Positions 1 through 64,000 of a stretch of DNA of 64,000 nucleotides are shown piece after piece. The position numbers were made by a program, and so were the translations under genes. The stretch spans positions 744,001 through 808,000 of the forward strand of contig NZ_BSDC01000001.1 of assembly GCF_030268045.1 (NCBI RefSeq), given 5' to 3'. The number at the start of each line of letters is the position of its first letter. The stretch's first letter is position 1. Below the pieces are notes generated by a model. The model ran no database searches and had not been told where the DNA came from. It saw nothing but the letters and a program-made list of their open reading frames with translations. The stretch is from Geothrix edaphica (GTDB lineage Bacteria; Acidobacteriota; Holophagae; Holophagales; Holophagaceae).

Positions 1-213
1 CACCCTCAGCCCGCAGGCTATTCGCAGATGCTCGAGGCCGCGGAGGCCCTGTCGAAGCCCTTCCCCTACGTCCGCATGGATTTCTATGCGGTGGACGGGA
101 AGGCCGTGCTGGGCGAGATGACCTTCACCCCCGCCGGGTGCATCGACACCGGCTACACGGACGAAGCCCAACACGCCATGGGTGCCCTGATCCACCTGCC
201 CGAACGCCTCTGA
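1..213 (+). CDS. TupA-like ATP-grasp protein (C-terminal fragment)
   Basis: The reading frame is open from the left edge to TGA at 211-213, so only about 70 C-terminal residues are present. The stretch FPYVRMDFYAVDGK followed by GEMTFTPAG matches the end of the TupA-like ATP-grasp family (ATP-dependent carboxylate-amine ligases found in teichuronic acid and capsule loci). In that family the final Asp, Glu and Asn-like residues bind Mg-ATP. The next gene, a glycosyltransferase, starts 2 bases after the stop, which implies co-transcription and a role in decorating the polysaccharide. Substrate cannot be inferred, and the start lies outside the window. Confidence 0.75.
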   Translation, partial: HPQPAGYSQMLEAAEALSKPFPYVRMDFYAVDGKAVLGEMTFTPAGCIDTGYTDEAQHAMGALIHLPERL

Positions 214-215
214 CA

Positions 216-1439
216 ATGAAACGCCCCTGTCATGCCGTGATCGTCACGCCCTATTTCTGGCCGATCCTCGCCTCCTCCACGCACCTCATGAAGGACCTCG
301 CAGAGGGGCTGGCCGAATCGGGACTGACCGTGACGGTGCTCACCAACGCGCCAGCCAACCTGACCGAGGTCGCCCTGGACCACCCGCGGCTCCAGGGTCG
401 CATCCACAGGGGCTGGAATCCGTTCATCCGGCGGCTGGGCGTGCTCCCGAAGGTCTGCGAGTATGCGTGGTTCCTCGCCTATTTCGTGTTGAGGGGCCTT
501 TTCGTCCCGAAAGTGGACCTCATCTTCGTGGCCTCCACACCGCCGCTGGCGGGTCTCCCGGCGGCCCTGCTGGCCCGGTTGAAGGGGGCCAAACTGGTCT
601 ATAACCTTCAGGATCTCTTCCCGGATTCCGCCGTGGTGGGCGGCATGCTCTCCGCCGGAAGCCCCATCTACCGGATCCTGCGGCGGGCGGAAGCCCTCAC
701 CTATCGCCTGTCGGACCGGGTCTCGGCCATCAGTCCCACTTTTTCGGAGCATGTGCACAGCCTCGCGCCGGGCACCCGCGTGGACACTGTGGAGAACTGG
801 GTGGACACGGACCACATCCGGCCGCTGGAGGCCGCTGAGGACCAGGCCATCACGACCTTCCGGCAGGGCGGTGGCTTCGTGGTGCAGTACGCCGGGAACA
901 TGGGGCTCATGCAGAACCTCGAGGTGATCCTCCAGGCCGCCCAGCGCCTGAAGGAGGACCGCGACATCCTGTTCGTGTTCATCGGCGATGGGAATGCCAA
1001 GGCCGGCCTGGAGGCCCTGGCCCGTGAGCGGGGACTGGCGAACTGTGTCTTCCTGCCCATGCAGCCCCTCGAACGGGTGCCGTCCGTCTACAACGCCTGT
1101 GATGTGGGCGTGATCCCGCTCAAGCCCGGGGCCGCCCATCTCGCGGTGCCCAGCAAGACCTGGAACTACCTGGCCGCCGGGCGCCCCGTCATCGGCTGCG
1201 TGGAGGACGACAGCCCCCTGGCGGCGGTGATCCGGGACAGCGGGTCCGGCTCGGTGGTGCCTCCAAGCGACGCCGAAGCGCTGGCCCAGGCGACCCTCGA
1301 GTACCGGAACTCGCCGGAGCGCGTGCGCGCGGACGGGCGGCGGGGGCGCGAGCATGTGGAGGCCCACCTGTCGCGTCGGATCGCCGTCGCGCGGTTTGCC
1401 CGGATGTTCAATGAGATGACGACGGAGGAAGGGACATGA
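216..1439 (+). CDS. Glycosyltransferase family 4, WbuB/WcaI-like
   Basis: A 407-residue cytoplasmic GT-B glycosyltransferase that probably adds one sugar to the lipid-linked repeat unit of the exopolysaccharide. The N-terminal acceptor domain starts VIVTPYFWPILASSTHLMKD (GT4 Rossmann fold). The C-terminal donor domain has YAGNMGLMQNLE near residue 225 and PSKTWNYLAAGRPVIG near residue 312, as in WbuB (L-FucNAc transferase of E. coli O26). ATG 216 is chosen because it fits the family N-terminus; the frame is open further upstream but overlaps the preceding gene. The stop overlaps the next ATG (ATGA), so the genes are translationally coupled. Donor specificity for FucNAc is inference, supported by the capF remnant at 6095. 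Confidence 0.85.
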   Translation: MKRPCHAVIVTPYFWPILASSTHLMKDLAEGLAESGLTVTVLTNAPANLTEVALDHPRLQGRIHRGWNPFIRRLGVLPKVCEYAWFLAYFVLRGLFVPKVDLIFVASTPPLAGLPAALLARLKGAKLVYNLQDLFPDSAVVGGMLSAGSPIYRILRRAEALTYRLSDRVSAISPTFSEHVHSLAPGTRVDTVENWVDTDHIRPLEAAEDQAITTFRQGGGFVVQYAGNMGLMQNLEVILQAAQRLKEDRDILFVFIGDGNAKAGLEALARERGLANCVFLPMQPLERVPSVYNACDVGVIPLKPGAAHLAVPSKTWNYLAAGRPVIGCVEDDSPLAAVIRDSGSGSVVPPSDAEALAQATLEYRNSPERVRADGRRGREHVEAHLSRRIAVARFARMFNEMTTEEGT

Positions 1440-2593
1440 GAGATGCTTTTCTCGCCTACAATCCCCCGACCATCGGCGATGCCGAGCGGGCGGAGGTGAT
1501 GGACACGCTCCAGACACCCTGGGTCACGACCGGGCCCAAGACCGTGGCCTTCGAGGCGGCCCTGAAGGCCCGCCTGGAGGCTCCCGCTGTGGTCGCGTTG
1601 AACTCCTGCACGGCGGGGTTGCATGTGGGGCTGGTCGCCCTGGGGGTGGGCCCCGGGGACGAGGTGATCGTTCCCGCCATGACGTTCTGCGCCACCGCGA
1701 ACGTGGTGGAACACGTGGGTGCGAAGCCGGTGCTGGTGGACGTCTGCCCCGATACCCTGACCCTATCCCCCGAGGCCGTGGCCGCAGCCGTCACGCCCAG
1801 GACCAAGGTGATCCTGCCCGTGCACTACGCCGGCCATCCCGCGCAAATGGACGAGTTGGACGCCCTGGCCGAGCGCCACGGCCTCGCGGTGCTCGAGGAC
1901 GCGGCCCATGCCATCACCGCCCGCTACAAGGGCCGCCTGATTGGTTCCAGATCGAACCTGGCCGCCTTCAGTTTCTACGCGACCAAGAACCTCACCACTG
2001 TCGAAGGGGGTTGCCTCACCGGGGACCCAGCCCTGGTGGAGAAGGCCCGGATCATCGGCCACCACGGCATGAACCGCGATGCCTGGAAGCGCTTCGACCG
2101 CTCGGGCACCTGGTACTACGAAGTGGTGCTCCCCGGCTTCAAGTACAACCTGACCGATATGCAGGCCGCCATCGGGCTGGTGCAGCTGAAGCGGCTCGCG
2201 GCCTTCCAGGCCCGCCGGCGCGAGGTGGTGGCCCGCTACGAATCCGGGTTCAAGGATCTGGCCGCGCTGGAACTGCCCGTCGAGCTGGAGTGGGCGCACT
2301 CCAGCTGGCACCTCTACGTGATCCGGCTGCGGACGGAGGCCCTGCGCATCGACCGGAACGCCTTCATCGACGGGCTGAAGGACCGCAATATCGGCACATC
2401 GGTGCACTACCTGCCGGTACACATGCACCCCTTCTACCGGGACAAGTACGGCTACCGGCCGGAGGACAATCCCGTGGCCGCCGCGGCCTACGAGCGCATG
2501 ATCAGCCTGCCCCTGCACGCCGGGCTGAGCGACGGGGACGTGGACGACGTGATCGCAGCCGTGCGCGACCTCGTGGCCCTGCACTCTGTCTGA
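1436..2593 (+). CDS. DegT/DnrJ/EryC1/StrS (ArnB-type) sugar aminotransferase
   Basis: A 385-residue PLP-dependent aminotransferase that converts a nucleotide-linked 4-keto sugar into the 4-amino sugar using glutamate. Visible motifs are VALNSCTAGLH (phosphate-binding turn), VLEDAAHAI (Asp contacting the PLP pyridine) and SFYATKNLTTVEGG, where Lys184 is the expected Schiff-base lysine. The part PGFKYNLTDMQAAIG strongly resembles ArnB. The likely substrate is the product of the 4,6-dehydratase at 15806-17746, giving a 4-amino-4,6-dideoxyhexose for the PglC-like enzyme encoded immediately downstream. It overlaps the upstream gene by 4 bases and lies one base from the next start. Exact sugar is unknown. 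Confidence 0.9.
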   Translation: MRDAFLAYNPPTIGDAERAEVMDTLQTPWVTTGPKTVAFEAALKARLEAPAVVALNSCTAGLHVGLVALGVGPGDEVIVPAMTFCATANVVEHVGAKPVLVDVCPDTLTLSPEAVAAAVTPRTKVILPVHYAGHPAQMDELDALAERHGLAVLEDAAHAITARYKGRLIGSRSNLAAFSFYATKNLTTVEGGCLTGDPALVEKARIIGHHGMNRDAWKRFDRSGTWYYEVVLPGFKYNLTDMQAAIGLVQLKRLAAFQARRREVVARYESGFKDLAALELPVELEWAHSSWHLYVIRLRTEALRIDRNAFIDGLKDRNIGTSVHYLPVHMHPFYRDKYGYRPEDNPVAAAAYERMISLPLHAGLSDGDVDDVIAAVRDLVALHSV

Positions 2594-2594
2594 G

Positions 2595-3206
2595 ATGGCC
2601 AAGCGGGCCTTCGATCTCTTCTGGGCCCTCCTCGGGCTGGTGCTGCTTTCACCGGCCCTGCTGGTGATCGCCCTGGCGGTGAAGCTGGAGGACCGCGGCC
2701 CCGTCTTCTTCCGCCAGGTGCGGATCGGGCGGGGCGGGCGCCCCTTCCGGATCTGGAAGTTCCGCACCATGGGCGTCGATGCCGAGCGGCAGGGCCGGGC
2801 CATCACCGTGGGCCAGGATCCACGGATCACGCGCCTGGGCCGCCACCTCAGGAACGCGAAGCTGGACGAGCTGCCGCAGCTCATGAACGTCGTCGCTGGC
2901 GAGATGAGCCTGGTGGGGCCGCGCCCGGAAGTGCCGCAGTTCGTGGCGCACTACACGGATGCCCAGCGGGTCATCCTGGATCTGAGGCCGGGCATCACGG
3001 ATCTGGCGTCCATTAAGTACCGCCATGAGAGCGAGCTGCTCGCGCAAGCCGAACGTCCCGACGAGGCCTACCTCCGGGTGGTGCTCCCCGACAAGATCCG
3101 CATCAACCTGGCCTATGCGGCGCAGGCCAGCCTGTGGTCGGACTTCCGCGTCATCCTGGCCACCCTGGGCCTGGCGCCGGCGCCCCGGATTCCCGGCACC
3201 CACTGA
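2595..3206 (+). CDS. Initiating sugar-phosphate transferase (PglC-like)
   Basis: A 203-residue monotopic phosphoglycosyl transferase that moves a sugar-1-phosphate from UDP-sugar to undecaprenyl phosphate at the inner face of the cytoplasmic membrane, the first committed step of polysaccharide assembly. A hydrophobic re-entrant helix spans residues 4-26. It is followed by GPVFFRQVRIGRGG, FRIWKFRTM, the catalytic Asp-Glu pair in KLDELPQL, and SLVGPRPEVP. The short length without extra N-terminal TM helices places it with PglC rather than WcaJ/WbaP. Adjacency to the aminotransferase suggests an amino-dideoxy sugar as first residue (inference). Confidence 0.9.
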   Translation: MAKRAFDLFWALLGLVLLSPALLVIALAVKLEDRGPVFFRQVRIGRGGRPFRIWKFRTMGVDAERQGRAITVGQDPRITRLGRHLRNAKLDELPQLMNVVAGEMSLVGPRPEVPQFVAHYTDAQRVILDLRPGITDLASIKYRHESELLAQAERPDEAYLRVVLPDKIRINLAYAAQASLWSDFRVILATLGLAPAPRIPGTH

Positions 3207-3393
3207 TCCCGCGGCACCGCCTGGCCGGAGCGTTCAGTCCTTCCGCCAGACGAAGCGATGCATATAGTCCACTCGGGGGCGGAAACAGGGCGGGACGATG
3301 GGTAAATCAAGTTATGGATCGGCCGTCATGAATGTCATGATAGCCGTAGAGTGAATATGAAAATCACGCCAATGCGACTTGGAGGCACCCAGC
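3207..3393. other. Intergenic region before the beta-helix gene
   Basis: About 190 bases between the initiating transferase and the small leader ORF. No convincing gene is seen. The stretch 3326-3365 is less GC-rich than its surroundings and contains two copies of the palindrome TCATGA three bases apart (3326-3340). It could host a promoter for the beta-helix gene, but no clean -35/-10 pair was found. Confidence 0.4.
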
Positions 3394-3462
3394 ATGGTCA
3401 AGTCTTCCTCCCCCGGGCCGGTGCTTCCGCCGCGGTTCCCGGGCAGGAGGCCTGGATCATGA
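3394..3462 (+). CDS. Candidate 22-codon leader ORF coupled to the beta-helix gene
   Basis: ATG at 3394 is preceded at 8 bases by TTGGAGG (3379-3385), one of the best Shine-Dalgarno sequences in the locus. The frame encodes 22 residues rich in Ser, Pro, Gly and Arg, beginning MVKSSSPGPVLPPR. It ends in a TGA that overlaps the ATG of the next gene by 4 bases (ATGA at 3459-3462). This is the arrangement of a translated leader that controls re-initiation. No homolog is recognised, and it could be fortuitous since the downstream gene also has its own AGGAGG inside this ORF. Confidence 0.4.
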   Translation: MVKSSSPGPVLPPRFPGRRPGS

Positions 3463-6041
3463 CCCGCTTCCCGGCGTGGCTGCTCGCGCTGGTCCTCGCC
3501 GCAGGCATGGGCCGCGCGGGTGAACCCGTGCAGCGCTTCTTCGTGTCCCCGGCAGGACGGGACAGCTGGTCGGGCCATCTGTCGGCGCCGAGCGCCGATG
3601 GAACGGATGGCCCCTTCGCCACCCTCGGTCGGGCGAGGGATGCGGTCCGCGCGCTGAAGCGGGAGGGGGGAGGCGCCGGGCCGGTGTCCGTGCAGCTCCG
3701 GGGCGGGGCGTACTACCTGGAAGGACCAGTCGTCTTCGGCCCCGAGGACTCGGGCACGGCCCAGGCCCCCGTGTCGTACGAAGCCTATCCGGGAGAACGA
3801 CCGGAGCTGATCGGAGGCCGGCGGCTCACTGGATTCCAGGCACCCCCGCCGGGGAAGCCGCTCCAGATCGATCTGCCCCGTCTCCCGGGCGCGGGCTGGC
3901 GGTTCCGCTCCCTCTTCGTCGCGGGGCGCCGGGAAGTGCGGGCCCGCTATCCGAACCTTGATCCGGCCGATCCCATCCGCAGGGGGTTCCTCTTCGCGGC
4001 GGCGCAGCCTGGATATGTGGCTTTCGGGGTGACCGTGGGCGGCATCCACGGAGCGGGGGACTGGCTGGAATACCGGCTCACGGTGCCCGCGGCGGGAGAC
4101 TATGCCCTGTGGCTGCACTACGGCGCGGCGAACGCGCCCTACGGATTCTCCGCCATGGATGGCCGCTGTGCCGTCTCGGTGGACGGCCGGGCCCCGGTCG
4201 CCCTGGCGGATCTGGAGGATACGGGGGCCTGGAAGCCCGTGCGCTGGGGGCGGGCGGCCACCTTTCACCTGTCGGCGGGCGAGCATCGCCTGCGCTGGCA
4301 GAACCGAAAGGGCGGGGGGCTGGTGCTCGACGCGCTGGCCCTGTGCGACGATCCCCGGTGGCGGCCTTCGGGCGCGGACTTGCCCCCTCCGGCCCAGGGG
4401 CGGCTGGTGACCCTGTCGGCCAAGGATTTCCTCCTTGCCCGGGCTCCGCAGATGGTGGTGAGCGGCGCTGGCGGCGGACCGAAGGATGCCCTCTGGTGCG
4501 CCCCGGGCGAGTGGCATCCGGCCTGGTCCACGGCACCCGATGCGGAAGTGCACATCTTCCCCTCCGGCGAGTGCCGTGCCTTTTCGGAGATCCTCTCCAT
4601 CCAAGGCCACGACCGGGCCACGGGCCGTGTCGCGCTGGGCGGACCGGAGACCCTGGCCGCCCTGAATCCCGGCGACCGGTTCTTCATCGAGAACATCCGG
4701 GAGGAACTGGATGCGCCGGGGGAGTGGCATGTGGATGCGCAAACGGGCCGCCTCACCTACCTGCCCCGGCCGGGTTTCTCGGCGCGGACCGAAGTGATCG
4801 TCCCCCTGACCCGCCGCCTGCTGCAGGTGGAGGGGCGCCACGCGCCCCAGGGCTCCGTGCGACATCTCCGTTTCGCGGGACTGGTCCTCCGGGACACGGA
4901 CTGGGCGCGGGGCGGGGCGAGCGCGGGCTACGGCGTGGGCGAGGACGCCGCCATCGTCCTGCGGGGGGCCGAGGCCTGCGTGGTGGAGGACTGCCGCTTC
5001 CTGAACCTGGGAGGGTATGCCGTGGCCCTGGACCAGGGGCGCGGCCACGTCGTCCAGAACTGCGAGGTGGCGCATGCGGGAGGCGGGGGTGTGCTCGTGC
5101 GCGACAGCGCGGGGAACCGGATCACCGACAACCACCTGCATCACCTTGGCGAAGCCTATGCGCACGTGGGGGGCGTGGTGCTCGCGAGCGGGGCGGCGGA
5201 GAACCAGGTGGCCCACAATGCCATCCACGACTCCGCCCGCTATGGCATCTCCCTGAAGAATGCGGGCGGGCGCAATGTCATCGAGTACAACCTCATCCAG
5301 AACACCTGCCTGGAGACCTCTGATGCCGGCGGCATCGAAGTGACCCAGCACGACCGCGCCGTCCGCAGCGGCAGCTGGATCCGCTTCAACCGGGTGGCCG
5401 ACACCATCGGCTACACCTCGAGCTTCGGCGAGCCCTCCTTCCTCGCCTGGGGCATCTACCTCGATTCCTTCGCCAGCGGGTACGAAGTGCGGGGCAATGT
5501 GGTCTGCCGAGCCTGGAACGGCGGCATCATGCTCCAGGGAGGCCGGGGGAATCGGGTGGTGAACAATGTCTTCGTGGACGGCCAGGTCGCGCAGGGCACT
5601 CTGGCCAACTTCGAGGGCCAGGCCAGGGATCTCCAGTTGATGAGCAACGTCATCGCCTACAGTGCCCCCGGTGCCACCACCTTCGTCACTGGGACCCTTG
5701 GCCCCGAGGTCATCCAGGTGGACCGCAACCTCTACTTCCCGCCTCTGGGCGCGCCGCCCCGCTTCGGGGCGGGGGGCGGCCAGAGCCTGGCCGAGTGGCG
5801 GCAGGCTGGCAGAGACCGCGGATCCAAGGTGGGGGACCCTCTCTTCCAGAACCCGCGGGGGGACGACTACACCCTGCGGCCCGGATCTCCCGCCTACCTG
5901 CTCGGCTTCCAGGCCCTCCCGCCCCCGCGGCTATGGGGCCCCAGGCGCCGGCCCTGCACGTGCGCCATCCTCCCTGCGGGGCCGCGGTTCTGGGGCAAGG
6001 GGGGAGAGCGGCCCGTCCGTCAGACGAGACCAGGTGAGTGA
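3459..6041 (+). CDS. Secreted right-handed beta-helix protein with CBM6-like insert
   Basis: An 860-residue exported protein. ATG 3459 is preferred over upstream ATGs because AGGAGG lies at 3444-3449 and the product then starts with a Sec signal peptide (MTRFPAWLLALVLAAG, cut near GRAG). A DUF1565-like start (FFVSPAGRDSWSG) is followed by an early helix rung. Residues about 185-297 form a carbohydrate-binding-module-like insert (GDWLEYRLTVPAAGDYALWL). From about residue 470 there are many parallel beta-helix rungs with NxI/NxV turns (ENQVAHNAIHDS, RNVIEYNLIQNT). The fold is shared with polysaccharide lyases and C5-epimerases, so it may trim, modify or bind the exopolysaccharide. The catalytic residues were not identified. 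A distant paralog is encoded at 13256-15724. Confidence 0.8.
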   Translation: MTRFPAWLLALVLAAGMGRAGEPVQRFFVSPAGRDSWSGHLSAPSADGTDGPFATLGRARDAVRALKREGGGAGPVSVQLRGGAYYLEGPVVFGPEDSGTAQAPVSYEAYPGERPELIGGRRLTGFQAPPPGKPLQIDLPRLPGAGWRFRSLFVAGRREVRARYPNLDPADPIRRGFLFAAAQPGYVAFGVTVGGIHGAGDWLEYRLTVPAAGDYALWLHYGAANAPYGFSAMDGRCAVSVDGRAPVALADLEDTGAWKPVRWGRAATFHLSAGEHRLRWQNRKGGGLVLDALALCDDPRWRPSGADLPPPAQGRLVTLSAKDFLLARAPQMVVSGAGGGPKDALWCAPGEWHPAWSTAPDAEVHIFPSGECRAFSEILSIQGHDRATGRVALGGPETLAALNPGDRFFIENIREELDAPGEWHVDAQTGRLTYLPRPGFSARTEVIVPLTRRLLQVEGRHAPQGSVRHLRFAGLVLRDTDWARGGASAGYGVGEDAAIVLRGAEACVVEDCRFLNLGGYAVALDQGRGHVVQNCEVAHAGGGGVLVRDSAGNRITDNHLHHLGEAYAHVGGVVLASGAAENQVAHNAIHDSARYGISLKNAGGRNVIEYNLIQNTCLETSDAGGIEVTQHDRAVRSGSWIRFNRVADTIGYTSSFGEPSFLAWGIYLDSFASGYEVRGNVVCRAWNGGIMLQGGRGNRVVNNVFVDGQVAQGTLANFEGQARDLQLMSNVIAYSAPGATTFVTGTLGPEVIQVDRNLYFPPLGAPPRFGAGGGQSLAEWRQAGRDRGSKVGDPLFQNPRGDDYTLRPGSPAYLLGFQALPPPRLWGPRRRPCTCAILPAGPRFWGKGGERPVRQTRPGE

Positions 6042-6094
6042 CACTCGAGGCAAGTCCACGCAAGCATGCCATGCGGTTCAGCAAGGAGAGGGAT

Positions 6095-6217
6095 ATGGAA
6101 ACAGTTGTGGTGACGGGCTCCGCCGGTTTCATCGGACGCAACCTGGTGGCCACCCTCTTCTGGGCCAGCGAGCCCTTCGATCCCCAGTGGCCGGACACCC
6201 ATGCCCTGCCTGTCTGA
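6095..6217 (+). pseudogene. capF/wbjC remnant: N-terminus fused to C-terminus by internal deletion
   Basis: A 40-codon ORF with a good ribosome binding site (AAGGAG, 6083-6088). Residues 1-21 are a dinucleotide-binding start (VVVTGSAGFIGRNLVATL, TGxxGFIG). Residues 22-40 (FWASEPFDPQWPDTHALPV) match, from memory of the family, the conserved extreme C-terminus of CapF/WbjC, which ends like FDPxxPDTxxLxV. A normal CapF has about 370 residues, so the reductase core and cupin domain are gone and the ends are joined in frame. CapF reduces UDP-2-acetamido-2,6-dideoxy-L-talo-4-hexulose in UDP-L-FucNAc synthesis. It cannot be an active enzyme. Confidence 0.75.
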
Positions 6218-6258
6218 AGTAGCGCCTGGCGGCTGCCTCCACCCCTCCGCCCACCGGG

Positions 6259-7554
6259 ATGGTTGCGATGACTAGCGCCCTCCTGGACGGTCTGGCCGAG
6301 CGGGCCTCCCGCTATCGACCCATTCTGGGCTCGGTGGCCGCGCTGTTCAGCGGCAACATGGCCGCGTCCATCCTCGGGGCCCTGGGCGGGCTGCTGGTGG
6401 CCCGGTTCATCGGTCCCGAGGAAGCGGGCCGCTTCCGCACCTACACCATCCCCCTTCTGTATCTCACCTTCCTGCATCTCGGGACCTTCGACGGGCTCTG
6501 GCGGCAGATCCCCTTCTACACGGGGCGCAACCAGCCGGATCAGGTCGAAGTCGTCGCCTCGGCCGCCGGGGCCTGGAACCTGCTGGTGTCCGCCGGGGCT
6601 TCGGGGGTCTTCCTGGCCCTGGCCGTGGCGGCCATCATCCGCGGGGACCTCTACGCCTTCAGCGGCTGGCTCTCCCAGGTGCTCTCCGCCTGGGGGGTGT
6701 ACTACGCAGGGTATCTGCGCGCCACCTACCGGACCATCCACCAGTTCGTGTCTCTTGCCCGGGTCCAGCTCATCCAGGCTGCGCTCAGCTTCGCGCTGGT
6801 CTTCCTCGTTCCCTTCCTGGGCTTCTTCGGACTATGCCTGCGAGGGTCTGTTCCGGGCCTGGCCGGGACCGGCCTCCTCCACCGGGGCAGACCCCTGCGC
6901 ATCCGCTACCGGCTGGACCGCCGGGCCCTCGGTGAAGTCGTGCGGGTGGGGCTTCCCTTCAGCCTCTGGGGGAGTCTGAACACCTCCATCTGGGTTGCCA
7001 CGGAAAGCGCCCTGATGCTTTCGCTCGGAGGGCTGACGGGCCTCGGGCTCTTCGCCGTGGCCGTCGTCATCCGCGATGGCCTGAACGTCCTCCCCCAGTC
7101 GGTCTACCAGGTGCTCACTCCCAGGGTCGTCGAGGCCTATGCGCGGGAGGGCAGCGTGCGCACCGCCCATGCCCGCTCGCTGTTCGTCACCGCCGGTTTG
7201 ACGCTCACCATGCTGGCTGTGGTGGGGCTCAGCTCGGTCCTGCTGGGCCTGCTGGTGCCCTGGGCGATCCCCAAGTACGCCCAGGGGGTGCCTCTGATGA
7301 AGGTCTGCCTCTGGTTCTCGGTCATCGAGGCCGCCTCGCTGCCCTTCAACACCTTGTTCGCCACCGGGCGGTCCTGGCTCTGGGGCCGGGGCATCCTCGT
7401 CGGGCTGGTGGTGTTCCCCCTCAGCAGCTACCTGCTGGTTCCGGTCGTGGGAGGCATGATGGCGGTGGGGCTGGGATCGCTCCTCGGCCGGGTCGCCCGG
7501 ACGCTGGTCGGATACTTGGAACTCGCAGTGCTGACACGCAAGGAGCGGCCATGA
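6259..7554 (+). CDS. Polysaccharide flippase (Wzx-like, MOP superfamily)
   Basis: A 431-residue polytopic membrane protein with about 12 hydrophobic segments, likely flipping undecaprenyl-linked repeat units across the inner membrane. It begins with a helix around AALFSGNMAASILGALGGLLVA (residues 29-50), followed by GPEEAGRFR, a pattern seen in PST/MATE-like flippases. Start could be ATG 6259 or ATG 6268; neither has a strong Shine-Dalgarno. The stop overlaps the polymerase start (ATGA). The gene follows the deleted capF, so the deletion has not cut it off from the operon. Confidence 0.8.
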   Translation: MVAMTSALLDGLAERASRYRPILGSVAALFSGNMAASILGALGGLLVARFIGPEEAGRFRTYTIPLLYLTFLHLGTFDGLWRQIPFYTGRNQPDQVEVVASAAGAWNLLVSAGASGVFLALAVAAIIRGDLYAFSGWLSQVLSAWGVYYAGYLRATYRTIHQFVSLARVQLIQAALSFALVFLVPFLGFFGLCLRGSVPGLAGTGLLHRGRPLRIRYRLDRRALGEVVRVGLPFSLWGSLNTSIWVATESALMLSLGGLTGLGLFAVAVVIRDGLNVLPQSVYQVLTPRVVEAYAREGSVRTAHARSLFVTAGLTLTMLAVVGLSSVLLGLLVPWAIPKYAQGVPLMKVCLWFSVIEAASLPFNTLFATGRSWLWGRGILVGLVVFPLSSYLLVPVVGGMMAVGLGSLLGRVARTLVGYLELAVLTRKERP

Positions 7555-9086
7555 GCCCCCAGGACCTTCCCCTCCTCTCCACCGACGGGGCGGCGGAAGG
7601 AAACCGCTCGGCGCTGATCCTTCCGTTCGTGCTGGGCATGGGGATCAACCTGGTCTCCCTGCTGGTGGGCGAGCCGTACCGCATGGCCGAGCTGGGGCTG
7701 GCCGTCGCCCTGGTCGCGACCCTCGCCTGGTCGGCCCGGCCCCTGACCTGGATCGTGTTCACCGCCGTGCTCGCCGCGAATCCCGCCAACACCTCGACCC
7801 CCGTGGCCCTCAACCTCTTCTGCGCGGCGGTCTATTTCGCGCTGGCGCGGCGAAGCGGGGTGGGCAGGCTGCCGAGACTGGCCCAGGTTGCGCTCTTCCT
7901 CGCGGTGCTCTCGCTTGTCATCAGCATCCTGGCCTCCCTGTGGCTGGATCCTGCCACCGCCACCATCCACACCACGGACGTCTCGCAGCCGCGCCCCTGG
8001 GGGACCACCTGGGCCGGAGGGGCCTCCATGGAGATGCTGACCTCCCAGGGGGTCTCCGTGGCCAACTACCTGCTGGGCCCCTTCCTGTTCATCCCGCTCA
8101 TCTGCTCGCGGATCCGGGAGGACCACGACCCGGACCTGCTGCTGAAGGGCCTGGTGCTGGGCTTCCTGGTGCCGACCCTGCTGATGTTCCTGCTGGCCAG
8201 GACCCTGGGGAAGCCCACTTTCGACGCCAACGCCCTGCGGGAAGGGATGCTCAACGTATCGACCTTCCGCTTGGGCCAGCTGGACATCCAGATGATCCGC
8301 ACCCAGGTGGGCATCGTGCTCGCAGCGCTGATCTGCGCCTCCTTCGCCGTGGCCGTGGCCCAGGTCGGGCGGGGGGTGCGCCTGGCGGCCGCCGCCTGCC
8401 TGGCCCTCTCCGGCTACTTCCTGCTGGTCACAGGCAGCGTCGGCAGCTCCCTGGCGGCCCTGGCGGGCATCGTGCTGATCCTCCTGCTGGGCAAGCGACG
8501 CTTCTCGGTGCGGCGCTACGCCCTGGTGCTGGTGGCGGGCGGGGGACTCCTGGTGGGCGCCTGGGCAGTGCTGCCTGAGGGCGTGCAGCGCTATGCGGTC
8601 ACCCGGTACGAAGTGAGGGTGGGAGGGGGAGGCCCCGCCACAGCCACCGCCGACCGGGCCTGGCGCTGGAAGAAGTCCTTCAGCTACCTCATGGACAACC
8701 CCAGCGGCGTCGGCTGGTCGCTGTACGTGGAACCCCTGGGGATCTACCCACACAACGACTACCTGACCTACGGCATCGCCTTCGGGGTGCTGTGCGGCCT
8801 GCTCTACTTCCTGCTTCCCTCGGGTCTGCTGCTCTCTTTCGTGGCGTTCAAGCCCGGGGCTGCGGAATCAGCCCGCTTCGCCTTGTCCCTGGCGGGGGCG
8901 GGGGCGGCCACGGTGCTGCTCCTGAACTCCCTGTCCGATCACATGACCGCCAACCGCTGGTACTTCAACGTGGTGTGGATGATGATCTGGTACGCCTTCT
9001 TCGCCAGCCGCGCCCGGCCTGTCGCCGCGGAAACCCCTGAAGGGCCGCCTCCGGCTGACTCCATCCAGAGGAGCCCGCTGCCATGA
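7551..9086 (+). CDS. O-antigen/exopolysaccharide polymerase-ligase (Wzy-like)
   Basis: A 511-residue membrane protein with about 11-12 hydrophobic segments and one larger external loop (around residues 130-180 and again 345-410). The pattern GWSLYVEPLGIYPHNDYL followed by more TM helices is typical of the Wzy_C/O-antigen-ligase superfamily, in which a conserved HN(D/x)YL motif lies in the periplasmic loop. The expected role is to polymerise flipped repeat units in the periplasm. Sequence in this family is weakly conserved, so the call rests on topology, the HND loop and location between Wzx and glycosyltransferases. It overlaps its neighbours on both sides by 4 bases. Confidence 0.8.
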   Translation: MSPQDLPLLSTDGAAEGNRSALILPFVLGMGINLVSLLVGEPYRMAELGLAVALVATLAWSARPLTWIVFTAVLAANPANTSTPVALNLFCAAVYFALARRSGVGRLPRLAQVALFLAVLSLVISILASLWLDPATATIHTTDVSQPRPWGTTWAGGASMEMLTSQGVSVANYLLGPFLFIPLICSRIREDHDPDLLLKGLVLGFLVPTLLMFLLARTLGKPTFDANALREGMLNVSTFRLGQLDIQMIRTQVGIVLAALICASFAVAVAQVGRGVRLAAAACLALSGYFLLVTGSVGSSLAALAGIVLILLLGKRRFSVRRYALVLVAGGGLLVGAWAVLPEGVQRYAVTRYEVRVGGGGPATATADRAWRWKKSFSYLMDNPSGVGWSLYVEPLGIYPHNDYLTYGIAFGVLCGLLYFLLPSGLLLSFVAFKPGAAESARFALSLAGAGAATVLLLNSLSDHMTANRWYFNVVWMMIWYAFFASRARPVAAETPEGPPPADSIQRSPLP

Positions 9087-10240
9087 CGGATCTGGCCATC
9101 GTCGTCGTGGGCTATGACCGCCCCCATGCGCTCTCGAGGTTGCTGGCCTCCCTGGACCGGGTGGCCTTTGAGGGCCGGGTGCCCCTGATTGTGAGCCTGG
9201 ACCACTCGGGCAACGAGGAGGTGCAGCGGGTCGCGGAAGCCTTCACCTGGAGGCACGGGGAGAAGACCATCCGCACCTTCCCCCGGCGGCTGGGCCTCAA
9301 GCAGCACATCCTCTCCTGCGGCGATCTCACGGAGACCTACGGGCACCTCCTGGTGCTGGAGGACGATCTGTACGTGTCCCCCAACCTCCACCGCTTCGCC
9401 GTCCAGGCCATCGAGCGGTACCGCGACGATGACCGCATCGCGGGGATCGCCCTGTACAGCCACCTGTGGAATGTGGGCTGCGATCGGCCCTTCCAGCCCC
9501 TGCCCGAACCCGTCGACGCCTACTTCATGCAATTCGCCTGCTCCTGGGGGCAGATCTGGTCGCGGGCGGGCTGGTCGCGCTTCCGTCAGTGGCTCGACCA
9601 GCACGGCGGCGCCTGCGACCCCCACCCCGCCATCCCCGCCAATGTGACCCAATGGTCGGACCACTCCTGGCTGAAGCACCACATCCGCTACTGCATCGAG
9701 ACCCAGCGCTTCTTCGTCTATCCCAGGGTGTCCCTGGCCACCAACTTCAGCGATCTGGGCCAGCACAACACGGGGCGGGAGAACGGCTACCAGGTTCCCC
9801 TTCAGGAAGCGCACGAGGTGCCCTACCGCTTCCCCGACCTGGATTCCTCACGGGCGGTCTATGACGCGTTCTTCGAGTCCATGCGGCTCCACGAGCCGCT
9901 GGGGCTCGCCGCGGAGGACCTGTGCGTGGACCTCTACGGCATGAAGGGGAACCGGCTCGGCGCACGCTACTGGCTCAGCCTGGAACCGGCGCCCTTCCAG
10001 GTGGTGCGGGCTTTCGACCTCGCCTTCCGGCCCCACGAGGCGAACATCCTCCATGCCGTTCCGGGAAGCCTGATCAGGCTCTACGACACCGCTGTGGCGG
10101 CCCCGCCCCCGCCCGGTCCGGATCTGTCTGACACGCGGATGAAGTACGATGTCCGCTGCCCTTCCTACAAGAGCCTCCTGCGCTACGCCCTGCGCATCCT
10201 CCGGGGGCGGCTGAAGGCGAAGCTGACGGGAAAGGAGTGA
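9083..10240 (+). CDS. GT-A fold glycosyltransferase
   Basis: A 385-residue cytoplasmic glycosyltransferase. The N-terminus (LAIVVVGYDRPHALSRLLAS) is the nucleotide-binding start of a GT-A fold. LLVLEDDLYVSPN (near residue 93) supplies the Asp-Asp metal/nucleotide motif, in an arrangement like the GNT-I/GT13-like and GT2 families. The remainder (YFMQFACSWGQIWSRAGW) is conserved in capsule-locus glycosyltransferases. It should add one sugar to the repeat unit. No membrane segment is seen. It overlaps the polymerase gene by 4 bases; an acyltransferase follows. Donor and acceptor are unknown. Confidence 0.8.
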   Translation: MTDLAIVVVGYDRPHALSRLLASLDRVAFEGRVPLIVSLDHSGNEEVQRVAEAFTWRHGEKTIRTFPRRLGLKQHILSCGDLTETYGHLLVLEDDLYVSPNLHRFAVQAIERYRDDDRIAGIALYSHLWNVGCDRPFQPLPEPVDAYFMQFACSWGQIWSRAGWSRFRQWLDQHGGACDPHPAIPANVTQWSDHSWLKHHIRYCIETQRFFVYPRVSLATNFSDLGQHNTGRENGYQVPLQEAHEVPYRFPDLDSSRAVYDAFFESMRLHEPLGLAAEDLCVDLYGMKGNRLGARYWLSLEPAPFQVVRAFDLAFRPHEANILHAVPGSLIRLYDTAVAAPPPPGPDLSDTRMKYDVRCPSYKSLLRYALRILRGRLKAKLTGKE

Positions 10241-10245
10241 GGCCG

Positions 10246-10974
10246 ATGCTGGGAATCCTCAAGCGCCTGGCGAAATGGGTGAAGTTCTCCGTGATGGGCC
10301 GCCGCCGGGGCATCCGGATCGGACCGCGCTGCCTGATCGGCTACCACAGCGAGCTGGAGGGGGGGAACACCTTCCTGGCGGGCACCGTCTTCAGCGGCCG
10401 CCTGGGCTACGGCAGCTACCTGGGGGAGGACTGCCGGATCGAGGCCACGGTGGGGCGCTTCTGCTCCATCAGCGCGGACGTGGCCACCATCCCCGGGCGC
10501 CATCCCATCTCGGAGTTCGTCTCGACCCATCCGGCCTTCTACTCCCTGAAGCGGCAGGCGGGATTCACCTTTGCGAAGACCCAGGCCTACGAGGAGTACG
10601 CCTTCGCCGATCCGGCGCGCCGCGTGGGGGTGGTCATCGGCCATGACGTGCTCATCAGCTACGGGGTGAGGATCCTGGAGGGGGTGCGCATCGGCGACGG
10701 GGCCATTCTGGCCGCAGGTGCCCTGGTGCGGACCGATGTGGAGCCCTACGCCATCTACGGGGGCGTTCCCGCCCGCAAGCTGGGGCAGCGCTTCGATGAC
10801 GAGACCATCCGCCAGCTGCTGGAGATCCGCTGGTGGGACCGGCCCCTGGACTGGATCCGCGATCACGCTGCCGCCTTCCGGGACGTGCCCGCCTTCCTGG
10901 CGGCCTGCCGCGTGGACTCGAGATCGCTCCCGGATACTCCCTCCCCTGACCCGACGCCCTCCGAGGCCCCATGA
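10246..10974 (+). CDS. Hexapeptide-repeat acyltransferase (CatB/VatD type)
   Basis: A 242-residue left-handed beta-helix acyltransferase that probably O- or N-acetylates a sugar of the repeat unit using acetyl-CoA. Hexapeptide repeats appear in YGSYLGEDCRIEATVGRF and GVVIGHDVLISYGVRILEG plus IGDGAILAAGALVRTDVEP. YAIYGGVPARKLG is the C-terminal CoA-binding signature of the xenobiotic acetyltransferase group. ATG 10246 is chosen because AAAGGAG (10231-10237) lies 8 bases before it; a GTG at 10237 would overlap that site. The stop overlaps the next ATG. Confidence 0.85.
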   Translation: MLGILKRLAKWVKFSVMGRRRGIRIGPRCLIGYHSELEGGNTFLAGTVFSGRLGYGSYLGEDCRIEATVGRFCSISADVATIPGRHPISEFVSTHPAFYSLKRQAGFTFAKTQAYEEYAFADPARRVGVVIGHDVLISYGVRILEGVRIGDGAILAAGALVRTDVEPYAIYGGVPARKLGQRFDDETIRQLLEIRWWDRPLDWIRDHAAAFRDVPAFLAACRVDSRSLPDTPSPDPTPSEAP

Positions 10975-12023
10975 GCGGAACCCGCCGATTGATGATCCTT
11001 CCCTGCGAGCCCGGGCGGCAGGACGGCTACAGCCTCGCCGTCGCCGCCGACCTGGCGCGCCTGGCGCCGGGACCGGAGGACGTGGTCGTCTACCGCAGCG
11101 CCCCGTCCGCGGCGCGGCAGGACGGGGCCCTGCCCATCGCCACCGCCACCGCCGCCGAAAAGGCCTGGAACATCCTGCGGGGGCGCCCGCCCTATGAGCT
11201 GCTGGAAGGTTCGCTCCGCCGCTGTCTGGCGGGGGTGGCGGGAGGCTTCGAGGAGATCTTCGCGGGCGAGATCTTCTTCTATCGGGCCTTGCGCCAGATG
11301 TTCCCTGCCGCGCAGATCCAGGCCCGCTCCCACAACTTCTACAGCCTGGGCCGCTGCCGACAGCTGCTGGGTCACGTGCCCACCAACCTGAGGCACAGCC
11401 TGAACCTGTTCCTGTACTCCCGGCTCGAGATGGAGATTCTCGCCGACCCGAAGGCGAGCCTGGCGTTCATCACCGAGGAGGAGCTGGCCTTCGCCAGGCT
11501 GCTCTCGCCCCTCGCCCCGAGCTCCTGGTGGCCGGTGGTCGACCCGGGCCTGGCCCTGCGGGAGGACCTGCGGGCTCCCACGGTGCCCAGGCTGGTCTTC
11601 TTCGGAAGCGCCGCGGCCTCGCACACCGCCATCGGCCTGAAGCTGCTCTGCCAGGAGGTGTTCCCCCGGCTGCGGGCACGGATGCCCCAGGTGGAACTCC
11701 ACCTCTTCGGCCACGGCTCCGAAGCCTACGGCGCTCCCGCCCGCGGCATCCACGGCCATGGCCGGTTCGCGGGCGACGGCCTTCCCTTCGAGGGCGACGG
11801 GCTGTTCTGTGTGCCGGATGTCCACGGCTGCGGCATCAAGCTCAAGGTCGCCGACCTGCTGAAGGCGGGCGCCCCGTTCATCACGACCCCCATGGGGCTC
11901 TCGGGCTACCACCTCCCGCCCCATCCCCACGTCCTGGTTCACGAGCTGAAGGACTGGGCCGAGGCCCTCGCAGCCTACTTCCAGGCCCAGGGACTGGATC
12001 AGCCTCCGCGCACCACAGCCTGA
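10971..12023 (+). CDS. Glycosyltransferase (GT4-like)
   Basis: A 350-residue protein of GT-B type. The C-terminal half holds LVFFGSAAASHTAIGLKLL, VELHLFGHG and a donor-site-like segment HGCGIKLKVADLLKAGAPFIT, in which KxxDLLKxGxPxI corresponds to the nucleotide-sugar-binding region of family 4 enzymes. The N-terminal half (residues 1-150) is divergent. It is the last gene of the plus-strand run and its 3' end overlaps the 3' end of the convergent glycosyltransferase by 25 bases. No terminator fits between them. Sugar specificity is unknown. Confidence 0.7.
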   Translation: MSGTRRLMILPCEPGRQDGYSLAVAADLARLAPGPEDVVVYRSAPSAARQDGALPIATATAAEKAWNILRGRPPYELLEGSLRRCLAGVAGGFEEIFAGEIFFYRALRQMFPAAQIQARSHNFYSLGRCRQLLGHVPTNLRHSLNLFLYSRLEMEILADPKASLAFITEEELAFARLLSPLAPSSWWPVVDPGLALREDLRAPTVPRLVFFGSAAASHTAIGLKLLCQEVFPRLRARMPQVELHLFGHGSEAYGAPARGIHGHGRFAGDGLPFEGDGLFCVPDVHGCGIKLKVADLLKAGAPFITTPMGLSGYHLPPHPHVLVHELKDWAEALAAYFQAQGLDQPPRTTA

Positions 12024-13216
12024 AGCAGGGCGCTCACGCGGCGGGCCTGGTGGTGGCTGGTCTTGCAGGAGAGGACGAAGGCCTTGGCGCCGAGGCCCCT
12101 GGCATGCAGGGCCTCCCTGGGCTGGGCCAGCAGCGAGGCCAGTGTGCGGGCCATGCCCTCCTCATGCTCCGCGTCGAAGGTGAAGACATGGTCGAGGTAT
12201 TCGGGCGGCATGCCGGGCAGGGGGGTGGTGAGCACAGGGGTGCCGGAGGCCATGTACTCCATGTTCTTCGAGGGGAAGGAGAAGCGGGTGAAGGCTTCCG
12301 TCGAGGGGCGCGGATTCACGAGCAGGGTGGCCTCCACCTCTGCGACCACCACCTCCGCATTGGGCCGCACGCCCCAGAAGGTGATGCGGGGGTCCCGCGC
12401 CTGGGCGTCGCGGATCTGCGCTTCGAGCTCGCCGCTGCCGTATAGCCAAAGCCGTGCATCAGGCTCGGGCAGGCGCTGGAAGGCATCGATCAGGGTGCGC
12501 ACCCCGTACTTCGCGTAGAGGGCCCCGGCGTAGAGGATCACGCCCTCGGGCCGCTTGCCGGGCAGGGTGTTGTCCGTGGCGGCCATGGCGGGATCGACCA
12601 TGCCTTCGATCACCACGTGGGGCCGGCGACGCGGATTGACCACGGGATTCATGGCCTCCGTCAGCACCAGGTAGGCGTCGTAGCGTTCCGTCAGGCCTGT
12701 GGCCAGCGCCCGGTAGGCCCGGATGAGCAGGCGCCGGAAGGTCGAGTCGCCCCCGCCGATGTAGTCGTGGAGGATGTCGGGAACATCGGTGACGATGGCC
12801 AGGGTGGGGGTGCGGGTCATCGCTGCGGCCACCCAGGCTCCGGCGGAGATGGAGAGGTCCAGCACGTCGCAGAGCACGAAACAGGGCCCGGCCCTCCGGG
12901 AGAAGCGCCAGCGCAGGGTCGTGGCCAGGCTCCACAGGAAGACCACGGCGTGGGAGATGCCCGGGAGCATCCGCAGGGACAGGTACCGGTAGTCCAGGCC
13001 GCCCTCGGATTCGTCCTCCTGGGTGGGGAGGCCCCGGGTTCCGGGACGATGGGGAAGCAGGGAGAGGGCGGTCACGGGCCCGTTGGTGGCGGCCAGGCCC
13101 CGGGCCAGCAGGCCATGGAACTTCTGCTCCTGCTGGGCGGGCTTGACCGGCTGCTCGCGCAGGAGAACCGCCAGTCGCGATTCCGAGCAGAGCCGCGACA
13201 CGTAGAGGAGGTCCAT
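11999..13216 (-). CDS. Glycosyltransferase family 4
   Basis: A 405-residue GT-B glycosyltransferase, read right to left. The N-terminus MDLLYVSRLCSESRLAVLL opens a GT4 acceptor domain. The donor domain contains EGVILYAGALYAKYGVRTLI (near residue 230), LWLYGSGELE, TFWGVRPNAEVV, and NPRPSTEAFTRFSFPSKNME with EYMASGTPVLTT, which is the conserved phosphate and ribose binding segment. AGGAAAG precedes the ATG. It is the third gene of the minus-strand group behind the dehydratase and beta-helix lipoprotein, with a 39-base gap to the latter. It should add a sugar to the repeat unit. Confidence 0.85.
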   Translation of the reverse strand: MDLLYVSRLCSESRLAVLLREQPVKPAQQEQKFHGLLARGLAATNGPVTALSLLPHRPGTRGLPTQEDESEGGLDYRYLSLRMLPGISHAVVFLWSLATTLRWRFSRRAGPCFVLCDVLDLSISAGAWVAAAMTRTPTLAIVTDVPDILHDYIGGGDSTFRRLLIRAYRALATGLTERYDAYLVLTEAMNPVVNPRRRPHVVIEGMVDPAMAATDNTLPGKRPEGVILYAGALYAKYGVRTLIDAFQRLPEPDARLWLYGSGELEAQIRDAQARDPRITFWGVRPNAEVVVAEVEATLLVNPRPSTEAFTRFSFPSKNMEYMASGTPVLTTPLPGMPPEYLDHVFTFDAEHEEGMARTLASLLAQPREALHARGLGAKAFVLSCKTSHHQARRVSALLQAVVRGG

Positions 13217-13255
13217 GGGTGCTTTCCTGGAGGAGGGGGAAGGGATGCCCCTAAT

Positions 13256-15724
13256 CTAGCGCTGGATGCCGATCTTGGCGGCGTCGATGCCCGGGAAACC
13301 GGGGATGCCGTACATCGGACTGCCGGCCCTGAGGCGGAAGTCCAGGTTCGCCGGGTCCGTGAACTGGGGGTCCACCTGGACCGGGTTGTTGGAGACCTGG
13401 GCGAACCAGGCCAGCGGCGGAGCCAGGGCCGGGAACACGTTCTCCTGGCGGATGGCGTCCGAGGAGCGGCCCTGGAACAGGTTGCCGTAGAAGACGCAGT
13501 TTTCCGGCTCGAGCCAGTGGCTGCCCTGGACCTGGGTCCAGTCGTTGGGAATGGGGGCCAGCCAGGGGTAGGCCGTGGACCAGGGGGGAGCCTGGTAGGC
13601 GAAGTGGGCGAGCCTCTCCAGCAGGTTCAGGCTGCTGCCCGGGATGTTGTTGGCATAGGTGGTGACATAGTTCACCGAGACCGCCCCGAACCAGCCTCCG
13701 GAAATCACGTTGTAGCGCATCTTCACGTCGCGGCCGCCGTTGTGCTGGATGGCCAGGGTGGGGCCGGCCTGGTACAGGATGTTGCCCTCGATGGTGACGC
13801 CGCTGCCGCCGGTGTCGAGGTAGATGGCCGGGGTCCAGGTGCCGAAGGGGCCGCCGCCATGGCGGATCAGGTTGAACTGGAGCAGGTTCCCCTGGCTGGC
13901 CCAGTCCCGCTGCGAGTAGATGGCCCCGGCATCGTTGGTCCACTGGCACACGTGGTGGATGAGGTTGTAGCGGAACGTGTGGTTGTTGCCCTGGAAGAGG
14001 ATCGCCTGGTGCGGGGCATGGTGGATCTCGTTGTGCTGGACCGTGATGCCGCTGCAGTCGTCGTTGAAGGGGACGTAGTTGATGGAGGTGAGCTGGATGC
14101 CTGGCAGATAGCTCCAGAACAGGCGGTCGTAGTGATGGATGTCGCAGTTCTCCAACACCGTGCCGCTGTCGGTCAGGGTGGGCCGGCTGCCGCCGCAGGC
14201 CCAGATCCCGCCCTTGCCCAGGTAGGCCAGTTCGCAGGCGTCGACATGGTTGGCGGACCCGCCCAGGAGCAGACCCCACCCCCCGGCGTTGAGGAACCGG
14301 CAGCGGCTGAAGGTCACCCGGGTGCAGGTCTGGGCGTCCACCAGGTTGCCCTGGGCCGCCTCGAAGCTGATCCCGCTCCAGGTCACGCGGCCCACACCGC
14401 GCAGGCTGAGCAGCGGCGAGGTGAGGGTCGAGAGCAGGAGCTCGTTCGGCAGGACATCTGAAGGGGGGCGCAGGTACAGCCGCGCATTCACCCGGTCGAT
14501 GAAGTAGTCGCCGGGATCGGTGAGCTCCTCGAGCAGGTTGTAGAGAAAGAAGGGGTGGCCCTCGCGCAGCCCGTAGGGGGGGCTCGTGGAGAGTTGGAGG
14601 GTCCCGCCCGCTGGATCGATCGACGAGAGGGCGCCATGGTAGGCGGCCCAGGCGTAGTAGCCCTCGCCGAAGTACATGGCCTCGCCCGCGCGCCAGAGTC
14701 CCATGCGCGATTCAGGTGCCGTGATCTGCGTGCTTCCGTCGGTGGCCCGGATGAGCATGAAGCCAGGCATGGGCCGGCTGCCGTCGGCGGGCGCGATGAA
14801 GGCGTTGCCGCTCGCGCCCGAGAAGGGGGGGAAGGTGCCCGCCGGTCCGGCGAAGGTCTCCCAGCTGCCCCAGGTGGCGGCGGTGCCCGTACCCCCCAGG
14901 TCGCGGCGGTTGGACAGGTTCCAGTCCGCCGAGGCGGCGGAGGCGGCGATGGACCAGAGCTCCCCGCCCTTGGCCAGCTGGTAGTAGGGATGGCCGTAGG
15001 CGTCCGTCCCCTTGTAGGCGTAGTCCCCGGTGGCATCAGGCGTGAGGCTGCCCGACACCCGCAAGGTGGCCGGCGGTGAGAGGTTCACGGAGCCGGCCTC
15101 CACGGCCTTCGGGTACCGGGCCAGGGTGAGGGGGCGGCCGTCGGCGAAGGCTTCCATGGCCCGGTTCACCTCGCCGCCAGCGGCGGTGCGGCTCGCGAGA
15201 CTCCCCATTCCCGCGCGGAGGGCCCCCAGGTCGGCCACCCGGATATAGGGGCGGGCTGCGCTGTCCAGGCGCGCCCAGTTGGGATCCGTCGACGCCACCG
15301 TGCGCAGGGCCTGGGGGTCGATGGCGGCGCCACCCACCAGGCGCGGTGTCTCCCCGGCGTAGGCGACGTATTCCACCGGGTTGGCGGCGGACCCGGAGTC
15401 TGCCGCGACCAGCGCGAAGGTGGAGGTCCGGAGGTAGCGGCCACCGCGCAGGGTGACGCGAAGGATCCCCGGGGTGGCGCGGGGCACCTGGCGGAGCAGG
15501 GCCTGGGCGCCTTCCAGGGTGGTCGGCGCCGCCAGGGTGCCGGGGTTGCCGGGCAGGCCCTCGGGCGCCACGAACACTTCCTTCAGCAGGTTCTGCACGG
15601 CCGGCGGGGCGGATGGGGCGGGCACGGCCTCCTGACCTCCGCTGCCGCAGGCCCCAGCCAGGAGGAGGGGCAGCAGGCACAAGCCCAGGCGGGCCAAGGC
15701 TCGAGGTGTCTCTAACGGGATCAT
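13256..15724 (-). CDS. Right-handed beta-helix lipoprotein
   Basis: An 822-residue lipoprotein with signal peptide and lipobox (LLPLLLAGACGSGG, Cys26). GGAGGAGGA lies just before its ATG. After a DUF1565-like N-terminus (VFVAPEGLPGNPGTLAAP) come beta-strand-rich rungs such as CTRVTFSRCRFLNAGGWGLL and GITVQHNEIHHAPHQAILFQG. The opening YVAYAGETPRLVGGAAI is shared in pattern with the secreted beta-helix protein at 3459 (YEAYPGERPELIGGRRL), so the two are paralogs with different anchoring. A role in binding, editing or cleaving the exported polysaccharide is inferred from fold and position. Confidence 0.8.
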   Translation of the reverse strand: MIPLETPRALARLGLCLLPLLLAGACGSGGQEAVPAPSAPPAVQNLLKEVFVAPEGLPGNPGTLAAPTTLEGAQALLRQVPRATPGILRVTLRGGRYLRTSTFALVAADSGSAANPVEYVAYAGETPRLVGGAAIDPQALRTVASTDPNWARLDSAARPYIRVADLGALRAGMGSLASRTAAGGEVNRAMEAFADGRPLTLARYPKAVEAGSVNLSPPATLRVSGSLTPDATGDYAYKGTDAYGHPYYQLAKGGELWSIAASAASADWNLSNRRDLGGTGTAATWGSWETFAGPAGTFPPFSGASGNAFIAPADGSRPMPGFMLIRATDGSTQITAPESRMGLWRAGEAMYFGEGYYAWAAYHGALSSIDPAGGTLQLSTSPPYGLREGHPFFLYNLLEELTDPGDYFIDRVNARLYLRPPSDVLPNELLLSTLTSPLLSLRGVGRVTWSGISFEAAQGNLVDAQTCTRVTFSRCRFLNAGGWGLLLGGSANHVDACELAYLGKGGIWACGGSRPTLTDSGTVLENCDIHHYDRLFWSYLPGIQLTSINYVPFNDDCSGITVQHNEIHHAPHQAILFQGNNHTFRYNLIHHVCQWTNDAGAIYSQRDWASQGNLLQFNLIRHGGGPFGTWTPAIYLDTGGSGVTIEGNILYQAGPTLAIQHNGGRDVKMRYNVISGGWFGAVSVNYVTTYANNIPGSSLNLLERLAHFAYQAPPWSTAYPWLAPIPNDWTQVQGSHWLEPENCVFYGNLFQGRSSDAIRQENVFPALAPPLAWFAQVSNNPVQVDPQFTDPANLDFRLRAGSPMYGIPGFPGIDAAKIGIQR

Positions 15725-15805
15725 GGCCGTCCTCCTCCGTTTCTCGCCGTGGCCCCTGGAATTGCGGCTGCTTGGGGGCCTGGAAAGCGGACCTCCGGTG
15801 GAACC

Positions 15806-17746
15806 CTAGCCGGCGGCCCTGGGGAGTTCGATGGTCTCGGGGGCTTCGGAGAAGCCGCCCAACCCATTGGCGGCGGGGACATAGGAGGGGACCAGGCGCC
15901 GGAACAGATGCAGGATCTCCCGGCGGCGCAGGGCCTCGTCCTCGATGGCCAGTGTCTGCCGCAGAGCCTGGAGCCAGCCTTCCACGGTGGTCTGGGCGCT
16001 TGACTCCTGGAGGGCTTCGAAGACCTTGGGATGCACGCAGCTCTGGCGGGTCTCCTTGGTGTGGAACAACTCCTCGAAGAGCTTTTCGCCGGGCCGGATC
16101 CCCGTGAACTTGATCTCGATGTCGAGCTCCGGATCCAGGCCCGAGAGGGTGATCATGTCCTTGGCCAGGTCGAGGATCCGCACGGGATCGCCCATGTCCA
16201 GGACGTAGACCTTCCCGGTCTCGCCCAGCAGGCCGGCCTGGAGCACGAGCTGGCTGGCCTCGGGCACCGTCATGAAGTAGCGGGTCATCTTGGGATCCGT
16301 CACTGTGAGCGGCCCCCCCCGCAGGATCTGCTCCCGGAAGATGGGCACCACGCTGCCCCGGCTGCCGAGGACGTTCCCGAAACGGACGCTCACCAGCTTG
16401 GTGCCAGGCGCAGCGTGGTCGGCGCCCGCCCGGACGATGGTCTCCGCGAGGAACTTGGAGACGCCGAGCACATTGGTGGGATTCACCGATTTGTCGGTGG
16501 ACACATTCACGAAGATCCGTGTGCCCACACCGAGGGCTGCATCCAGCACCTGCCTGGTTCCGAAGATGTTGTTCTCGATGGCCTCTTCGGGATACAGCTC
16601 AAGAAAGGGCAGGTGCTTGTGGGCCGCGGTGTGGAACACCACCCCCGGCTTCCAGCGCAGGAAGGCCTGGTGGAGGCGCTCCTTCTGGCGGATATCGCAG
16701 AGCTCGATGCTCAGCGGCAGGCTGGGGAAGGTGGCGCGCAGCTCCCGCTCGATGAGCCAGAGGCTGTACTCCCCCCGCCCGAGGAGCACGATCCTCGCGG
16801 GGCTGTAGGTGGCCACCTGCCGGGCGAGCTCGCTGCCGATGGAGCCGCCGCCGCCGGTGATCAGCACCACGGCGTCGTGGAGGATCCGGCCCAGGGCGGT
16901 CTGGTCCAGGTGGATCGGATCCCGCCGCAGGAGGTCCTCGATGGACACATTGCGGATCTCCGGCTGCCAGGGCTGATTGCCCAGCAGGTTGTAGAAGCCG
17001 GGCACGGTCTTGAGTTCCACACCCGTGGCCCTGACCACGTTCCGGATGTGGCGGACCACCTGGCCGGGCGCGCTGGGGATGGCCATGATCACCTGGCTGA
17101 TCTGGTTCTCCTGGATGATCATCGGGATCAGCTCGGTGGTGCCGAGGACGGGGATGCCCTGGATGCGCAGGCCCTGCTTCTCGAAGGCATCATCGACGAA
17201 TCCCACGACCACGGCGCCCAGCTCCTGGTGCCGCTTCAGCTCCTCCGCGACCAGGAAACCGGCCCTGCCGGCCCCGACGATGAGAGCCCGGGCCACCGGA
17301 TTGGACCTGCTCAGCACCGAGCTGAAAAAGGGGATCTCCCCCTCGTAGATGGCGCGGGTGACGAGCCGGATGCTTGTCCACAGCATGCCGGTGAACAGGC
17401 TGGCCATGAACAGGAAGAGGTAGCCCCGGTTCGGCGAGAGGCTCACGCCAAAGGCCATGGCGCCTGCGGCGACCAGGAAGGCCGCCAGGGCGGCCAGCAT
17501 GGTCGACACCAGATCCTTGAAGCCCGCCATGCGGTAGTGCTGATGCGTGTTCCGGAATATCGCGCTGGCGGACATGACGATGAGGCACCAGACCGCCACA
17601 GTCGAGGCGCTGAAGGCGGAGTCCTGGGTCAGCTCGGACATCACCAGCCAGGCCACCAGCCCCATCTGGCCGTCGAGGATCAGCTTGATGACCTGACGGA
17701 ACCACTGGGTCTTGATGATCTCGCTTGTCGTTGGGTGGGAGGACAT
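15806..17746 (-). CDS. Nucleotide-sugar 4,6-dehydratase, WbpM/CapD/PglF type
   Basis: A 646-residue membrane-bound dehydratase converting UDP-GlcNAc (likely) to its 4-keto-6-deoxy form. Four TM helices occupy about residues 20-125. They are followed by a first Rossmann-like domain (ALIVGAGRAGFLVAEEL) and the catalytic SDR domain with VVLITGGGGSIGSELARQVA, then NVSTDKSVNPTNVLGVSKF, in which the STDK and VSK replace the usual Tyr-Lys pattern as in the long WbpM group. ATG 17746 is chosen because ACAGGAA precedes it; an upstream in-frame start would add 41 residues of unlikely composition. It begins the minus-strand operon. Confidence 0.9.
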   Translation of the reverse strand: MSSHPTTSEIIKTQWFRQVIKLILDGQMGLVAWLVMSELTQDSAFSASTVAVWCLIVMSASAIFRNTHQHYRMAGFKDLVSTMLAALAAFLVAAGAMAFGVSLSPNRGYLFLFMASLFTGMLWTSIRLVTRAIYEGEIPFFSSVLSRSNPVARALIVGAGRAGFLVAEELKRHQELGAVVVGFVDDAFEKQGLRIQGIPVLGTTELIPMIIQENQISQVIMAIPSAPGQVVRHIRNVVRATGVELKTVPGFYNLLGNQPWQPEIRNVSIEDLLRRDPIHLDQTALGRILHDAVVLITGGGGSIGSELARQVATYSPARIVLLGRGEYSLWLIERELRATFPSLPLSIELCDIRQKERLHQAFLRWKPGVVFHTAAHKHLPFLELYPEEAIENNIFGTRQVLDAALGVGTRIFVNVSTDKSVNPTNVLGVSKFLAETIVRAGADHAAPGTKLVSVRFGNVLGSRGSVVPIFREQILRGGPLTVTDPKMTRYFMTVPEASQLVLQAGLLGETGKVYVLDMGDPVRILDLAKDMITLSGLDPELDIEIKFTGIRPGEKLFEELFHTKETRQSCVHPKVFEALQESSAQTTVEGWLQALRQTLAIEDEALRRREILHLFRRLVPSYVPAANGLGGFSEAPETIELPRAAG

Positions 17747-18055
17747 GGGGTTCCTGTGTCTCGCCTTCGGAGAAAACTCCCGCCATCCTACATGCGGGTC
17801 TGTCGTGATGGCAATTGAAATGCTTGAAAAACAAAGACAGCAAGAAGAAAAAATAGTCAAATTCTGCAAATTATCAATAAAAAGTGCTTGCTTGCCCGCT
17901 CTCGGTCAGTATTCTTTGAATTCATTCAGGCTGATGTTGATCGACCGCATGCCAAGTGGCTTTGAATGATTCTCCTTGAATAGGTAATTTACGATTTTTT
18001 AATCAGCATTTCACGCTTGATGCCACCTTGTGGAGCGCCCGCTGCGGAGATCAAG
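17747..18055. promoter_or_regulatory. AT-rich divergent control region between dehydratase and wza
   Basis: About 310 bases with far lower GC than the rest, between two divergent polysaccharide operons, so promoters for both are expected here. No gene is seen. Two similar motifs, CTTTGAATTCATTC (17914-17927) and CTTTGAATGATTC (17960-17972), followed by CTTGAATAGG, look like repeated regulator sites. A possible wza promoter is TTGATC (17937-17942) with a poor -10 about 18 bases on. This is inference from base composition and layout. Confidence 0.5.
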
Positions 18056-19246
18056 ATGACCATCCTTCAGGATTTCCTCCCCCTTTCCACGCCGGTGCTG
18101 ACGGATGCGGCTTCTTCCGCCCGGGCGAGGGGTGCGTGGCCCCGCCTGACGGCGGCGCTTGGGGCCCTGCTGCTGCTCGGCGCCTGCACAGCGCCCGGCA
18201 TGAAACTGAATGTGCGGCCGGGGCGCCGCGAGACCACCACCCAGATGGATGGGCTCAACGTCACCCTGCGTTCCCTAAGCGCCGATGCGGTGGCGGCCCA
18301 GAAGCCACGCACTCCTGATCCGGCCTCCCTGGACGCGCTGTTCCAGGAGAAGGCGCTTCCCTACCGCATCGGCCCCCAGGACGTGCTCCTGGTGACGGTG
18401 TGGGACCACCCTGAGATCTCCCTGCCCCTGGGCCAGTACCGCCAGGATGCCAGTTCGGGGACCGTGGTGGACGAGGCCGGGGAGATCTACTTCCCCCATG
18501 TGGGGAGCCTCAAGGTGGCGGGGATGACCACCTCGCAGGCGCGTGTGGCGCTCATCAGCCGCCTCTCCAAGATGCTCCAGAACCCCCAGATCGACGTGAA
18601 GGTCATCGCCTACCGGTCCCAGAAAGTCTATGTGGGGGGCGAGGTCCGGAACCCCGCTGTGCACAACGTGACCGATGTGCCGTTCACGCTGGCCGAGGCC
18701 ATCAACCGGGCTGGGGGATTCCTGCCGACCGCGGACGACAGCCGCATGACCCTCACCCGCGGGCAGCAGGTCTGGCGGCTGAATTTCCAGGGCTCGCTGG
18801 CCTCGGGCAACCGCATCGCGCAGATCCTCCTGAAAGACGGGGATTCCCTGCAGGTGCCCAGCGCCCTCGAGAACCCGGTCTACATGCTCGGCGAGCTGGT
18901 CCGCCCCGGCACCTTGCCCCTGGTCCACGGGAATCTCTCCCTGGCCAAGGCGCTTTCGGATGCGGGCGGTATCCAGGGGATGAGTGCCGATGCCCGCTCC
19001 ATCTACGTCATCCGGCAGGGCGAGACCGCCCGGGGGGTGGACGTGTACCACCTCGATGCGCGCAATCCCACCGCCATGGTGCTGGCGGACCGCTTCCAGC
19101 TCAACCCGAGGGACATCGTCTACGTCGATGCGGGGACGCTGGTGCGCTTCAACCGGGTCATGAACCTGCTGCTCCCGACGGTCACGGCGGTCAACTCCAC
19201 GGCGCTGACGGTCGCGGAATCGGACTACTTCCTCAACCGGAGGTGA
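18056..19246 (+). CDS. wza: Outer-membrane polysaccharide export lipoprotein (Wza-like)
   Basis: A 396-residue polysaccharide export protein. Start ATG 18056 has GGAGA 5 bases upstream; another ATG lies at 18017. A long N-terminal part precedes a lipobox (LGALLLLGACTAPG), giving an outer-membrane-anchored lipoprotein. The Poly_export domain starts at YRIGPQDVLLVTVWDHPE. SLBB domains follow (KVYVGGEVRNPAVHNV and PVYMLGELVRPGTLPLV). It should form the octameric outer-membrane channel that works with the Wzc-like kinase at 19773 to export polymer. The wzb-like gene follows after a gap of about 60 bases. Confidence 0.92.
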   Translation: MTILQDFLPLSTPVLTDAASSARARGAWPRLTAALGALLLLGACTAPGMKLNVRPGRRETTTQMDGLNVTLRSLSADAVAAQKPRTPDPASLDALFQEKALPYRIGPQDVLLVTVWDHPEISLPLGQYRQDASSGTVVDEAGEIYFPHVGSLKVAGMTTSQARVALISRLSKMLQNPQIDVKVIAYRSQKVYVGGEVRNPAVHNVTDVPFTLAEAINRAGGFLPTADDSRMTLTRGQQVWRLNFQGSLASGNRIAQILLKDGDSLQVPSALENPVYMLGELVRPGTLPLVHGNLSLAKALSDAGGIQGMSADARSIYVIRQGETARGVDVYHLDARNPTAMVLADRFQLNPRDIVYVDAGTLVRFNRVMNLLLPTVTAVNSTALTVAESDYFLNRR

Positions 19247-19305
19247 GCCCTGTCTCCGATCCGCCCGCCCCGGGCATCCCCCTTCCTTGCAGGGCCCGTT
19301 TCTTG

Positions 19306-19776
19306 ATGTCAAAGCCGCCGATCACGTCCATTCTCGTGCTGTGTGAGGGAAACCACTGTCGCGCACCCATGGCCGAGGGCCTGCTCCGGGAGGCTCTGGG
19401 TCCTGCGGTGCGGGTCAGTTCCGCAGGCCTGGATGCGCTGGTGGGAGCCCCCCCGGATCCCGAGGCGATGCGCCTGATGAAGGCCCATGGCGTGGACATC
19501 GCCTCCCACCGCGGGCGGCAGGTGACACCGGAGATGGCGCTGGAGTCGGATCTCATCCTGGTCATGGATGCCCGCCAGCGGGCCTGGTGCGTGGATCTGG
19601 TGCCCAGCGCCTGCGGGCGGATCTTCCTGCTGGGCCACTGGCTGGGTTCGCCACCGCCCGACATCTCCGATCCCTATGGTCAGGGACCAGACGCCTTCCG
19701 GCTGGCCTTTGACGCGATCCGACAATCCGTGACGGCCTGGGTGCCGCATCTCCGTTCAGAGCAGAGGCCGGCATGA
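19306..19776 (+). CDS. wzb: Low-molecular-weight protein tyrosine phosphatase (Wzb-like)
   Basis: A 156-residue cytoplasmic phosphatase expected to dephosphorylate the tyrosine cluster of the adjacent kinase. The P-loop is CEGNHCRAP at residues 13-21: Cys13 nucleophile, Arg19 phosphate binder. The residue after Arg, normally Ser or Thr, is Ala20. The general-acid segment is ISDPYGQG. ATG 19306 is chosen for the family N-terminus; a GTG at 19243 overlapping the wza stop would add 21 Pro-rich residues and is less likely. Its stop overlaps the wzc ATG by 4 bases. Confidence 0.9.
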   Translation: MSKPPITSILVLCEGNHCRAPMAEGLLREALGPAVRVSSAGLDALVGAPPDPEAMRLMKAHGVDIASHRGRQVTPEMALESDLILVMDARQRAWCVDLVPSACGRIFLLGHWLGSPPPDISDPYGQGPDAFRLAFDAIRQSVTAWVPHLRSEQRPA

Positions 19777-22061
19777 CATCCACGCCATCTCCCCAGTCCC
19801 GCCCGACGCCCCCGGCTTCCGGCCTCCTTCCCCGCGCGGCGAGGGCCATGGAGGAGCTGCGGGAGATCGACCTCCGGGAGTGGTTCCTCACCCTGTGGGA
19901 AGGCCGCCTCCTCATGCTGGCCAGCATCGCCTTCTGCATGGCGCTGGGGCTCTTCATCATCTGGCGGAGCACGCCGATCTACCAGGCTGAGGCCATGCTC
20001 CAGATCGAGCCGCCCAAGAATGTGCGGGATTCGGATGCAGCCTTCGCCCGCATGGGAAACCTGTTCACACCGCCGTCGGATGCTTTGACCGAGATCGAGA
20101 TCATCGGCAGCAGCCTGATCCTCGGGCGCACAGTGGAGGCCCTGGATCTCGACCTGGTGGCACGGCCTGTCCGCCTCCCCATCATCGGCGATCTCCTGGC
20201 GGGGAGCCAGGCGGCCGGGCCCAGGGTGGAGGTGGAGACCTTCCAGATTCCCGCCCACTTCCGTGGGCTCCTCTTCCAGATCGTCGCCCTGCCGGGTGGC
20301 ACCTTCGCGTGGAAGTCGCCCTCTGAACCCCCCGCCCAGGGGAATCCCGGCGCGGCGTATCCGGAGGATGCGCTGCTGGCCACCGGGCGCCCCGGTGACC
20401 TGCTCACCGCCACCTGGGGCGGGGAGAAGCTGACGCTCCAGGTCCGGACCCTGTCCGCCAAGCCAGGACAGGCCTTCCGGCTCCAGCGCCGCCCCCTGCA
20501 GGCAGCCATCACCGACATCCGCAACGACCTGGAGGCTTCGGAAAAAGGCGCCTCCCAGGCCAACCGGACCACCAACCTCCTGGCTCTCGCCTACCGGCAT
20601 CCCAACCCGGCCCTGGCGGCGGACATCCTCAACGAGATCATGAAGCAGTACCTGCGGCAGAACGCCCAGCGCAAGAGCGGGGAGATCAGCCAGACCCTGG
20701 CGCTCCTCCAGCAGCAGCTGCCTGAAGTGCAGGACAAGCTCAAGCAGGCGGAGGCCCAGCTGAACCAGTACCGGGCCCAGACCGGAGCTGTGGATCTCGT
20801 CCGGGAGACGGACCTGGCCCTCCAGCGCGGCGCAGCCCTGGCTACTCAGATTTCGGCCCTGAAGCAGCGCCGGCAGGAGCTGCTGAGGACCTACATGGAA
20901 GGCTCGGACCTGGTGACCACCATCGATGCCCAGATCGCCAAGCTGGAGAGCGAATCCGCTGGAGTGAACCGGAAGGTGCAGGCCCTCCCGGGCGCGCAAC
21001 AGACCATCATGCGGCTCTCCAGGGATGTGCAGGCCAATACCGAGCTCTACACCACGATCCTGAACAGCATCAAGCAGCTCCAGGTGACGCAGGCCGGCGA
21101 GGCGCAGAACACGCGGGTGATCGATGCCGCCATGCCCGGCCTCAAGCCCGTGAAGCCGAAGAAGGCCATGCTGGTGGCGGTGTTCCTCATCCTGGGCGTG
21201 GTGGTCGGCATCGGCCTCGTGCTCGGGAAGGCCGCGCTGTTCCGGGGGGTGGAGGATCACCGCATCATCGAGAACCGTCTGGGCATTCCCGTGTTCGCCA
21301 CCATCCCCCATAGCAAGGCCCAGGAAGGCCACCAGCACGCCATCAGCGGGGGCCGCCCCGGCACCCACATCCTGGCCTTTGCGGATCCGGACGACCTGGC
21401 CACCGAAAGCCTCCGGAGCCTTCGGACCATGCTCGGCTTCTACCTGCGGGATCTCACCACCCGGACCGTCCTGGTCACCGGCCCGAGCCCGATGGTCGGG
21501 AAATCCTTCGTCAGCACCAACCTCGCGGCGGTGCTCGCCCAGGCCCACGCCAAGGTGCTGCTGGTGGACGCGGACATGCGCCGAGGTAGCCTGCACGCCT
21601 ACTTTGGCCTGGATACCCGCAAGGGCGGCCTCTCCGAAGTCCTTTCGGGAAAGATGCCCTGGCGGAGCGCGGTGCAGTCCACCGACGTGCCTGGGCTCCA
21701 GGTGCTGTGTTCGGGCGCCATCCCCAGACACCCGGCGGAGCTGCTGACGACTCCCGTCTTCTCGACGTTCGTGGCCGAGGCCAGCCGGGAGTACGAGTTC
21801 GTCGTCTTCGATGCTCCACCGTTGCTGCCTGTCACCGACGCGGCGATCATCGGCTCCAAGGTGGGGCTCGTGCTGCTGGTGGCGAAGGCGGGCCAGCATC
21901 CCCTGGACGAGTTGCGCACCTGCCAGGTGCGCCTCGAATCCAACGGCATCTCCCTGGATGGGTGCGTCTTCAACGACATCATGCCCACCGGCCTCAGCTA
22001 CTACGATCAGCGCTACCGCTACGGGTATCTCTATGCCTACGGGAAGGCGGAGAAGGGTTGA
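19773..22061 (+). CDS. wzc: Polysaccharide co-polymerase / BY-tyrosine kinase (Wzc-like)
   Basis: A 762-residue inner-membrane protein controlling chain length and export. The N-terminal TM helix (about residues 48-66) leads into a Wzz domain (IYQAEAMLQIEPPKN). A long coiled-coil periplasmic region (about 265-430) follows, then a second TM helix (about 467-487) and a cytoplasmic BY-kinase. The kinase has Walker A GPSPMVGKS (Lys577), Walker A' LLVDADMRR (Asp599, Asp601) and Walker B FVVFDAPPL. The C-terminus has seven tyrosines in the last 22 residues (YYDQRYRYGYLYAY), the autophosphorylation cluster. It overlaps wzb by 4 bases and ends 7 bases from the convergent nuclease gene. Confidence 0.95.
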   Translation: MTSTPSPQSRPTPPASGLLPRAARAMEELREIDLREWFLTLWEGRLLMLASIAFCMALGLFIIWRSTPIYQAEAMLQIEPPKNVRDSDAAFARMGNLFTPPSDALTEIEIIGSSLILGRTVEALDLDLVARPVRLPIIGDLLAGSQAAGPRVEVETFQIPAHFRGLLFQIVALPGGTFAWKSPSEPPAQGNPGAAYPEDALLATGRPGDLLTATWGGEKLTLQVRTLSAKPGQAFRLQRRPLQAAITDIRNDLEASEKGASQANRTTNLLALAYRHPNPALAADILNEIMKQYLRQNAQRKSGEISQTLALLQQQLPEVQDKLKQAEAQLNQYRAQTGAVDLVRETDLALQRGAALATQISALKQRRQELLRTYMEGSDLVTTIDAQIAKLESESAGVNRKVQALPGAQQTIMRLSRDVQANTELYTTILNSIKQLQVTQAGEAQNTRVIDAAMPGLKPVKPKKAMLVAVFLILGVVVGIGLVLGKAALFRGVEDHRIIENRLGIPVFATIPHSKAQEGHQHAISGGRPGTHILAFADPDDLATESLRSLRTMLGFYLRDLTTRTVLVTGPSPMVGKSFVSTNLAAVLAQAHAKVLLVDADMRRGSLHAYFGLDTRKGGLSEVLSGKMPWRSAVQSTDVPGLQVLCSGAIPRHPAELLTTPVFSTFVAEASREYEFVVFDAPPLLPVTDAAIIGSKVGLVLLVAKAGQHPLDELRTCQVRLESNGISLDGCVFNDIMPTGLSYYDQRYRYGYLYAYGKAEKG

Positions 22062-22068
22062 CGCCTCT

Positions 22069-22902
22069 CTAGGACCGCGGGGGCGGCGGCCATCCCGGCT
22101 TTCCGGCCTCGATCCAGGCCTGGAGGATGGCATCCGCCAAGTGCTTCCCCGCCAGGCGCAGCTGGCCCTTCACGGCGGGCCCCTGCCTGGCCCAGAAGAT
22201 CATCCAGTAGGCCTGGGAGCGGAGGGCCTTCCCCTGGCCGTCCAGGGGCGTGGTGCGATCAGCGGCCCGGTCATCCTCCAGCAGCTGCGGGACCAGGGCA
22301 TGGGAGGCGCGAAGCCAGTCCCAGGGGCGGTCCAGGATGCCCGGATCGGCTTCGGCCGGAAGGGCCTTCACCGCGTCCTGGCTGTAGTACCGCTCCACCA
22401 GGCCTGATTCCCAGCGGCTGTGGACGCCCCGCTGGCCCGTGGCCTGGCCGTCGTGGTTCTCGGTGGTGTGCAGGGGCACATGGGTGTCCGCCACGTAGTG
22501 GCTGAGGATGGCGGTGGCCATGGCCACCCGGGACGCATCGCCGGAGCGGAAGGCGTCCACCAGGTCCCGCCAACGGTCCTGGATGATCCAGGGCACCACC
22601 CCCTTGCGATAGTAGTCCCCGCCGATCTGCGCCCGGGCCTGCTCCAGCGTCCGGGGGAGGTGGTCCGGCCCTCCGTACGGCTCCATGTCGAAGAAGTGCC
22701 GGGGCCCCTCCTTGTGGTCGCTGCGCCAGTGGTCGGGATCCGAGGCGTGGTCCTCCACCTCGGCTTCGCGGCCCACGTACCAGGCCCGGGGGCCAGGCGG
22801 CAGGCCCTCCAGGGCCAGGGCGCAGGTGACGCGGTGGCCCTTGTCGCCCCAGGCGGAAAGCGGCAGGGCCGCGAGGAGCAGCAGGAGGAGAGGGGTCTTC
22901 AT
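22069..22902 (-). CDS. S1/P1-type zinc nuclease-like protein
   Basis: A 277-residue exported protein with a signal peptide ending in LPLSAWG, so mature Trp would be at or near the N-terminus as in the S1/P1 nuclease and zinc phospholipase C fold. Expected zinc ligands are visible: GDKGH near residue 21, Asp and His in DHASDPDHW, and the central HYVADTHVPLHTTENHDG. It probably cleaves single-stranded nucleic acid or phosphate esters in the periplasm. It starts 6 bases after lepB and is the last gene of the tex operon. Exact substrate is not determined. Confidence 0.8.
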   Translation of the reverse strand: MKTPLLLLLLAALPLSAWGDKGHRVTCALALEGLPPGPRAWYVGREAEVEDHASDPDHWRSDHKEGPRHFFDMEPYGGPDHLPRTLEQARAQIGGDYYRKGVVPWIIQDRWRDLVDAFRSGDASRVAMATAILSHYVADTHVPLHTTENHDGQATGQRGVHSRWESGLVERYYSQDAVKALPAEADPGILDRPWDWLRASHALVPQLLEDDRAADRTTPLDGQGKALRSQAYWMIFWARQGPAVKGQLRLAGKHLADAILQAWIEAGKPGWPPPPRS

Positions 22903-22908
22903 GTCCGG

Positions 22909-23787
22909 CTACTCGGGAATGGTGCCGGTCCGCTCCCAGCGGGTGCGGGTGAAGAAGTGGCGGGCGGCGTCGATGAAGTCGGCGGCCACGTCCGTGGGGC
23001 CCTCGGGCACCCGGCCATTGTCGTTATCCGTGTCGCCCTCGCGGAAGCTCCACCACACGATGAAGGGCCGGCCCCGGAGGTGATCCGCGGGCAGGAAGCC
23101 CCAGTAGCGGCTGTCCATGCTGTTGTCGCGGTTGTCGCCCATGGCGAAGATGTGGCCGGGGGGCACGGTCACCGGGCCCAGGTTGTCCTTGAACCCCTCC
23201 TGGATGAGGCTGTTCATGGACTGCATCTGGTTGTGGTCATGGAGGGCCAGCACCTCCGGATCCGCATGGCGCCAGAGGCCCACAGGATGTTCCGCCTCGC
23301 CGGCATTCCGGGCCAGGGGCCAGGGCCCGGGCGTGGGGCCATCGGTGCTGCGGCCGAACTGGAACTCGAAGGGCCCGGTGACCTGCTTCCCGTTCACGTA
23401 GAGGCGCTTGTTGCGCATCTCCACCGTGTCGCCAGCCAGGGCCACGCAGCGCTTCACGTAGTCCTGGTCGCGGTCGATGGGGTAGCGGAACACGATGATG
23501 TCACCGCGCTTCACGCTCCGCATGGGGAACAGCGTCTCCTCCCAGGCCCACTGGGGCCGGGCGAAGATGAACTTGTTGGCCAGCAGGTGGTCGCCGATCA
23601 TCAGCGTGTTGCGCATGGATGCGGAGGGGATCTTGAACTGCTGACCCACGAACGTCTTGAAGAACAGGATCAGGATCATCGCGAAGCAGATCACTTCCAG
23701 GTTGTCCCGCACCGCGCCCTTGGCGGCGCCGGGCGGCAGTTCGATCTCGGCTTCGGGGGTCTTGTCGGCGGGAAGGTCAGCGGCCAT
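22909..23787 (-). CDS. lepB: Signal peptidase I
   Basis: A 292-residue inner-membrane serine protease that removes Sec and Tat signal peptides. One TM helix spans about residues 30-48. Box B is KIPSASMRNTL with catalytic Ser57. The lysine-containing box is DYVKRCVALAGDTVE, and box E is GHIFAMGDNRDNSMDSRYWG. GGAG precedes the ATG by 5 bases. A short Pro/Glu-rich N-terminal tail (residues 1-25) is cytoplasmic. It sits between a lipoprotein gene (21-base gap) and the nuclease-like gene in a minus-strand operon. Confidence 0.95.
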   Translation of the reverse strand: MAADLPADKTPEAEIELPPGAAKGAVRDNLEVICFAMILILFFKTFVGQQFKIPSASMRNTLMIGDHLLANKFIFARPQWAWEETLFPMRSVKRGDIIVFRYPIDRDQDYVKRCVALAGDTVEMRNKRLYVNGKQVTGPFEFQFGRSTDGPTPGPWPLARNAGEAEHPVGLWRHADPEVLALHDHNQMQSMNSLIQEGFKDNLGPVTVPPGHIFAMGDNRDNSMDSRYWGFLPADHLRGRPFIVWWSFREGDTDNDNGRVPEGPTDVAADFIDAARHFFTRTRWERTGTIPE

Positions 23788-23808
23788 GTCGGCTCCGGAA
23801 ATGGTCGA

Positions 23809-24410
23809 TCAGGGACGCGGGGCGAGGGCGAGGTCCGGGAAGCCGCGGGCCACCAGCCGGTTCACGGTAACCCAGCTTCCCCCGCGCTCCTCCTGGGACT
23901 CCACCTCGCCGAGGTTGGGCAGGTAGAGGATCCGGCGGCGGGGACCTTGCGGCGGCCGGGCCTCCACCCAGACGCCCACGGGATCGGACGTGGCCGGCAG
24001 GATGGCGGCGCCCTCCCAGGTGGCCCGGCCCACCACACGGAACTCGACGCCCCGGTCCACCCAGGTGGTGGTGGCGGGGAAGCCGGGCGGCAGCGTCTGG
24101 GCCACCACCTGGCCGTCGGCGCCCATGAGGGCGATGCCGCCATCCTGGTACCGGACCACCGTGCTCATCTGGCTCCGGAGGCTGGTCTGATCGAGCTGCA
24201 CGAGCCGCGGGGGACCCGGGGCCATGGATGACCGGGCGACCCGAACCTGAAGGCGATCCAGCGAGCGCTGGGGTTGGGGCTGGGAGGGATCCTCGAAGGC
24301 CAGGGTGAGGCCCTCTTCCCAGGGCCCGTAGACGGGCGAGGCCGCGCGGGGCTGGCAGGCCAGTCCGAGCAGCAGGACCGCCGGTGCCGCCAGGGACAGG
24401 ACCCCTCGCA

Positions 24411-24411
<1 letters not shown>
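23809..24411 (-). CDS. Hypothetical lipoprotein
   Basis: A 200-residue protein with signal peptide and lipobox (AVLLLGLACQPR, Cys19). The mature part looks beta-rich (RRILYLPNLGEVESQ, VEFRVVGRATWEGAAIL). No family is recognised. Its start codon overlaps the tex stop by one base (TGATG), so translation is probably coupled to tex. It precedes lepB by 21 bases. Function is unknown; a periplasmic or outer-membrane location is expected from the lipobox. Confidence 0.75.
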
Positions 24412-26903
<2,492 letters not shown>

Positions 26904-26965
26904 ACTTGCTCCTTGCATCCCGGGTCCGGGCGAACTGCGATGATACCAAGCCGGGCTGGAGGCTC

Positions 26966-27976
26966 CTACAGCACGACTTTCCGGCGGGCACCCTGGGGGG
27001 CCCGCTCCAGGTCGCGGAGGGACTTCTTCCAATGGGCTGCATCCAGGCCGGTGCCGATGACCACGGCCACGCAGGCCGTGGCGGTGCCATCCGCGAGGAG
27101 GGGCAGGGGCGAGATCTCCAGGCGCCCGTCCGCCAGCTGGAAGGCCCAGCGGTCGCTCCCGTCGTTGCGCGCGGCCCAGCCTGCGAAGACGCAGACGCCC
27201 TTGGCGCGCAGCAGCTCGCCGGATTCCGGCGGCGCCAGCAGCAGGGCCTCCAGGGCCGCGGGATCCACGGGATGGTCCCAGTGGAGCGTGAGGGAACGCG
27301 CCTCGGCGAAGCTGGTGCCGCCCGAGGCTTCCCAACCCTCGGGCACGGGGCGCAGGTCCCCGCGCCAGGGATCGGGGCTGCCCTCCGGGGCGACCCCGTG
27401 GCGCGTGGGGATCAGCGGAATGTGCCTGAAGGCCGAGCGCAGTTCGCCCTCCCAGGCCACGGCCGCCGAAGGATCGAGATCGACCTTGCTGAGGTGGATG
27501 AGGCTGGCCAAGGCCGCCTGCCGGTGGAGCAGGGGCTTGGTCTTCAGGTGGTCCACCGGGGCCAGGCAGGAGACCACCGTGAGCAGGCCCGCCAGCCGCA
27601 GGCGCCCGGCGAGGGCGGGTTCCACCTCCAGGTCCAGCAGGTCCGTGGGATCCGCCAGGCCCGTGGTCTCCAGCACCACGCGCTCGGGCCGCTGGCCTTC
27701 CGGCTGGTCGCACCAGGCCTGGAGGGTATCCACCACGTCGTTGCGGAGGCTGCAGCAGACGCAGCCGTTCACCAGGTTCTCCACGCCCGCCAGCTCGGGG
27801 CGCTCGGCGTCGACCAGGGTGCCGTCCACGCTGATGGCGCCGAACTCGTTGATGAGCACGGCCACCCGGCGGCCCGCGGCGACTTCGGCCTTGAGCAGGC
27901 GGTTCACCACGGTGGTCTTCCCGGCGCCCAGGGGGCCGGTGACGATGAGGACTTCGAGCAGGGCGCGATCAGACAT
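26966..27976 (-). CDS. CobW/COG0523-family GTPase (metallochaperone-like)
   Basis: A 336-residue G3E-family P-loop GTPase, likely a metal chaperone or metal insertase. Motifs: Walker A GPLGAGKTT (residues 14-22), INEFG switch, metal-binding CxCC in NGCVCCSLRND, ETTGLADP (Walker B region), and HLSKVDL where the base-recognition motif NKxD is SKVD. A CobW C-terminal domain follows (SLTLHWDHPVDPAALEALLL). GGAGGG lies directly against the ATG, too close to be ideal. It begins the minus-strand tex operon and diverges from waaA. The metal is unknown, as no zinc-box or cofactor-enzyme gene lies nearby. Confidence 0.88.
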   Translation of the reverse strand: MSDRALLEVLIVTGPLGAGKTTVVNRLLKAEVAAGRRVAVLINEFGAISVDGTLVDAERPELAGVENLVNGCVCCSLRNDVVDTLQAWCDQPEGQRPERVVLETTGLADPTDLLDLEVEPALAGRLRLAGLLTVVSCLAPVDHLKTKPLLHRQAALASLIHLSKVDLDPSAAVAWEGELRSAFRHIPLIPTRHGVAPEGSPDPWRGDLRPVPEGWEASGGTSFAEARSLTLHWDHPVDPAALEALLLAPPESGELLRAKGVCVFAGWAARNDGSDRWAFQLADGRLEISPLPLLADGTATACVAVVIGTGLDAAHWKKSLRDLERAPQGARRKVVL

Positions 27977-28021
27977 CCCTCCATGATGCCGCCAGGGGCC
28001 GAAATATGAGAGCGTGGAGCC

Positions 28022-29299
28022 GTGGATCTCCTCGACTTCAGCTACCTGGCGACTGTCTCCCTGGTGGGGGCCGTGGCGCGGGCCTGCGCCCGGGGCCTGC
28101 CCGGGGCCTGGCGGCTCCGGCTGGAGGCGGAGGTTCCGGACCTGCCCGAGGGGCGCTGGATCTGGCTGCACGCGGTGAGCGTCGGCGAGCTGCTGCTGGC
28201 GGACGGCCTGGTGGCGCGCCTGCGTGAGGCGGGGCACCGCGTCCACGTCAGCACCGGCACTCCGGCGGGCATGGACCTGATGGCCCGCCGGCTGCCGGAC
28301 TGGAACGATGGCACGGGGCGGGTCAGCGGCGGCCCCTTCCCCCTGGATGATCCCGCAGGGCTGGAGCCCTTCCTCCGCCACGCCCCCGCCGCCTTCATCG
28401 CCCTGGAGACGGAGCTGTGGCCGGGCCTGTTCCGGGCCCTCGAGGTTCGCGGCATCCCGCGCATCGTGGTGAACGGCCGGCTCACGGAGCGGTCCCTCCG
28501 GCGGGGCGGTCCCTGGCTGCGGCGGGCGGCCTCGCGCCTGAACCTGGTGGCGGCCCGGGACGAAGCCAGCGCCGGGGCCTTCCGGCGCCTGGGGGCGCCG
28601 GAGGTGCAGCTCGGCGGCAACCTCAAGGCGGACCTTCCGCCGCCGCGCCCCCTGCATGCCGGCTGGGAGAACCTGCGGAAGGCCTGGGCGGCCCGGCCGG
28701 TGGTCGTGGCCGGGAACACGGTGGACGGTGAGGAGGACCTGCTGATCGGAGCCTGGCGGTCGGTGCGGGCACAGGTTCCGGGCCTGCGCCTCATCCTGGC
28801 CCCGCGTCAGCCCCGCCGCTTCGAGGCGGTGGCCGGCCTCCTGGCTGGCCAGGGCCTCGCCTTCCGGCGCGCTTCCGCGGGCTGGCCCGCCCCGGCCGCC
28901 TGGTCGGCGGTGGACGTGCTGCTCCTCGATACCCTCGGGGAGCTCTCGGCCGCCTATGCCGAAGGCACGGTGGCCCTGGTGGCTGGAGGATGGGCCGCCG
29001 AAGGGGGGCACAATCCGCTGGAACCCGTCCGGGCGGGAGTACCCGCGCTCGTGGGACCGGGCTTTGCCAATTTCGGGGACCTGGTGCCGCCGCTGCGCGA
29101 GGCGGGCCTGCTCCAGGTGGTTGAGGCGCCGGATCTCGCCCGGACCCTGGCCGAGACCCTGGCCTCCGCGTCCCTGCGCCCGCAGGGCCCGCTCCCGCTG
29201 CCTGAGTCCCTGCGGGGCACCCTTGACCGCACCCTCGGCCTGCTCGCGCCGCGCCTGGCGTTTCCGGCGGAGGCCCCCGGCAGGCCGGTGACCTTCTAG
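28022..29299 (+). CDS. waaA: 3-deoxy-D-manno-octulosonic acid (Kdo) transferase
   Basis: A 425-residue GT30 enzyme that transfers Kdo from CMP-Kdo to lipid A precursor at the inner membrane. A hydrophobic N-terminal helix is followed by WIWLHAVSVGELLLADGL, matching the HAxSVGE motif whose Glu is catalytic. Further on are ALETELWPGLF, GNLKAD, VVAGNTVDGEED and GGHNPLEPVRAGVPAL, all characteristic. The start is GTG 28022; no strong Shine-Dalgarno is visible. It diverges from the GTPase gene with 45 bases between the starts. Presence of this gene supports an LPS-bearing outer membrane. Confidence 0.93.
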   Translation: MDLLDFSYLATVSLVGAVARACARGLPGAWRLRLEAEVPDLPEGRWIWLHAVSVGELLLADGLVARLREAGHRVHVSTGTPAGMDLMARRLPDWNDGTGRVSGGPFPLDDPAGLEPFLRHAPAAFIALETELWPGLFRALEVRGIPRIVVNGRLTERSLRRGGPWLRRAASRLNLVAARDEASAGAFRRLGAPEVQLGGNLKADLPPPRPLHAGWENLRKAWAARPVVVAGNTVDGEEDLLIGAWRSVRAQVPGLRLILAPRQPRRFEAVAGLLAGQGLAFRRASAGWPAPAAWSAVDVLLLDTLGELSAAYAEGTVALVAGGWAAEGGHNPLEPVRAGVPALVGPGFANFGDLVPPLREAGLLQVVEAPDLARTLAETLASASLRPQGPLPLPESLRGTLDRTLGLLAPRLAFPAEAPGRPVTF

Positions 29300-29322
29300 T
29301 ATCCTGGGAACACGGAGCCCCC

Positions 29323-30234
29323 ATGAACCGCCGCGGGACGCACATCCTCCTGATCGATGACGACCTGGCCGTGCTTGAGATGGTCCAGACAGCCCTGTCC
29401 CACTACGGCATGGAGGTCCATGCCTATCCCGATGCGGCGCAGGCCATGGAGCTCCTCCACAATCCGAACGCGCCGGCATTCGACATGGTGCTCAGCGACA
29501 TCAACATGGAGGGGATGGACGGGTTCGATGTGATCCACAAGGTGAAGGCGACCCATCCCCACCTGCCGGTGGCGCTCATGACGGGCCAGGCCTCGATGGA
29601 CTACGCCATCCAGGCCATGCGGTTCGGCGCCTCCAACCTGTTCATGAAGCCCATCGCCCTCCGGGACCTGGTGCAGAGTGTGTTCCACCTGGTGGACCTG
29701 CACCGGGATTTCCGCAAGGCCGACGATGGCCTGCGGGGCCTGGTGAACGAGCGGCGGCATTTCCTGTTCCGCTCCGACGAGCTGGACATTCCGAGCCTCA
29801 TGCACCACCTCACGGACCGGCTCGTGCCCATGGGATTCGCCTCCGCCAGCAACATCGACGTCATCGCCATGGCCATCCACGAGGCGCTGGTGAACGCCCT
29901 GGAGCACGGGAACCTCGACCTGGACTCGCGCCTCAAGGGGGATCTCTTCGCCGAGGAGGATCCCTATGCCGCGCTCCGCGCCAAGCGCATGGCGGATCCC
30001 CAGTACGCGGGGCGGCTGGTGGAAGTGCGTCTGGCCATGGACACCGAGCGGTTCGAGGTGGAGATCAGCGACGAGGGCCAGGGCTTCGACGCCAGCCGGC
30101 TCTCCCCCCCCCAGCCCGATTCCGAGATGGCCCCGCATTGCGGCCGCGGCCTACCCCTCATCCTCCTCGTGATGGACGAAGTCCACTTCAACGAGAAGGG
30201 GAACCAGGTGCGGCTGGTCTTGCGAAGAAAGTGA
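29323..30234 (+). CDS. Response regulator fused to HATPase (anti-sigma-type) domain
   Basis: A 303-residue cytoplasmic protein. Residues 5-125 form a receiver domain: acidic Asp12-Asp14, phosphoacceptor Asp59 in LSDINMEGMDG, Thr in VALMTGQ and Lys in LFMKPI. The C-terminal part (about 150-303) is a GHKL ATPase of RsbW/serine-kinase type: N-box AIHEALVNALEHGN, G1 ISDEGQGFD and GRGLPLILLVMDEV. No dimerisation/His box is seen, so it is not a hybrid histidine kinase; phosphorylation probably controls an anti-sigma-like or serine-kinase output. No partner phosphatase or anti-anti-sigma gene is adjacent. A terminator follows at 30256. Confidence 0.88.
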   Translation: MNRRGTHILLIDDDLAVLEMVQTALSHYGMEVHAYPDAAQAMELLHNPNAPAFDMVLSDINMEGMDGFDVIHKVKATHPHLPVALMTGQASMDYAIQAMRFGASNLFMKPIALRDLVQSVFHLVDLHRDFRKADDGLRGLVNERRHFLFRSDELDIPSLMHHLTDRLVPMGFASASNIDVIAMAIHEALVNALEHGNLDLDSRLKGDLFAEEDPYAALRAKRMADPQYAGRLVEVRLAMDTERFEVEISDEGQGFDASRLSPPQPDSEMAPHCGRGLPLILLVMDEVHFNEKGNQVRLVLRRK

Positions 30235-30255
30235 TGTTCTCCGGCCGAAGGCCGT

Positions 30256-30291
30256 ACATGCAAAACGCCGGCACGCCGGCGTTTTGCATGT
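30256..30291. terminator. Bidirectional terminator hairpin
   Basis: Perfect inverted repeat with 17-base arms (30256-30272 and 30275-30291). It contains a GCCGGC core flanked by AAAAC on one side and GTTTT on the other, so it can work on both strands. It lies between the convergent receiver-HATPase gene and thioredoxin. Confidence 0.85.
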
Positions 30292-30306
30292 GGAGAAAAG
30301 CATCAA

Positions 30307-30627
30307 TTAGAACGCACTCTCCACGAAGGCCTTCAGCTGGGGCTTCGGCTGGCCGCCGATGAGCTTGTTCACGGGTTTGCCGTCCTTGAACACGATCAGG
30401 GTGGGGATGCTCATGATGCCGAACTGGCCGGCGACCTGGGGGTTCTCGTCCACGTTCATCTTCACGAACTTGGCCTGGCCCTTCATCTCGGCGGCCAACT
30501 CGTCCAGGACGGGGGCGATCATCTTGCAGGGGCCGCACCAGGGGGCCCAGAAATCCACGAGGGTGACACCCTGGGCGACGGCCTGGGGGAACTCGGCGTC
30601 AGTGATGTGGGCGACAAGGTCGGACAT
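30307..30627 (-). CDS. trxA: Thioredoxin
   Basis: A 106-residue thioredoxin with the active site WAPWCGPCK (Cys31, Cys34), the buried Asp in LVDFW, and the cis-proline segment SIPTLIVFKDG. It reduces protein disulfides in the cytoplasm. AAGGAG precedes the ATG by 6 bases. It is transcribed leftward towards the shared terminator. The cyclic-nucleotide-binding gene lies 26 bases upstream and may be co-transcribed. Confidence 0.97.
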   Translation of the reverse strand: MSDLVAHITDAEFPQAVAQGVTLVDFWAPWCGPCKMIAPVLDELAAEMKGQAKFVKMNVDENPQVAGQFGIMSIPTLIVFKDGKPVNKLIGGQPKPQLKAFVESAF

Positions 30628-30653
30628 GGGAACTCCTTTCAAGTTCGGGGTCT

Positions 30654-31148
30654 TCAGGGGACGGGGAGGGGGCCGCCGGGATTGGCTCCCCCCCACTGGG
30701 CGATGGTGAAGATGCTCATGTAGCGGTCGTTGGTCTCCCGCAGGCGCTGGGCCAGCACTTCACAGAGGGCGTAGAGGATCTTGAGGGCGACCTTGTGCTG
30801 CACCTCGATGAGGGAGCGCAGGTCCTGGAGGGGGATGAAGAACAGCTCCGAAGGCTCGTTGGCGATGGCATCGGCGGCCCGGGCGGCGAGATCGATGAGG
30901 GCCATCTCCCCGAAGAAGGCCGGCGGCTCCAGCACGGCCAGGGCCTCCTCGCCGGTGGTGCTCCGCTTGGAGATGCGCACCGAGCCCTTGAGCACGATGA
31001 ACAGGCCATCCCCGGCATCGCCCTCCCGGAAGATCACCTCGCCGGCCTTGACCTGGCGCACCTGGCCGATCATCAGGATCTGGGCGCGCTCCGCCTCGTC
31101 CAGGTTCCGGAACAGGGGCGAGCGGGTCAGGAAGAGGGTGTCGATCAC
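30654..31148 (-). CDS. Cyclic nucleotide-binding domain protein
   Basis: A 164-residue single-domain protein. RNLDEAERAQILMIGQVRQV opens a cNMP-binding fold, with GEVIFREGDAGDGLFIVLKG and the phosphate-binding-cassette region PPAFFGEMALIDLAARAAD. The FGEM is kept, but the usual RTA is RAA. No helix-turn-helix follows, so it is not a Crp-type regulator; it ends with a helix and a short Pro/Gly tail. Start GTG 31148 overlaps the ribBX-type stop (GTGA). It may sense cAMP-like ligands or be a structural module. Confidence 0.8.
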   Translation of the reverse strand: MIDTLFLTRSPLFRNLDEAERAQILMIGQVRQVKAGEVIFREGDAGDGLFIVLKGSVRISKRSTTGEEALAVLEPPAFFGEMALIDLAARAADAIANEPSELFFIPLQDLRSLIEVQHKVALKILYALCEVLAQRLRETNDRYMSIFTIAQWGGANPGGPLPVP

Positions 31149-32260
31149 TGCCGATCCGTTGGGGGCTGGTCCTGGGATGGTTCCAGAGGCACGTGGGCGC
31201 AAAGGTCGAGACCGAAGCCACGGAGGCCAATGTACTTGGTTTCATGGCGGCTGAGGAGGCGCATTTTTCCAACGCCCAGCTGGCGCAGGATCTGGGCGCC
31301 CACGCCGAAGTCGCGATCGTTCATGACCTGGGGCTGGGTGTGGCCCTCTTCGGCCACCCCGGGCGTGTGGGCATGGCGGCGCAGGTAGACCAGCACGCCC
31401 CGGCCCTCCTTCGAGATGGCGGCCATGGCCTTCTGGAAGAGGCCGGTCTCGAAGCCGTGCAGGTCGTCCGGCAGGGTCTCGACATGGACCCGCACCAGGG
31501 GCGGGTCGCCGCCCAGATCGCCCAGCACGAAGGCCAGGTGGCTGCCCCCGTCCAGCAGGCTCTGGAAGCGGTGGACCTTCAGCGCGCCCCACTGACTGGC
31601 CATGGTGCGGACTTCGAGGGGGGCCACCAGGGGCTCCTGCCGGAGCCGGTAGGCCACGAGATCCGCCACGGTCACGAGCGGGAGGCCGTGCTGGCGGCAG
31701 AAGGGGACCAGGTCCGGCACCCGGGCCATGGTGCCGTCGTCCTTCATGATCTCGCAGATGACGCCGCTGGGGTGCAGGCCCGCCAGGCGCGCCAGGTCCA
31801 CGCTGGCCTCGGTCTGGCCCGTGCGGGTGAGCACGCCGCCGGGACGGGCCCGCAAGGGGAAGACATGGCCGGGCTTCACGAAGTGCTGGGGCTTGGCGTC
31901 CGGGGCGATGAGGGCCTGGATGGTGCGGGCCCGGTCCTGGGCGCTGATGCCCGTGGTGGTGCCCTCCCGGGCCTCCACGGAGACGCAGAAGGCCGTCTCG
32001 AAGGGGCTGGTGTTGTCCCGGACCATGAGCGGGATCTGGAGCCGGTCCAGCACTGGGCCTTCGAGGGCCGCGCAGATGAGGCCCCGGCCGAAGGTGGCCA
32101 TGAAGGCGATGGTCTCCGGCGTCACGTGCTCGGCGGCCAGGGTGAGGTCGCCCTCGTTCTCGCGGTCCTCGTCATCGACCACCACCACCATGCGGCCCTG
32201 CCGGATGGTGTCGATGGCCTCCTCGATGGAGGCGAAGGGGGAGTCGGGGCGGGTGCTCAT
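31145..32260 (-). CDS. RibBX-type 3,4-dihydroxy-2-butanone-4-phosphate synthase
   Basis: A 371-residue protein shaped like bifunctional RibBA. Residues 1-205 are DHBP synthase (riboflavin pathway, ribulose-5-phosphate to the four-carbon unit) with intact DDEDRENEGD (29-38), FVKPGHVFPLRA, RTGQTEASVDLARLAG and ICEIM. The C-terminal GTP cyclohydrolase II fold is recognisable (NDRDFGVGAQILRQLGV, RGFGLDL). However, the zinc-binding segment reads VHVETLPDDLHGFETG with none of the three cysteines, and the YLRQEGRGIGL active site reads YLRRHAHTPGV. The second domain should therefore be inactive. GAGGGG precedes the ATG. A separate ribA would be needed elsewhere. Confidence 0.88.
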   Translation of the reverse strand: MSTRPDSPFASIEEAIDTIRQGRMVVVVDDEDRENEGDLTLAAEHVTPETIAFMATFGRGLICAALEGPVLDRLQIPLMVRDNTSPFETAFCVSVEAREGTTTGISAQDRARTIQALIAPDAKPQHFVKPGHVFPLRARPGGVLTRTGQTEASVDLARLAGLHPSGVICEIMKDDGTMARVPDLVPFCRQHGLPLVTVADLVAYRLRQEPLVAPLEVRTMASQWGALKVHRFQSLLDGGSHLAFVLGDLGGDPPLVRVHVETLPDDLHGFETGLFQKAMAAISKEGRGVLVYLRRHAHTPGVAEEGHTQPQVMNDRDFGVGAQILRQLGVGKMRLLSRHETKYIGLRGFGLDLCAHVPLEPSQDQPPTDRQ

Positions 32261-32363
32261 AGACCCCTCAGCATCGCTCAGGAGGACCCGGGGGGGAAGG
32301 GCGCACTCCGTGGTAAGGTTGAACATCTCTTATAGGCCTTTATTTTCCCGAGAGGAACGACCC
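32261..32363. promoter_or_regulatory. Divergent promoter region, ribBX / DUF4388
   Basis: About 100 bases between divergent starts, including a small AT-richer patch (about 32325-32348). Promoters for both genes must lie here or overlap the coding ends. No FMN riboswitch fold is evident, since there is too little space and no recognisable conserved box. Confidence 0.35.
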
Positions 32364-33386
32364 ATGTCCCAGGGTGTGATCCAAGGCTCCATGCGCGAGG
32401 CGCCGCTGCCCGACATCATCCAGCTCGTGAGCCAGGGTGGGAAATCGGGGTGCTTCCATGTGCAGCAGGAGGCCTCCCGCGCACGGATCTACCTCAAGGA
32501 CGGGCGGATCATCCACGCCGTCACCCCCACGGGCGAGGGCTTCGAGGCCCTCATGGAGGTGGCGCTCTGGCTCGACGGCAGCTACCGGTTCGAGGAGCTG
32601 GTGCCCGACGTGCCGTCCACCATCACCAAGCCCAATGCCTCCATTCTCATGGAGCTGGGGCGGCGCATGGACGAGTGGCGCGTCATCAGCCAGAAGATCC
32701 CCTCCGTGGACCTCTATCCCGCTTCCACCTTGCTGCCCGGGGAGACGCCGCACGGCGTGAACACCCGGGAGGCGCGGGTGCTGGCCCTGTCCACGGGCTA
32801 CTACAGCGTGGCCGAGGTGGCCGAGGCGATGCAAAAGCCCGTCCTCACCACCGCCAAGGACCTCTACGGTCTGGTGATGGCCGGCCATGTGGTGCTGAAG
32901 GGCATCCGCTCCGGCAAGCCGCCCAAGGTTGAGGCCCCCGCCGCGACTGAACCCGCGCCGGCGCCGACGACGGCGGCCGTCCGGGAGGAACTCCCGGCCT
33001 TCGCGCCCCCCCCGCCGGGCTCTGTGGGCTTCCCCGAGGGCCAGGATCCCCTGCCTGAAACAATCGGTGGCGGATTCGCCGCGGCCGTGCCGCCGCCCGC
33101 GCCGGCCAAAGCCGCGCCGGTGGATGATCCCCAGCGCATGGTCAAGCTCATGAACTTCACCCAGCGCATCGCCCAGGCGGCCAAGATGGTGCTGCCTGAA
33201 CCCCAGCACGAGATGGTGAACCGGCTCCAGGCCAAGGCCACCCAGCAGATCATTTCCGGCGACGGTCCCGAAGCGGTGAAGAACCTCGCCCTGGCCATCA
33301 GTCGCGGCGCGGTGGATGCCGGATGCGACGCCGACATGGTGCGCACCCTGAACACCCACCTCAAGGCGCTGTTCGCCACCAAGTAG
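32364..33386 (+). CDS. DUF4388 domain protein
   Basis: A 340-residue cytoplasmic protein. Residues 1-110 match DUF4388 (a PATAN-like domain common in Deltaproteobacteria and Acidobacteriota regulators): QGSMREAPLPDIIQLVSQGGK, CFHVQQEASRARIYLKDGRI, then FEALMEVALWLDGSYRFEE. A helical, winged-helix-like part follows (about 125-185: ALSTGYYSVAEVAEAM). Next is a Pro/Ala linker (about 190-250) and a C-terminal helical segment (MVKLMNFTQRIAQAAKMVLP). ATG 32364 has GAGG upstream. Its role is probably regulatory, but no target is known. The lipoprotein gene follows after 9 bases. Confidence 0.8.
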   Translation: MSQGVIQGSMREAPLPDIIQLVSQGGKSGCFHVQQEASRARIYLKDGRIIHAVTPTGEGFEALMEVALWLDGSYRFEELVPDVPSTITKPNASILMELGRRMDEWRVISQKIPSVDLYPASTLLPGETPHGVNTREARVLALSTGYYSVAEVAEAMQKPVLTTAKDLYGLVMAGHVVLKGIRSGKPPKVEAPAATEPAPAPTTAAVREELPAFAPPPPGSVGFPEGQDPLPETIGGGFAAAVPPPAPAKAAPVDDPQRMVKLMNFTQRIAQAAKMVLPEPQHEMVNRLQAKATQQIISGDGPEAVKNLALAISRGAVDAGCDADMVRTLNTHLKALFATK

Positions 33387-33395
33387 GCGGTTTCC

Positions 33396-34481
33396 ATGAT
33401 CCGACGTCTCCTTTCGGGCCTCCTGGCCTCGGTCCTCCTGCTGGCCCTGGGATGCAAGGAGCCCGACGGCAGCTCCGGAGGCACCGCGGGCGTCGCTCTC
33501 TATGCCTACGACAGCACCACGAGCGCGATCTTCGTCTGGACCGACCTGAGCGCTCTGTACGACGGCGCGGGCGCGACAGTCGCTCCGACCAAGACGATCA
33601 CGTCCTCCGTGTTCAGCAGCAAGATCACCAGCCTGGCCTGGGGCGGGCTCTGCTTCGACCGGCAGAACGGGCACCTCTACATGGTCTCGGACACCGGCAC
33701 CATCGTGCGGGTGAGCAACATCCGCACGCAGAGCGGGGACGTCGCCAGCTCCGAGGTGGTCTCCTTCAGCCTCGCCAGCACGGGCCGCCTTTCCAGCTCC
33801 ACCTTCGGGCAGGCGAGCCTGGACCCCCAGACCGACACCCTCTACATCACCGAGAACGGCAGCAGCGGCACCCAGATCTGGGTCGTCAGCAACGCCAGCA
33901 CCCAGCCGCAGAGCGCCACGATCGCGCTGCAGGCGCTGATGGCCAGCGGGGATAGCGGGGGGACGGGGGTCGCCTCCGCCTCAGGATCGGTCTACGCCTT
34001 CATGCTGTCCGGCGACCCCGTGGGGACTGTGACGACCTACACGGGGCCGCGCCTCCGCAAGGGAACCTCCTCCGGCTTCTTCGCCGCCAGCACGATCATC
34101 GGGCCCTCGACCCTTCTCGGGCAGTACGGGTCCCTCGCCCTCGATACGGGGAACGGCTATCTTTTCGTGGCCCGCCACAACACCGATGCGGGCGCCTCGA
34201 CCGCGCCCATCGAGGTCTTCACCACCGGCGTGTTCGGCCAGGCCTACGATCAGCCGCCCACCGCCACCCTGGGGAGCGCCACGGACCAGGCGGACCTACG
34301 GGTCATCGCCCATGCCGGCACCAAGGACTGGCTGGTGGGCCTGCGGGGGAACGGCGCCACGGCGTACGACACCATCTACCTCTGGAAGTCTCCTTTGGGC
34401 GGGACGGCGGCGAAGGCCATCACCCCCTCGCCCGCCACCTCTCTGTTCAAGGGCGTGGCCGTGGACGGGAACGCCTCGTGA
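33396..34481 (+). CDS. Beta-propeller-like lipoprotein, hypothetical
   Basis: A 361-residue lipoprotein: signal peptide and lipobox LLLALGCKEPDG (Cys20). Mature repeats such as GLCFDRQNGHLYMVSDTGTI, ASLDPQTDTLYITENG and SLALDTGNGYLFVARHN recur at 40-60-residue intervals, as in NHL- or WD-like beta-propellers. No catalytic motif is seen. Its stop overlaps the ftsX GTG by 4 bases, so the two are co-translated. It might be a periplasmic partner of the membrane protein, which is inference from coupling only. Confidence 0.7.
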   Translation: MIRRLLSGLLASVLLLALGCKEPDGSSGGTAGVALYAYDSTTSAIFVWTDLSALYDGAGATVAPTKTITSSVFSSKITSLAWGGLCFDRQNGHLYMVSDTGTIVRVSNIRTQSGDVASSEVVSFSLASTGRLSSSTFGQASLDPQTDTLYITENGSSGTQIWVVSNASTQPQSATIALQALMASGDSGGTGVASASGSVYAFMLSGDPVGTVTTYTGPRLRKGTSSGFFAASTIIGPSTLLGQYGSLALDTGNGYLFVARHNTDAGASTAPIEVFTTGVFGQAYDQPPTATLGSATDQADLRVIAHAGTKDWLVGLRGNGATAYDTIYLWKSPLGGTAAKAITPSPATSLFKGVAVDGNAS

Positions 34482-35407
34482 CCGGGCTCCGCCTGCTGGG
34501 CCTGCTGGCCCAGGACGTGCTGCGGGACCTCTTCCGCCACCGGGGCCAGTACCTGCTGGCGGTGCTCACCCTGGCCTCGGGCCTCCTCCTGGCGGGCGGC
34601 GGCCTGCTGCTGGTGGAGAGCCTGGACCGCTTCGTGGGGCGCCTGGAGGACATGGCCAAGGTCGTGGTCTACGCGGCGGACGGCAAGAATCTCGATGAGG
34701 CGGAGGCCCGGCTCCGGCGCGATCCCCGCTTCCGCGAGGTGCGCCGCGTGCCCGCGGCCGAGAACCGCCAGCGGTTCCAGGCCGCCACCCGCGAGGCCGG
34801 CCTGCTGCTGGAGAGCGCGGGGCAGGAGGCCCTGCCCGAAAGCCTGGAGCTGAGCCTCCGCCAGGATCTGGCCGAAGGTGCCAGGGCCGTGGAAGTGGGC
34901 GCGAGCCTGCGGGGCCTTCCGGGAGTGGGGGACGTGGTGGCGGACCAGGAGCGGCTGGAGCAGATCCAGCACATGGCCCGCATGCTGCGTTCGGCCCTGG
35001 CCAGTCTCGGCGCCGTGCTGCTGGTGGCGGCGGGCTTCGCCACGGGCAATGTCATCCGCATGAGCATCCTGGCCCGCGAAGAGGAGATCGCCATCATGCG
35101 CCTGGTGGGGGCCTCTGAAAGCTTCATCCGCACGCCCCTGGTGCTGGAGGGCGCGGCCCTGGGTCTGGGCGGCAGCCTGCTGGCCCTCCTGGGCCTCTTC
35201 GGCCTGTGGCTGCCCATTTCCCGGGGCATGGGCGGCCTGTCGCCCTTGCTGGTGGACCTGGCGCGGCTGGGCTTCTTCTCGGCTGGCAGCATGGCCCTGC
35301 TGGCCTTCGTGGGCGCCGTCACCGGCGCCCTGGGCGCCCTGTGGGCCTTCTGGACCACCCGCCGCGCCCAGCGCGCCGAAGCGGCACTGATGGAGAGCGC
35401 GGGCTAG
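34478..35407 (+). CDS. ftsX: Cell-division ABC transporter permease FtsX-like
   Basis: A 309-residue FtsX-family membrane protein. Layout: cytoplasmic N-terminus, TM1 (about residues 22-46, LLAVLTLASGLLLAGGGLLLV), a periplasmic domain with VVVYAADGKNLDEAEARLRR, then three TM helices near 165-190, 220-242 and 262-290. The coupling segment ILAREEEIAIMRLVGASESF is strongly conserved in FtsX. It transmits FtsE ATPase activity to periplasmic amidase activators at the division site. The start is GTG. The usual ftsE partner is not next to it; the upstream gene is a lipoprotein instead. Confidence 0.85.
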   Translation: MTGLRLLGLLAQDVLRDLFRHRGQYLLAVLTLASGLLLAGGGLLLVESLDRFVGRLEDMAKVVVYAADGKNLDEAEARLRRDPRFREVRRVPAAENRQRFQAATREAGLLLESAGQEALPESLELSLRQDLAEGARAVEVGASLRGLPGVGDVVADQERLEQIQHMARMLRSALASLGAVLLVAAGFATGNVIRMSILAREEEIAIMRLVGASESFIRTPLVLEGAALGLGGSLLALLGLFGLWLPISRGMGGLSPLLVDLARLGFFSAGSMALLAFVGAVTGALGALWAFWTTRRAQRAEAALMESAG

Positions 35408-35412
35408 GCGAT

Positions 35413-36009
35413 CTAGCTCTTCCACCGCCGCGGATCCGCCTCCCGCAGCCCCAGCTGGTCCAGCACGCGGGTGGCGAAGGTGTCGTAGAGGTCGTCCAGG
35501 GTTTTCGGGCTGCTGTAGAAGCCCGGCATGATGGGCATGACGATGGCGCCAGCATCGTGGAGGCGCAGCATGTTCTCCAGGTGGACGCGGTTGAGGGGCG
35601 TCTCGCGCAGGCAGAGCACGAGCGGGCGGCGCTCCTTGAGGCACACGTCGGCGGCGCGGCTCACCAGGGATTCGCTCACGCCGGAGGCGATGCGGCCCAG
35701 AGCGCCGGCGCTGCAGGGCACGATGGCCATGCCGTCGTGCCGGTGGGAACCCGAGGAGATGTCGGCGCCCAGGTCGCGCTCATCGCGCAGGCCGACTTTC
35801 GGCAGGGCAGCGAGATCCTTCGGCGTGAGGCCGGTCTCGTCCAGCAGGCAGCGCTTCCCCGTGGGCGACAGCAGCAGGGCGACCTGTTCCACGGCGGGGC
35901 TGGCGGACAGGCGCCGCAGCACGGCCACGCCGAAGGCCGAGCCCGAGGCGCCAGTGATGGCGAGGGTGAAGCGGAGGCCGCCGGGATTCGTCATTCGGTC
36001 GTCCGTCAT
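35413..36009 (-). CDS. ubiX: Flavin prenyltransferase UbiX
   Basis: A 198-residue flavoprotein that joins dimethylallyl phosphate to reduced FMN to make prenyl-FMN for UbiD decarboxylases. FTLAITGASGSAFGVAVLRRL carries the FMN phosphate loop. CSAGALGRIASGVSESLVSRAADV and RPLVLCLRETPLNRVHLENM are conserved UbiX motifs, with PIMPGFYSSP near the end. ATG 36009 or ATG 35994 could be the start; the former has GAGG upstream. It follows the M14 peptidase gene by 8 bases in the murC operon. No ubiD lies in the window. Confidence 0.95.
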   Translation of the reverse strand: MTDDRMTNPGGLRFTLAITGASGSAFGVAVLRRLSASPAVEQVALLLSPTGKRCLLDETGLTPKDLAALPKVGLRDERDLGADISSGSHRHDGMAIVPCSAGALGRIASGVSESLVSRAADVCLKERRPLVLCLRETPLNRVHLENMLRLHDAGAIVMPIMPGFYSSPKTLDDLYDTFATRVLDQLGLREADPRRWKS

Positions 36010-36017
36010 TCCGGGCC

Positions 36018-38636
36018 TCATTCTGGCGCAGGCCGATAGGCCCCGAAGAAGATCGCATTGAACAGCAGACGCCGCGTGAAGGGCGTCTGGCCGCGGAAAA
36101 CCGGGTCGCCCGCCACCAGGATCACCGCGCCCAGGCCCAGCTTCTCGCGAAAGGCGTAGGCCGTCTGCTGGAGCCTGGCCTCCATGGCCTTGGGCACCAG
36201 GCCCGAGAGCTTCAGCTCCTCCTTGCCGTAGTGGAGGGGGTTCTCGCCGCCGGAGCTCAGGTCCAGGACGGGATCGCTGGTGTCCAGCACGGCCGCTCCG
36301 CCTTCGGCGTGGAGGCCCCAGGCCAGGGGATGGCTGCCATCCACCTGGACCTTCAGGAACGCCCCGGGGATGCTCTCCTCCAGGGCCCGCTCCTCGCGCT
36401 TGTCCCAGGGGCGCACCAGCTCGGCTGGATCGGCCTTGGGCGCCTCGCGCTTGGGATCCTTCTCCTTGAGCCGGGCCTCCTCGGCGGCCTTGGCCAGCAG
36501 GTGGTAGCCCGTGGGGGTCAGGCCCGCGCGGGAGGCATAGGCCGCGCCGCCCTGGAAGGCCAGCAGGCTGCCGCCCTCCGTGACCCACGCCTTCAGCTTC
36601 GCCGCGCCGCCTTCGCCCAAGGCCTGCTGCCAGCCTTTGCCCAGGGCGCCGTCGTCCACGACGATGACGTGGGTGAACCGGGACAGCGGGGTGGCGCCGA
36701 GGCGATCCGCCCGCAGCTGCACGAAGGGCAGACCCGCCTCCGTGAGGGTGTGGGCCACGGCCCCGAAGGCCATGGGGTTGGCGGGGCGGTCCATGAGGAT
36801 GGCGATGTGCGGCGTGCGGAGGATCAGGGCGCGGTTGGTGCCCAGGTCCGGCCCGGCGTCCATCTGGCCAGTATCCATGGCCACCACCGGGTGGCGGTTC
36901 TCCCGGGCCAGGGCCTGCAGGCGCCCGGCCAGGGACTCCGGATTGGTGCGCCGGGGCAAAACGAGGGTGCCCGGTCCGAACCGCCGGCCCTTGAATGTGG
37001 CGGGCTCCGCCAGGGCCGTGGCATGGAAGCCGTCCTGGAGCAGGGCCGCCAGCGTGCGCTCGGCACCCTCGTAGCCGCCGGGAATGAGGTAGCCCCAGGC
37101 GGCGGCCGGGAGGGGCTCTTCCGCTGCGGGGGCGAGGGGCGCCGTAGCGACCTTGGGGCGCGCCTTCGCCCGCCAGGCGGGAACGTGGAAGGCCACGGGC
37201 AGGCTCCAGGCAGTGATGTCGTAGGTGGGCTTGGGTCCCATGCGGGCTTCACCCTCGAGCAGAGCCTGGGCGAGGCCGCCGCGCGGCTGGTCCAGGGGCA
37301 CCAGGTAGCTGCCGGCGGGCAGGCCGGGGGCCTTGGCCAGGCCGACCGGATCCAGGCCCGCGGTGCCCAGGTCGGCCATGGTGCGGAGCACCTCGATGCC
37401 ATTGCGCCCCAGCAAGTCCGCCAGGGCCCGGGCGCGGCCGGGATCCTCCCCCTCCGCCAGGAGGAAGGCTCCCGCGCGGTCGCCCAGGGCCACCTGCTCG
37501 CGGCGGGCCCGCTGGAAGTCCCAGAGCAGGGCCTGGCGCTCCGCCGCGGCCGTGGCCACCGTGGCCAGGCTGGCGGCCACATGGCGCTGGATGCGGCCTT
37601 CGAGCGTGAGGACCTCGCCATCCTGGCGCTTGTACGCGGGGCCGCCCTGGCCGGCCACCTCGAAGGTCATGCCCACGGCGCCCTGGAAGGTGGGCCAGGA
37701 GTCCCCGTAGCCGGGATAGAAGAGGTCGAACACATCGCGGCTGAAGTAGGCCCAGCCCCGGGTGTCGAAGGCCCGGGCGACGCCCTTGCCGAAGGTGGCC
37801 TGCCAGCGGCCGGAGTGCGCTTCGGGGAGGGCCTCGTGGATGGGCTGCATGGTGGGCGGGAAGTAGTAGGTGGCCTCGGGCCACATCTCGTGGTGGTCCG
37901 CCATCACCTGCGGATTCCAGCGCAGGAACGCCGCGGCCTTGGCCCGGGACTCGCCCTGGGTCTGCCAGGCCCAGTCGCGGTTCAGGTCGAAGAGCCGGTG
38001 GTTGAAGCGGCCTCCGGGCCAGCGGCTGGTGTTCTGCGCGTCCATGGGATCGCTGGTGATGAAGGGCGTGGCGGCCTCGGCCACGGACTGGCGGTGGCGG
38101 GCCAGTCCGTCGGGATTCTGGGTGAGGTCCATGAGCAGCACCACGCGCTCGAGCTGCTTCAGCACCTCGGGGCTGCGGGCCGCGGCGAAGTGGTAGGCCA
38201 CGGCCAGGGCGGCTTCGGAACCCGAGGCCTCAGAGCCGTGGACCGAGTAGCCCAGCCACACGAAGGCGGGGTTGGTCTCCGCGATACGCCGGGCTTCGCC
38301 TTCGCTGCACGTCCGGGGATCCGCGAGCTTGGCGTTGAGGGCCTGGAGCTCCTCCAGCCGGTTCAGGTTCTCGGGCGAGCTGATGACGAGGAAGGGCTGT
38401 TCGCGACCCTCCTCGGTGACATTCAAGGTCAGGTGCCTCACGCGGTCCGGCGCGGCGGTGGCCAGGCCGCGAACGTAGGCCAGCAGGGCGTGATGGGGGG
38501 TGTAGCGGACGCCGAGGTCCGGCTGGGGCACCTCGGGGCGGTACTCTCCCGCTGGCAGCAGGCCGGGCGGAAGCCCCGCCAGCAGGGGCGCGACGCAGAG
38601 CAGGGCGGGCAGCGGGCGGAGCGCCGGGAAGGCCAT
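36018..38636 (-). CDS. Secreted M14-family zinc carboxypeptidase
   Basis: An 872-residue exported peptidase. A signal peptide covers residues 1-30. The catalytic domain holds zinc ligands His and Glu in YSVHGSEASGSEAAL, the third His in VMADHHEMWPEATYYFPP, and catalytic Glu in GMTFEVAGQG. The C-terminal half (about 480-870) contains a glutamine-amidotransferase-like fold (FTHVIVVDDGALGKGW, GGSLLAFQGGAAY), as in large secreted M14-like peptidases of soil bacteria. It probably digests peptides in the periplasm or outside the cell. It starts 2 bases after the murC stop. A link to peptidoglycan is suggested only by location. Confidence 0.88.
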   Translation of the reverse strand: MAFPALRPLPALLCVAPLLAGLPPGLLPAGEYRPEVPQPDLGVRYTPHHALLAYVRGLATAAPDRVRHLTLNVTEEGREQPFLVISSPENLNRLEELQALNAKLADPRTCSEGEARRIAETNPAFVWLGYSVHGSEASGSEAALAVAYHFAAARSPEVLKQLERVVLLMDLTQNPDGLARHRQSVAEAATPFITSDPMDAQNTSRWPGGRFNHRLFDLNRDWAWQTQGESRAKAAAFLRWNPQVMADHHEMWPEATYYFPPTMQPIHEALPEAHSGRWQATFGKGVARAFDTRGWAYFSRDVFDLFYPGYGDSWPTFQGAVGMTFEVAGQGGPAYKRQDGEVLTLEGRIQRHVAASLATVATAAAERQALLWDFQRARREQVALGDRAGAFLLAEGEDPGRARALADLLGRNGIEVLRTMADLGTAGLDPVGLAKAPGLPAGSYLVPLDQPRGGLAQALLEGEARMGPKPTYDITAWSLPVAFHVPAWRAKARPKVATAPLAPAAEEPLPAAAWGYLIPGGYEGAERTLAALLQDGFHATALAEPATFKGRRFGPGTLVLPRRTNPESLAGRLQALARENRHPVVAMDTGQMDAGPDLGTNRALILRTPHIAILMDRPANPMAFGAVAHTLTEAGLPFVQLRADRLGATPLSRFTHVIVVDDGALGKGWQQALGEGGAAKLKAWVTEGGSLLAFQGGAAYASRAGLTPTGYHLLAKAAEEARLKEKDPKREAPKADPAELVRPWDKREERALEESIPGAFLKVQVDGSHPLAWGLHAEGGAAVLDTSDPVLDLSSGGENPLHYGKEELKLSGLVPKAMEARLQQTAYAFREKLGLGAVILVAGDPVFRGQTPFTRRLLFNAIFFGAYRPAPE

Positions 38637-38638
38637 GG

Positions 38639-40006
38639 TCAGTCCAGGCCCAGGAAGGCGGGCCCGGCGTGGGTGATGGAACCTGCCCCGAACGTGATGA
38701 GGAGGTCCCCGCTGCGGGTGAGGCGGCGCAGCACCTCCGGCAGGTCGTCCACGCGCCCGGCGAGGTGGACCTCCTTCTGGCCGTGAGAGCGCAGGGCCTC
38801 CACCACGGCGGCGCTGTCCACGCCCTGGATGGGCGGCTCACCCGCGGGGTAGATGTCCGTGACCACCACGGAATCCGCTTCGAAGAACGCCGTGCCGAAC
38901 TCGTCCAGCAGGGCCTTGGTGCGGCTGTACCGGTGGGGCTGGAAGGCCGCCACAATGCGGCGGTCGCGGAAGCCGGCCCGGGCTGCGGCGAGGGTGGCCG
39001 CGATTTCTGTCGGATGGTGCCCGTAGTCATCCACCACCAGCACACCGTCCTTCTCGCCCTTGAGCTGGAACCGCCGGTCCGCGCCGGTGAACTCGGCCAG
39101 GCTGGTGCGGATGACCTCCCGCTCCACGTCGAGTTCCAGGGCGATGCCGATGGCGGCCAGGGCGTTCAGCACCATGTGGTGCCCGGGCACGCCCAGGCTG
39201 AAGGTGCCCAGGTCGTCACCGTGGGCGCTGACCTTGAAGTGGGTGCGGAAGCCCTCCTGGCGGATCTCCCGGGCCCGGATGTCCACCTGGGGATGGGTGC
39301 CGTAGGTGCGCACCTGGCGCTTCAGGCGCGGGCGCACGGCGGCGGCGTGGGGATCGTCCATGCAGAGGAACACCGAGCCGTAGAAGGGCACCTTGTTGGC
39401 GAAGGCCACGAAGGCGTCCTGGATCTCCTCCAGATCCTTGTAGTGGTCCAAGTGCTCCCGGTCGATGTTGGTGATGGTGGCCAGGGTGGGGTTCAGCATG
39501 AGGAAGCTGCCGTCGCTTTCATCGGCCTCGGCCACCAGGACGGGGCCCTTGCCCAGCTTGGCGTTGCTGCCGATGGTGCCCAGCTTGCCGCCGATGACGA
39601 TGGTGGGGTCGATGCCCCCATGGCTGAGCACCTGGGCCACCATGCTGGTGGTCGTCGTCTTCCCGTGGGAGCCCGCCACGGCCACGCCGTACTTCATGCG
39701 CATGAGTTCCGCCAGCATCTCGCCCCGCGGGATCACGGGCACCTTGGCCGCGTGGGCGGCCACCACCTCCGGATTGTCACCCTTCACAGCGGAGGAGATC
39801 ACCACCACCTGGGCTCCCTCGATGGCCTCGGCCCTGTGGCCGATGTGCACCTCGATGCCCAGGCCGCGGAGGCGCTGGGTCACGGCACTCTCCTTCAGGT
39901 CCGAGCCCGACACCCGGTGGCCCAGGTTGGCGAGCACCTCCGCGATGCCGGACATCCCGATGCCGCCGATGCCCACGAAATGGATGTGCTGGATCTTGCC
40001 GAACAC
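38639..40006 (-). CDS. murC: UDP-N-acetylmuramate--L-alanine ligase
   Basis: A 455-residue cytoplasmic Mur ligase adding L-Ala to UDP-MurNAc with ATP. N-terminal VGIGGIGMSGIAEVLANLG binds UDP. The ATP loop is VAVAGSHGKTTTTSMVAQVL. Also present are EADESDGSF, TNIDREHLDHY (metal site) and VVDDYGHHPTEIAATL. The start is GTG 40006 with only a weak site before it; an ATG at 40020 is out of frame. It is the first gene of murC-M14-ubiX. Other mur/fts genes are not in the window, so it is detached from the usual dcw cluster on this side. Confidence 0.96.
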   Translation of the reverse strand: MFGKIQHIHFVGIGGIGMSGIAEVLANLGHRVSGSDLKESAVTQRLRGLGIEVHIGHRAEAIEGAQVVVISSAVKGDNPEVVAAHAAKVPVIPRGEMLAELMRMKYGVAVAGSHGKTTTTSMVAQVLSHGGIDPTIVIGGKLGTIGSNAKLGKGPVLVAEADESDGSFLMLNPTLATITNIDREHLDHYKDLEEIQDAFVAFANKVPFYGSVFLCMDDPHAAAVRPRLKRQVRTYGTHPQVDIRAREIRQEGFRTHFKVSAHGDDLGTFSLGVPGHHMVLNALAAIGIALELDVEREVIRTSLAEFTGADRRFQLKGEKDGVLVVDDYGHHPTEIAATLAAARAGFRDRRIVAAFQPHRYSRTKALLDEFGTAFFEADSVVVTDIYPAGEPPIQGVDSAAVVEALRSHGQKEVHLAGRVDDLPEVLRRLTRSGDLLITFGAGSITHAGPAFLGLD

Positions 40007-40102
40007 CTTGAGGCCCCCATGCTTAGAAGCTGCCAGAATACTCCAGCCGCTGGCATGGCTCTGGCTTCATATGGTGTTCCAGCGGAACCTGGGAGGTGTG
40101 CG

Positions 40103-40981
40103 ATGAGATCCCATAGCCCGCAATTCCACGTCGCCACGGTCTTTTCGGGCCTGCTCATGGCCTCGACGCTTTGTAGCGCATCGCCACAGCAGGACCGGGG
40201 CCGTCGCGAATCGCCACAGCCGGTGCGCCCCATGGTCGAGCGGGCGTCGCCCGAGATCTCCCGCCCGGACAACCCCCGATCGGTGGCCGGCCCCACGACG
40301 GACCGGATGGACCGGATGGACCGCCACCCGGGCCCCCGCACGCGCGAGGTGGACCCCCGCCCGGAGGCCCTGGCCCCCCGGGTGTCCAGCGTGGGCCTCT
40401 ACCCCGGCACGCGCGTGGTGGTGCCGCCCGCCTGGCACCGCTGCACGACCTTTCCTACGGGTTTCTACTGGCGCCAGCGGGACCTCATGGCTGAGATCCA
40501 GTGGCTCTCCCGCCGGGGCTTCGTCCCCGTGACGGCCCTGGGCGACACGGTGGAGGCCCTCACGGACTATGTCCAGGTGCCCTCCGGCTGGCGGGCCTAC
40601 GGTGTTTCCGTGCCCGCGGGAGGCACGGTCCAGATCGAGGTCCAGCACAGCAACCTGGGCTGGTTCCGGCTCATGCTCGTGGACAAGTGGGGCCGGCCCG
40701 GACCCGGCATGTTGCAGGCCGCCATCGCACCCCAGCCGATCCTGGTGACCTACAAGAATCCCGGCAAGGAAGCCACCGCGGTCTACGTCATCGTCGACGA
40801 TCCGGCCTGGTGGTCCGATGCGAAGAATCCCTATACCCTCGTCCTCCGCCGGGATTGGGATCCCGCCCGGGTGGACCTGAGCGGCGTGAAGATGGTGGCC
40901 GGCCTCTGGGGCGCCAGCCCCAGCGTCAGCGCTGAGTTCCGGGGACCCAGCCTGACGGGACCGGCTGTCTTCCCTCATTAG
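40103..40981 (+). CDS. Hypothetical exported protein
   Basis: A 292-residue protein with a signal-like N-terminus (HVATVFSGLLMASTLCSAS) and GGGAGG 7 bases before the ATG. Residues about 25-100 are Pro/Arg-rich and disordered (DRMDRMDRHPGPRTREVDP). The C-terminal half is beta-rich, with YGVSVPAGGTVQIEVQHSN, WFRLMLVDKWG and ATAVYVIVDDP, resembling a small pre-peptidase-like beta sandwich. No catalytic residue or family is recognised. It diverges from murC and is followed by a terminator, so it is likely monocistronic. Confidence 0.7.
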   Translation: MRSHSPQFHVATVFSGLLMASTLCSASPQQDRGRRESPQPVRPMVERASPEISRPDNPRSVAGPTTDRMDRMDRHPGPRTREVDPRPEALAPRVSSVGLYPGTRVVVPPAWHRCTTFPTGFYWRQRDLMAEIQWLSRRGFVPVTALGDTVEALTDYVQVPSGWRAYGVSVPAGGTVQIEVQHSNLGWFRLMLVDKWGRPGPGMLQAAIAPQPILVTYKNPGKEATAVYVIVDDPAWWSDAKNPYTLVLRRDWDPARVDLSGVKMVAGLWGASPSVSAEFRGPSLTGPAVFPH

Positions 40982-40997
40982 GCAGGAGGTTCTCCCA

Positions 40998-41031
40998 CGC
41001 AGGAACAGCCCCGTTCGGGGCCGTTCCTGCG
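40998..41031. terminator. Terminator hairpin between convergent genes
   Basis: Inverted repeat CGCAGGAAC-x-GCCCCG / CGGGGC-x-GTTCCTGCG with one internal mismatch and a tiny loop. It lies between the stop of the exported protein (40981) and the stop of the lipid kinase gene (41043). There is no T tract, but location and stem strength support termination on both strands. Confidence 0.6.
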
Positions 41032-41042
41032 CATGTCTGCGC

Positions 41043-42002
41043 CTATTGCCAGGGACACGCCCCAGTGACCTGCATGCGGAAGGCGCGGGGCTCGATGGTC
41101 AGCTCGGCGCGGTCACGCTCGGCCACGGGCTCCCCATCGAGATGCCAGGGCAGGGGGCGCTCCAGGCGCAGGATGGCGTGCCGGAGGCGTCCCTCGTGCC
41201 GGAGGGGGGTGTGGCCGCCCTCCCGGAACAGGGTGGGTGCCTCCGCCAGCAGGTCGAACCAGGAGGGCCGGGCCAGGGTGGCCCACTGGAGGCAGCCGTC
41301 CGTGGGATCCGCCCCCGGCGCGATCCACAGGCCGCTGCCATAGGTGGGGAGGTTGGCGAAGCAGAGGCTCCAGGCCTGCTCTGGCAGCGCCGCCTCGGGC
41401 ACCTTGAAGGCCTGCCTGAGGCGGTCCAGGCGCCCGGCGGGGTCGGGCATGGGCGCCAGGTCCGCATCCCAGGCCAGGGCGGTGGCGGGCCAGGTGCGCC
41501 AGAGCTGCCAGCAGGCCCGCGCGTAGGTGCCGAAGCCGCGGCCGGACATGGCGTCGAAGCGGTGGGCCACCGCGGCCTCGAAGCCCATGCCGCAGACGTT
41601 CAGGAAGGGCTCCCCGTCTAGGCTCGGCAGATCCATGCGCAATTCCCGGCCCTCCAGCAGGCGCTGAATTGCGCCTGCGGGTTCCAGGGGCGTGCGGAGT
41701 CCACGCGCCAGCCCGTTGCCGCTGCCCCCGGGGATGGCGCCGAGGGGGACCGGGCAGCCGCGGCCGATCAGGGCCTTCGCCGCGTGATGGATCGTCCCGT
41801 CGCCGCCCCACACCAGCAGCGGACCTTCGGCGCGGACCGCCTGGGCGATGGCGGGCTCGAAGTCCCAGGGCGGCCCGAAGGGGATGGGATCCACCCGGTC
41901 CCGGAGGTCCTTCGGCAGCGGACGGAGCAGGGCGTCCGGATCCTTCGTCGCGATGCCTGAGGCAGGGTTGTAGAGGAGGGGGAGCTTGGGCGCTTGCGGC
42001 AT
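41043..42002 (-). CDS. Diacylglycerol kinase-family lipid kinase
   Basis: A 319-residue DAGK_cat family enzyme (YegS/DgkB-like) that phosphorylates a lipid alcohol with ATP. Conserved parts are LLYNPASG (residues 9-16), LVWGGDGTIHHAAKAL (GGDGT, 66-70) and AIPGGSGNGLARGL. FLNVCGMGFEAAVAHRF and the C-terminal WHLDGEP follow. It may recycle diacylglycerol or act on another lipid. The upstream region carries direct repeats that may be an operator. It ends at a shared hairpin. Confidence 0.88.
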   Translation of the reverse strand: MPQAPKLPLLYNPASGIATKDPDALLRPLPKDLRDRVDPIPFGPPWDFEPAIAQAVRAEGPLLVWGGDGTIHHAAKALIGRGCPVPLGAIPGGSGNGLARGLRTPLEPAGAIQRLLEGRELRMDLPSLDGEPFLNVCGMGFEAAVAHRFDAMSGRGFGTYARACWQLWRTWPATALAWDADLAPMPDPAGRLDRLRQAFKVPEAALPEQAWSLCFANLPTYGSGLWIAPGADPTDGCLQWATLARPSWFDLLAEAPTLFREGGHTPLRHEGRLRHAILRLERPLPWHLDGEPVAERDRAELTIEPRAFRMQVTGACPWQ

Positions 42003-42049
42003 GGATGAGTCGCTCCCTTGGCTTGCGATGTTGCCATGGTGGCATCAAG

Positions 42050-42086
42050 TCAAAATGAATGCTCACCAAATCAAAATGAATGTTCA
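42050..42086. repeat. Two direct repeats 21 bases apart (putative operator)
   Basis: TCAAAATGAATGCTCA (42050-42065) and TCAAAATGAATGTTCA (42071-42086) differ by one base. Their start-to-start distance is 21, two helical turns, so both face the same side of the DNA. The second includes ATGAA-TG-TTCAT, a 5-base dyad. They lie 50-85 bases upstream of the lipid kinase ATG, a good place for a regulator site. Confidence 0.55.
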
Positions 42087-42113
42087 TCGAGTATAAACCC
42101 TTATTTATGTGAT

Positions 42114-42136
42114 GGTTCAAATAAGGTTATTGAACC
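42114..42136. repeat. Inverted repeat GGTTCAA-N9-TTGAACC
   Basis: Perfect 7-base arms (42114-42120 and 42130-42136) separated by 9 bases in the AT-rich intergenic region. It is compatible with a dimeric regulator site for the Ig-repeat gene or the lipid kinase gene. Confidence 0.45.
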
Positions 42137-42283
42137 GTACCGCAATGAATGAATTTGAAAATAAAGATCTTTATTGGCATTGCGAAAGTAAAATGACAAC
42201 CAATAATGATGCCTAGATAGTTTTTGGATCCGTTTGGAGTGATTTCGGTCTGGTCTGTTTTTTCCCGTTGCCTTGGAGGCACC

Positions 42284-45200
42284 ATGAAATTCCTAAACCG
42301 TGCGAAAAGCGCGGCCACTGTGCTGGCCGCGCTGGTTTGTCTGTCCTTCTCTCTCGACTGTGGCGGTGGTGGAGGAGGTGGCAGCACGCCGCCGCCGTCT
42401 GTCGCCCCCACCGTCAGCCAGCAGCCTGCCAATCAGGCCGTGCTGGAAGGCGCCACAGCCACCTTCTCGGTGGTGGCCTCAGGGACCGCCCCCCTCAGCT
42501 ATCAGTGGAATAAGGGCGGCGTGCCGATCAGCAGCGCCACGGCCGCCAGCTATACGACCTCTCCAGTCGTGCTGGCCGACACCGGGTCGAGCTTCACGGT
42601 GACCGTGAGCAATGCGGTCGGCTCGGTGACGAGCAGCGCCGCGACCCTGACCGTGAATCCAGCGCCGCCGACCATCACCACCCAGCCAGCCAACGTCACG
42701 GTCAACGCGGGAGCCACGGCGACCTTCACCGTGGTGGCCGGGGGCACTCCGCCCTTCACCTACCAGTGGAAGAAGGGTGGGGTCGATATCGCCGGGGCCA
42801 CCTCCGCCAGCTACACCACGCCCGCCACCGTTCCCGCCGATGACGGGGGGAGCTTCACTGTGACGGTCAGCCATGGCGGCGCCTCCGTCACCAGCTCGGC
42901 CGCCATCCTCACGGTCCTGTCCGTTTCGGTGGCCATCGGCCAGCAGCCTGCCAATCAGGCGGTCCTGGAAGGCGCCACTGCCACCTTCTCGGTGGTGGCC
43001 TCGGGGACCGCGCCCCTCGCCTATCAGTGGAAGAAGGGCGGCGTGGCGATCAGCGGTGCCACGGCCGCCAGCTACACGACCCCTCCGGTCGTGCTGGCCG
43101 ACACCGGGGCGAGCTTCACCGTGACCGTGAGCAATCCGGTCGGTTCGGTGACGAGCAGCGCCGCGACCCTGACTGTGAATCCAGCGCCGCCGACCATCAC
43201 CACCCAGCCAGCCAGCGTCATGGTCACTGCGGGAGCCACGGCGACCTTCACCGTGGTGGCCGGGGGCACTCCGCCCTTCACCTACCAGTGGAAGAAGGGT
43301 GGGGTCGATATCGCCGGCGCCACCTCCGCCAGCTACACCACGCCCGCCACCGTTCCTGCCGATGACGGGGGGAGCTTCACTGTGACGGTCAGCCATGGCG
43401 GCGCCTCCGTCACCAGCTCGGCCGCCATCCTCACGGTCCGGTCCATCCCGGCGTTCACCCTCCAGCCAGTGGGTGCCACCGTCGCGGCCGGCGCCGCTGC
43501 AACCTTCACCGCCGCGGCCACGGGCAATCCGGTTCCGACCTACCAGTGGTACCGGGATACCACGTTGCTGACGGGCCAGACCGCCGCGACGCTGACCCTT
43601 CCGGCGGCCACCCTGGCGGATGCGGGCAGCTACACCGTGACCGCCACCAATTCCCTGGGTTCCGCCACCAGCTCCGCGGCAGTCCTGATCGTGAACCAGA
43701 CACCGCTCATCGTGACCCAGCCAGCCAGCCTGACGGTCCCTGTCGGCCAGTCCGCCACCTTCTCCGTGGCCGTCACGGGCTATCCTGCCCCGTCCTACCA
43801 GTGGTACCGGGACACCTCCCTTCTTGCCGGCGAGACCGCAGCGACGCTCACCCTGGCGGCCGTCACTGTGGCGGATGCCGGAAGCTACACCGTGACCGCG
43901 ACCAACGCGCTTGGCACCATCACCAGCGCGGCCGCGACCTTGACGGTGCAGCCCACCTTCCAGGCCAGCGGGCGAGTGACCCTGGTCGATGAGTTCCAGC
44001 CCAACAACAGCGGCGTCGGCATCCCCGGCGTCACTTTGAGCCTCGATACCATGCCGAATGCCACCACCGCTGTCACGGACGGATCCGGCTACTTCAACAT
44101 TCCGGGCATTCCCGACGGCACCTACACGCTGACACCCAGCATGCCGGTCGGGACCAAGGTCATGTTCCTGCCCCCTGGCCAGACCGTGACCGTGTCGGGT
44201 TCGGACCTCGCGGACCTGCGGGTCCAGGCAGCCCTGGGCTACACCGTCTCGGGGACGGTCAGTTATCCCGGCGCCAAGACGGGCCGCGTCTACCTCCGGC
44301 TCGATGGCGGCAACGGCGGTGCCCCCGGTGTCAGCATCCCCGGTCCGGGCGCATTTTCCATCCGCGGTGTGGCGCCTGGCAACTACACCCTGACCAGCTG
44401 GATGGACGGCATGGGCCAGGGGAATCCGAACGCCGCCAACCCGACCGGTACCAGGGTCGGTGTGGTGGTGGGATTCGGTGATGCCTCCGGCGCGGATCTG
44501 TCCCTGGCGGATCCTGCCGCCATCGACCTGTCGGGCCTCACCCCCGTCCTGAACAGCGCCGCGCCCATGGACGGCGGCGTCCTCCTCAACTGGAAGCCCC
44601 TGCCGAATGCGCAGGGGGTGGAACAGGCGGATTCCTACCTGATCCAGTGGAGCACGGACGGCTTCTCCACGCTCGCGGGCAGCGCCACCGTCGCCGCCAG
44701 GGGCAAGCAGGACACGGAGAAATTCGGGTCCACGCTCTTCGTATCCGGTCTCGCCAATGGCACACCCGCCGACTTCCGCGTCTACGCCAAGGCGGGGGCG
44801 ACCACGAGCCTCTCTTCCAACGTGGTCACCGCCACACCGGCCGCCGCGGCCGGAGGGAATGCCATCTCGGGCACCATCAGCTTCACCGGGCCGGCCACCG
44901 GACCTCTGTATGTGGTGCTGTTCGACACCTCGACCAGCCAGTCCTACGCCGTGAAGGCCGCCGGTCCCGCCAGTCCGCAGCCCTACATGGTCGCGGGCGT
45001 GCCCAACGGCACCTACGACATCCTGGCGATGGTCGACCAGAACGGCAACGGCCTCCTCGACCTGGGCGAGGCCTCGAACATCGGCGGCTACGGCACCATC
45101 GCGGTCACCGGGGACATGGTGAATCACGACCTGACGCTGCCCTCCAGCAATGCGGTGGTCAACGCGGTCACCCAGCATGAGATCTACACGGTCGCCCAGG

Positions 45201-45757
45201 CCACCCACGAGCTCTACGGCGTATGGTTCGACGTGCTTCCCGGCATGAAGCTGCCCGTCAATGTGACCCTGCAGATGGGGAGCCTGCTCTTCGATGTCGG
45301 TCTGCCCAGCAGCGGGGGCTTCAACTACTGGGCGAACCTGGGGCTCTACCGGCCCGTGGTCGGCATGGCTTCCGTCCAGGTGGGCTACCCGGATTCCGGT
45401 GCCCCGGTGGACACCTTCACGCTGGATACCTCGAAGGTGCTGAACGCCTTCGCCACCAACCTGGCCCCGGTCACCGGAGCAGCCGCTGGAACCCAGCCCA
45501 CCTTCAGCTGGGGCCCACCCGTCCCGCTGCCTGCCTGGCCCTTGACCTACCGGTTGTGGATCCGCCAGAAGGACACGGGGGCCAGCATCTGGAGCATCTC
45601 CATGCCGAGCTCGCAGCTGTCCGTGGCCTACGGCGCGCCCGGAGGCACCCCCGCCACTCCGCCGGCCCTGACGACCGGTGTCACCTACCTCTGGGCCGTC
45701 GAGGTGATCTGCCCGCTCGGGAACTCCACGATCAGGATGGTCGAGTACACGCCCTGA
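42284..45757 (+). CDS. Ig-like repeat surface protein
   Basis: An 1157-residue exported protein. The signal peptide is followed by SLDCGGGGGGG, a Gly-rich start that could carry a lipid if the unusual Asp before Cys is tolerated. Six bacterial Ig-like domains of about 85 residues span roughly residues 45-565 (pattern YQWxKGGVxI...SYTVTATNxLGS). They are followed by two or more prealbumin-like/carboxypeptidase-regulatory domains (YFNIPGIPDGTYTL) and a fibronectin-III-like segment (GVLLNWKPLP). TTGGAGG precedes ATG 42284. It probably acts in adhesion or matrix binding outside the cell. A strong terminator follows. Confidence 0.8.
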   Translation: MKFLNRAKSAATVLAALVCLSFSLDCGGGGGGGSTPPPSVAPTVSQQPANQAVLEGATATFSVVASGTAPLSYQWNKGGVPISSATAASYTTSPVVLADTGSSFTVTVSNAVGSVTSSAATLTVNPAPPTITTQPANVTVNAGATATFTVVAGGTPPFTYQWKKGGVDIAGATSASYTTPATVPADDGGSFTVTVSHGGASVTSSAAILTVLSVSVAIGQQPANQAVLEGATATFSVVASGTAPLAYQWKKGGVAISGATAASYTTPPVVLADTGASFTVTVSNPVGSVTSSAATLTVNPAPPTITTQPASVMVTAGATATFTVVAGGTPPFTYQWKKGGVDIAGATSASYTTPATVPADDGGSFTVTVSHGGASVTSSAAILTVRSIPAFTLQPVGATVAAGAAATFTAAATGNPVPTYQWYRDTTLLTGQTAATLTLPAATLADAGSYTVTATNSLGSATSSAAVLIVNQTPLIVTQPASLTVPVGQSATFSVAVTGYPAPSYQWYRDTSLLAGETAATLTLAAVTVADAGSYTVTATNALGTITSAAATLTVQPTFQASGRVTLVDEFQPNNSGVGIPGVTLSLDTMPNATTAVTDGSGYFNIPGIPDGTYTLTPSMPVGTKVMFLPPGQTVTVSGSDLADLRVQAALGYTVSGTVSYPGAKTGRVYLRLDGGNGGAPGVSIPGPGAFSIRGVAPGNYTLTSWMDGMGQGNPNAANPTGTRVGVVVGFGDASGADLSLADPAAIDLSGLTPVLNSAAPMDGGVLLNWKPLPNAQGVEQADSYLIQWSTDGFSTLAGSATVAARGKQDTEKFGSTLFVSGLANGTPADFRVYAKAGATTSLSSNVVTATPAAAAGGNAISGTISFTGPATGPLYVVLFDTSTSQSYAVKAAGPASPQPYMVAGVPNGTYDILAMVDQNGNGLLDLGEASNIGGYGTIAVTGDMVNHDLTLPSSNAVVNAVTQHEIYTVAQATHELYGVWFDVLPGMKLPVNVTLQMGSLLFDVGLPSSGGFNYWANLGLYRPVVGMASVQVGYPDSGAPVDTFTLDTSKVLNAFATNLAPVTGAAAGTQPTFSWGPPVPLPAWPLTYRLWIRQKDTGASIWSISMPSSQLSVAYGAPGGTPATPPALTTGVTYLWAVEVICPLGNSTIRMVEYTP
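42419..43438 (+). repeat. Tandem duplication of a two-Ig-domain unit
   Basis: Bases 42419-42916 recur at 42941-43438 with offset 522 (174 codons) and very few differences, many of them silent. Each copy encodes two Ig-like domains. The near identity points to a recent in-frame duplication or ongoing conversion. Confidence 0.9.
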
Positions 45758-45777
45758 AACAGGTCGTCCCATTGGGA

Positions 45778-45809
45778 AACGGCGGAGGGAAACCTCCGCC
45801 GTTTTTTTT
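45778..45809 (+). terminator. Rho-independent terminator
   Basis: AACGGCGGAGG (45778-45788), loop GAAA, CCTCCGCCGTT (45793-45803) and a run of eight T (45802-45809). It ends the Ig-repeat transcript. The opposite strand has no long T run on its far side, so it mainly works rightward, one base before the convergent pseudouridine synthase stop. Confidence 0.95.
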
Positions 45810-45810
45810 G

Positions 45811-46680
45811 TCACGTCCGGAAGCGTGCCGGCGGCGCCTCCAGCCGGAGGGCCTCGCCGGTGATGGGGTGCTTCAGGCCCAGCCGCCAGGCATGGAGCCA
45901 GAGGCGGTCTGAAGGGGCGCCGCCGTAGAGGGAGTCGCCGAGTACAGGCCGCCCCAGGTGGGCCAGATGCACGCGGATCTGATGGGTGCGGCCCGTATGG
46001 ATGCGGGCGACGAGGTAGTGGCCGGGGACTAGGCCTTCCGCCTCCTCCGCCGTGGCGGGCCGGAAGTCTGTGCGGGCGGACTTGGGGTCCATGAGGTCGC
46101 CCTCGCAGCCGAAACGGCCGGGATCCGCCCCCCGCAGGCGGCCGATGGGGGCCTCCGCGGTGCAGGCTTCCAGGGGCGCGGAGACACGCACGAGGTAGAG
46201 CTTCTCCAGGTCGCGGCCCGCGAAGGCGGAGGCGAGGCCGGGATTGGCCTTGGCATCCTTGGCCAGCACCAGCAGGCCGGAGGTGCCCTGGTCCAGGCGG
46301 TGGTGGAGGAACAGCTTCAGGTCCGGTCGTTGGGTCTTCAGCAGGGCGAGCAGGTCGTGGCGGTCCGTGGCCCAGGTGCCCTGGGTGGCGAGCCCCGCGG
46401 GCTTGTCCACGGCGAGGATCCATTCGTCCTCGAAGACGATGGGAATGGCCGTGGTCGGCACCGGCGGCAGGTCGGGGTCGAAGGCCACCCGGACCTCGAG
46501 GCCCGGCTTCACGAGTTTCCCCGCCACCTTCACGCGCTTGCGGTCCACCTGGACGCCGCCCAGCTTCAGGGCTTCCCGGGCTGCCCGGCGCGACAGCTCC
46601 GTCCGTTTGGCGATGAGCTGATCCAGGCGCAACTCTGCGTCCTGGGGGTCCACGGTGAAGGTCCATTTTTTCAGTGCCAT
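45811..46680 (-). CDS. RluA-family pseudouridine synthase
   Basis: A 289-residue RNA-modifying enzyme. N-terminal S4 domain (LRLDQLIAKRTELSRRAAREAL, residues 17-38) binds RNA. The catalytic core includes ILAVDKPAGLATQG and LFLHHRLDQGTSGLLVLAKD, where the Asp of HRLD is the nucleophile. Also present are ARIHTGRTHQIRVHLAHLG and VLGDSLYGG. It converts uridine in rRNA or tRNA to pseudouridine; RluA, RluC and RluD subtypes cannot be told apart here. The ATG follows GGGGAT. It diverges from the Ntn-hydrolase-like gene across a perfect hairpin. Confidence 0.92.
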   Translation of the reverse strand: MALKKWTFTVDPQDAELRLDQLIAKRTELSRRAAREALKLGGVQVDRKRVKVAGKLVKPGLEVRVAFDPDLPPVPTTAIPIVFEDEWILAVDKPAGLATQGTWATDRHDLLALLKTQRPDLKLFLHHRLDQGTSGLLVLAKDAKANPGLASAFAGRDLEKLYLVRVSAPLEACTAEAPIGRLRGADPGRFGCEGDLMDPKSARTDFRPATAEEAEGLVPGHYLVARIHTGRTHQIRVHLAHLGRPVLGDSLYGGAPSDRLWLHAWRLGLKHPITGEALRLEAPPARFRT

Positions 46681-46700
46681 ATCCCCAGGGTAGCCGCGGC

Positions 46701-46733
46701 GCGGAATTGCCTCAAAAAGCGAGGCAATTCCGC
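46701..46733. repeat. Perfect 13-bp inverted repeat between divergent genes
   Basis: GCGGAATTGCCTC (46701-46713), 7-base A-rich loop, GAGGCAATTCCGC (46721-46733). It lies 20 bases before the pseudouridine synthase ATG and 35 bases before the next gene, where a terminator is not expected. It may be an operator, an attenuator in the 5' leader of either mRNA, or a small repeat element. Confidence 0.75.
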
Positions 46734-46768
46734 CATGGGTTTGGCATGCTGGAAGGTGGAGGCTCCCC

Positions 46769-49700
46769 ATGATCCGAATGCTTCGCGCCGGCCTGCTGAT
46801 GGCACTGGCTGTGCTGGCCACGGCCGCGGATATCCCCCTGTCGGGCTGGACAGCGAAAGGCGGCAGCAGCCCTGCGGTCACGGGTGGGATGACCTTGAAG
46901 GCCGCGGCCTCGGGCTCCGAAATGACCCTGGTTTCGGCGCCGGTGACCCTGAAGGTCGGCGAGCTGTACTGCCTGAGCGCGGTCATCGATACCCACGGCG
47001 TGAAGGCCGATGCGCTGGCCCGCTATCCCACGGCCCTCGGCGCCTGCCTCTCCATGGAGAGCTTCCCGTTCACCAATGCCTCCCAGAGCGTGGCCGGAAC
47101 CTCCAAGCGGCAGGTCTCCGTGCTGTTCCTCGCCACCGCGCCCGCGGATCGCGTGCAGCTGCACCTGGGCCGCAATGGGAGGGCCACGGGCGACGCCGCC
47201 TTCAGCCAGGTGAAGCTCGAGAAAGTGGAGGACGTGACCCGGTTCATCCCCATGGAGACCGTGCGCTGGGCGGGGAAGGGCTTCCGCTATGAAATGGGCG
47301 GCTGGACCTTCCTGCACATCGAGGGCGCGCCCTATGCCCGGGGCCGCCAGCACGGCGAGCTCATGGCCGACGAGATCGTGCGCTTCATCACCAAGCTCGC
47401 GATCCAGAAGGACGCGGCAGATCCCGCCCGGGGCTGGGCCGATAAGCGGCAGTTCGCCGACGCCCTCTTCCTGCGCAAGTTCGATCTGGAGTTCCTGGAG
47501 GAGATGAAGGGCATCGCCGACGGCGCCGCCAAGGCCGGCGCCCGGTTCAAGGGGCGCGCCATCGATCTGCTGGACATCGTCACGCTGAACAGCGATGTGG
47601 ATGCGAGCTACCTCCAGTCCGCCCTGCCGCACACCGCCAACCCCCTCACCAACCGCACCTTCATGACCGGGGACGACGAGGCGGCCAAAGGCGGGCAGGG
47701 GGACCACTGCTCCTCCTTCGTGGCCACCAAGGGCGCGACGAAGTCCGGCCGGTTCATCTTCAGCCAGATCTTCATGTGGGGCGGCTACACCGGGACCGAG
47801 TGGAACGTGATGCTGGACGTGGTGCCCGAGAAGGGCCACCGGCTGGTGCTGCAGACCTTCGCCGGCGGCATCCACAGCGGCACCGACTGGTACCTCAACG
47901 CCTCGGGCCTGGTGATGGGCGAGACCACCGTGGGCCAGACGCCCTATAAGCCGGACGGCACGCCGCAGAGCAACCGCATCCGCAAGGCCGCCCAGTACGC
48001 CAATGGCATCGACGAGGCCGCCGCCATCCTCTTCGCGCAGAACAACGGCCTCTACACCAACGACTGGACCATGGCCGACACCAAGACCGACGAAGGCGCC
48101 TGCTTCCTGCTGGGGACCGAGAAGACGCGCCTGTGGCGCACCGGAACGAAGGGCAAGCCGGCCGACACGCCGGGCAACCACAAGGACTTCATCTGGGCCA
48201 ACAACAACAACCGCGACCTGGAGGTCCGCGGCGAGTACGCCGGGAACCCCGAGAACGCCCCGGCGGACCTGGCCTTCAACACCTGGAATCGCGACATCGC
48301 CTTCCAGGAGGCCTTCAAGGCGCACGGCAAGACCGGCTTCGACATCGACACCGCCACCCGCCTGATGGCCAGCAGCCCCATCAACCGGCCCCATGCCTGC
48401 GATGGCAAGCTCACCACCGCCGAGATGGCCGAGAAGCTCGTCTTCATCGCGCACCAGGGCAAGACCACCCAGCGCGAAAAGCTGGTGGGAGGGCGCTGGA
48501 TCGCCGACCTGCCGGGCGCGACCCCGCACCTGACCCATGGGTACACGACGTTCAGTCCCATCTGGGTATCCGCGAAGCTCCAGGCCGTGAAAGCGGCCCG
48601 GAAGGATGAGCAGCCGGCCAAGGCCGTGCCTGCGCCGGACGTCGCCGGGGTAAAGGAAGCCTTCTCCTACGAGGCGAAGGGGCTCTGGACAGGAACTGTC
48701 AAGCCGGCTTCGGACGCGGAGAACTGGTTCATCAGCGCCTCCGCCGCCTACTGGCAGCAGCTGAAACAGCTGCCTCCCGCACCGGCCAAGGCCTTCGAGA
48801 TCCAGAGCGCGGCCCTGGCAGACCTCGCCACGCGTCACCTCTGGCTGGAGGCCAAGGAGGGCGCGAAGGCGCCCCTGGCCACCACGACGGCCTACGACCG
48901 CTACGGCGCCTACCAGATCCCGCGCATCCGGGGAGTGTTCGCCCTCCACCAGCTGCGGCTGCACCTGGGGAACGCCACCTTCGCCAAGGCCATGCAGTCT
49001 GTCCACGGGCGCTACCAGGGCAGGACCGCCGCCACCGCCGAGATCCTGAAGGCCCTGTCCGAGGCCGCCGGCCAGGATGTCGCCCCCATCCTGAAACCCT
49101 GGCTGGAACGCGCCGACCTTCCGGCCCCCAAGATCCAGGCCCGCGTCGAGAAGACGGGCGATGCCTACGAGGTGAAGCTTGATGTGGAGCAGGCGGGCTT
49201 CGCGTATCCCTTCGTGGCGTTCGCAAGCGTGGAAACGGAAGCGGGCGCGAAGCTGGAGCGCATCGAGGTGAAGTCCGCCAAGGCGGCCTTCAGCTTCCGC
49301 AGCGAAGTCCGGCCCACGCGTTTGGCCTTCAATGCGGGGAACGACATTCCCATGCCCCGCGCCAACTTCTGGGTGCCGGGCAACGTACTGGACGACTGGA
49401 GCGCCACGCTCCTGGTCTTCGGCACGGCCCGCGAAGTGGAGGCCCAGCGCACCCTTGCGCTGAGCTACCGCGAAGCCCTGGCGGACAACATGACCGAGGT
49501 GCTGCTGCCCCTGAAGCCCGATGCCGACGTGAGCGATGCCGACCTGGCCGCCAACGACCTGCTGATCTTCGGCGGCCCGGCCGAGAACGGCCTGGCGGCG
49601 CGTCTCCAGGCCGAAGGGAAGCTGCCCTTCAAGGCGGGTCCTGGCTGGTTCCAGTGGCAGGGTCGGACCTATGGCCGCCCCGATGACGGCCTCCTGGCGG

Positions 49701-49888
49701 CCTTCCCCAACCCCTGGAACCCGAAGCGCATGCTGGTGTTCGTCCTCGCCAACAGCCGCGTCCAGCAGTGGGCCATGACGAAGACCGTGCCCCGCGGCCT
49801 GCCGGGCTGGACCCTCTACCGGGGCGGCGAGGTGAAGGAGAAGGGGCAGGCGATGGCCGCGATGACGGTTGTGGATCTCAAACCCTGA
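46769..49888 (+). CDS. Three-part Ntn-hydrolase (C45-like) protein with M1-like C-terminus
   Basis: A 1039-residue exported protein; GGAGG precedes ATG 46769. After a signal peptide (1-20), residues about 20-150 look like a carbohydrate-binding beta sandwich (VTLKVGELYCLSAVIDT). Residues about 170-610 resemble the C45/phospholipase-B-like Ntn hydrolases, with AYARGRQHGEL-type start (PYARGRQHGELMADEIV) and likely nucleophile Cys314 in GDHCSSFVATKG, then WYLNASGLVMGETTVGQ. Residues about 660-860 resemble the C-terminal part of M1 aminopeptidases (GVFALHQLRLHLGNATFAKAM) without the HExxH zinc domain. An amide or ester hydrolase role is inferred; substrate is unknown. Confidence 0.7.
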   Translation: MIRMLRAGLLMALAVLATAADIPLSGWTAKGGSSPAVTGGMTLKAAASGSEMTLVSAPVTLKVGELYCLSAVIDTHGVKADALARYPTALGACLSMESFPFTNASQSVAGTSKRQVSVLFLATAPADRVQLHLGRNGRATGDAAFSQVKLEKVEDVTRFIPMETVRWAGKGFRYEMGGWTFLHIEGAPYARGRQHGELMADEIVRFITKLAIQKDAADPARGWADKRQFADALFLRKFDLEFLEEMKGIADGAAKAGARFKGRAIDLLDIVTLNSDVDASYLQSALPHTANPLTNRTFMTGDDEAAKGGQGDHCSSFVATKGATKSGRFIFSQIFMWGGYTGTEWNVMLDVVPEKGHRLVLQTFAGGIHSGTDWYLNASGLVMGETTVGQTPYKPDGTPQSNRIRKAAQYANGIDEAAAILFAQNNGLYTNDWTMADTKTDEGACFLLGTEKTRLWRTGTKGKPADTPGNHKDFIWANNNNRDLEVRGEYAGNPENAPADLAFNTWNRDIAFQEAFKAHGKTGFDIDTATRLMASSPINRPHACDGKLTTAEMAEKLVFIAHQGKTTQREKLVGGRWIADLPGATPHLTHGYTTFSPIWVSAKLQAVKAARKDEQPAKAVPAPDVAGVKEAFSYEAKGLWTGTVKPASDAENWFISASAAYWQQLKQLPPAPAKAFEIQSAALADLATRHLWLEAKEGAKAPLATTTAYDRYGAYQIPRIRGVFALHQLRLHLGNATFAKAMQSVHGRYQGRTAATAEILKALSEAAGQDVAPILKPWLERADLPAPKIQARVEKTGDAYEVKLDVEQAGFAYPFVAFASVETEAGAKLERIEVKSAKAAFSFRSEVRPTRLAFNAGNDIPMPRANFWVPGNVLDDWSATLLVFGTAREVEAQRTLALSYREALADNMTEVLLPLKPDADVSDADLAANDLLIFGGPAENGLAARLQAEGKLPFKAGPGWFQWQGRTYGRPDDGLLAAFPNPWNPKRMLVFVLANSRVQQWAMTKTVPRGLPGWTLYRGGEVKEKGQAMAAMTVVDLKP

Positions 49889-50274
49889 GGGCAGATGCCC
49901 CGCGGTGATTGCAAGAGGAGGCGCCCGGCTGATTCCCCATCAGGCGGGCGCTTCCCATTGGACTCGGCCTCCCGGCGCGCCCTGGGCTCATCGATCCTCA
50001 GGGGATGGTTCCGGCGGTTCAGTGCGACTGGTCGATCCTTCAAATTGAAGGGGTGGGCAGGCCATCCTGATGGAATGGTCTGTATTGATCGGTCAATAAT
50101 TGAACTTTAATTATTAATTATATGGAAGATATGTTGTGGCGCAAATTGTGCTTAAAAGATCTGGTCAGGGACTCTGACTGGTTCTGGGCCGACTGGTTGC
50201 GCAAGGAGATCCGTGCATCGTCTGCTCCCTTCTCGGGATTTCAGATGTCAACAAGGGTTAAGGGTCAGGAAATC
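49889..50274. other. Intergenic region upstream of the KaiC-like operon
   Basis: A hairpin at 49921-49951 is followed by an AT-rich stretch (about 50081-50150). The latter includes TTGATC at 50085-50090 and the dyad TTGA-TCGG-TCAA (50085-50096), suitable for a promoter or regulator site. An ATG at 50122 is in frame with the next gene but has no ribosome binding site. No other gene is seen. Confidence 0.4.
49921..49951 (+). terminator. Hairpin, probable terminator
   Basis: GCGCCCGGCTGAT (49921-49933), loop TCCCC, ATCAGGCGGGCGC (49939-49951), one mismatch in 13 pairs, followed by CTTCCC. It lies 32 bases after the stop of the Ntn-hydrolase-like gene. The T tract is weak. Confidence 0.6.
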
Positions 50275-50691
50275 ATGTGTCGCGAGTCGATACGAAGGAC
50301 CTTGGCGCTGTCGGCTGGTATCGCCCCGGATTCGCGCGGCGTGGCTGAGGCCACCCTCCGCACTTGGGGCCAGATGGCGGCGCGGCTGGCCCCCGTCATC
50401 GGCGCGCGTGGAGTCGATGCCCTCTTCGGCCGCTCGCTACAGGTGACAAGCGCTACCTTCCCCTGGCTTTCAAAGGCCGGGGGGTCGGATGACAGCGCCA
50501 ACCCCCTGACAAACCTCAGAGCGAGCCTCGAGGCCATTGATCCGGTGGTGGGCACCGAAGGGAGCTTCGCCCTGCTGGTGGCCTTCACCGAGCTGCTGGC
50601 AGCTCTGATCGGAGAGTCCTTGACTGAGCGTCTGCTGGATCCGGTATGGACGCCTCCGAAGCCCACGACCGAACAGGAGACCCATCCATGA
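50275..50691 (+). CDS. Unknown helical protein heading the KaiC-like operon
   Basis: A protein of 138 residues from ATG 50275 (AGGA 4 bases upstream); ATG 50245 or ATG 50122 are in-frame alternatives giving 148 or 189 residues. It looks largely helical: RRTLALSAGIAPDSRGVAEA, then TLRTWGQMAARLAPVIGARG and a C-terminal helix SFALLVAFTELLAALIGESL. No family is recognised and no TM helix or signal is seen. Its stop overlaps the KaiC-like ATG (ATGA), so it is made together with that ATPase and is a candidate partner or regulator of the signalling pair downstream. Confidence 0.6.
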   Translation: MCRESIRRTLALSAGIAPDSRGVAEATLRTWGQMAARLAPVIGARGVDALFGRSLQVTSATFPWLSKAGGSDDSANPLTNLRASLEAIDPVVGTEGSFALLVAFTELLAALIGESLTERLLDPVWTPPKPTTEQETHP

Positions 50692-52175
50692 GAAGAAAAG
50701 TGACCATCAGCCTACTTGCCACAGGCGTCCCCGGACTGGACTCCATCCTGGGCGGCGGCCTCCCGGAGTTCTCCTTCAATCTGATTGCGGGCCCCCCGGG
50801 ATCCGGAAAGACCACGCTGGCGCATCAGATCATGTTCGCCCTGGCGACGCCGGAGCGCCGGGCGCTGTTCTTCACCGTGCTGGGGGAATCGCCGCTGAAG
50901 ATGCTCCGCTACCAGCAGCAGTTCTCCTTCTTTGATCCAGGGAAGGTCAACCAATCCATCAAGTTCGTGAACCTGAGCCACGAGGTCACGACCGGTCATT
51001 TCGACCAGGTCCTGGCCCGCATCATGGAGGAGGTCAAAGCCTTTTCCCCGGGGCTGGTGTTCGTCGATTCCTTCCGCTCCCTCATGTTGGAGGCCAGCCA
51101 CCAGGCCAATTCGACGATGAGCCCGCTGCAGTTCATGCAGGAACTCGGGATCAAGCTGAGCGGATGGCAGGCCACGGCCTTCCTGATCGGGGAATACATT
51201 TCCGACAACGACGCCCAGCCGGTCTCCTCGGTGGCCGATGGCCTCCTGTCACTGAATCAGAGCGTTTACCGGAACTCGATGGTGCGCAAGATCCAGGTCC
51301 TGAAAATGCGTGGCCAGCAGACCAGCCCGGGGATTCATACCTTCCGGATCACCGGCGATGGCCTTGAAGTCTTCCCGGCGGCCACCATTCCCAGTGATAG
51401 CGGGGCCATGGGGCCCCCCTCCCGGCGTCCGCACTCCCAACGGCGGCTGACCATGGGCGTACCCGGTCTTGATGACATGCTGGGCGGCGGCCTGCCAGCC
51501 GGCTATTCGCTGCTGGTTGCAGGGCCGTCCGGGTCCGGGAAGACGATCCTCGCCACGGCCTTCCTGTCTGAAGGCGTCCGCCTGGGCGAACCGGGCGTGA
51601 TCGTCGCCTTCGAGCAGACGCCGAGCCAGTCGTGGACCCGCACGATCGACGAGCTGGTCCGGGCCGGGAAGATCGGCCTGATCAACACCAGGCTGCTGGA
51701 TCTGTCGATCGACGAGATTGTCCAGCACCTGATCGACCTCATCCAGAAGATGAAGGCGACCCGGGTGGTGATCGACTCGCTGTCCGGGTTCGAACTGGCC
51801 GTGGCGCCAACCTTCCGGGAGGATTTCCGCGAATCGCTGTTCCGCATGATCACCGTCCTGTCCGGCCTCGGCGTGACGGTGCTGATGACTTCGGAACTCG
51901 AAGACCGGTACACGGACCTGCGATTCAGCTCCTATGGGTCGGCGTTCCTCACCGACGCGATCATCGTCCAGCGCTACATCGAGATGAACAGCCGCTTGAA
52001 GCGCGTCATGGCGGTCGTCAAGGTGCGCGGGAGCAACCACAGCGACCAGCTCCGGCAGTATGAGGTCACGGATGAAGGCATCGTGATCGGTGAGCCGGTG
52101 GTCGACTACGAGCGGCTCCTCGGCGGGCAGCCGACGCCGACGATCGCCCAGCCTGGCGTGGGCGAGCCGCGATGA
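50688..52175 (+). CDS. KaiC-like double-domain RecA-superfamily ATPase
   Basis: A 495-residue protein with two KaiC domains. First domain: GVPGLDSILGGGLPEFS, Walker A GPPGSGKTT (Lys41) and GLVFVDSFRSL. Second domain: GVPGLDDMLGGGLPAGYS, Walker A GPSGSGKT (Lys285) and RVVIDSLSGFEL. In cyanobacterial KaiC each domain has a Glu-Glu pair; here the equivalents are Gly66-Glu67 and Glu309-Gln310. AGGAG lies about 8 bases before ATG 50688. With no kaiA or kaiB nearby, it is more likely a signalling or DNA-repair-like ATPase than a clock. It is coupled to the genes on both sides by 4-base overlaps. Confidence 0.88.
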   Translation: MRRKVTISLLATGVPGLDSILGGGLPEFSFNLIAGPPGSGKTTLAHQIMFALATPERRALFFTVLGESPLKMLRYQQQFSFFDPGKVNQSIKFVNLSHEVTTGHFDQVLARIMEEVKAFSPGLVFVDSFRSLMLEASHQANSTMSPLQFMQELGIKLSGWQATAFLIGEYISDNDAQPVSSVADGLLSLNQSVYRNSMVRKIQVLKMRGQQTSPGIHTFRITGDGLEVFPAATIPSDSGAMGPPSRRPHSQRRLTMGVPGLDDMLGGGLPAGYSLLVAGPSGSGKTILATAFLSEGVRLGEPGVIVAFEQTPSQSWTRTIDELVRAGKIGLINTRLLDLSIDEIVQHLIDLIQKMKATRVVIDSLSGFELAVAPTFREDFRESLFRMITVLSGLGVTVLMTSELEDRYTDLRFSSYGSAFLTDAIIVQRYIEMNSRLKRVMAVVKVRGSNHSDQLRQYEVTDEGIVIGEPVVDYERLLGGQPTPTIAQPGVGEPR

Positions 52176-53644
52176 GCGACCGTGAGCGCGCCCGCCAGAC
52201 GGGCCCGGCCGGACCTCCGCCTGGGGCGGGCAAAAGCGCGCCTGGCCCGGGCTCGGTGGCGGTGGAGAGCAGAGGAATCAGCGAAGAGGTGCTGCGGGAA
52301 GCGAATGAGGGCCTCGTCCTTGCGACCGTCAACGCCCAGGCCATGACGGATGCGGCGGAGCAGGCCGCCGCGCAGCTGCGGGAAGCGAACGAAAGCCTTG
52401 TCATCGCGACGGTCAATGCCCAGACCCTGGCCCAGGCTGCCGAGCAGGCCGCCGCCCAGATCTCCTATACCGCCCACCTCGAAGCCCAGCTTCTGGAGGC
52501 CCAGAAGCTGGAGACCCTCGGCGTGCTCGCCGGTGGCGTCGCCCACGACTTCAACAACCTCCTCACCGCCATGCTGGGCAATGCGAACCTGGGCACCATG
52601 GCCGCGGAAGAGGGGCGCAGCGTGGCGCCCTATTTCGCGGCCATCGAGAAGGCGGCCATGCGGGCGGCCAGTCTCACGCGCCAGCTGCTGGCCTACGCGG
52701 GGACCGGGAAACCGGTCATGGCCGAGGTCGACCTCGGGATTGTCGTCAAGGAGGTCATCCAGGTCTTCACCGCCTCCCTTCCCAGGAACGTGACCCTCAG
52801 CTGCGATCTGGCGGAGCGGCTCCCGCTGGTGCATGGCGACGCCACCCAGATCTTCCAGGTCCTCATGAACCTGGTCACCAATGCTGCTGAAGCTTGCCAG
52901 ACAGACAGGGAGGGCCGGATCAACATCCGGACCCGCGAGGAGTACATGGACGAGGCGGCCCTCGGGGTCGGCCACTGGGTACTGCCCTTGACGCCGGGCC
53001 GCTACGCCACGCTGGATGTAAGGGATACGGGGGAGGGGATGGAGCCCGAGGTGGTGAAGCGGGCCTTCGAGCCCTTCTTCACGACGAAATTCACGGGCCG
53101 CGGGCTGGGCCTGGCCGCGGTGATGGGAATCATCCGCAGCCACGGGGGCGGGCTCTGGGTGGGAAGCGAGCCCGATTGCGGCTCCTCCTTCAAGATCTTC
53201 ATGCCCGCCATGGCGGACTCGGCGTTGATGCCTCCCCCGGAAGCTTTGCCGCAGGCCTGGCGTGGGCAGGGTCGCATCCTCGTGGTCGATGATGAGCTGG
53301 CCGTCGGCCAGGTGGCCCGGAGCATGGCGGAGCACTTCGGCTTCTCCGTCCTTGACGCCAGGGATGGCCTGGAGGCCGTGGAGCTCTTCCGCCTGCACCA
53401 CGGGGAGCTGGCCATGGTGCTCATGGACCTCATCATGCCGGGCATGGGCGGGCAGGAGGCCTTCCGGGAAATGCGGAAAATCGACAGCACCGTCCCGGTG
53501 GTGCTCAGCAGCGGCTACAACGTTTCGGACACGGACCTCTTCGTCGAGGGGCTGGCCGGGCTCCTCAAGAAGCCCTATCGGCTGGCAGAGTTCCAGGAAG
53601 CCCTTCAGCGGGCCCTGGCGATGCGGCTGCTTCCGCCAGGCTAG
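52172..53644 (+). CDS. Hybrid histidine kinase-receiver
   Basis: A 490-residue soluble sensor kinase. Residues 1-35 are disordered. Two exact-length 28-residue repeats (41-68, 69-96) form a probable coiled coil. HisKA box GVLAGGVAHDFNNLLTAML carries His125. The HATPase has N-box QVLMNLVTNAAEA, G1 DVRDTGEGM, F-box FEPFFTTKFTGRGLGL. A C-terminal receiver (about 369-485) has ILVVDDELAVGQ and phosphoacceptor Asp419 in VLMDLIMPGMG, with Lys in LLKKPYRL. There is no TM or PAS domain, so the input may come from the KaiC-like protein coupled upstream (inference). The kinase head is NtrB-like. Confidence 0.9.
   Translation: MSDRERARQTGPAGPPPGAGKSAPGPGSVAVESRGISEEVLREANEGLVLATVNAQAMTDAAEQAAAQLREANESLVIATVNAQTLAQAAEQAAAQISYTAHLEAQLLEAQKLETLGVLAGGVAHDFNNLLTAMLGNANLGTMAAEEGRSVAPYFAAIEKAAMRAASLTRQLLAYAGTGKPVMAEVDLGIVVKEVIQVFTASLPRNVTLSCDLAERLPLVHGDATQIFQVLMNLVTNAAEACQTDREGRINIRTREEYMDEAALGVGHWVLPLTPGRYATLDVRDTGEGMEPEVVKRAFEPFFTTKFTGRGLGLAAVMGIIRSHGGGLWVGSEPDCGSSFKIFMPAMADSALMPPPEALPQAWRGQGRILVVDDELAVGQVARSMAEHFGFSVLDARDGLEAVELFRLHHGELAMVLMDLIMPGMGGQEAFREMRKIDSTVPVVLSSGYNVSDTDLFVEGLAGLLKKPYRLAEFQEALQRALAMRLLPPG
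52292..52459 (+). repeat. Two 84-base tandem repeats in the kinase N-terminus
   Basis: Units 52292-52375 and 52376-52459 encode LREANEGLVLATVNAQAMTD and LREANESLVIATVNAQTLAQ, each ending AAEQAAAQ. Twenty-eight residues equal four heptads, so the repeat extends a coiled coil without breaking register. Confidence 0.85.
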
Positions 53645-53657
53645 GCTCCAGCAGACA

Positions 53658-54089
53658 TCAGATCGAGTACCCCTGGCTGTCCACCTCCAGCGCCTGGTGG
53701 CGGTCGGCCAGGTCGGCGAGGGTGGTGCCGCGGAGGACGGCGCGGGCGGCCTCGGTGCTGCGGGACCAGAGCTCGCGTACCGCGCGGGCGCCGTGGGTGG
53801 CATCGGCGGGCAGCCTGCCGGCGGCGAAGCGGCCTTCCAGGGCCTCCAGCACCTCCAGGGCCGTGATGTGGCTGGGGTGCCGCGTCAGCTCGCAGCCGCC
53901 GCTGGGGCCCCGCTGCACCTTGATGAGGCCGGCGGCCTTGAGGTTGCCCAGCAGCACGCGGAGGAACTTGACGGGGAGGGCCTGGCGCTCGGCGATGTCC
54001 GCCACCAGCACCGGCCCACGCCCCGCCTGGAGCGCCAGCTCCACCATGAGCAGCAACCCGTAGCGTCCCTTGGCCGACCCCTTCACCAT
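53658..54089 (-). CDS. Rrf2-family transcriptional regulator
   Basis: A 143-residue winged-helix DNA-binding protein. GRYGLLLMVELALQ, then VADIAERQALPVKFLRVLLGNLKAAGLIKV and RGPSGGCELTR form the Rrf2 fold. The three-cysteine Fe-S cluster motif of IscR is absent; only one Cys is seen. This fits CymR-like regulators that sense cysteine synthase or O-acetylserine rather than Fe-S clusters. It diverges from the cysteine synthase gene, which is its likely target. Confidence 0.88.
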   Translation of the reverse strand: MVKGSAKGRYGLLLMVELALQAGRGPVLVADIAERQALPVKFLRVLLGNLKAAGLIKVQRGPSGGCELTRHPSHITALEVLEALEGRFAAGRLPADATHGARAVRELWSRSTEAARAVLRGTTLADLADRHQALEVDSQGYSI

Positions 54090-54211
54090 GCGACCTCCCA
54101 GGCCAGCTTAACTTAATATGTAACTAAATCAATTGACAAACTTGACAATAAAAATTTCCTTTCCATACTTCAGGATCCGGGCCGCGCCCGAAGCCTGAAG
54201 GAGCCCCGACC
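54090..54211 (+). promoter_or_regulatory. Rrf2 / cysteine synthase divergent promoter
   Basis: AT-rich island. The best promoter rightward is TTGACA (54142-54147) with CATACT (54164-54169) at 16-base spacing; a second TTGACA lies at 54133-54138. TAACTTAATATGTAACTAA upstream (about 54108-54127) contains repeated TAACT elements and may be the Rrf2 operator. On the other strand TTGTCA with TATTAA is a weaker match for the regulator's own promoter. Confidence 0.6.
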
Positions 54212-55177
54212 ATGAGCCAGCCGACCCGCCCCACCGACCGCCCCAATCGCGTCGAGCACGCCTACGAACTGGTGGGCTACACGCCCGTCGTGCGGCTAAA
54301 CCGCTTGGTGCCGAAGGGCTCGGCCAAGGTCTACGTGAAGCTGGAGAGCGCCAACCCCGGCGGCAGCGTCAAGGATCGCATCGCCCTGAGCATGATCCAG
54401 GACGCCGAGGCCCGCGGCGCGCTGATGCCGGGCATGACGCTGCTGGAGGCCACCAGCGGCAACACGGGCATCGGCCTCGCCTTCGTGGCGGCCGCGAAGG
54501 GCTACAAGATCACGCTGGTGATGCCCGACACCATGACCCAGGAGCGCCGCTCCCTCTTGAAGGCCTACGGCGCGGAGCTGCTGCTGACGCCGGGCTCCGG
54601 GGGCATGAAGGCCGCCGTGGACAAGGCCCAGGAGCTCGCGGATGGCGATCCTTCCTACTTCCTGGTGCGCCAGTTCGAGAATCCCGCCAACCCCGCGGTC
54701 CACCGCCGGACCACGGCCCTGGAGATCCTCGAGCAGGTGCCGGAGCTGGATGCCTTCGTGGCCGGCGTGGGCACGGGCGGCACCGTGACCGGCGTGGGCG
54801 AGGTGCTGGCCGAGAAGAAGCCCGGCACCCTCGTGGTCGCCGTGGAGCCCGAGACTTCGCCCCTGCTGAGCGAGGGGAAGGCCGGCCCGCACAAGCTCCA
54901 GGGCCTGGGGCCGAACTTCGTGCCGGGCATCCTCAACAGGAAGGCCTTCCAGCGCGTCCGCCCCGTGGGCTATGACGATGCCATCGCCATCACGCGCCGC
55001 CTGGCCAGGGAGGAGGGCCTGCTCACGGGCATCAGCACCGGCGCCATCGTCTTCGCGGCCCTGGAAGTGGCCAAGGAACTGGGCGAGGGCAAGACCGTGG
55101 TGGCCGTGCTCTGCGATACCGGCGAGCGCTACCTCACGCATCCCCTCTTCGCCGAGATTGATGGACCGGCGCTCTAG
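54212..55177 (+). CDS. cysK: Cysteine synthase (O-acetylserine sulfhydrylase)
   Basis: A 321-residue PLP enzyme that makes cysteine from O-acetylserine and sulfide. PLP lysine is Lys54 in NPGGSVKDRIA. The substrate loop is TSGNTGIGLAF, and the phosphate-binding turn is GTGGTVTGVG. The C-terminal ISTGAI segment is normal. GGAG precedes the ATG. It is controlled probably by the divergent Rrf2 protein. CysK and CysM cannot be fully separated by eye; general similarity favours CysK. Confidence 0.94.
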   Translation: MSQPTRPTDRPNRVEHAYELVGYTPVVRLNRLVPKGSAKVYVKLESANPGGSVKDRIALSMIQDAEARGALMPGMTLLEATSGNTGIGLAFVAAAKGYKITLVMPDTMTQERRSLLKAYGAELLLTPGSGGMKAAVDKAQELADGDPSYFLVRQFENPANPAVHRRTTALEILEQVPELDAFVAGVGTGGTVTGVGEVLAEKKPGTLVVAVEPETSPLLSEGKAGPHKLQGLGPNFVPGILNRKAFQRVRPVGYDDAIAITRRLAREEGLLTGISTGAIVFAALEVAKELGEGKTVVAVLCDTGERYLTHPLFAEIDGPAL

Positions 55178-55178
55178 G

Positions 55179-55694
55179 ATGGCGGAGCGCGCGGAACCGA
55201 ACCCGAAGGAGGCCCGCCCGGGCCCGAGCTGCCCCATCGCCCCGGATCTGGTGGATGAGACAGCCGGGCGGATCGCGGCCTGCCTGTCCCTGGCGCTACT
55301 GGTGCTGGCGGTCTGGCGGGGGTGGGGCTGGGCCGTCCTGGCCCTGGCGGCCGACTTCGCCCTCCGCGCCTCGGGCCGCGCGACCCTCAGCCCCGTGGCC
55401 CGCGCCGCGGGTTTCCTCCGCCGGGTGAGCGGCCTTCCCGAGCGGAGGATCAATGCGGGTCCCAAGCGCTTCGCGGCGTCCGTGGGGTTCCTGTTCTCGC
55501 TGGGGATCGGGCTGGCCCTGCTGGCCGGCCTCCGGCCCCTGGGCCTCGGGCTGGCGCTCGTCCTGGGGGCCTGCGCCGGGCTGGAGGCCTTCTTCGGGTT
55601 CTGCCTGGCCTGCCAGATCCACCCCTGGTTGCCGTGGGTTCGTGCCGGCGCCGGCCCGCCGGGCCCCTTCGAGGCGGACGAACCGGCCCGGTGA
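55179..55694 (+). CDS. DUF4395 membrane protein
   Basis: A 171-residue membrane protein. CPIAPDLVDETAGRIAACLS matches the conserved Cys-Pro start of DUF4395. Two or three TM pairs follow (LALLVLAVWRGWGWAVLALA; FLFSLGIGLALLAGLRPLGL), and the end has a Cys pair in GFCLACQIHPWL. ATG 55179 begins one base after the cysteine synthase stop; ATG 55161, overlapping it, is an alternative. DUF4395 proteins are often near thiosulfate or sulfur-transfer genes, which would suit cysteine synthesis here, but function is unknown. Confidence 0.8.
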   Translation: MAERAEPNPKEARPGPSCPIAPDLVDETAGRIAACLSLALLVLAVWRGWGWAVLALAADFALRASGRATLSPVARAAGFLRRVSGLPERRINAGPKRFAASVGFLFSLGIGLALLAGLRPLGLGLALVLGACAGLEAFFGFCLACQIHPWLPWVRAGAGPPGPFEADEPAR

Positions 55695-55746
55695 GGGAAC
55701 CGGGCCCCTGGGTGCGCTTATCCTTGGGGTCCTGTCCGAGGTGCCC

Positions 55747-56373
55747 ATGAGGATCCTCCCGCTGCTGCTCCTGACGCTGTCCCTCCCGGCCCAGACGATA
55801 CCGGCGGTTCCGGAGAAGGCCACGGCCTTCGAGCGGGCGGTGGTCCAGGAGATGAGCGACGCACGGGTGCAGCCGAAGGCCTACGCGAAGCACCTGCGAG
55901 AGCTGCGGCCGTACTTCGAGGGCACGCTCTGGAACCGGCCTGGCCGCGTGCCGCTGCGCACGGAGGAGGGCGTGGCCGCCCTGGACGAGGCCATCGCCTT
56001 CCTGGAATCGGCCCGGCCGGTGGGGCCCTTGCGCTTCAACGAAGGCCTGGCCCGGGCGGCCCGGCTGCATGCCCTGGACATCGGGCCCCGGGGCTCGCTC
56101 GAACACGTGGGGTCCGACGGCAGCCGCCTCTCGGATCGCCTGAACCGGCGCGGTCGCTGGGAAGGACTCATCGCCGAGAACATCAGCACCGGCGAGGAGG
56201 AGGCCCGCCAGGTGGTGCTCCAGCTGCTGATCGACGATGGCGTGGCCAGCCGCGGGCACCGGAGGAACCTCTTCAACCCCGGGCTGCACCAGGCCGGAGC
56301 CGGTGCCGCGCCGCACCGGGACTACCGCATCGTGATGGTGATCGACTACGCAGACGGGTTCGTGGCGCGCTAA
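55747..56373 (+). CDS. CAP/SCP-domain secreted protein
   Basis: A 208-residue exported protein with a short signal peptide (MRILPLLLLTLSLPAQ). The CAP fold is shown by PLRFNEGLARAARLHALDIG, EHVGSDGSRLSDRLNRRG, GLIAENISTGEEEARQVVLQ and LIDDGVASRGHRRNLFNP, which include the His, Glu and His cluster of the CAP pocket. Bacterial CAP proteins are of uncertain function, possibly binding lipids or metals outside the cell. GAGG precedes the ATG. It follows the DUF4395 gene by about 50 bases. Confidence 0.88.
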   Translation: MRILPLLLLTLSLPAQTIPAVPEKATAFERAVVQEMSDARVQPKAYAKHLRELRPYFEGTLWNRPGRVPLRTEEGVAALDEAIAFLESARPVGPLRFNEGLARAARLHALDIGPRGSLEHVGSDGSRLSDRLNRRGRWEGLIAENISTGEEEARQVVLQLLIDDGVASRGHRRNLFNPGLHQAGAGAAPHRDYRIVMVIDYADGFVAR

Positions 56374-56414
56374 GGGTCCCGATTTTCTGCTAGCCTGGGC
56401 CATTCCCCGGGTGA

Positions 56415-57203
56415 ATGATGGCTTTCCTTGCGCGGCTGGGTGCGCCGGTGCGCGGCTTCCTGGAGTTCCTGGGCGACCAGGCGCACTTGGTGCTTCGGAC
56501 GCTGCGCTCGGGCTTGGCCCTCCGCGCCGGTCAGCTGGCGGCGGTGGGCGGGCAGACCGGACTCCAGATCCGCTTCACGGGCCTCGATGCGGGAGTGCTC
56601 GTGGCGGGCACGGCCCTGCTGCTGGGCGCGGTGACGCTCATCCAGGCCTTCAGTCAGCTGTCCGGCCTGGGCGCGGAGAACTACATCGGCACGCTCATGG
56701 TGCTCATCGTCCTGCGGGAGCTGGGCCCGCTGCTGACGGCCGTGCTGGTCATCGGCCGCAGCTCCACGGCCATCGCGGCGGAGCTGGGTGCCATGCAGCT
56801 CAACGGCGAGGTGGACGCGCTGGCGGCCCACGGTGTGGACCCCTACCAGTACCTGCTGCTGCCCCGCTGGCTGGGGGTGCTCGTGTCGGTCTTCGCCCTG
56901 GTGGTGTTCTTCGACGCCGCGGCCCTGGGCGGCGGCTTCCTGGTGGCCCGGCTGAAGTACGGCATCACCTGGGCCTTCTTCATGGCCTCCGTGCGACAGG
57001 CGCTGTCGAACCTCGATTTCGCGGCGACCCTGCTGAAGGTCTTCTTCTTCTCCGGCGCCATCACCTTCCACGCCTGCCACTTCGGGCTCCGCGTCCAGCG
57101 CAGCCAGACCGAGATCCCGCAGGCCGTCACCCGCACCGTGGTGTCCGCCCTGGTGGCGGTGTTCATCCTCGACGGCCTCATCGCCGCGCTCTTCTACTTC
57201 TGA
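56415..57203 (+). CDS. MlaE-family ABC transporter permease
   Basis: A 262-residue inner-membrane permease of lipid/MCE transport systems. Five to six hydrophobic segments are present. Conserved segments are LIQAFSQLSGLGAENYIGT, LRELGPLLTAVLVIGRSSTA (the MlaE signature RELGPLLTALxxAGR), and AIAAELGAMQLNGEVDALAA (the EIGTMxxxEQIDAL-like coupling helix). It would move phospholipid between inner membrane and periplasmic MCE protein. Its stop overlaps the ATPase start by one base (TGATG). Confidence 0.9.
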   Translation: MMAFLARLGAPVRGFLEFLGDQAHLVLRTLRSGLALRAGQLAAVGGQTGLQIRFTGLDAGVLVAGTALLLGAVTLIQAFSQLSGLGAENYIGTLMVLIVLRELGPLLTAVLVIGRSSTAIAAELGAMQLNGEVDALAAHGVDPYQYLLLPRWLGVLVSVFALVVFFDAAALGGGFLVARLKYGITWAFFMASVRQALSNLDFAATLLKVFFFSGAITFHACHFGLRVQRSQTEIPQAVTRTVVSALVAVFILDGLIAALFYF

Positions 57204-57868
57204 TGCTCCAGGGCCGCGGCATCTCCTGCGCTTCACCGGACGGGCGGGCCCTGCTGGAGGGGCTGGACCTGCAGGTGCCGAAGGGCGGGAACCTGCTGGT
57301 CACGGGGCCCAGCGGCTCCGGCAAGAGCCGCCTGCTGAAGGTGGTCGCGGGCATGGAGCGCCCGAGGGGCGGAGAAGTCCGGATCGCGGGTCTCGCGGTC
57401 TGGCCGGGTGATGGGGCCCTGGCCCTGGTGGGGCGCGTCCGGATGGGCTTCGCCTTCGCCTCGGGCGGACTGCTGTCAAACCTCAGCCTGGCGGACAACG
57501 TGGCCCTCCCCCTGCGGTTCCAGGGACTGCCGAAACCCGAGGTCCTGCGCCGGACCTGGGGCGCGCTGGAGCGGCTGGGCCTCGAGGCGGTGGCCCGGCT
57601 CCGGCCCCATGCGGTGAGCGGCGCCGCGCGGAAGCACGCGAACCTGGCCCGCGTACTGGCCCTCGAACCGGACCTGATCCTGCTGGACGCTCCGCTGGAG
57701 GGCCTGGACGCCGCGGATCGCGCCGTGGCCCTGGACCTGATCCGCGCCTGGGCCGCGGATCCTGCCTGCACGCTCGTGATGGCCTCGGAGGAGGCCCAGG
57801 ATTTTCAGGGACTGGAGGCGGAGAGTCTCCCGCTGCCCCAGGAGCCCATGCTCATGGAGTCGACGTGA
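57203..57868 (+). CDS. MlaF-like ABC ATPase with degenerate catalytic motifs
   Basis: A 221-residue nucleotide-binding subunit. Walker A is intact (GPSGSGKS, residues 35-42). Other catalytic elements are altered: Q-loop position Ala86 (FAFASGGL versus FQSGAL in MlaF), signature VSGAAR (138-143) instead of LSGGM, Walker B LILLDAP with Ala163 in place of the catalytic Glu, and Glu196 where the H-loop His should be (MASEE). The overall frame and length are kept and it is coupled to MlaE and MlaD genes. It may bind but hardly hydrolyse ATP, or it may work as a structural subunit. Confidence 0.85.
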   Translation: MLQGRGISCASPDGRALLEGLDLQVPKGGNLLVTGPSGSGKSRLLKVVAGMERPRGGEVRIAGLAVWPGDGALALVGRVRMGFAFASGGLLSNLSLADNVALPLRFQGLPKPEVLRRTWGALERLGLEAVARLRPHAVSGAARKHANLARVLALEPDLILLDAPLEGLDAADRAVALDLIRAWAADPACTLVMASEEAQDFQGLEAESLPLPQEPMLMEST

Positions 57869-58830
57869 ACTTCGAGAAGCAGGATGCCCGGCTCGGGCTC
57901 TTCGTCCTCCTGGCCCTGGTCCTGTTCATCGGGCTGCTGGCCTACAAGAACGCGGGTGCCGTCACTGAGAAGACCTACCCGCTGGTGGTGCGGCTCGAGC
58001 AGATGGAAGGGCTGGTGCCCGGCACCGACGTGCAGCTGAGGGGCTACCGGGTGGGCGCCGTGGAGCGGCTCGACATGCGGCAGGAGGGAACGGACTACCA
58101 CTTCCTGGCCACCCTGGCCGTGCGAACGGACATCCGCCTCTGGCGGGGCACCCGGGCCGTGGTGGCGCCCAAGGGGGTGGGGAGCGTGATGCTCGACCTG
58201 CGCCTGCCCCCGCCCGGGGAACGCACCGTGGTCCTGGTCGCGGGCGACCAGATCCCGGGGGAGGAGGGGGTGTCCCTGGGGGGCGTGCTGGAACGCGCCG
58301 ACCGTCTGCTGGCGAACCTGAACATATCCTTGGACGCGGTGCGGGAGCGGGTCCGGCAGAAGGGGCTGGGCGACCTGCTGGAGCATCCCTCCGTGGCCCA
58401 GGCGCTCCGCTCGCTGGATGCCACTCTGCGGGAGTTCCAGGCCCTGGCCCGGGAGGGTCGCGGCCTGGCCTCCCACGCGGATCGCAGCATGGGAGAGGCC
58501 GACCGGGCCCTCGTCGACCTGGAGAAGAGCCTGGCCGTGACCCGGGCCCTGCTGGAGAAGCGGGCGCCGGAGCTGGATCGGATACTGGTCAGCCTGGCCT
58601 CGGTCCTCCAGCAGTCGGACACCCTGCTGGCCCGCTTCCAGGCCGAGGATCAGCCCGAGCTGGAGGCCAGCCTCAAGGCGCTGCGGCGCTCCCTGGATTC
58701 CGTGGAGGAACTGCTGCAGCTGCTGAAGCAGAAGCCCAGCCGAGTCGTCTGGGGCACTCCCAGCGAGGCTGAACGGGAGAAGGCCAGACAGGCCCTGGAG
58801 GCCGCCAAGGCCCCGGCATCCCCGAAGTAG
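57865..58830 (+). CDS. MlaD/MCE-domain periplasmic lipid-binding protein
   Basis: A 321-residue protein anchored by one TM helix (RLGLFVLLALVLFIGLLAY, about residues 9-27). The MCE domain (about 38-118) includes VVRLEQMEGLVPGTDVQLRG and KGVGSVMLDLRL. A long helical tail (about 145-300) follows, likely forming a hexameric tube. It should ferry lipids between the inner and outer membrane with MlaE and the ATPase. Start GTG 57865 overlaps the ATPase stop (GTGA). Confidence 0.9.
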   Translation: MNFEKQDARLGLFVLLALVLFIGLLAYKNAGAVTEKTYPLVVRLEQMEGLVPGTDVQLRGYRVGAVERLDMRQEGTDYHFLATLAVRTDIRLWRGTRAVVAPKGVGSVMLDLRLPPPGERTVVLVAGDQIPGEEGVSLGGVLERADRLLANLNISLDAVRERVRQKGLGDLLEHPSVAQALRSLDATLREFQALAREGRGLASHADRSMGEADRALVDLEKSLAVTRALLEKRAPELDRILVSLASVLQQSDTLLARFQAEDQPELEASLKALRRSLDSVEELLQLLKQKPSRVVWGTPSEAEREKARQALEAAKAPASPK

Positions 58831-59030
58831 CTGGACCTGCCTCAGATAGCGGATGGGGTCGGCCTGGATCAAATTTTGCGACCTTGTTTCAGATTCAACC
58901 CGTCCCATGTTGGGGGTCTGTTTCCAGGGGGCCCTGCGCCACGCGGGACCCTTGTGGGTGTCCTACACGCGCTTCCCGCCCGGAGGCTGGGCCTTCGCCC
59001 GGGACGGCGCCTGATCCAGGAGGAGGATCC
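58831..59030. other. Intergenic region before osmC-like gene
   Basis: About 200 bases. A lower-GC patch (about 58868-58905) could hold the promoter for the next gene. No ORF with a ribosome binding site, RNA fold or strong repeat was seen. Confidence 0.4.
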
Positions 59031-59585
59031 ATGGGCAGCATCGCAACCATCCACAACGGCGTGAATGTGGAGGCCCTCAACACCACCGTCTCGATGGTGA
59101 AGGCCAACCCCGCCCTCGCCAAGTTCACCTTCCGGTCCAAGGCCAAGTGGATCAACGGGGCCCATTCCCAGAGCACCTTCGATTCGCTCTACGGGGCGGG
59201 AATGGAGCACAAGCGGAGCACCCCGATGTTCCTCGAAGCCGACGAGCCCGAGGCCCTCCTGGGCACCGACCTGGCGCCCAACGCCGGAGAGGCGGCGCTC
59301 CACGCCCTCAGCGCCTGCCTGAGCGTGACCTACGCCTACAACGCCACGGCCATGGGCCTGGACATCAGCAGCCTGAGCTTCGATATGGAGACGGATTCCG
59401 ATCTCCAGGGGTTCCTGGAACTGGACAAGAAGGTCCGGCCGGGATTGTCCCAGATCCGCGTGAAGGTGAACCTCGCCTGCAGCGGCACCCCGGCCCAGAT
59501 CCAGGAACTCCACGAGAAGGTGATCCGCACCTCACCCCTGTATGACACCTTCAAGAACCCCGTAGACATCCAGATGAGCCACTGA
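59031..59585 (+). CDS. OsmC-family protein
   Basis: A 184-residue cytoplasmic protein of the OsmC/Ohr fold. It keeps the helical signature NAGEAALHALSACLSVTYAYN with one conserved Cys (about residue 103), but the first peroxidatic Cys of Ohr is replaced, since the FLEADEPEALLGTDLAPN region has none. Start ATG 59031 has AGGAGGAGG upstream, among the best sites in the window. It may act in hydroperoxide or thiol stress response. A subfamily cannot be assigned. Confidence 0.85.
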   Translation: MGSIATIHNGVNVEALNTTVSMVKANPALAKFTFRSKAKWINGAHSQSTFDSLYGAGMEHKRSTPMFLEADEPEALLGTDLAPNAGEAALHALSACLSVTYAYNATAMGLDISSLSFDMETDSDLQGFLELDKKVRPGLSQIRVKVNLACSGTPAQIQELHEKVIRTSPLYDTFKNPVDIQMSH

Positions 59586-59616
59586 GACGGGCCTGCGGCC
59601 CCTCCCTCGGGTGTCC

Positions 59617-59652
59617 GATCCCCGTCCCGGTTTCCGGCCGGTGGCGGGGATC
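59617..59652. terminator. Probable hairpin between convergent genes
   Basis: GATCCCCG (59617-59624) pairs with CGGGGATC (59645-59652) around a 20-base loop that contains a smaller CCGG-TTT-CCGG stem. It lies between the OsmC stop and the YCII stop and may end both transcripts. No T tract is present. Confidence 0.4.
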
Positions 59653-59944
59653 ACATCTTGTCGAAGCCATCCTTCCCCGCCATCACGTGCCAGGGCAGGA
59701 GTTCGTAGTTGGCGAGCCCGGCCTTGTGGAAGGGGTCGCCATCGCGGAGGGTGTCCAGGTCCGCCAGGGGATTCTCGTCCTGCACCCGCACGAGCCAGGC
59801 GCCGCCGAAGCGGGGATCCAGGGGTCCCGAGGCCAGGAGGATGCCCTGCGCCTTCAGCGTCCCGAGGTAGGCCCGGTGGGCCTCGGTGACCGCCTCCACT
59901 TCGGGCAGGGGGCGACGGTAGCGGACGAGGATGAGGGCGTACAT
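59651..59944 (-). CDS. YCII-domain protein
   Basis: A 97-residue small protein of the YciI-like family. MYALILVRYRRPLPEVEAVT, then HRAYLGTLKAQGILLASGPL and DPFHKAGLANYELLPWHVM match the fold, including the His of the putative active site. Function in this family is mostly unknown. It follows carbamate kinase by 23 bases and may share its transcript. Confidence 0.85.
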   Translation of the reverse strand: MYALILVRYRRPLPEVEAVTEAHRAYLGTLKAQGILLASGPLDPRFGGAWLVRVQDENPLADLDTLRDGDPFHKAGLANYELLPWHVMAGKDGFDKM

Positions 59945-59967
59945 CGGAAGCTTCCTCCGGAGAACCC

Positions 59968-60915
59968 TCAGTCTCGCACGATGCGCGTGCCCACCGTCGC
60001 CGGGTCCTCGGTGGCCAGGGCCTCGGCGGTGGTGATGAGCACTTCGTGACCGCCGCCCTCCAGGTAGGCCAGGGCGCTCTCGATCTTGGGGCCCATGCTG
60101 CCGGGCGGGAACTGGCCCTCGGCGAGATGCCTCCGGGCCTCGCTGGCGGTGATGCGGTCCATCCAGCGCTGGGTGGGCTTGCCGAAGTCGAGCGCCACCT
60201 TGGCCACGCCCGTGAGGATGATGAAGAGGTCCGCATCCAGCTGGGCCGCCAGCAGGGCGCTGAGGCGGTCCTTGTCGATGACGGCCTCCACACCCACCAG
60301 GAAGCCGCTGGCATCGCGGATCACAGGGATGCCGCCACCACCGCCGGCGATGACCGAGCTGCCGGACTGGAGCAGGGTCTTGATGGCGTCGAGCTGGACG
60401 ATCTCGATGGGCTGGGGCGAGGGCACCACCTTGCGCCAGCCGCGGCCCGAGTCCTCCTTCATCTTCCAGCGCTTGGACCGCATCAGCTCCAGGGCGCGGA
60501 ACTCGGGATAGAAGGGACCCACGGGCTTGGTCGGGTCCTGGAAGCCCTTGTCCTCCTTGTCCACCACCACTTCCGTGAGGACGGAGGTCACCGGCGCGTC
60601 CAGGCCCATGAAGCGCAGGCGGTTGATGAGCATGCGCTCCAGCATGTAGCCCATGGAACCCTGGGTCATGGCGCCGCAGATGTCGAGGCTGTAGGGCGGG
60701 ATCTGGCCCGATCCGGCCTCCTGCTGGATGAGCAGGTTGCCCACCTGGGGCCCGTTGCCATGCACCACGCAGAGCGCGTAGCCCTCGGCCACCACCCGCG
60801 CCAGCATCTCCGCCGTCTCCCGGGCGTTCTCCAGCTGCTCCTCCTGGAGCCCGCGCTCCTTCTCTTTCAGAAGCGCGTTTCCACCAATGGCCAGGAGTGC
60901 GATCTTTCGGGTCAT
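59968..60915 (-). CDS. arcC: Carbamate kinase
   Basis: A 315-residue kinase that catalyses carbamoyl phosphate + ADP to ATP + carbamate + CO2. Motifs: LLAIGGNALLKEK, VVHGNGPQVGNLLIQQE, VIAGGGGGIPVIRD, SALLAAQLDADLFIILTGV and FPPGSMGPKIESALAYL. Length is normal. Arginine deiminase and ornithine carbamoyltransferase genes are not adjacent, so the source of carbamoyl phosphate is not visible. Confidence 0.95.
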   Translation of the reverse strand: MTRKIALLAIGGNALLKEKERGLQEEQLENARETAEMLARVVAEGYALCVVHGNGPQVGNLLIQQEAGSGQIPPYSLDICGAMTQGSMGYMLERMLINRLRFMGLDAPVTSVLTEVVVDKEDKGFQDPTKPVGPFYPEFRALELMRSKRWKMKEDSGRGWRKVVPSPQPIEIVQLDAIKTLLQSGSSVIAGGGGGIPVIRDASGFLVGVEAVIDKDRLSALLAAQLDADLFIILTGVAKVALDFGKPTQRWMDRITASEARRHLAEGQFPPGSMGPKIESALAYLEGGGHEVLITTAEALATEDPATVGTRIVRD

Positions 60916-61039
60916 GCAGATCCCCGGGAAACGAGGATTCTACAGGGCCCGGGAGGTGGATCAAAGGACGGGCGTCACAGAGCAGGGCTCCATCCAGAGT
61001 TTCCTTGCCAAGGCCACATCGGCTTTTGCACACTGTCAA

Positions 61040-62839
61040 ATGACTCCCATGCGCTCCCTGACCCCCCGGCTCATCCTCCTTCCCTGGCTGGCCCTGTCCG
61101 CAGCGGTCTTGTCGGCCCAGGTGCAGGTTGGCCCTGGGCAGGAAGCGAGCTGGCTGCTACAGGGGCACGGCTTCTGGTCCGGTTCGGAGGATGCCCCCAG
61201 AGATCGGGCCAGGGCCGCGGCCTGCTACCGGAAGGCCGCTGAAGCCGGAGATGCGGAGGCCATGGCCCACCTGGGGCGGATGCACTTCCGCGGGGAAGGC
61301 ATCCCGAAAGATCCGGCCGAGGCTCTGAAGTGGCTCAAGGCCAGCGCGGGGAAGGGCAATGCCCGGGGGCTCTACCACCTGGCGGAGCTGTACCAGAGCG
61401 GCTTCGGCGTGCCGGTGAACCACACGCAGTATGCCGCCTTGCTTCGCGCTGCTGCGCTGAAGGGATGCCCCGATGCCATGGCGGAGCTGGGGCAGTGCCA
61501 TTCCTTTGGTCTGGGGGTGGCCTGGAACCCCTCGGAGGCGGCGGCCTGGTTTGCCAAGGCCGCCGAGCAGCCCGTGACCCTCTTCTATCCGATGACCCTT
61601 GCGTGGATGCATGAGCGGGGCCTGGGATTCCCGAAGGACGCCAATGCCGCGTTCAGATATGGACAGCGGGCGGCGGCGGCGGGGTACGTGGATGCTCCGA
61701 GGTACATGGGGCACCTCTACCTCAACGGCATCGGCGTGCCCAGAGATCCGCAAGCGGCCCTGGGCTGGCTGACCCGAGCGGACGCCCTGGATGACTCCCA
61801 TGCGCTCGTGGAGCTGGCGGGCATGCTGATGGAAGGTGCGGGCGTACCCAAGGACCCCAGGCGCGCGGTGGCCCTCTACCGCCAGGCGGCGGGCATGGGC
61901 TCCGCCACGGCCATGTTGCTTCTGGGGGACTGTCGCCAGCTGGGGCTGGGCGGTCCGGTGGATCCAGCCGAGGCCGTCCTGTGGTACGGGAAGGCCGCCG
62001 AGCGCGAAGTTCAGTCCGCCTTCCCCCGCCTCGCCTGGCTCTACCACAAAGGCGAGGGGGTGACCCAGGACGACAAGCGGGCCGTGGCCTGGCTGAGGCA
62101 GGGCGTCGAGAAGGGCTCGACCTATGCCATCTACCTGCTCGGCTGGTTTTCGCAGAACGGATGGGGCCTGGAGAAGGATGTCCCCAGAGCCCTGAGCTAT
62201 TACCATCAGGCCGGCGAGCGGGGGTGGCCCCAGGCTTGGCTGCAGCTGGGCTTCTGCTACAAATTGAACGACGGCATCGAGAGGGATCTCTCCAAGTCGC
62301 TGGAGTTCTTCCGCAAGGCCGCGGATATGGGGAACATCACGGCCCTGCATCAAGTCGGCTGGGCTTATCAAAATGGTGAAGGCGTGGCCGTGAACCTGAC
62401 GGAGGCCATCCGGTGCTACCAGGCGGCCGCGGACCAGGGCAGTGATGCCTCCATGAACCAGCTCGGATGGTTCCATGCCCATGGGCTCGTCGTTCCCAAG
62501 AGCCCTGAACTTGCCCTCAGCTGGTATCTCAAGGCTGGAGCCAAGGGGAGCACCAGCGGCTGGTGGAACGCTGGGCTGATCTATGAATCGGGGGAAGAGA
62601 CGGTCCTTCGGGACCCCGCCAAGGCGAAGCACGCCTTCGCTGAAGGCGCGGCGCTTGGACATGCGGAGTGCATGCACAAGCTCGGCGAGTATGCGGAACG
62701 CGGACTCGGGGGGCCCCGCGATATCGATCAGGCCCTCGCCTGGTACCGGAAGGCCATGGACAAGGGCAATGCCGAAGCCCGGGCGGCCTATCTGCGCCTG
62801 ACGATGCCCCCGCCGCCCGAGCCCGACGACGAGGAGTGA
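61040..62839 (+). CDS. Sel1-repeat (TPR-like) secreted protein
   Basis: A 599-residue protein with a signal peptide (LILLPWLALSAAVLSAQ) and about 14 Sel1-like repeats of 36 residues, for example AEAGDAEAMAHLGRMHFRGE and AADQGSDASMNQLGWFHAHG. These helical solenoids bind partner proteins. The acidic C-terminus is PPPPEPDDEE. Start ATG 61040 or ATG 61049; neither has a clear ribosome binding site. The partner is not known. Confidence 0.85.
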   Translation: MTPMRSLTPRLILLPWLALSAAVLSAQVQVGPGQEASWLLQGHGFWSGSEDAPRDRARAAACYRKAAEAGDAEAMAHLGRMHFRGEGIPKDPAEALKWLKASAGKGNARGLYHLAELYQSGFGVPVNHTQYAALLRAAALKGCPDAMAELGQCHSFGLGVAWNPSEAAAWFAKAAEQPVTLFYPMTLAWMHERGLGFPKDANAAFRYGQRAAAAGYVDAPRYMGHLYLNGIGVPRDPQAALGWLTRADALDDSHALVELAGMLMEGAGVPKDPRRAVALYRQAAGMGSATAMLLLGDCRQLGLGGPVDPAEAVLWYGKAAEREVQSAFPRLAWLYHKGEGVTQDDKRAVAWLRQGVEKGSTYAIYLLGWFSQNGWGLEKDVPRALSYYHQAGERGWPQAWLQLGFCYKLNDGIERDLSKSLEFFRKAADMGNITALHQVGWAYQNGEGVAVNLTEAIRCYQAAADQGSDASMNQLGWFHAHGLVVPKSPELALSWYLKAGAKGSTSGWWNAGLIYESGEETVLRDPAKAKHAFAEGAALGHAECMHKLGEYAERGLGGPRDIDQALAWYRKAMDKGNAEARAAYLRLTMPPPPEPDDEE

Positions 62840-62883
62840 CCAGCTCCCGTGCCGGGCGGCGGTGCGGGCGGGACGATGCCCGG

Positions 62884-63417
62884 TTACCGATTGCGGGTCA
62901 TGAGGGCATGCACCAGCAGCCGGTCGCGGTCCACCTGTTCACCGACGCGGAAGGTGGCCTCCCCGGCATCGGCGAAACCGGCCTTGGCGTAGAACCGGAT
63001 GGCGCGGGGGTTCTGCTCCCAGACCTGGAGCCACACCCCGTCGTGGCCCGCGGCGGCGGCATGAGCCAGAACGGCCGCCATCAATTCCTGGGCGGCACCT
63101 TGTCCGTGCAGTGAGGCATCCACATAGAACCGGGCCACTTCGAGCGGCTTGACGAAGTGGAAAGGCGGGTTTTCATGTTCGGGGTGGCAGGCCCGGAGCA
63201 GGGCGTAGCCCAGGAGGGCGCCAGCGCGCTCGATCACCAGCATGCGGCAAGCCGGGTCGGCCAGCTCAGCGGCCTGCCGGCTCGGGCCGAAGGTCGCGGC
63301 CAGGTGCAGCTCCAGGTTCGATCCGGGGATGAGCCCAGTATAGGTCTCGCGCCAGAGGCGTTCGCCCAGCGCGGCAAGGGCCCCGGCGTCATCGGGAAGG
63401 GCAGGGCGGATACGCAT
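62884..63417 (-). CDS. GNAT-family N-acetyltransferase
   Basis: A 177-residue acetyltransferase. [20 protein letters not shown] opens the GNAT fold. [20 protein letters not shown] holds the acetyl-CoA pyrophosphate loop (the Q/RxxGxG/A region), and [20 protein letters not shown] is the usual C-terminal helix and strand. Substrate is unknown. It is convergent with the Sel1 gene and divergent from glyQ. Confidence 0.9.
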
Positions 63418-63475
63418 CCTGCCAGCTTATCAAGAGCCCGAGAACCCGCTAGAATACTCGTTTTGGCGAGCCTCC

Positions 63476-64000
63476 ATGCACATCCAGGAACTGATCCTCC
63501 GCCTGCAGCGGTTCTGGGCTGACCGGGGCTGCCTCATCGGCCAGCCCTACGATCTGGAAAAGGGTGCGGGCACCATGAACCCGCTGACCTTCTTCGGGGC
63601 CCTCGGGAGCAAACCCTGGAACGTGGCGTACGTGGAGCCCTCGCGGCGCCCGGCCGATGGCCGCTACGGCGAGAATCCCTTCCGTGTCTACAAGCACCTC
63701 CAGTTCCAGGTGATCCTCAAGCCCAGCCCCGCCAAGGTGCAGGACCTCTACATCGAGAGCCTGGAAGCCCTCGGCATCGACCTCACCAAGCACGACCTCC
63801 GCTTCGAGGAGGACAACTGGGAGTCCCCGTCCCTGGGCGCCTGGGGCGTGGGCTGGCAGGTGGTGCTGGACGGCATGGAGATCAGCCAGTTCACCTACTT
63901 CCAGCAGGTGGGCGGCCTGGACTGCCGGCCCGTGAGCGCCGAGCTGACCTACGGCATCGAGCGCATCTGCATGTTCCTGGGCGGCTACGACAACATCTTC
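63476..64000 (+). CDS. glyQ: Glycyl-tRNA synthetase alpha subunit (5' part)
   Basis: The first 175 codons, running off the right edge. [33 protein letters not shown] and [20 protein letters not shown] match the alpha chain of heterotetrameric (alpha2beta2) bacterial glycyl-tRNA synthetase, which carries the aminoacylation site. glyS is expected next, beyond the window. GGCGAG precedes the ATG at 6 bases. Confidence 0.96.

Follow-up and report, generated by a model that had tools for sequence, protein, structure and literature searches.

In Geothrix edaphica, a KaiC-like ATPase is encoded between a small helical protein of an unnamed family, here called X, and a histidine kinase. From the sequences compared below, we lean towards reading X and KaiC as a nucleotide-dependent input module that would act on a short helix, the EAN helix, carried by varied output enzymes. 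The window, the whole 64,000-nucleotide stretch that was analyzed (positions 744,001 to 808,000 of contig NZ_BSDC01000001.1), holds the three genes on the same strand at 50275-50691, 50688-52175 and 52172-53644, with a four-base ATGA overlap at both junctions (X/KaiC and KaiC/kinase). These coordinates and the shared strand bear out the initial annotation, which had described two such overlaps and treated the genes as one unit. The features of the operon are as follows:

50275..50691, + strand: gene X, for the dedicated partner of KaiC, an all-helical protein of 138 residues whose family has no name
50688..52175, + strand: KaiC-like double-domain ATPase, 495 residues
50790..50813, + strand: Walker A of the first KaiC domain, residues 35-42 (positions 35, 38 and 40-42 invariant in 88/88)
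51522..51545, + strand: Walker A of the second KaiC domain, residues 279-286 (Lys285 in 88/88)
51942..51947, + strand: Ala419-Phe420, aligned to the KaiC phosphosites S431/T432
52172..53644, + strand: cytoplasmic hybrid histidine kinase, 490 residues, the output enzyme
52292..52360, + strand: EAN helix copy 1, kinase residues 41-63 (profile iE 3.6e-8)
52373..52444, + strand: EAN helix copy 2, kinase residues 68-91 (profile iE 1.5e-9)
52544..52546, + strand: candidate phospho-accepting His125, from its motif
53426..53428, + strand: candidate receiver Asp419, from its motif

Gene X runs from ATG 50275 to TGA 50689-50691. Its start is uncertain because the frame stays open upstream to 50122; ATG 50275 is favored by an AGGA a few bases 5' and by the boundary of the conserved domain. 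The KaiC gene extends from ATG 50688 to TGA 52173-52175, and the kinase gene from ATG 52172 to a stop ending at 53644. A promoter scan found no sigma-70-like promoter, and reading the operon genes together with Pfam found no kaiA or kaiB within the operon, as the initial annotation had said.

The X-KaiC module is accessory. A peptidase-like gene upstream and an Rrf2 gene bound a site of variable content, window positions 49889-53657, judged from the 26 Geothrix genomes that carry both genes on one contig. The gap between the two is 3775 bases in the G. edaphica window, 9-59 bases in five of the 26 genomes, and of various sizes up to 15 kb in the others. The module of genome G158 lies at the same site and that of G244 elsewhere, and in the Acidobacteriota sample 3 of 26 Geothrix genomes have X.

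X and KaiC are found side by side in distant genomes. Among the best 80 of 564 confirmed candidate loci, fetched with a KaiC profile (A2), an HMM placed X directly upstream of a KaiC of this clade in 79, and 74 of the 80 have an X/KaiC overlap of exactly four bases. Locus L036, whose start motif differs, was left out of the overlap scoring, and its coordinates fit four bases; in L095, X is split over two ORFs. These best 80 loci include five phyla (Pseudomonadota, Thermodesulfobacteriota, Nitrospirota, Myxococcota and Acidobacteriota), and since 42 of the 80 are from Pseudomonadaceae the counts are not independent; outside that family, X is present in 37 of 38. The conserved clustering that the initial annotation had suggested looking for is thus seen for X and KaiC, which form a constant pair. 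Its set of three genes holds only in part, as the third gene swaps between kinases and c-di-GMP enzymes.

In a sample of 396 Acidobacteriota genomes, KaiC was detected at E<=1e-60 in 15, and an X profile (A1) found X, adjoining KaiC by coordinates, in 13 of the 14 besides G. edaphica itself; the sole miss, G025, has a KaiC that is 32% identical. One genome, G317, has X with no KaiC found. KaiCs of other clades had no X of their own beside them in any of the seven cases examined (G025, G402, G405, G407 and G408). The distances among X proteins and among KaiCs correlate (r=0.94, 79 loci), a value to which shared ancestry contributes. In a congener (G244, locus L017), X and KaiC form one open frame of 671 residues with no stop between them; a start codon and a purine-rich stretch still precede the KaiC part, so a separate KaiC may also be made there. 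One locus, L040, has a KaiC of the clade and an output with an EAN helix, yet no X was found in its genome, and X is therefore not always needed. Plasmids carry the genes as well: X-KaiC appears in three matches on Caballeronia plasmids, one with KaiC split over two frames, and a Polaromonas plasmid has X without KaiC. At L016 (7326-8199), the neighbor of X is a fragment of a kinase and no KaiC was found; this looks like a decayed module.

The pair is followed by enzymes of several kinds. A downstream output was found in 78 of the best 80 of 564 loci, 76 of them within an interval of -450 to +400 bases and two more (L046 and L066) after a wider look; of the other two loci, the only kinase at L074 is on the opposite strand, 892 bases further along, and in L067 the contig ends after 266 bases. 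The outputs are histidine kinases, hybrid kinases, GGDEF-EAL proteins and GGDEF-kinases, with nine GGDEF-EAL proteins and one GGDEF-kinase confirmed by Pfam, and output type switches at least seven times on the KaiC tree. The window KaiC falls inside a 22-row clade of that tree with mostly GGDEF-EAL outputs, from which we infer that its kinase is probably the replacement of a c-di-GMP enzyme. In this kinase, Pfam places HATPase_c and Response_reg over their cut-offs and HisKA just under (24.7 bits, cut-off 26.9). The HATPase_c domain, the receiver and the candidate His125 and Asp419, which from their motifs we take to be the phospho-acceptor and the receiver site, identify it as a hybrid histidine kinase. 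Pfam detected no PAS or other sensor family in it, in agreement with the initial annotation on the PAS domain, and the KaiC-like protein may well provide the input, as was also proposed there.

The only common element that we saw in outputs of different catalytic type is the EAN helix, a 24-residue heptad helix just before the catalytic domain with the consensus QLREANEQLVLAALSAQSLAAAAE. A 24-residue profile trained on the odd-numbered loci, with the window kinase outside the training set, detected it in all 39 of the held-out outputs at iE<0.1 and in 37 of them at 0.01, the held-out half having genera in common with the training half. With the training rows included, the helix is present in 78 of 78 outputs at iE<0.1 and in 76 of 78 at 0.01 (best 80 of 564 loci), and a stricter regular expression matched 63 of the 76 outputs scored first in the same best 80. 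The window kinase has two copies, the motif of the second beginning 28 residues after that of the first, and in L017 and L012 one copy stands before each catalytic domain. Eight separately fetched loci also have the helix (L011, L012, L014, L015, L017, L018, L019 and L020); in L020 the downstream ORF lacks it and the ORF that flanks KaiC at its opposite end has it. Elsewhere it is rare: the profile search found none in 1356 other ORFs, none in the four outputs of other-clade KaiCs that were examined, and one among 22 other kinase or GGDEF ORFs, namely the next gene in the L027 module. That gene (L027, 8133-10109), a further signaling ORF of 658 residues, comes after the one for the GGDEF-EAL output.

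In the G. edaphica genome, an EAN DNA pattern matched the window kinase only, twice. In 16 further genomes, chosen for having the module, there were 12 matches, of which 11 are in X-KaiC modules and the last is in an unrelated protein, so that 13 of 14 fall in modules over the 17 genomes; as the pattern does not allow for every codon and variant, eight of the 16 gave no match. A broader pattern had 23 matches in the 396 Acidobacteriota genomes, six in the three modules of the same genus (G000, G158 and G244) and 17 elsewhere. A reversed control pattern had 11 matches, counted by eye, and an extended motif fits one of the 17 matches elsewhere (L140), which has a stop nearby in its frame. We therefore regard the broad pattern as noisy and the extended motif as specific.

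No other common element was seen in outputs of different catalytic type, and the EAN helix occupies the place at which kinases and GGDEF domains take in conformational signals; we therefore regard it as the best candidate for the part that receives the signal. It could instead be merely a dimerizing coil that the outputs inherited together. X and KaiC would then be co-inherited, the helix would be a generic dimerization or signaling coil, and X-KaiC would not touch it but would act through a different part of the output or through some other target. The helix does have a heptad pattern and a position at which signaling helices are found, and the PAS kinase output of L021, a divergent Acidobacteriota module, has no EAN helix. 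Against a generic coil stand its near-exclusive presence in outputs of one KaiC clade, across both histidine kinases and GGDEF enzymes, and the 13 of 14 pattern matches within modules in the 17 module-bearing genomes, and we find this alternative rather doubtful.

X itself belongs to no family known to Pfam, NCBIfam or the PDB, so that the failure of the initial annotation to recognize it is borne out. None of 69 family members matched Pfam, and no PDB chain matches the family by sequence. One of the 69 matched an antiporter subunit in NCBIfam (E 0.0028), a lone match that we took as chance. With an alignment of 69 of the 77 listed rows (A3; eight Pseudomonadaceae rows were left out), AlphaFold2 predicted an all-helical X with seven helices at a pLDDT of 88 and a pTM of 0.82, while the fold predicted from a single sequence was poor (pLDDT 45). 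Foldseek against PDB and viral structures gave no match at E under 0.001; the best PDB match had an E of 1.6, and VIA-align reached a Z of 5.2 with unrelated helical proteins. KaiA and KaiB are missing from these fold-match lists, and their absence there carries no weight. PADLOC assigned no defense family to X or the kinase and matched KaiC to ATPase profiles over parts only, and anti-phage defense was rejected as an explanation. Longer second paralogues of X, in open frames of 227-236 residues, occur near the module in L021 (4375-5055), G084, G249 and G352. The small size of X, its synthesis just ahead of KaiC and the strict four-base overlap might suit a translation-coupling leader, or a chaperone needed for KaiC folding only, with no part in signaling. 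Such a role is improbable for what the AlphaFold2 model presents as a well-folded, conserved domain, which in G244 is continuous with KaiC and which has longer paralogues.

The second gene is a KaiC (Pfam PF06745, in two stretches) with two RecA-like domains in which Walker A and B are intact. All 88 aligned KaiCs keep both Walker A lysines, both Walker B aspartates and one glutamate per half, Glu67 and Glu309, presumably the catalytic positions. From these residues, KaiC should bind ATP in both halves. We take S431 and T432, in the numbering of Synechococcus elongatus KaiC, as the phosphosites; 87 of the 88 proteins carry Ala where S431 aligns, and all 88 carry Phe where T432 does. With these side chains the known phosphorylation cycle cannot operate in this clade, and a phosphorylation clock is unlikely; a clock was accordingly rejected as the main explanation. 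Of the two roles that the initial annotation had offered, that of a timing sensor is disfavored for this reason, and an ATP-state sensor is possible. A genome-wide KaiB profile search had one match, at 20.7 bits against a cut-off of 27 bits (contig positions 774334-774486; window 30334-30486, - strand), which may be some other protein with a thioredoxin fold. A reduced timer, circadian or of the hourglass kind, in which KaiC would keep time without KaiA and KaiB and inform the kinase, with X in the place of one or the other, could appeal to the KaiC homology, to an all-helical X encoded upstream of kaiC and to the kinases beside kaiC proposed as hourglass partners in PMC3164672, but with both phosphosites lost and KaiB matched only below cut-off we give it little credence.

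We therefore return to X and KaiC as an input module, for which the following route is conceivable. Because the two genes appear to be co-translated, are fused in one genome and are co-inherited, X and the KaiC-like ATPase are likely to form a physical complex as they are made together. KaiC would assemble as a ring that binds ATP in both halves without the known phosphorylation cycle. In the fusion, X is attached to the N-terminus of KaiC, which points to the first ring; in clocks, this is where KaiB and SasA act. X may set or sense the nucleotide or partner state of KaiC, with the ATP/ADP state or a ligand of X as the candidate input. This state would pass to the neighboring enzyme through the EAN helix before its catalytic domain; that enzyme is a hybrid histidine kinase in G. 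edaphica and elsewhere one that makes or breaks c-di-GMP. Loss of the phosphosites, pairing with X and varied enzymes sharing the EAN helix together suggest a plug-in cellular sensor and not a clock. More tentatively, X and a non-phosphorylating KaiC could be a general sensor of this kind: a ring powered by ATP that would respond to the energy state of the cell, or to a ligand of X, and would switch whichever enzyme carries an EAN helix, be it a histidine kinase or a c-di-GMP enzyme.

Parts of this arrangement have precedents. The Ramlibacter tataouinensis genome paper, published in 2011, already reports kaiC genes whose phosphosites are poor and which lie close to histidine kinase or GGDEF/EAL genes; its Fig. 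S6 legend names SF and AF phosphosite profiles and marks unspecified hypothetical proteins as HP (PMC3164672). By its features alone, our module resembles the 'black group' kaiC of that paper, with poor phosphosites, an adjacent signaling gene and no kaiB required; X, the overlap, the fusion and the EAN helix appear here and not in the available text on that group. The N-terminal module of the R. tataouinensis histidine kinase, RtaNt, is receiver/KaiB-like and, as described there, belongs to another KaiC group. Pseudomonas KaiCs of other clades (L191, L192 and L193) have downstream kinases whose N-terminal regions are similar, perhaps of this RtaNt type. The cyanobacterial KaiABC-SasA system likewise has a double-domain KaiC and a histidine kinase output; unlike it, the module has no phosphosites, no KaiB over cut-off and no KaiB-like kinase domain in Pfam, and X is added. 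In Rhodobacter sphaeroides, a kaiBC operon also joins kaiC and a kinase, but that system has KaiB, and the available part of its description makes no mention of X (PMC5520375). The S-helix, as partly available in PMC1592074, is a heptad helix before kinase and GGDEF domains as well, but it has ~40 residues and, in its central heptad, an ERT signature, which the EAN consensus does not contain, and the EAN helix is tied to one KaiC clade. The title of Terrettaz 2023 links KaiC-like proteins to stress resistance and biofilm in environmental Pseudomonas, the genus to which many of the module loci belong; P. protegens FD6 has two KaiCs, one of them in an X-KaiC module, and so the KaiC of that study may or may not be of this clade. 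In the literature searched, mostly outside subscription papers, we found neither X nor the EAN helix described, which does not establish their absence from print.

Among KaiC homologues outside clocks, one clade, spanning at least five phyla and including common Pseudomonas species, now has a specific partner protein, a natural fusion and a short, portable helix that marks its likely targets. 'KaiC near a kinase' thereby becomes a testable three-part mechanism. The module may connect the energy state of the cell to both two-component and c-di-GMP signaling, and if the plug-in sensor is true, KaiC would have a signaling mechanism distinct from the clock that uses a docking code of its own.

Follow-up and report, generated by a model that had tools for sequence, protein, structure and literature searches.

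The closest described systems to the locus analysed here are MCE transporters of the Mla type. In nucleotide-free E. coli MlaFEDB, MlaE has an outward-open conformation facing the MlaD channel, and without ATP phospholipid is handed on spontaneously by MlaD to MlaC, a transfer that ATP hydrolysis prevents (PMC10212509, PMC11289387). The activity of E. coli MlaF is abolished by the substitution K47R (PMC5016091) and reduced by ~80% by E170Q alone (PMC7784689). Veillonella parvula has a minimal MlaEFD system, encoded by a three-gene E-F-D operon with overlapping mlaF and mlaD codons and a long MlaD, and lacks MlaA and MlaC (PMC10665443). LetAB and PqiABC also conduct lipids through MCE proteins, but their membrane part includes no ABC ATPase (PMC12436622). 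Both NBD-free MCE systems (Let, Pqi) and ABC transporters in which one site is degenerate are already known; in the open-access literature, we found no report of a degenerate or inactive MlaF, or of a conserved inactive NBD in an MCE system. Whether MCE transporters depend on ATP, under what circumstances they do so, and which way the lipids flow are matters of dispute.

In the window, i.e., the whole 64,000-nucleotide stretch of DNA that was analysed from the soil bacterium Geothrix edaphica, we identified an operon with the gene order E2 (MlaE), F2 (MlaF-type ABC nucleotide-binding subunit), and D2 (MCE/MlaD):

56418..57203, plus strand: E2, MlaE-family permease, 261 aa (Pfam MlaE PF02405, E=8.4e-59)
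57203..57868, plus strand: F2, putative MlaF-type pseudo-ATPase, 221 aa (Pfam, alignment, AlphaFold2 pLDDT 92.2)
57865..58830, plus strand: D2, MCE/MlaD protein, 321 aa (Pfam MlaD PF02470, E=1.7e-10; NCBIfam Mtu_fam_mce, E=2.5e-18)

The TGA of E2 overlaps the ATG of F2, the F2 reading frame is uninterrupted over 57203-57868 to its TGA stop, and the GTG start of D2 at 57865 overlaps that stop; the claim of an earlier note on this DNA, that the frame is open and coupled to the MlaE and MlaD genes, is thus borne out. E2 is 75-93% identical to its counterparts in Geothrix genomes, F2 matches Pfam ABC_tran (E=7.9e-18), and D2 consists of an N-terminal hydrophobic segment, the MCE domain, and a long C-terminal part. 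With an MlaE permease, an MCE protein, and an MlaF-type NBD in one operon, E2-F2-D2 falls within the MlaEFD/MCE lineage.

As in E. coli MlaFEDB, the MlaE permease, the subunit with the MlaF fold, and the MCE/MlaD protein are encoded together, and MlaF is the nearest solved structure to F2. Unlike MlaF, F2 lacks the Gln, LSGG, Glu, and His and has a shorter C-terminus, and the Geothrix genome (3.16 Mb, 99.2% complete) contains no MlaC (PF05494) or MlaA (PF04333) detectable at E<=0.001, while the E. coli and Caulobacter controls were positive. With V. parvula, the Geothrix locus shares the three-gene E-F-D operon, the overlapping mlaF/mlaD codons, and the lack of MlaA and MlaC, whereas it differs in the probable pseudo-ATPase and the 321-aa MlaD. 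Whereas LetAB and PqiABC use LetA/PqiA and no NBD, E2-F2-D2 retains MlaE and a subunit with the NBD fold.

The motif columns of F2 were set by alignment with 40 canonical MlaF (23 system-1 MlaF of the same family, described below, and 17 class- or phylum-level homologs), in which Q, LSGG, E, and H are all kept in 40/40. The corresponding F2 features are as follows:

57305..57328, plus strand: Walker A, G35-PSGSGKS-42, intact in Geothrix edaphica (alignment)
57458..57460, plus strand: Ala86 at the Q-loop Gln site (alignment)
57614..57631, plus strand: VSGAAR (residues 138-143) at the LSGGMxR site (alignment)
57689..57691, plus strand: Ala163 at the catalytic Glu site (alignment)
57788..57790, plus strand: Glu196 at the switch His site (alignment; Glu in 41/41 Geothrix)

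The earlier note had read Ala86, VSGAAR, Ala163, and Glu196 as replacements, and the alignment with MlaF homologs places all four in the Q-loop, LSGG, Glu, and His columns. It had also held Walker A alone to be intact; Walker A is indeed kept, but so are Asp162 of Walker B and Asp169 of the D-loop. Misalignment was rejected as an explanation, as the Q, E, and H columns are consistent in a 94-sequence alignment and the canonical paralogs all line up. F2 also scores below the cut-off of the NCBIfam MlaF equivalog NF008809 (93.7-94.9 bits against 441 bits), as does the canonical F1 (218 bits). The set of motifs of a functional MlaF ATPase is reduced in F2 to Walker A, with the Gln, LSGG, Glu, and His replaced, and the near-dead ATPase suggested previously is strongly supported at the level of sequence. 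With four motifs lost, F2 is expected to have no useful rate of ATP hydrolysis, and the complex to rest in the open state.

F2 orthologs are present in 42 of the 47 Geothrix genomes, the remaining five also lacking E2 and D2, and an F2 adjoins E2 in all neighbourhoods that were read. Among 41 full-length Geothrix F2, one per species, the Q-loop Gln is kept in none (Ala in 36, Pro in 5), the LSGG signature is absent from all, the switch site is never His, and the catalytic Glu is lost in 35. The Ala163 of the window's F2 is real but atypical, since this site holds Asp in 31 species, Glu in 6, Ala in 2, and Gly in 2; the changes fixed in Geothrix are those of the Q-loop, the signature, and the switch site. 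In F2 from 13 genomes of other genera of the family, the Walker A Lys and the catalytic Glu are each kept in 2/13, and the Gln and His in 0/13. Motif loss is thus found in 41/41 Geothrix and 13/13 other-genera genomes vs. 0/40 canonical controls, and the original observation was not only correct but understated. Dozens of genomes share the degenerate state, among them those of isolates (e.g., G. fermentans DSM 14018), so that chance and assembly error are excluded, and a frameshift or MAG artefact was likewise rejected.

It is conceivable that F2 hydrolyses ATP slowly with re-invented or residual chemistry, in which Asp163, Glu196, or other residues take over; Glu196 is invariant in Geothrix, and site 163 is acidic in 37/41. 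However, the window's own F2 has Ala163, Glu196 is absent from most other genera, and the signature and Q-loop are gone as well, and we consider such an activity very unlikely. A second alternative is that F2 is an ATP-binding but non-hydrolysing subunit through which the nucleotide level gates MlaE, or that it is a cytosolic regulator. Nucleotide may still bind Geothrix F2 because the Walker A Lys (37/41) and the Walker B Asp (41/41) are kept, and the D-loop Asp is also retained in 36/41. Against a switch of this kind, the Walker A Lys is lost in 11/13 genomes of other genera, in the more distant L191 (see below), and in a three-species Geothrix subclade (L094, L096, L098) whose P-loop itself is gone (GxxGTGRGH, e.g., GAGGTGRGH); moreover, closure of an ABC dimer on ATP needs the signature, which F2 no longer has. 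The Lys losses and the missing signature therefore make ATP binding at most a lineage feature, and a role as ATP-binding switch appears improbable.

In a phylum-level sample of 396 Acidobacteriota genomes, two further families possess E2 relatives (47% identity, E<1e-57), and the adjoining F is degenerate in both. The F of L191 lacks the Walker A Lys and the His and has Arg in place of the Glu, and that of L190 has lost the signature Gly pair and the His and has Asp in place of the Glu; the Q-loop Gln is kept in each. In the MlaE tree, all E2-type permeases with a degenerate F form one clade with a support of 100/100, apart from the permeases with a canonical F, and the placement of the long branches L190, L191, and L175 within this clade is unsure. 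A single origin of the E2-F2 system is the simplest reading, and the signature, Glu, and His appear to have been affected first, followed in some lines by the Q-loop and Walker A.

Despite this decay of the ATP site, F2 is under selection as a protein. No nonsense change was seen in the 41 F2, compared with ~172 expected under neutrality (40 species; tree length of 14.5 substitutions per site at four-fold sites), and the length is 219-222 aa in nearly all. NG86 dN/dS, which ignores codon bias, is 0.30-0.45 for F2 in the closest pairs (median 0.41), 0.06-0.10 for E2 in close pairs (median 0.18), 0.30 for D2, 0.10 for F1, and 0.125 for E1; one row of this set (L102) has an over-extended upstream stretch, which was dropped from the counts through pairwise gaps. 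F2 therefore evolves about four times faster than F1, and the dN/dS values together with the absent stops indicate that selection still maintains the F2 protein, though less stringently than it would a working ATPase. The view that F2 is probably not a pseudogene is strongly supported by the missing stops, the purifying selection, and the conserved length across species, and the pseudogene candidate was rejected.

It could still be argued that F2 is a decaying remnant, on its way out or kept solely for translational coupling, as its dN/dS exceeds that of E2, D2, and F1 and some lineages show decay of the P-loop and the C-terminus. Such a remnant would be hard to reconcile with the lack of stops, the constant length, and derived invariant residues (see below), or with a confidently predicted fold and retention across several families, and is highly improbable in our view.

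AlphaFold2 predicts an NBD fold for F2 (29 rows; pLDDT 92.2). The best Foldseek match by E-value is E. coli MlaF (32% identity, TM 0.85), which is also the best PDB sequence match (1.3e-27); FtsE, LolD, and MalK match the structure at Z equal to or above that of MlaF, as expected for a shared fold. The AlphaFold2 model of E2 (19 rows) was poor (pLDDT 48) and was discarded. In ABC transporters, the coupling helix fits into a groove lined by the segment after the Q-loop. This segment of F2 and its presumed counterpart in E2, for which the term coupling helix is used by analogy with MlaE, are located as follows:

57446..57520, plus strand: F2 residues 82-106, Q-loop and presumed coupling-helix groove (conservation ranking)
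56781..56825, plus strand: E2 coupling-helix segment ELGAMQLNGEVDALA, canonical T-E-Q changed to N-G-E (alignment)

Residues 82-106 are the most conserved 25-residue window of F2 (rank 1/189 among 54 F2). Four derived residues among them are invariant, namely G88, G89, N93, and P103; their counterparts in F1 are A, A, S, and, in most cases, G. On the permease side, T-E-Q is changed to x-G-E/D in nearly all E2 (12 E2, 4 class-level E, and 5 E1 aligned). The combination of a decayed ATP site with a retained, derived docking face would be the pattern of a structural subunit.

The genome contains exactly two MlaE and two MCE proteins. System 1 (E1-F1-D1) lies around G000:C1:1143567-1145453 on the minus strand, with its genes again ordered E-F-D, and no catalytic motif is missing from its MlaF, F1, or from the system-1 MlaF of the same family (23/23 intact). 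The earlier note had raised the prospect of a second mlaF elsewhere in the genome; there is exactly one, canonical and adjacent to an MlaE and an MlaD of its own. By the MlaF model, F1 alone is a clear MlaF (218 bits, compared with 94 for F2), and an orphan MlaF was rejected, since the next-scoring genes (119 and 117 bits) are LptB-like (L003, as read from its sequence) and LolD-like. A canonical MlaF beside its own MlaE and MlaD suggests that a powered MCE system would coexist with an unpowered one in the same cell. The system-1 MlaD (L083, G000:C1:1138000-1150000, minus-strand ORF 5963-7565) is much longer, at ~490 aa, and its C-terminal part looks like a Veillonella-type outer-membrane beta-barrel MlaD. 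With its intact MlaF and longer MlaD, system 1 looks closer to V. parvula MlaEFD than system 2 does.

The most serious rival explanation, given that the same cells contain F1, is that E2 is powered externally, with the canonical F1 also serving E2, alone or as an F1-F2 heterodimer. A single MceG serves several Mce systems, which offers a parallel for sharing in trans. F1 is intact and occurs in the same genomes as E2, and heterodimeric ABC transporters with a degenerate site exist (e.g., PMC12038006). TAP, BmrCD, CydDC, and MsRv1273c/72c resemble F2 in that loss of catalytic residues in an NBD is tolerated by evolution; however, these are heterodimers with one good site, whereas the E2-F2-D2 operon encodes a single NBD, so that an F2 homodimer would have no good site, and F1 is encoded elsewhere in the genome. 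Pairing F1 with F2 would leave neither composite site undamaged, as the catalytic half of F1 meets the broken signature of F2 and the catalytic half of F2 is without Glu, Gln, and His. In addition, the E2 coupling helix is derived, the subunit that stays with E2 is F2 and not F1, and genera without E2 retain F1. We therefore regard powering by F1 as unlikely.

Overall, we favour, with slightly better than even confidence, the reading of E2-F2-D2 as a passive lipid conduit in which F2 is a conserved structural pseudo-ATPase and MlaE is held nucleotide-free and open. The system would derive from a conventional MlaEFD ABC transporter in which the NBD turned structural: F2 would still fold as an NBD and dock on the MlaE coupling helices but would be unable to form or use a normal ATP sandwich, so that the complex should remain nucleotide-free and open, with MlaE and the MCE ring providing a continuous hydrophobic path. 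Affinity or mass action could then drive a passive exchange of lipids that links the inner membrane with the MCE tunnel or with a partner in the outer membrane. We propose this conduit, scaffolded by F2, from the loss of four motifs and the behaviour of ATP-free E. coli MlaFEDB, a precedent that makes passive transfer the best fit by analogy; the acceptor of the E. coli assays has no counterpart in Geothrix, given the lack of a recognisable MlaC or MlaA. The passive conduit would perhaps balance the powered system 1. The broader proposal, that an acidobacterial MCE clade made an ATP-driven MlaEFD into an unpowered conduit held open by a pseudo-ATPase, running alongside the cell's powered MlaEFD and perhaps in the opposite direction, is more tentative, and we place it somewhat short of an even chance.

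A natural lineage in which MlaE, an MCE protein, and an NBD-fold subunit persist without catalysis would allow the structural contribution of the NBD to be told apart from its action as a motor, and the powered system 1 in the same cell is a ready comparison for system 2. Annotation pipelines would label F2 as ATP-binding and predict that the transporter is driven by ATP, probably in error.

Several minor observations concern the surroundings of the operon. A protein with a CAP domain (PF00188) and a likely signal peptide is encoded at 55747-56373 (plus strand) of the window. It precedes E2 by 44 bases and is conserved at this position in most Geothrix, as well as in G055 and G103. Since CAP proteins elsewhere are lipid binders, it could be a partner of E2-F2-D2. 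In two drafts, the D2 reading frame contains one in-frame stop each (TAG in G042:C55:409-1356 and TGA in G102:C106:2352-3308). An OsmC-like gene (59031-59585, plus strand) follows D2 in part of Geothrix and is 88-97% identical in the nearer species. Further upstream, a KaiC-like protein with two ATPase domains (50646-52175, plus strand) is encoded directly before a hybrid histidine kinase (52172-53644).
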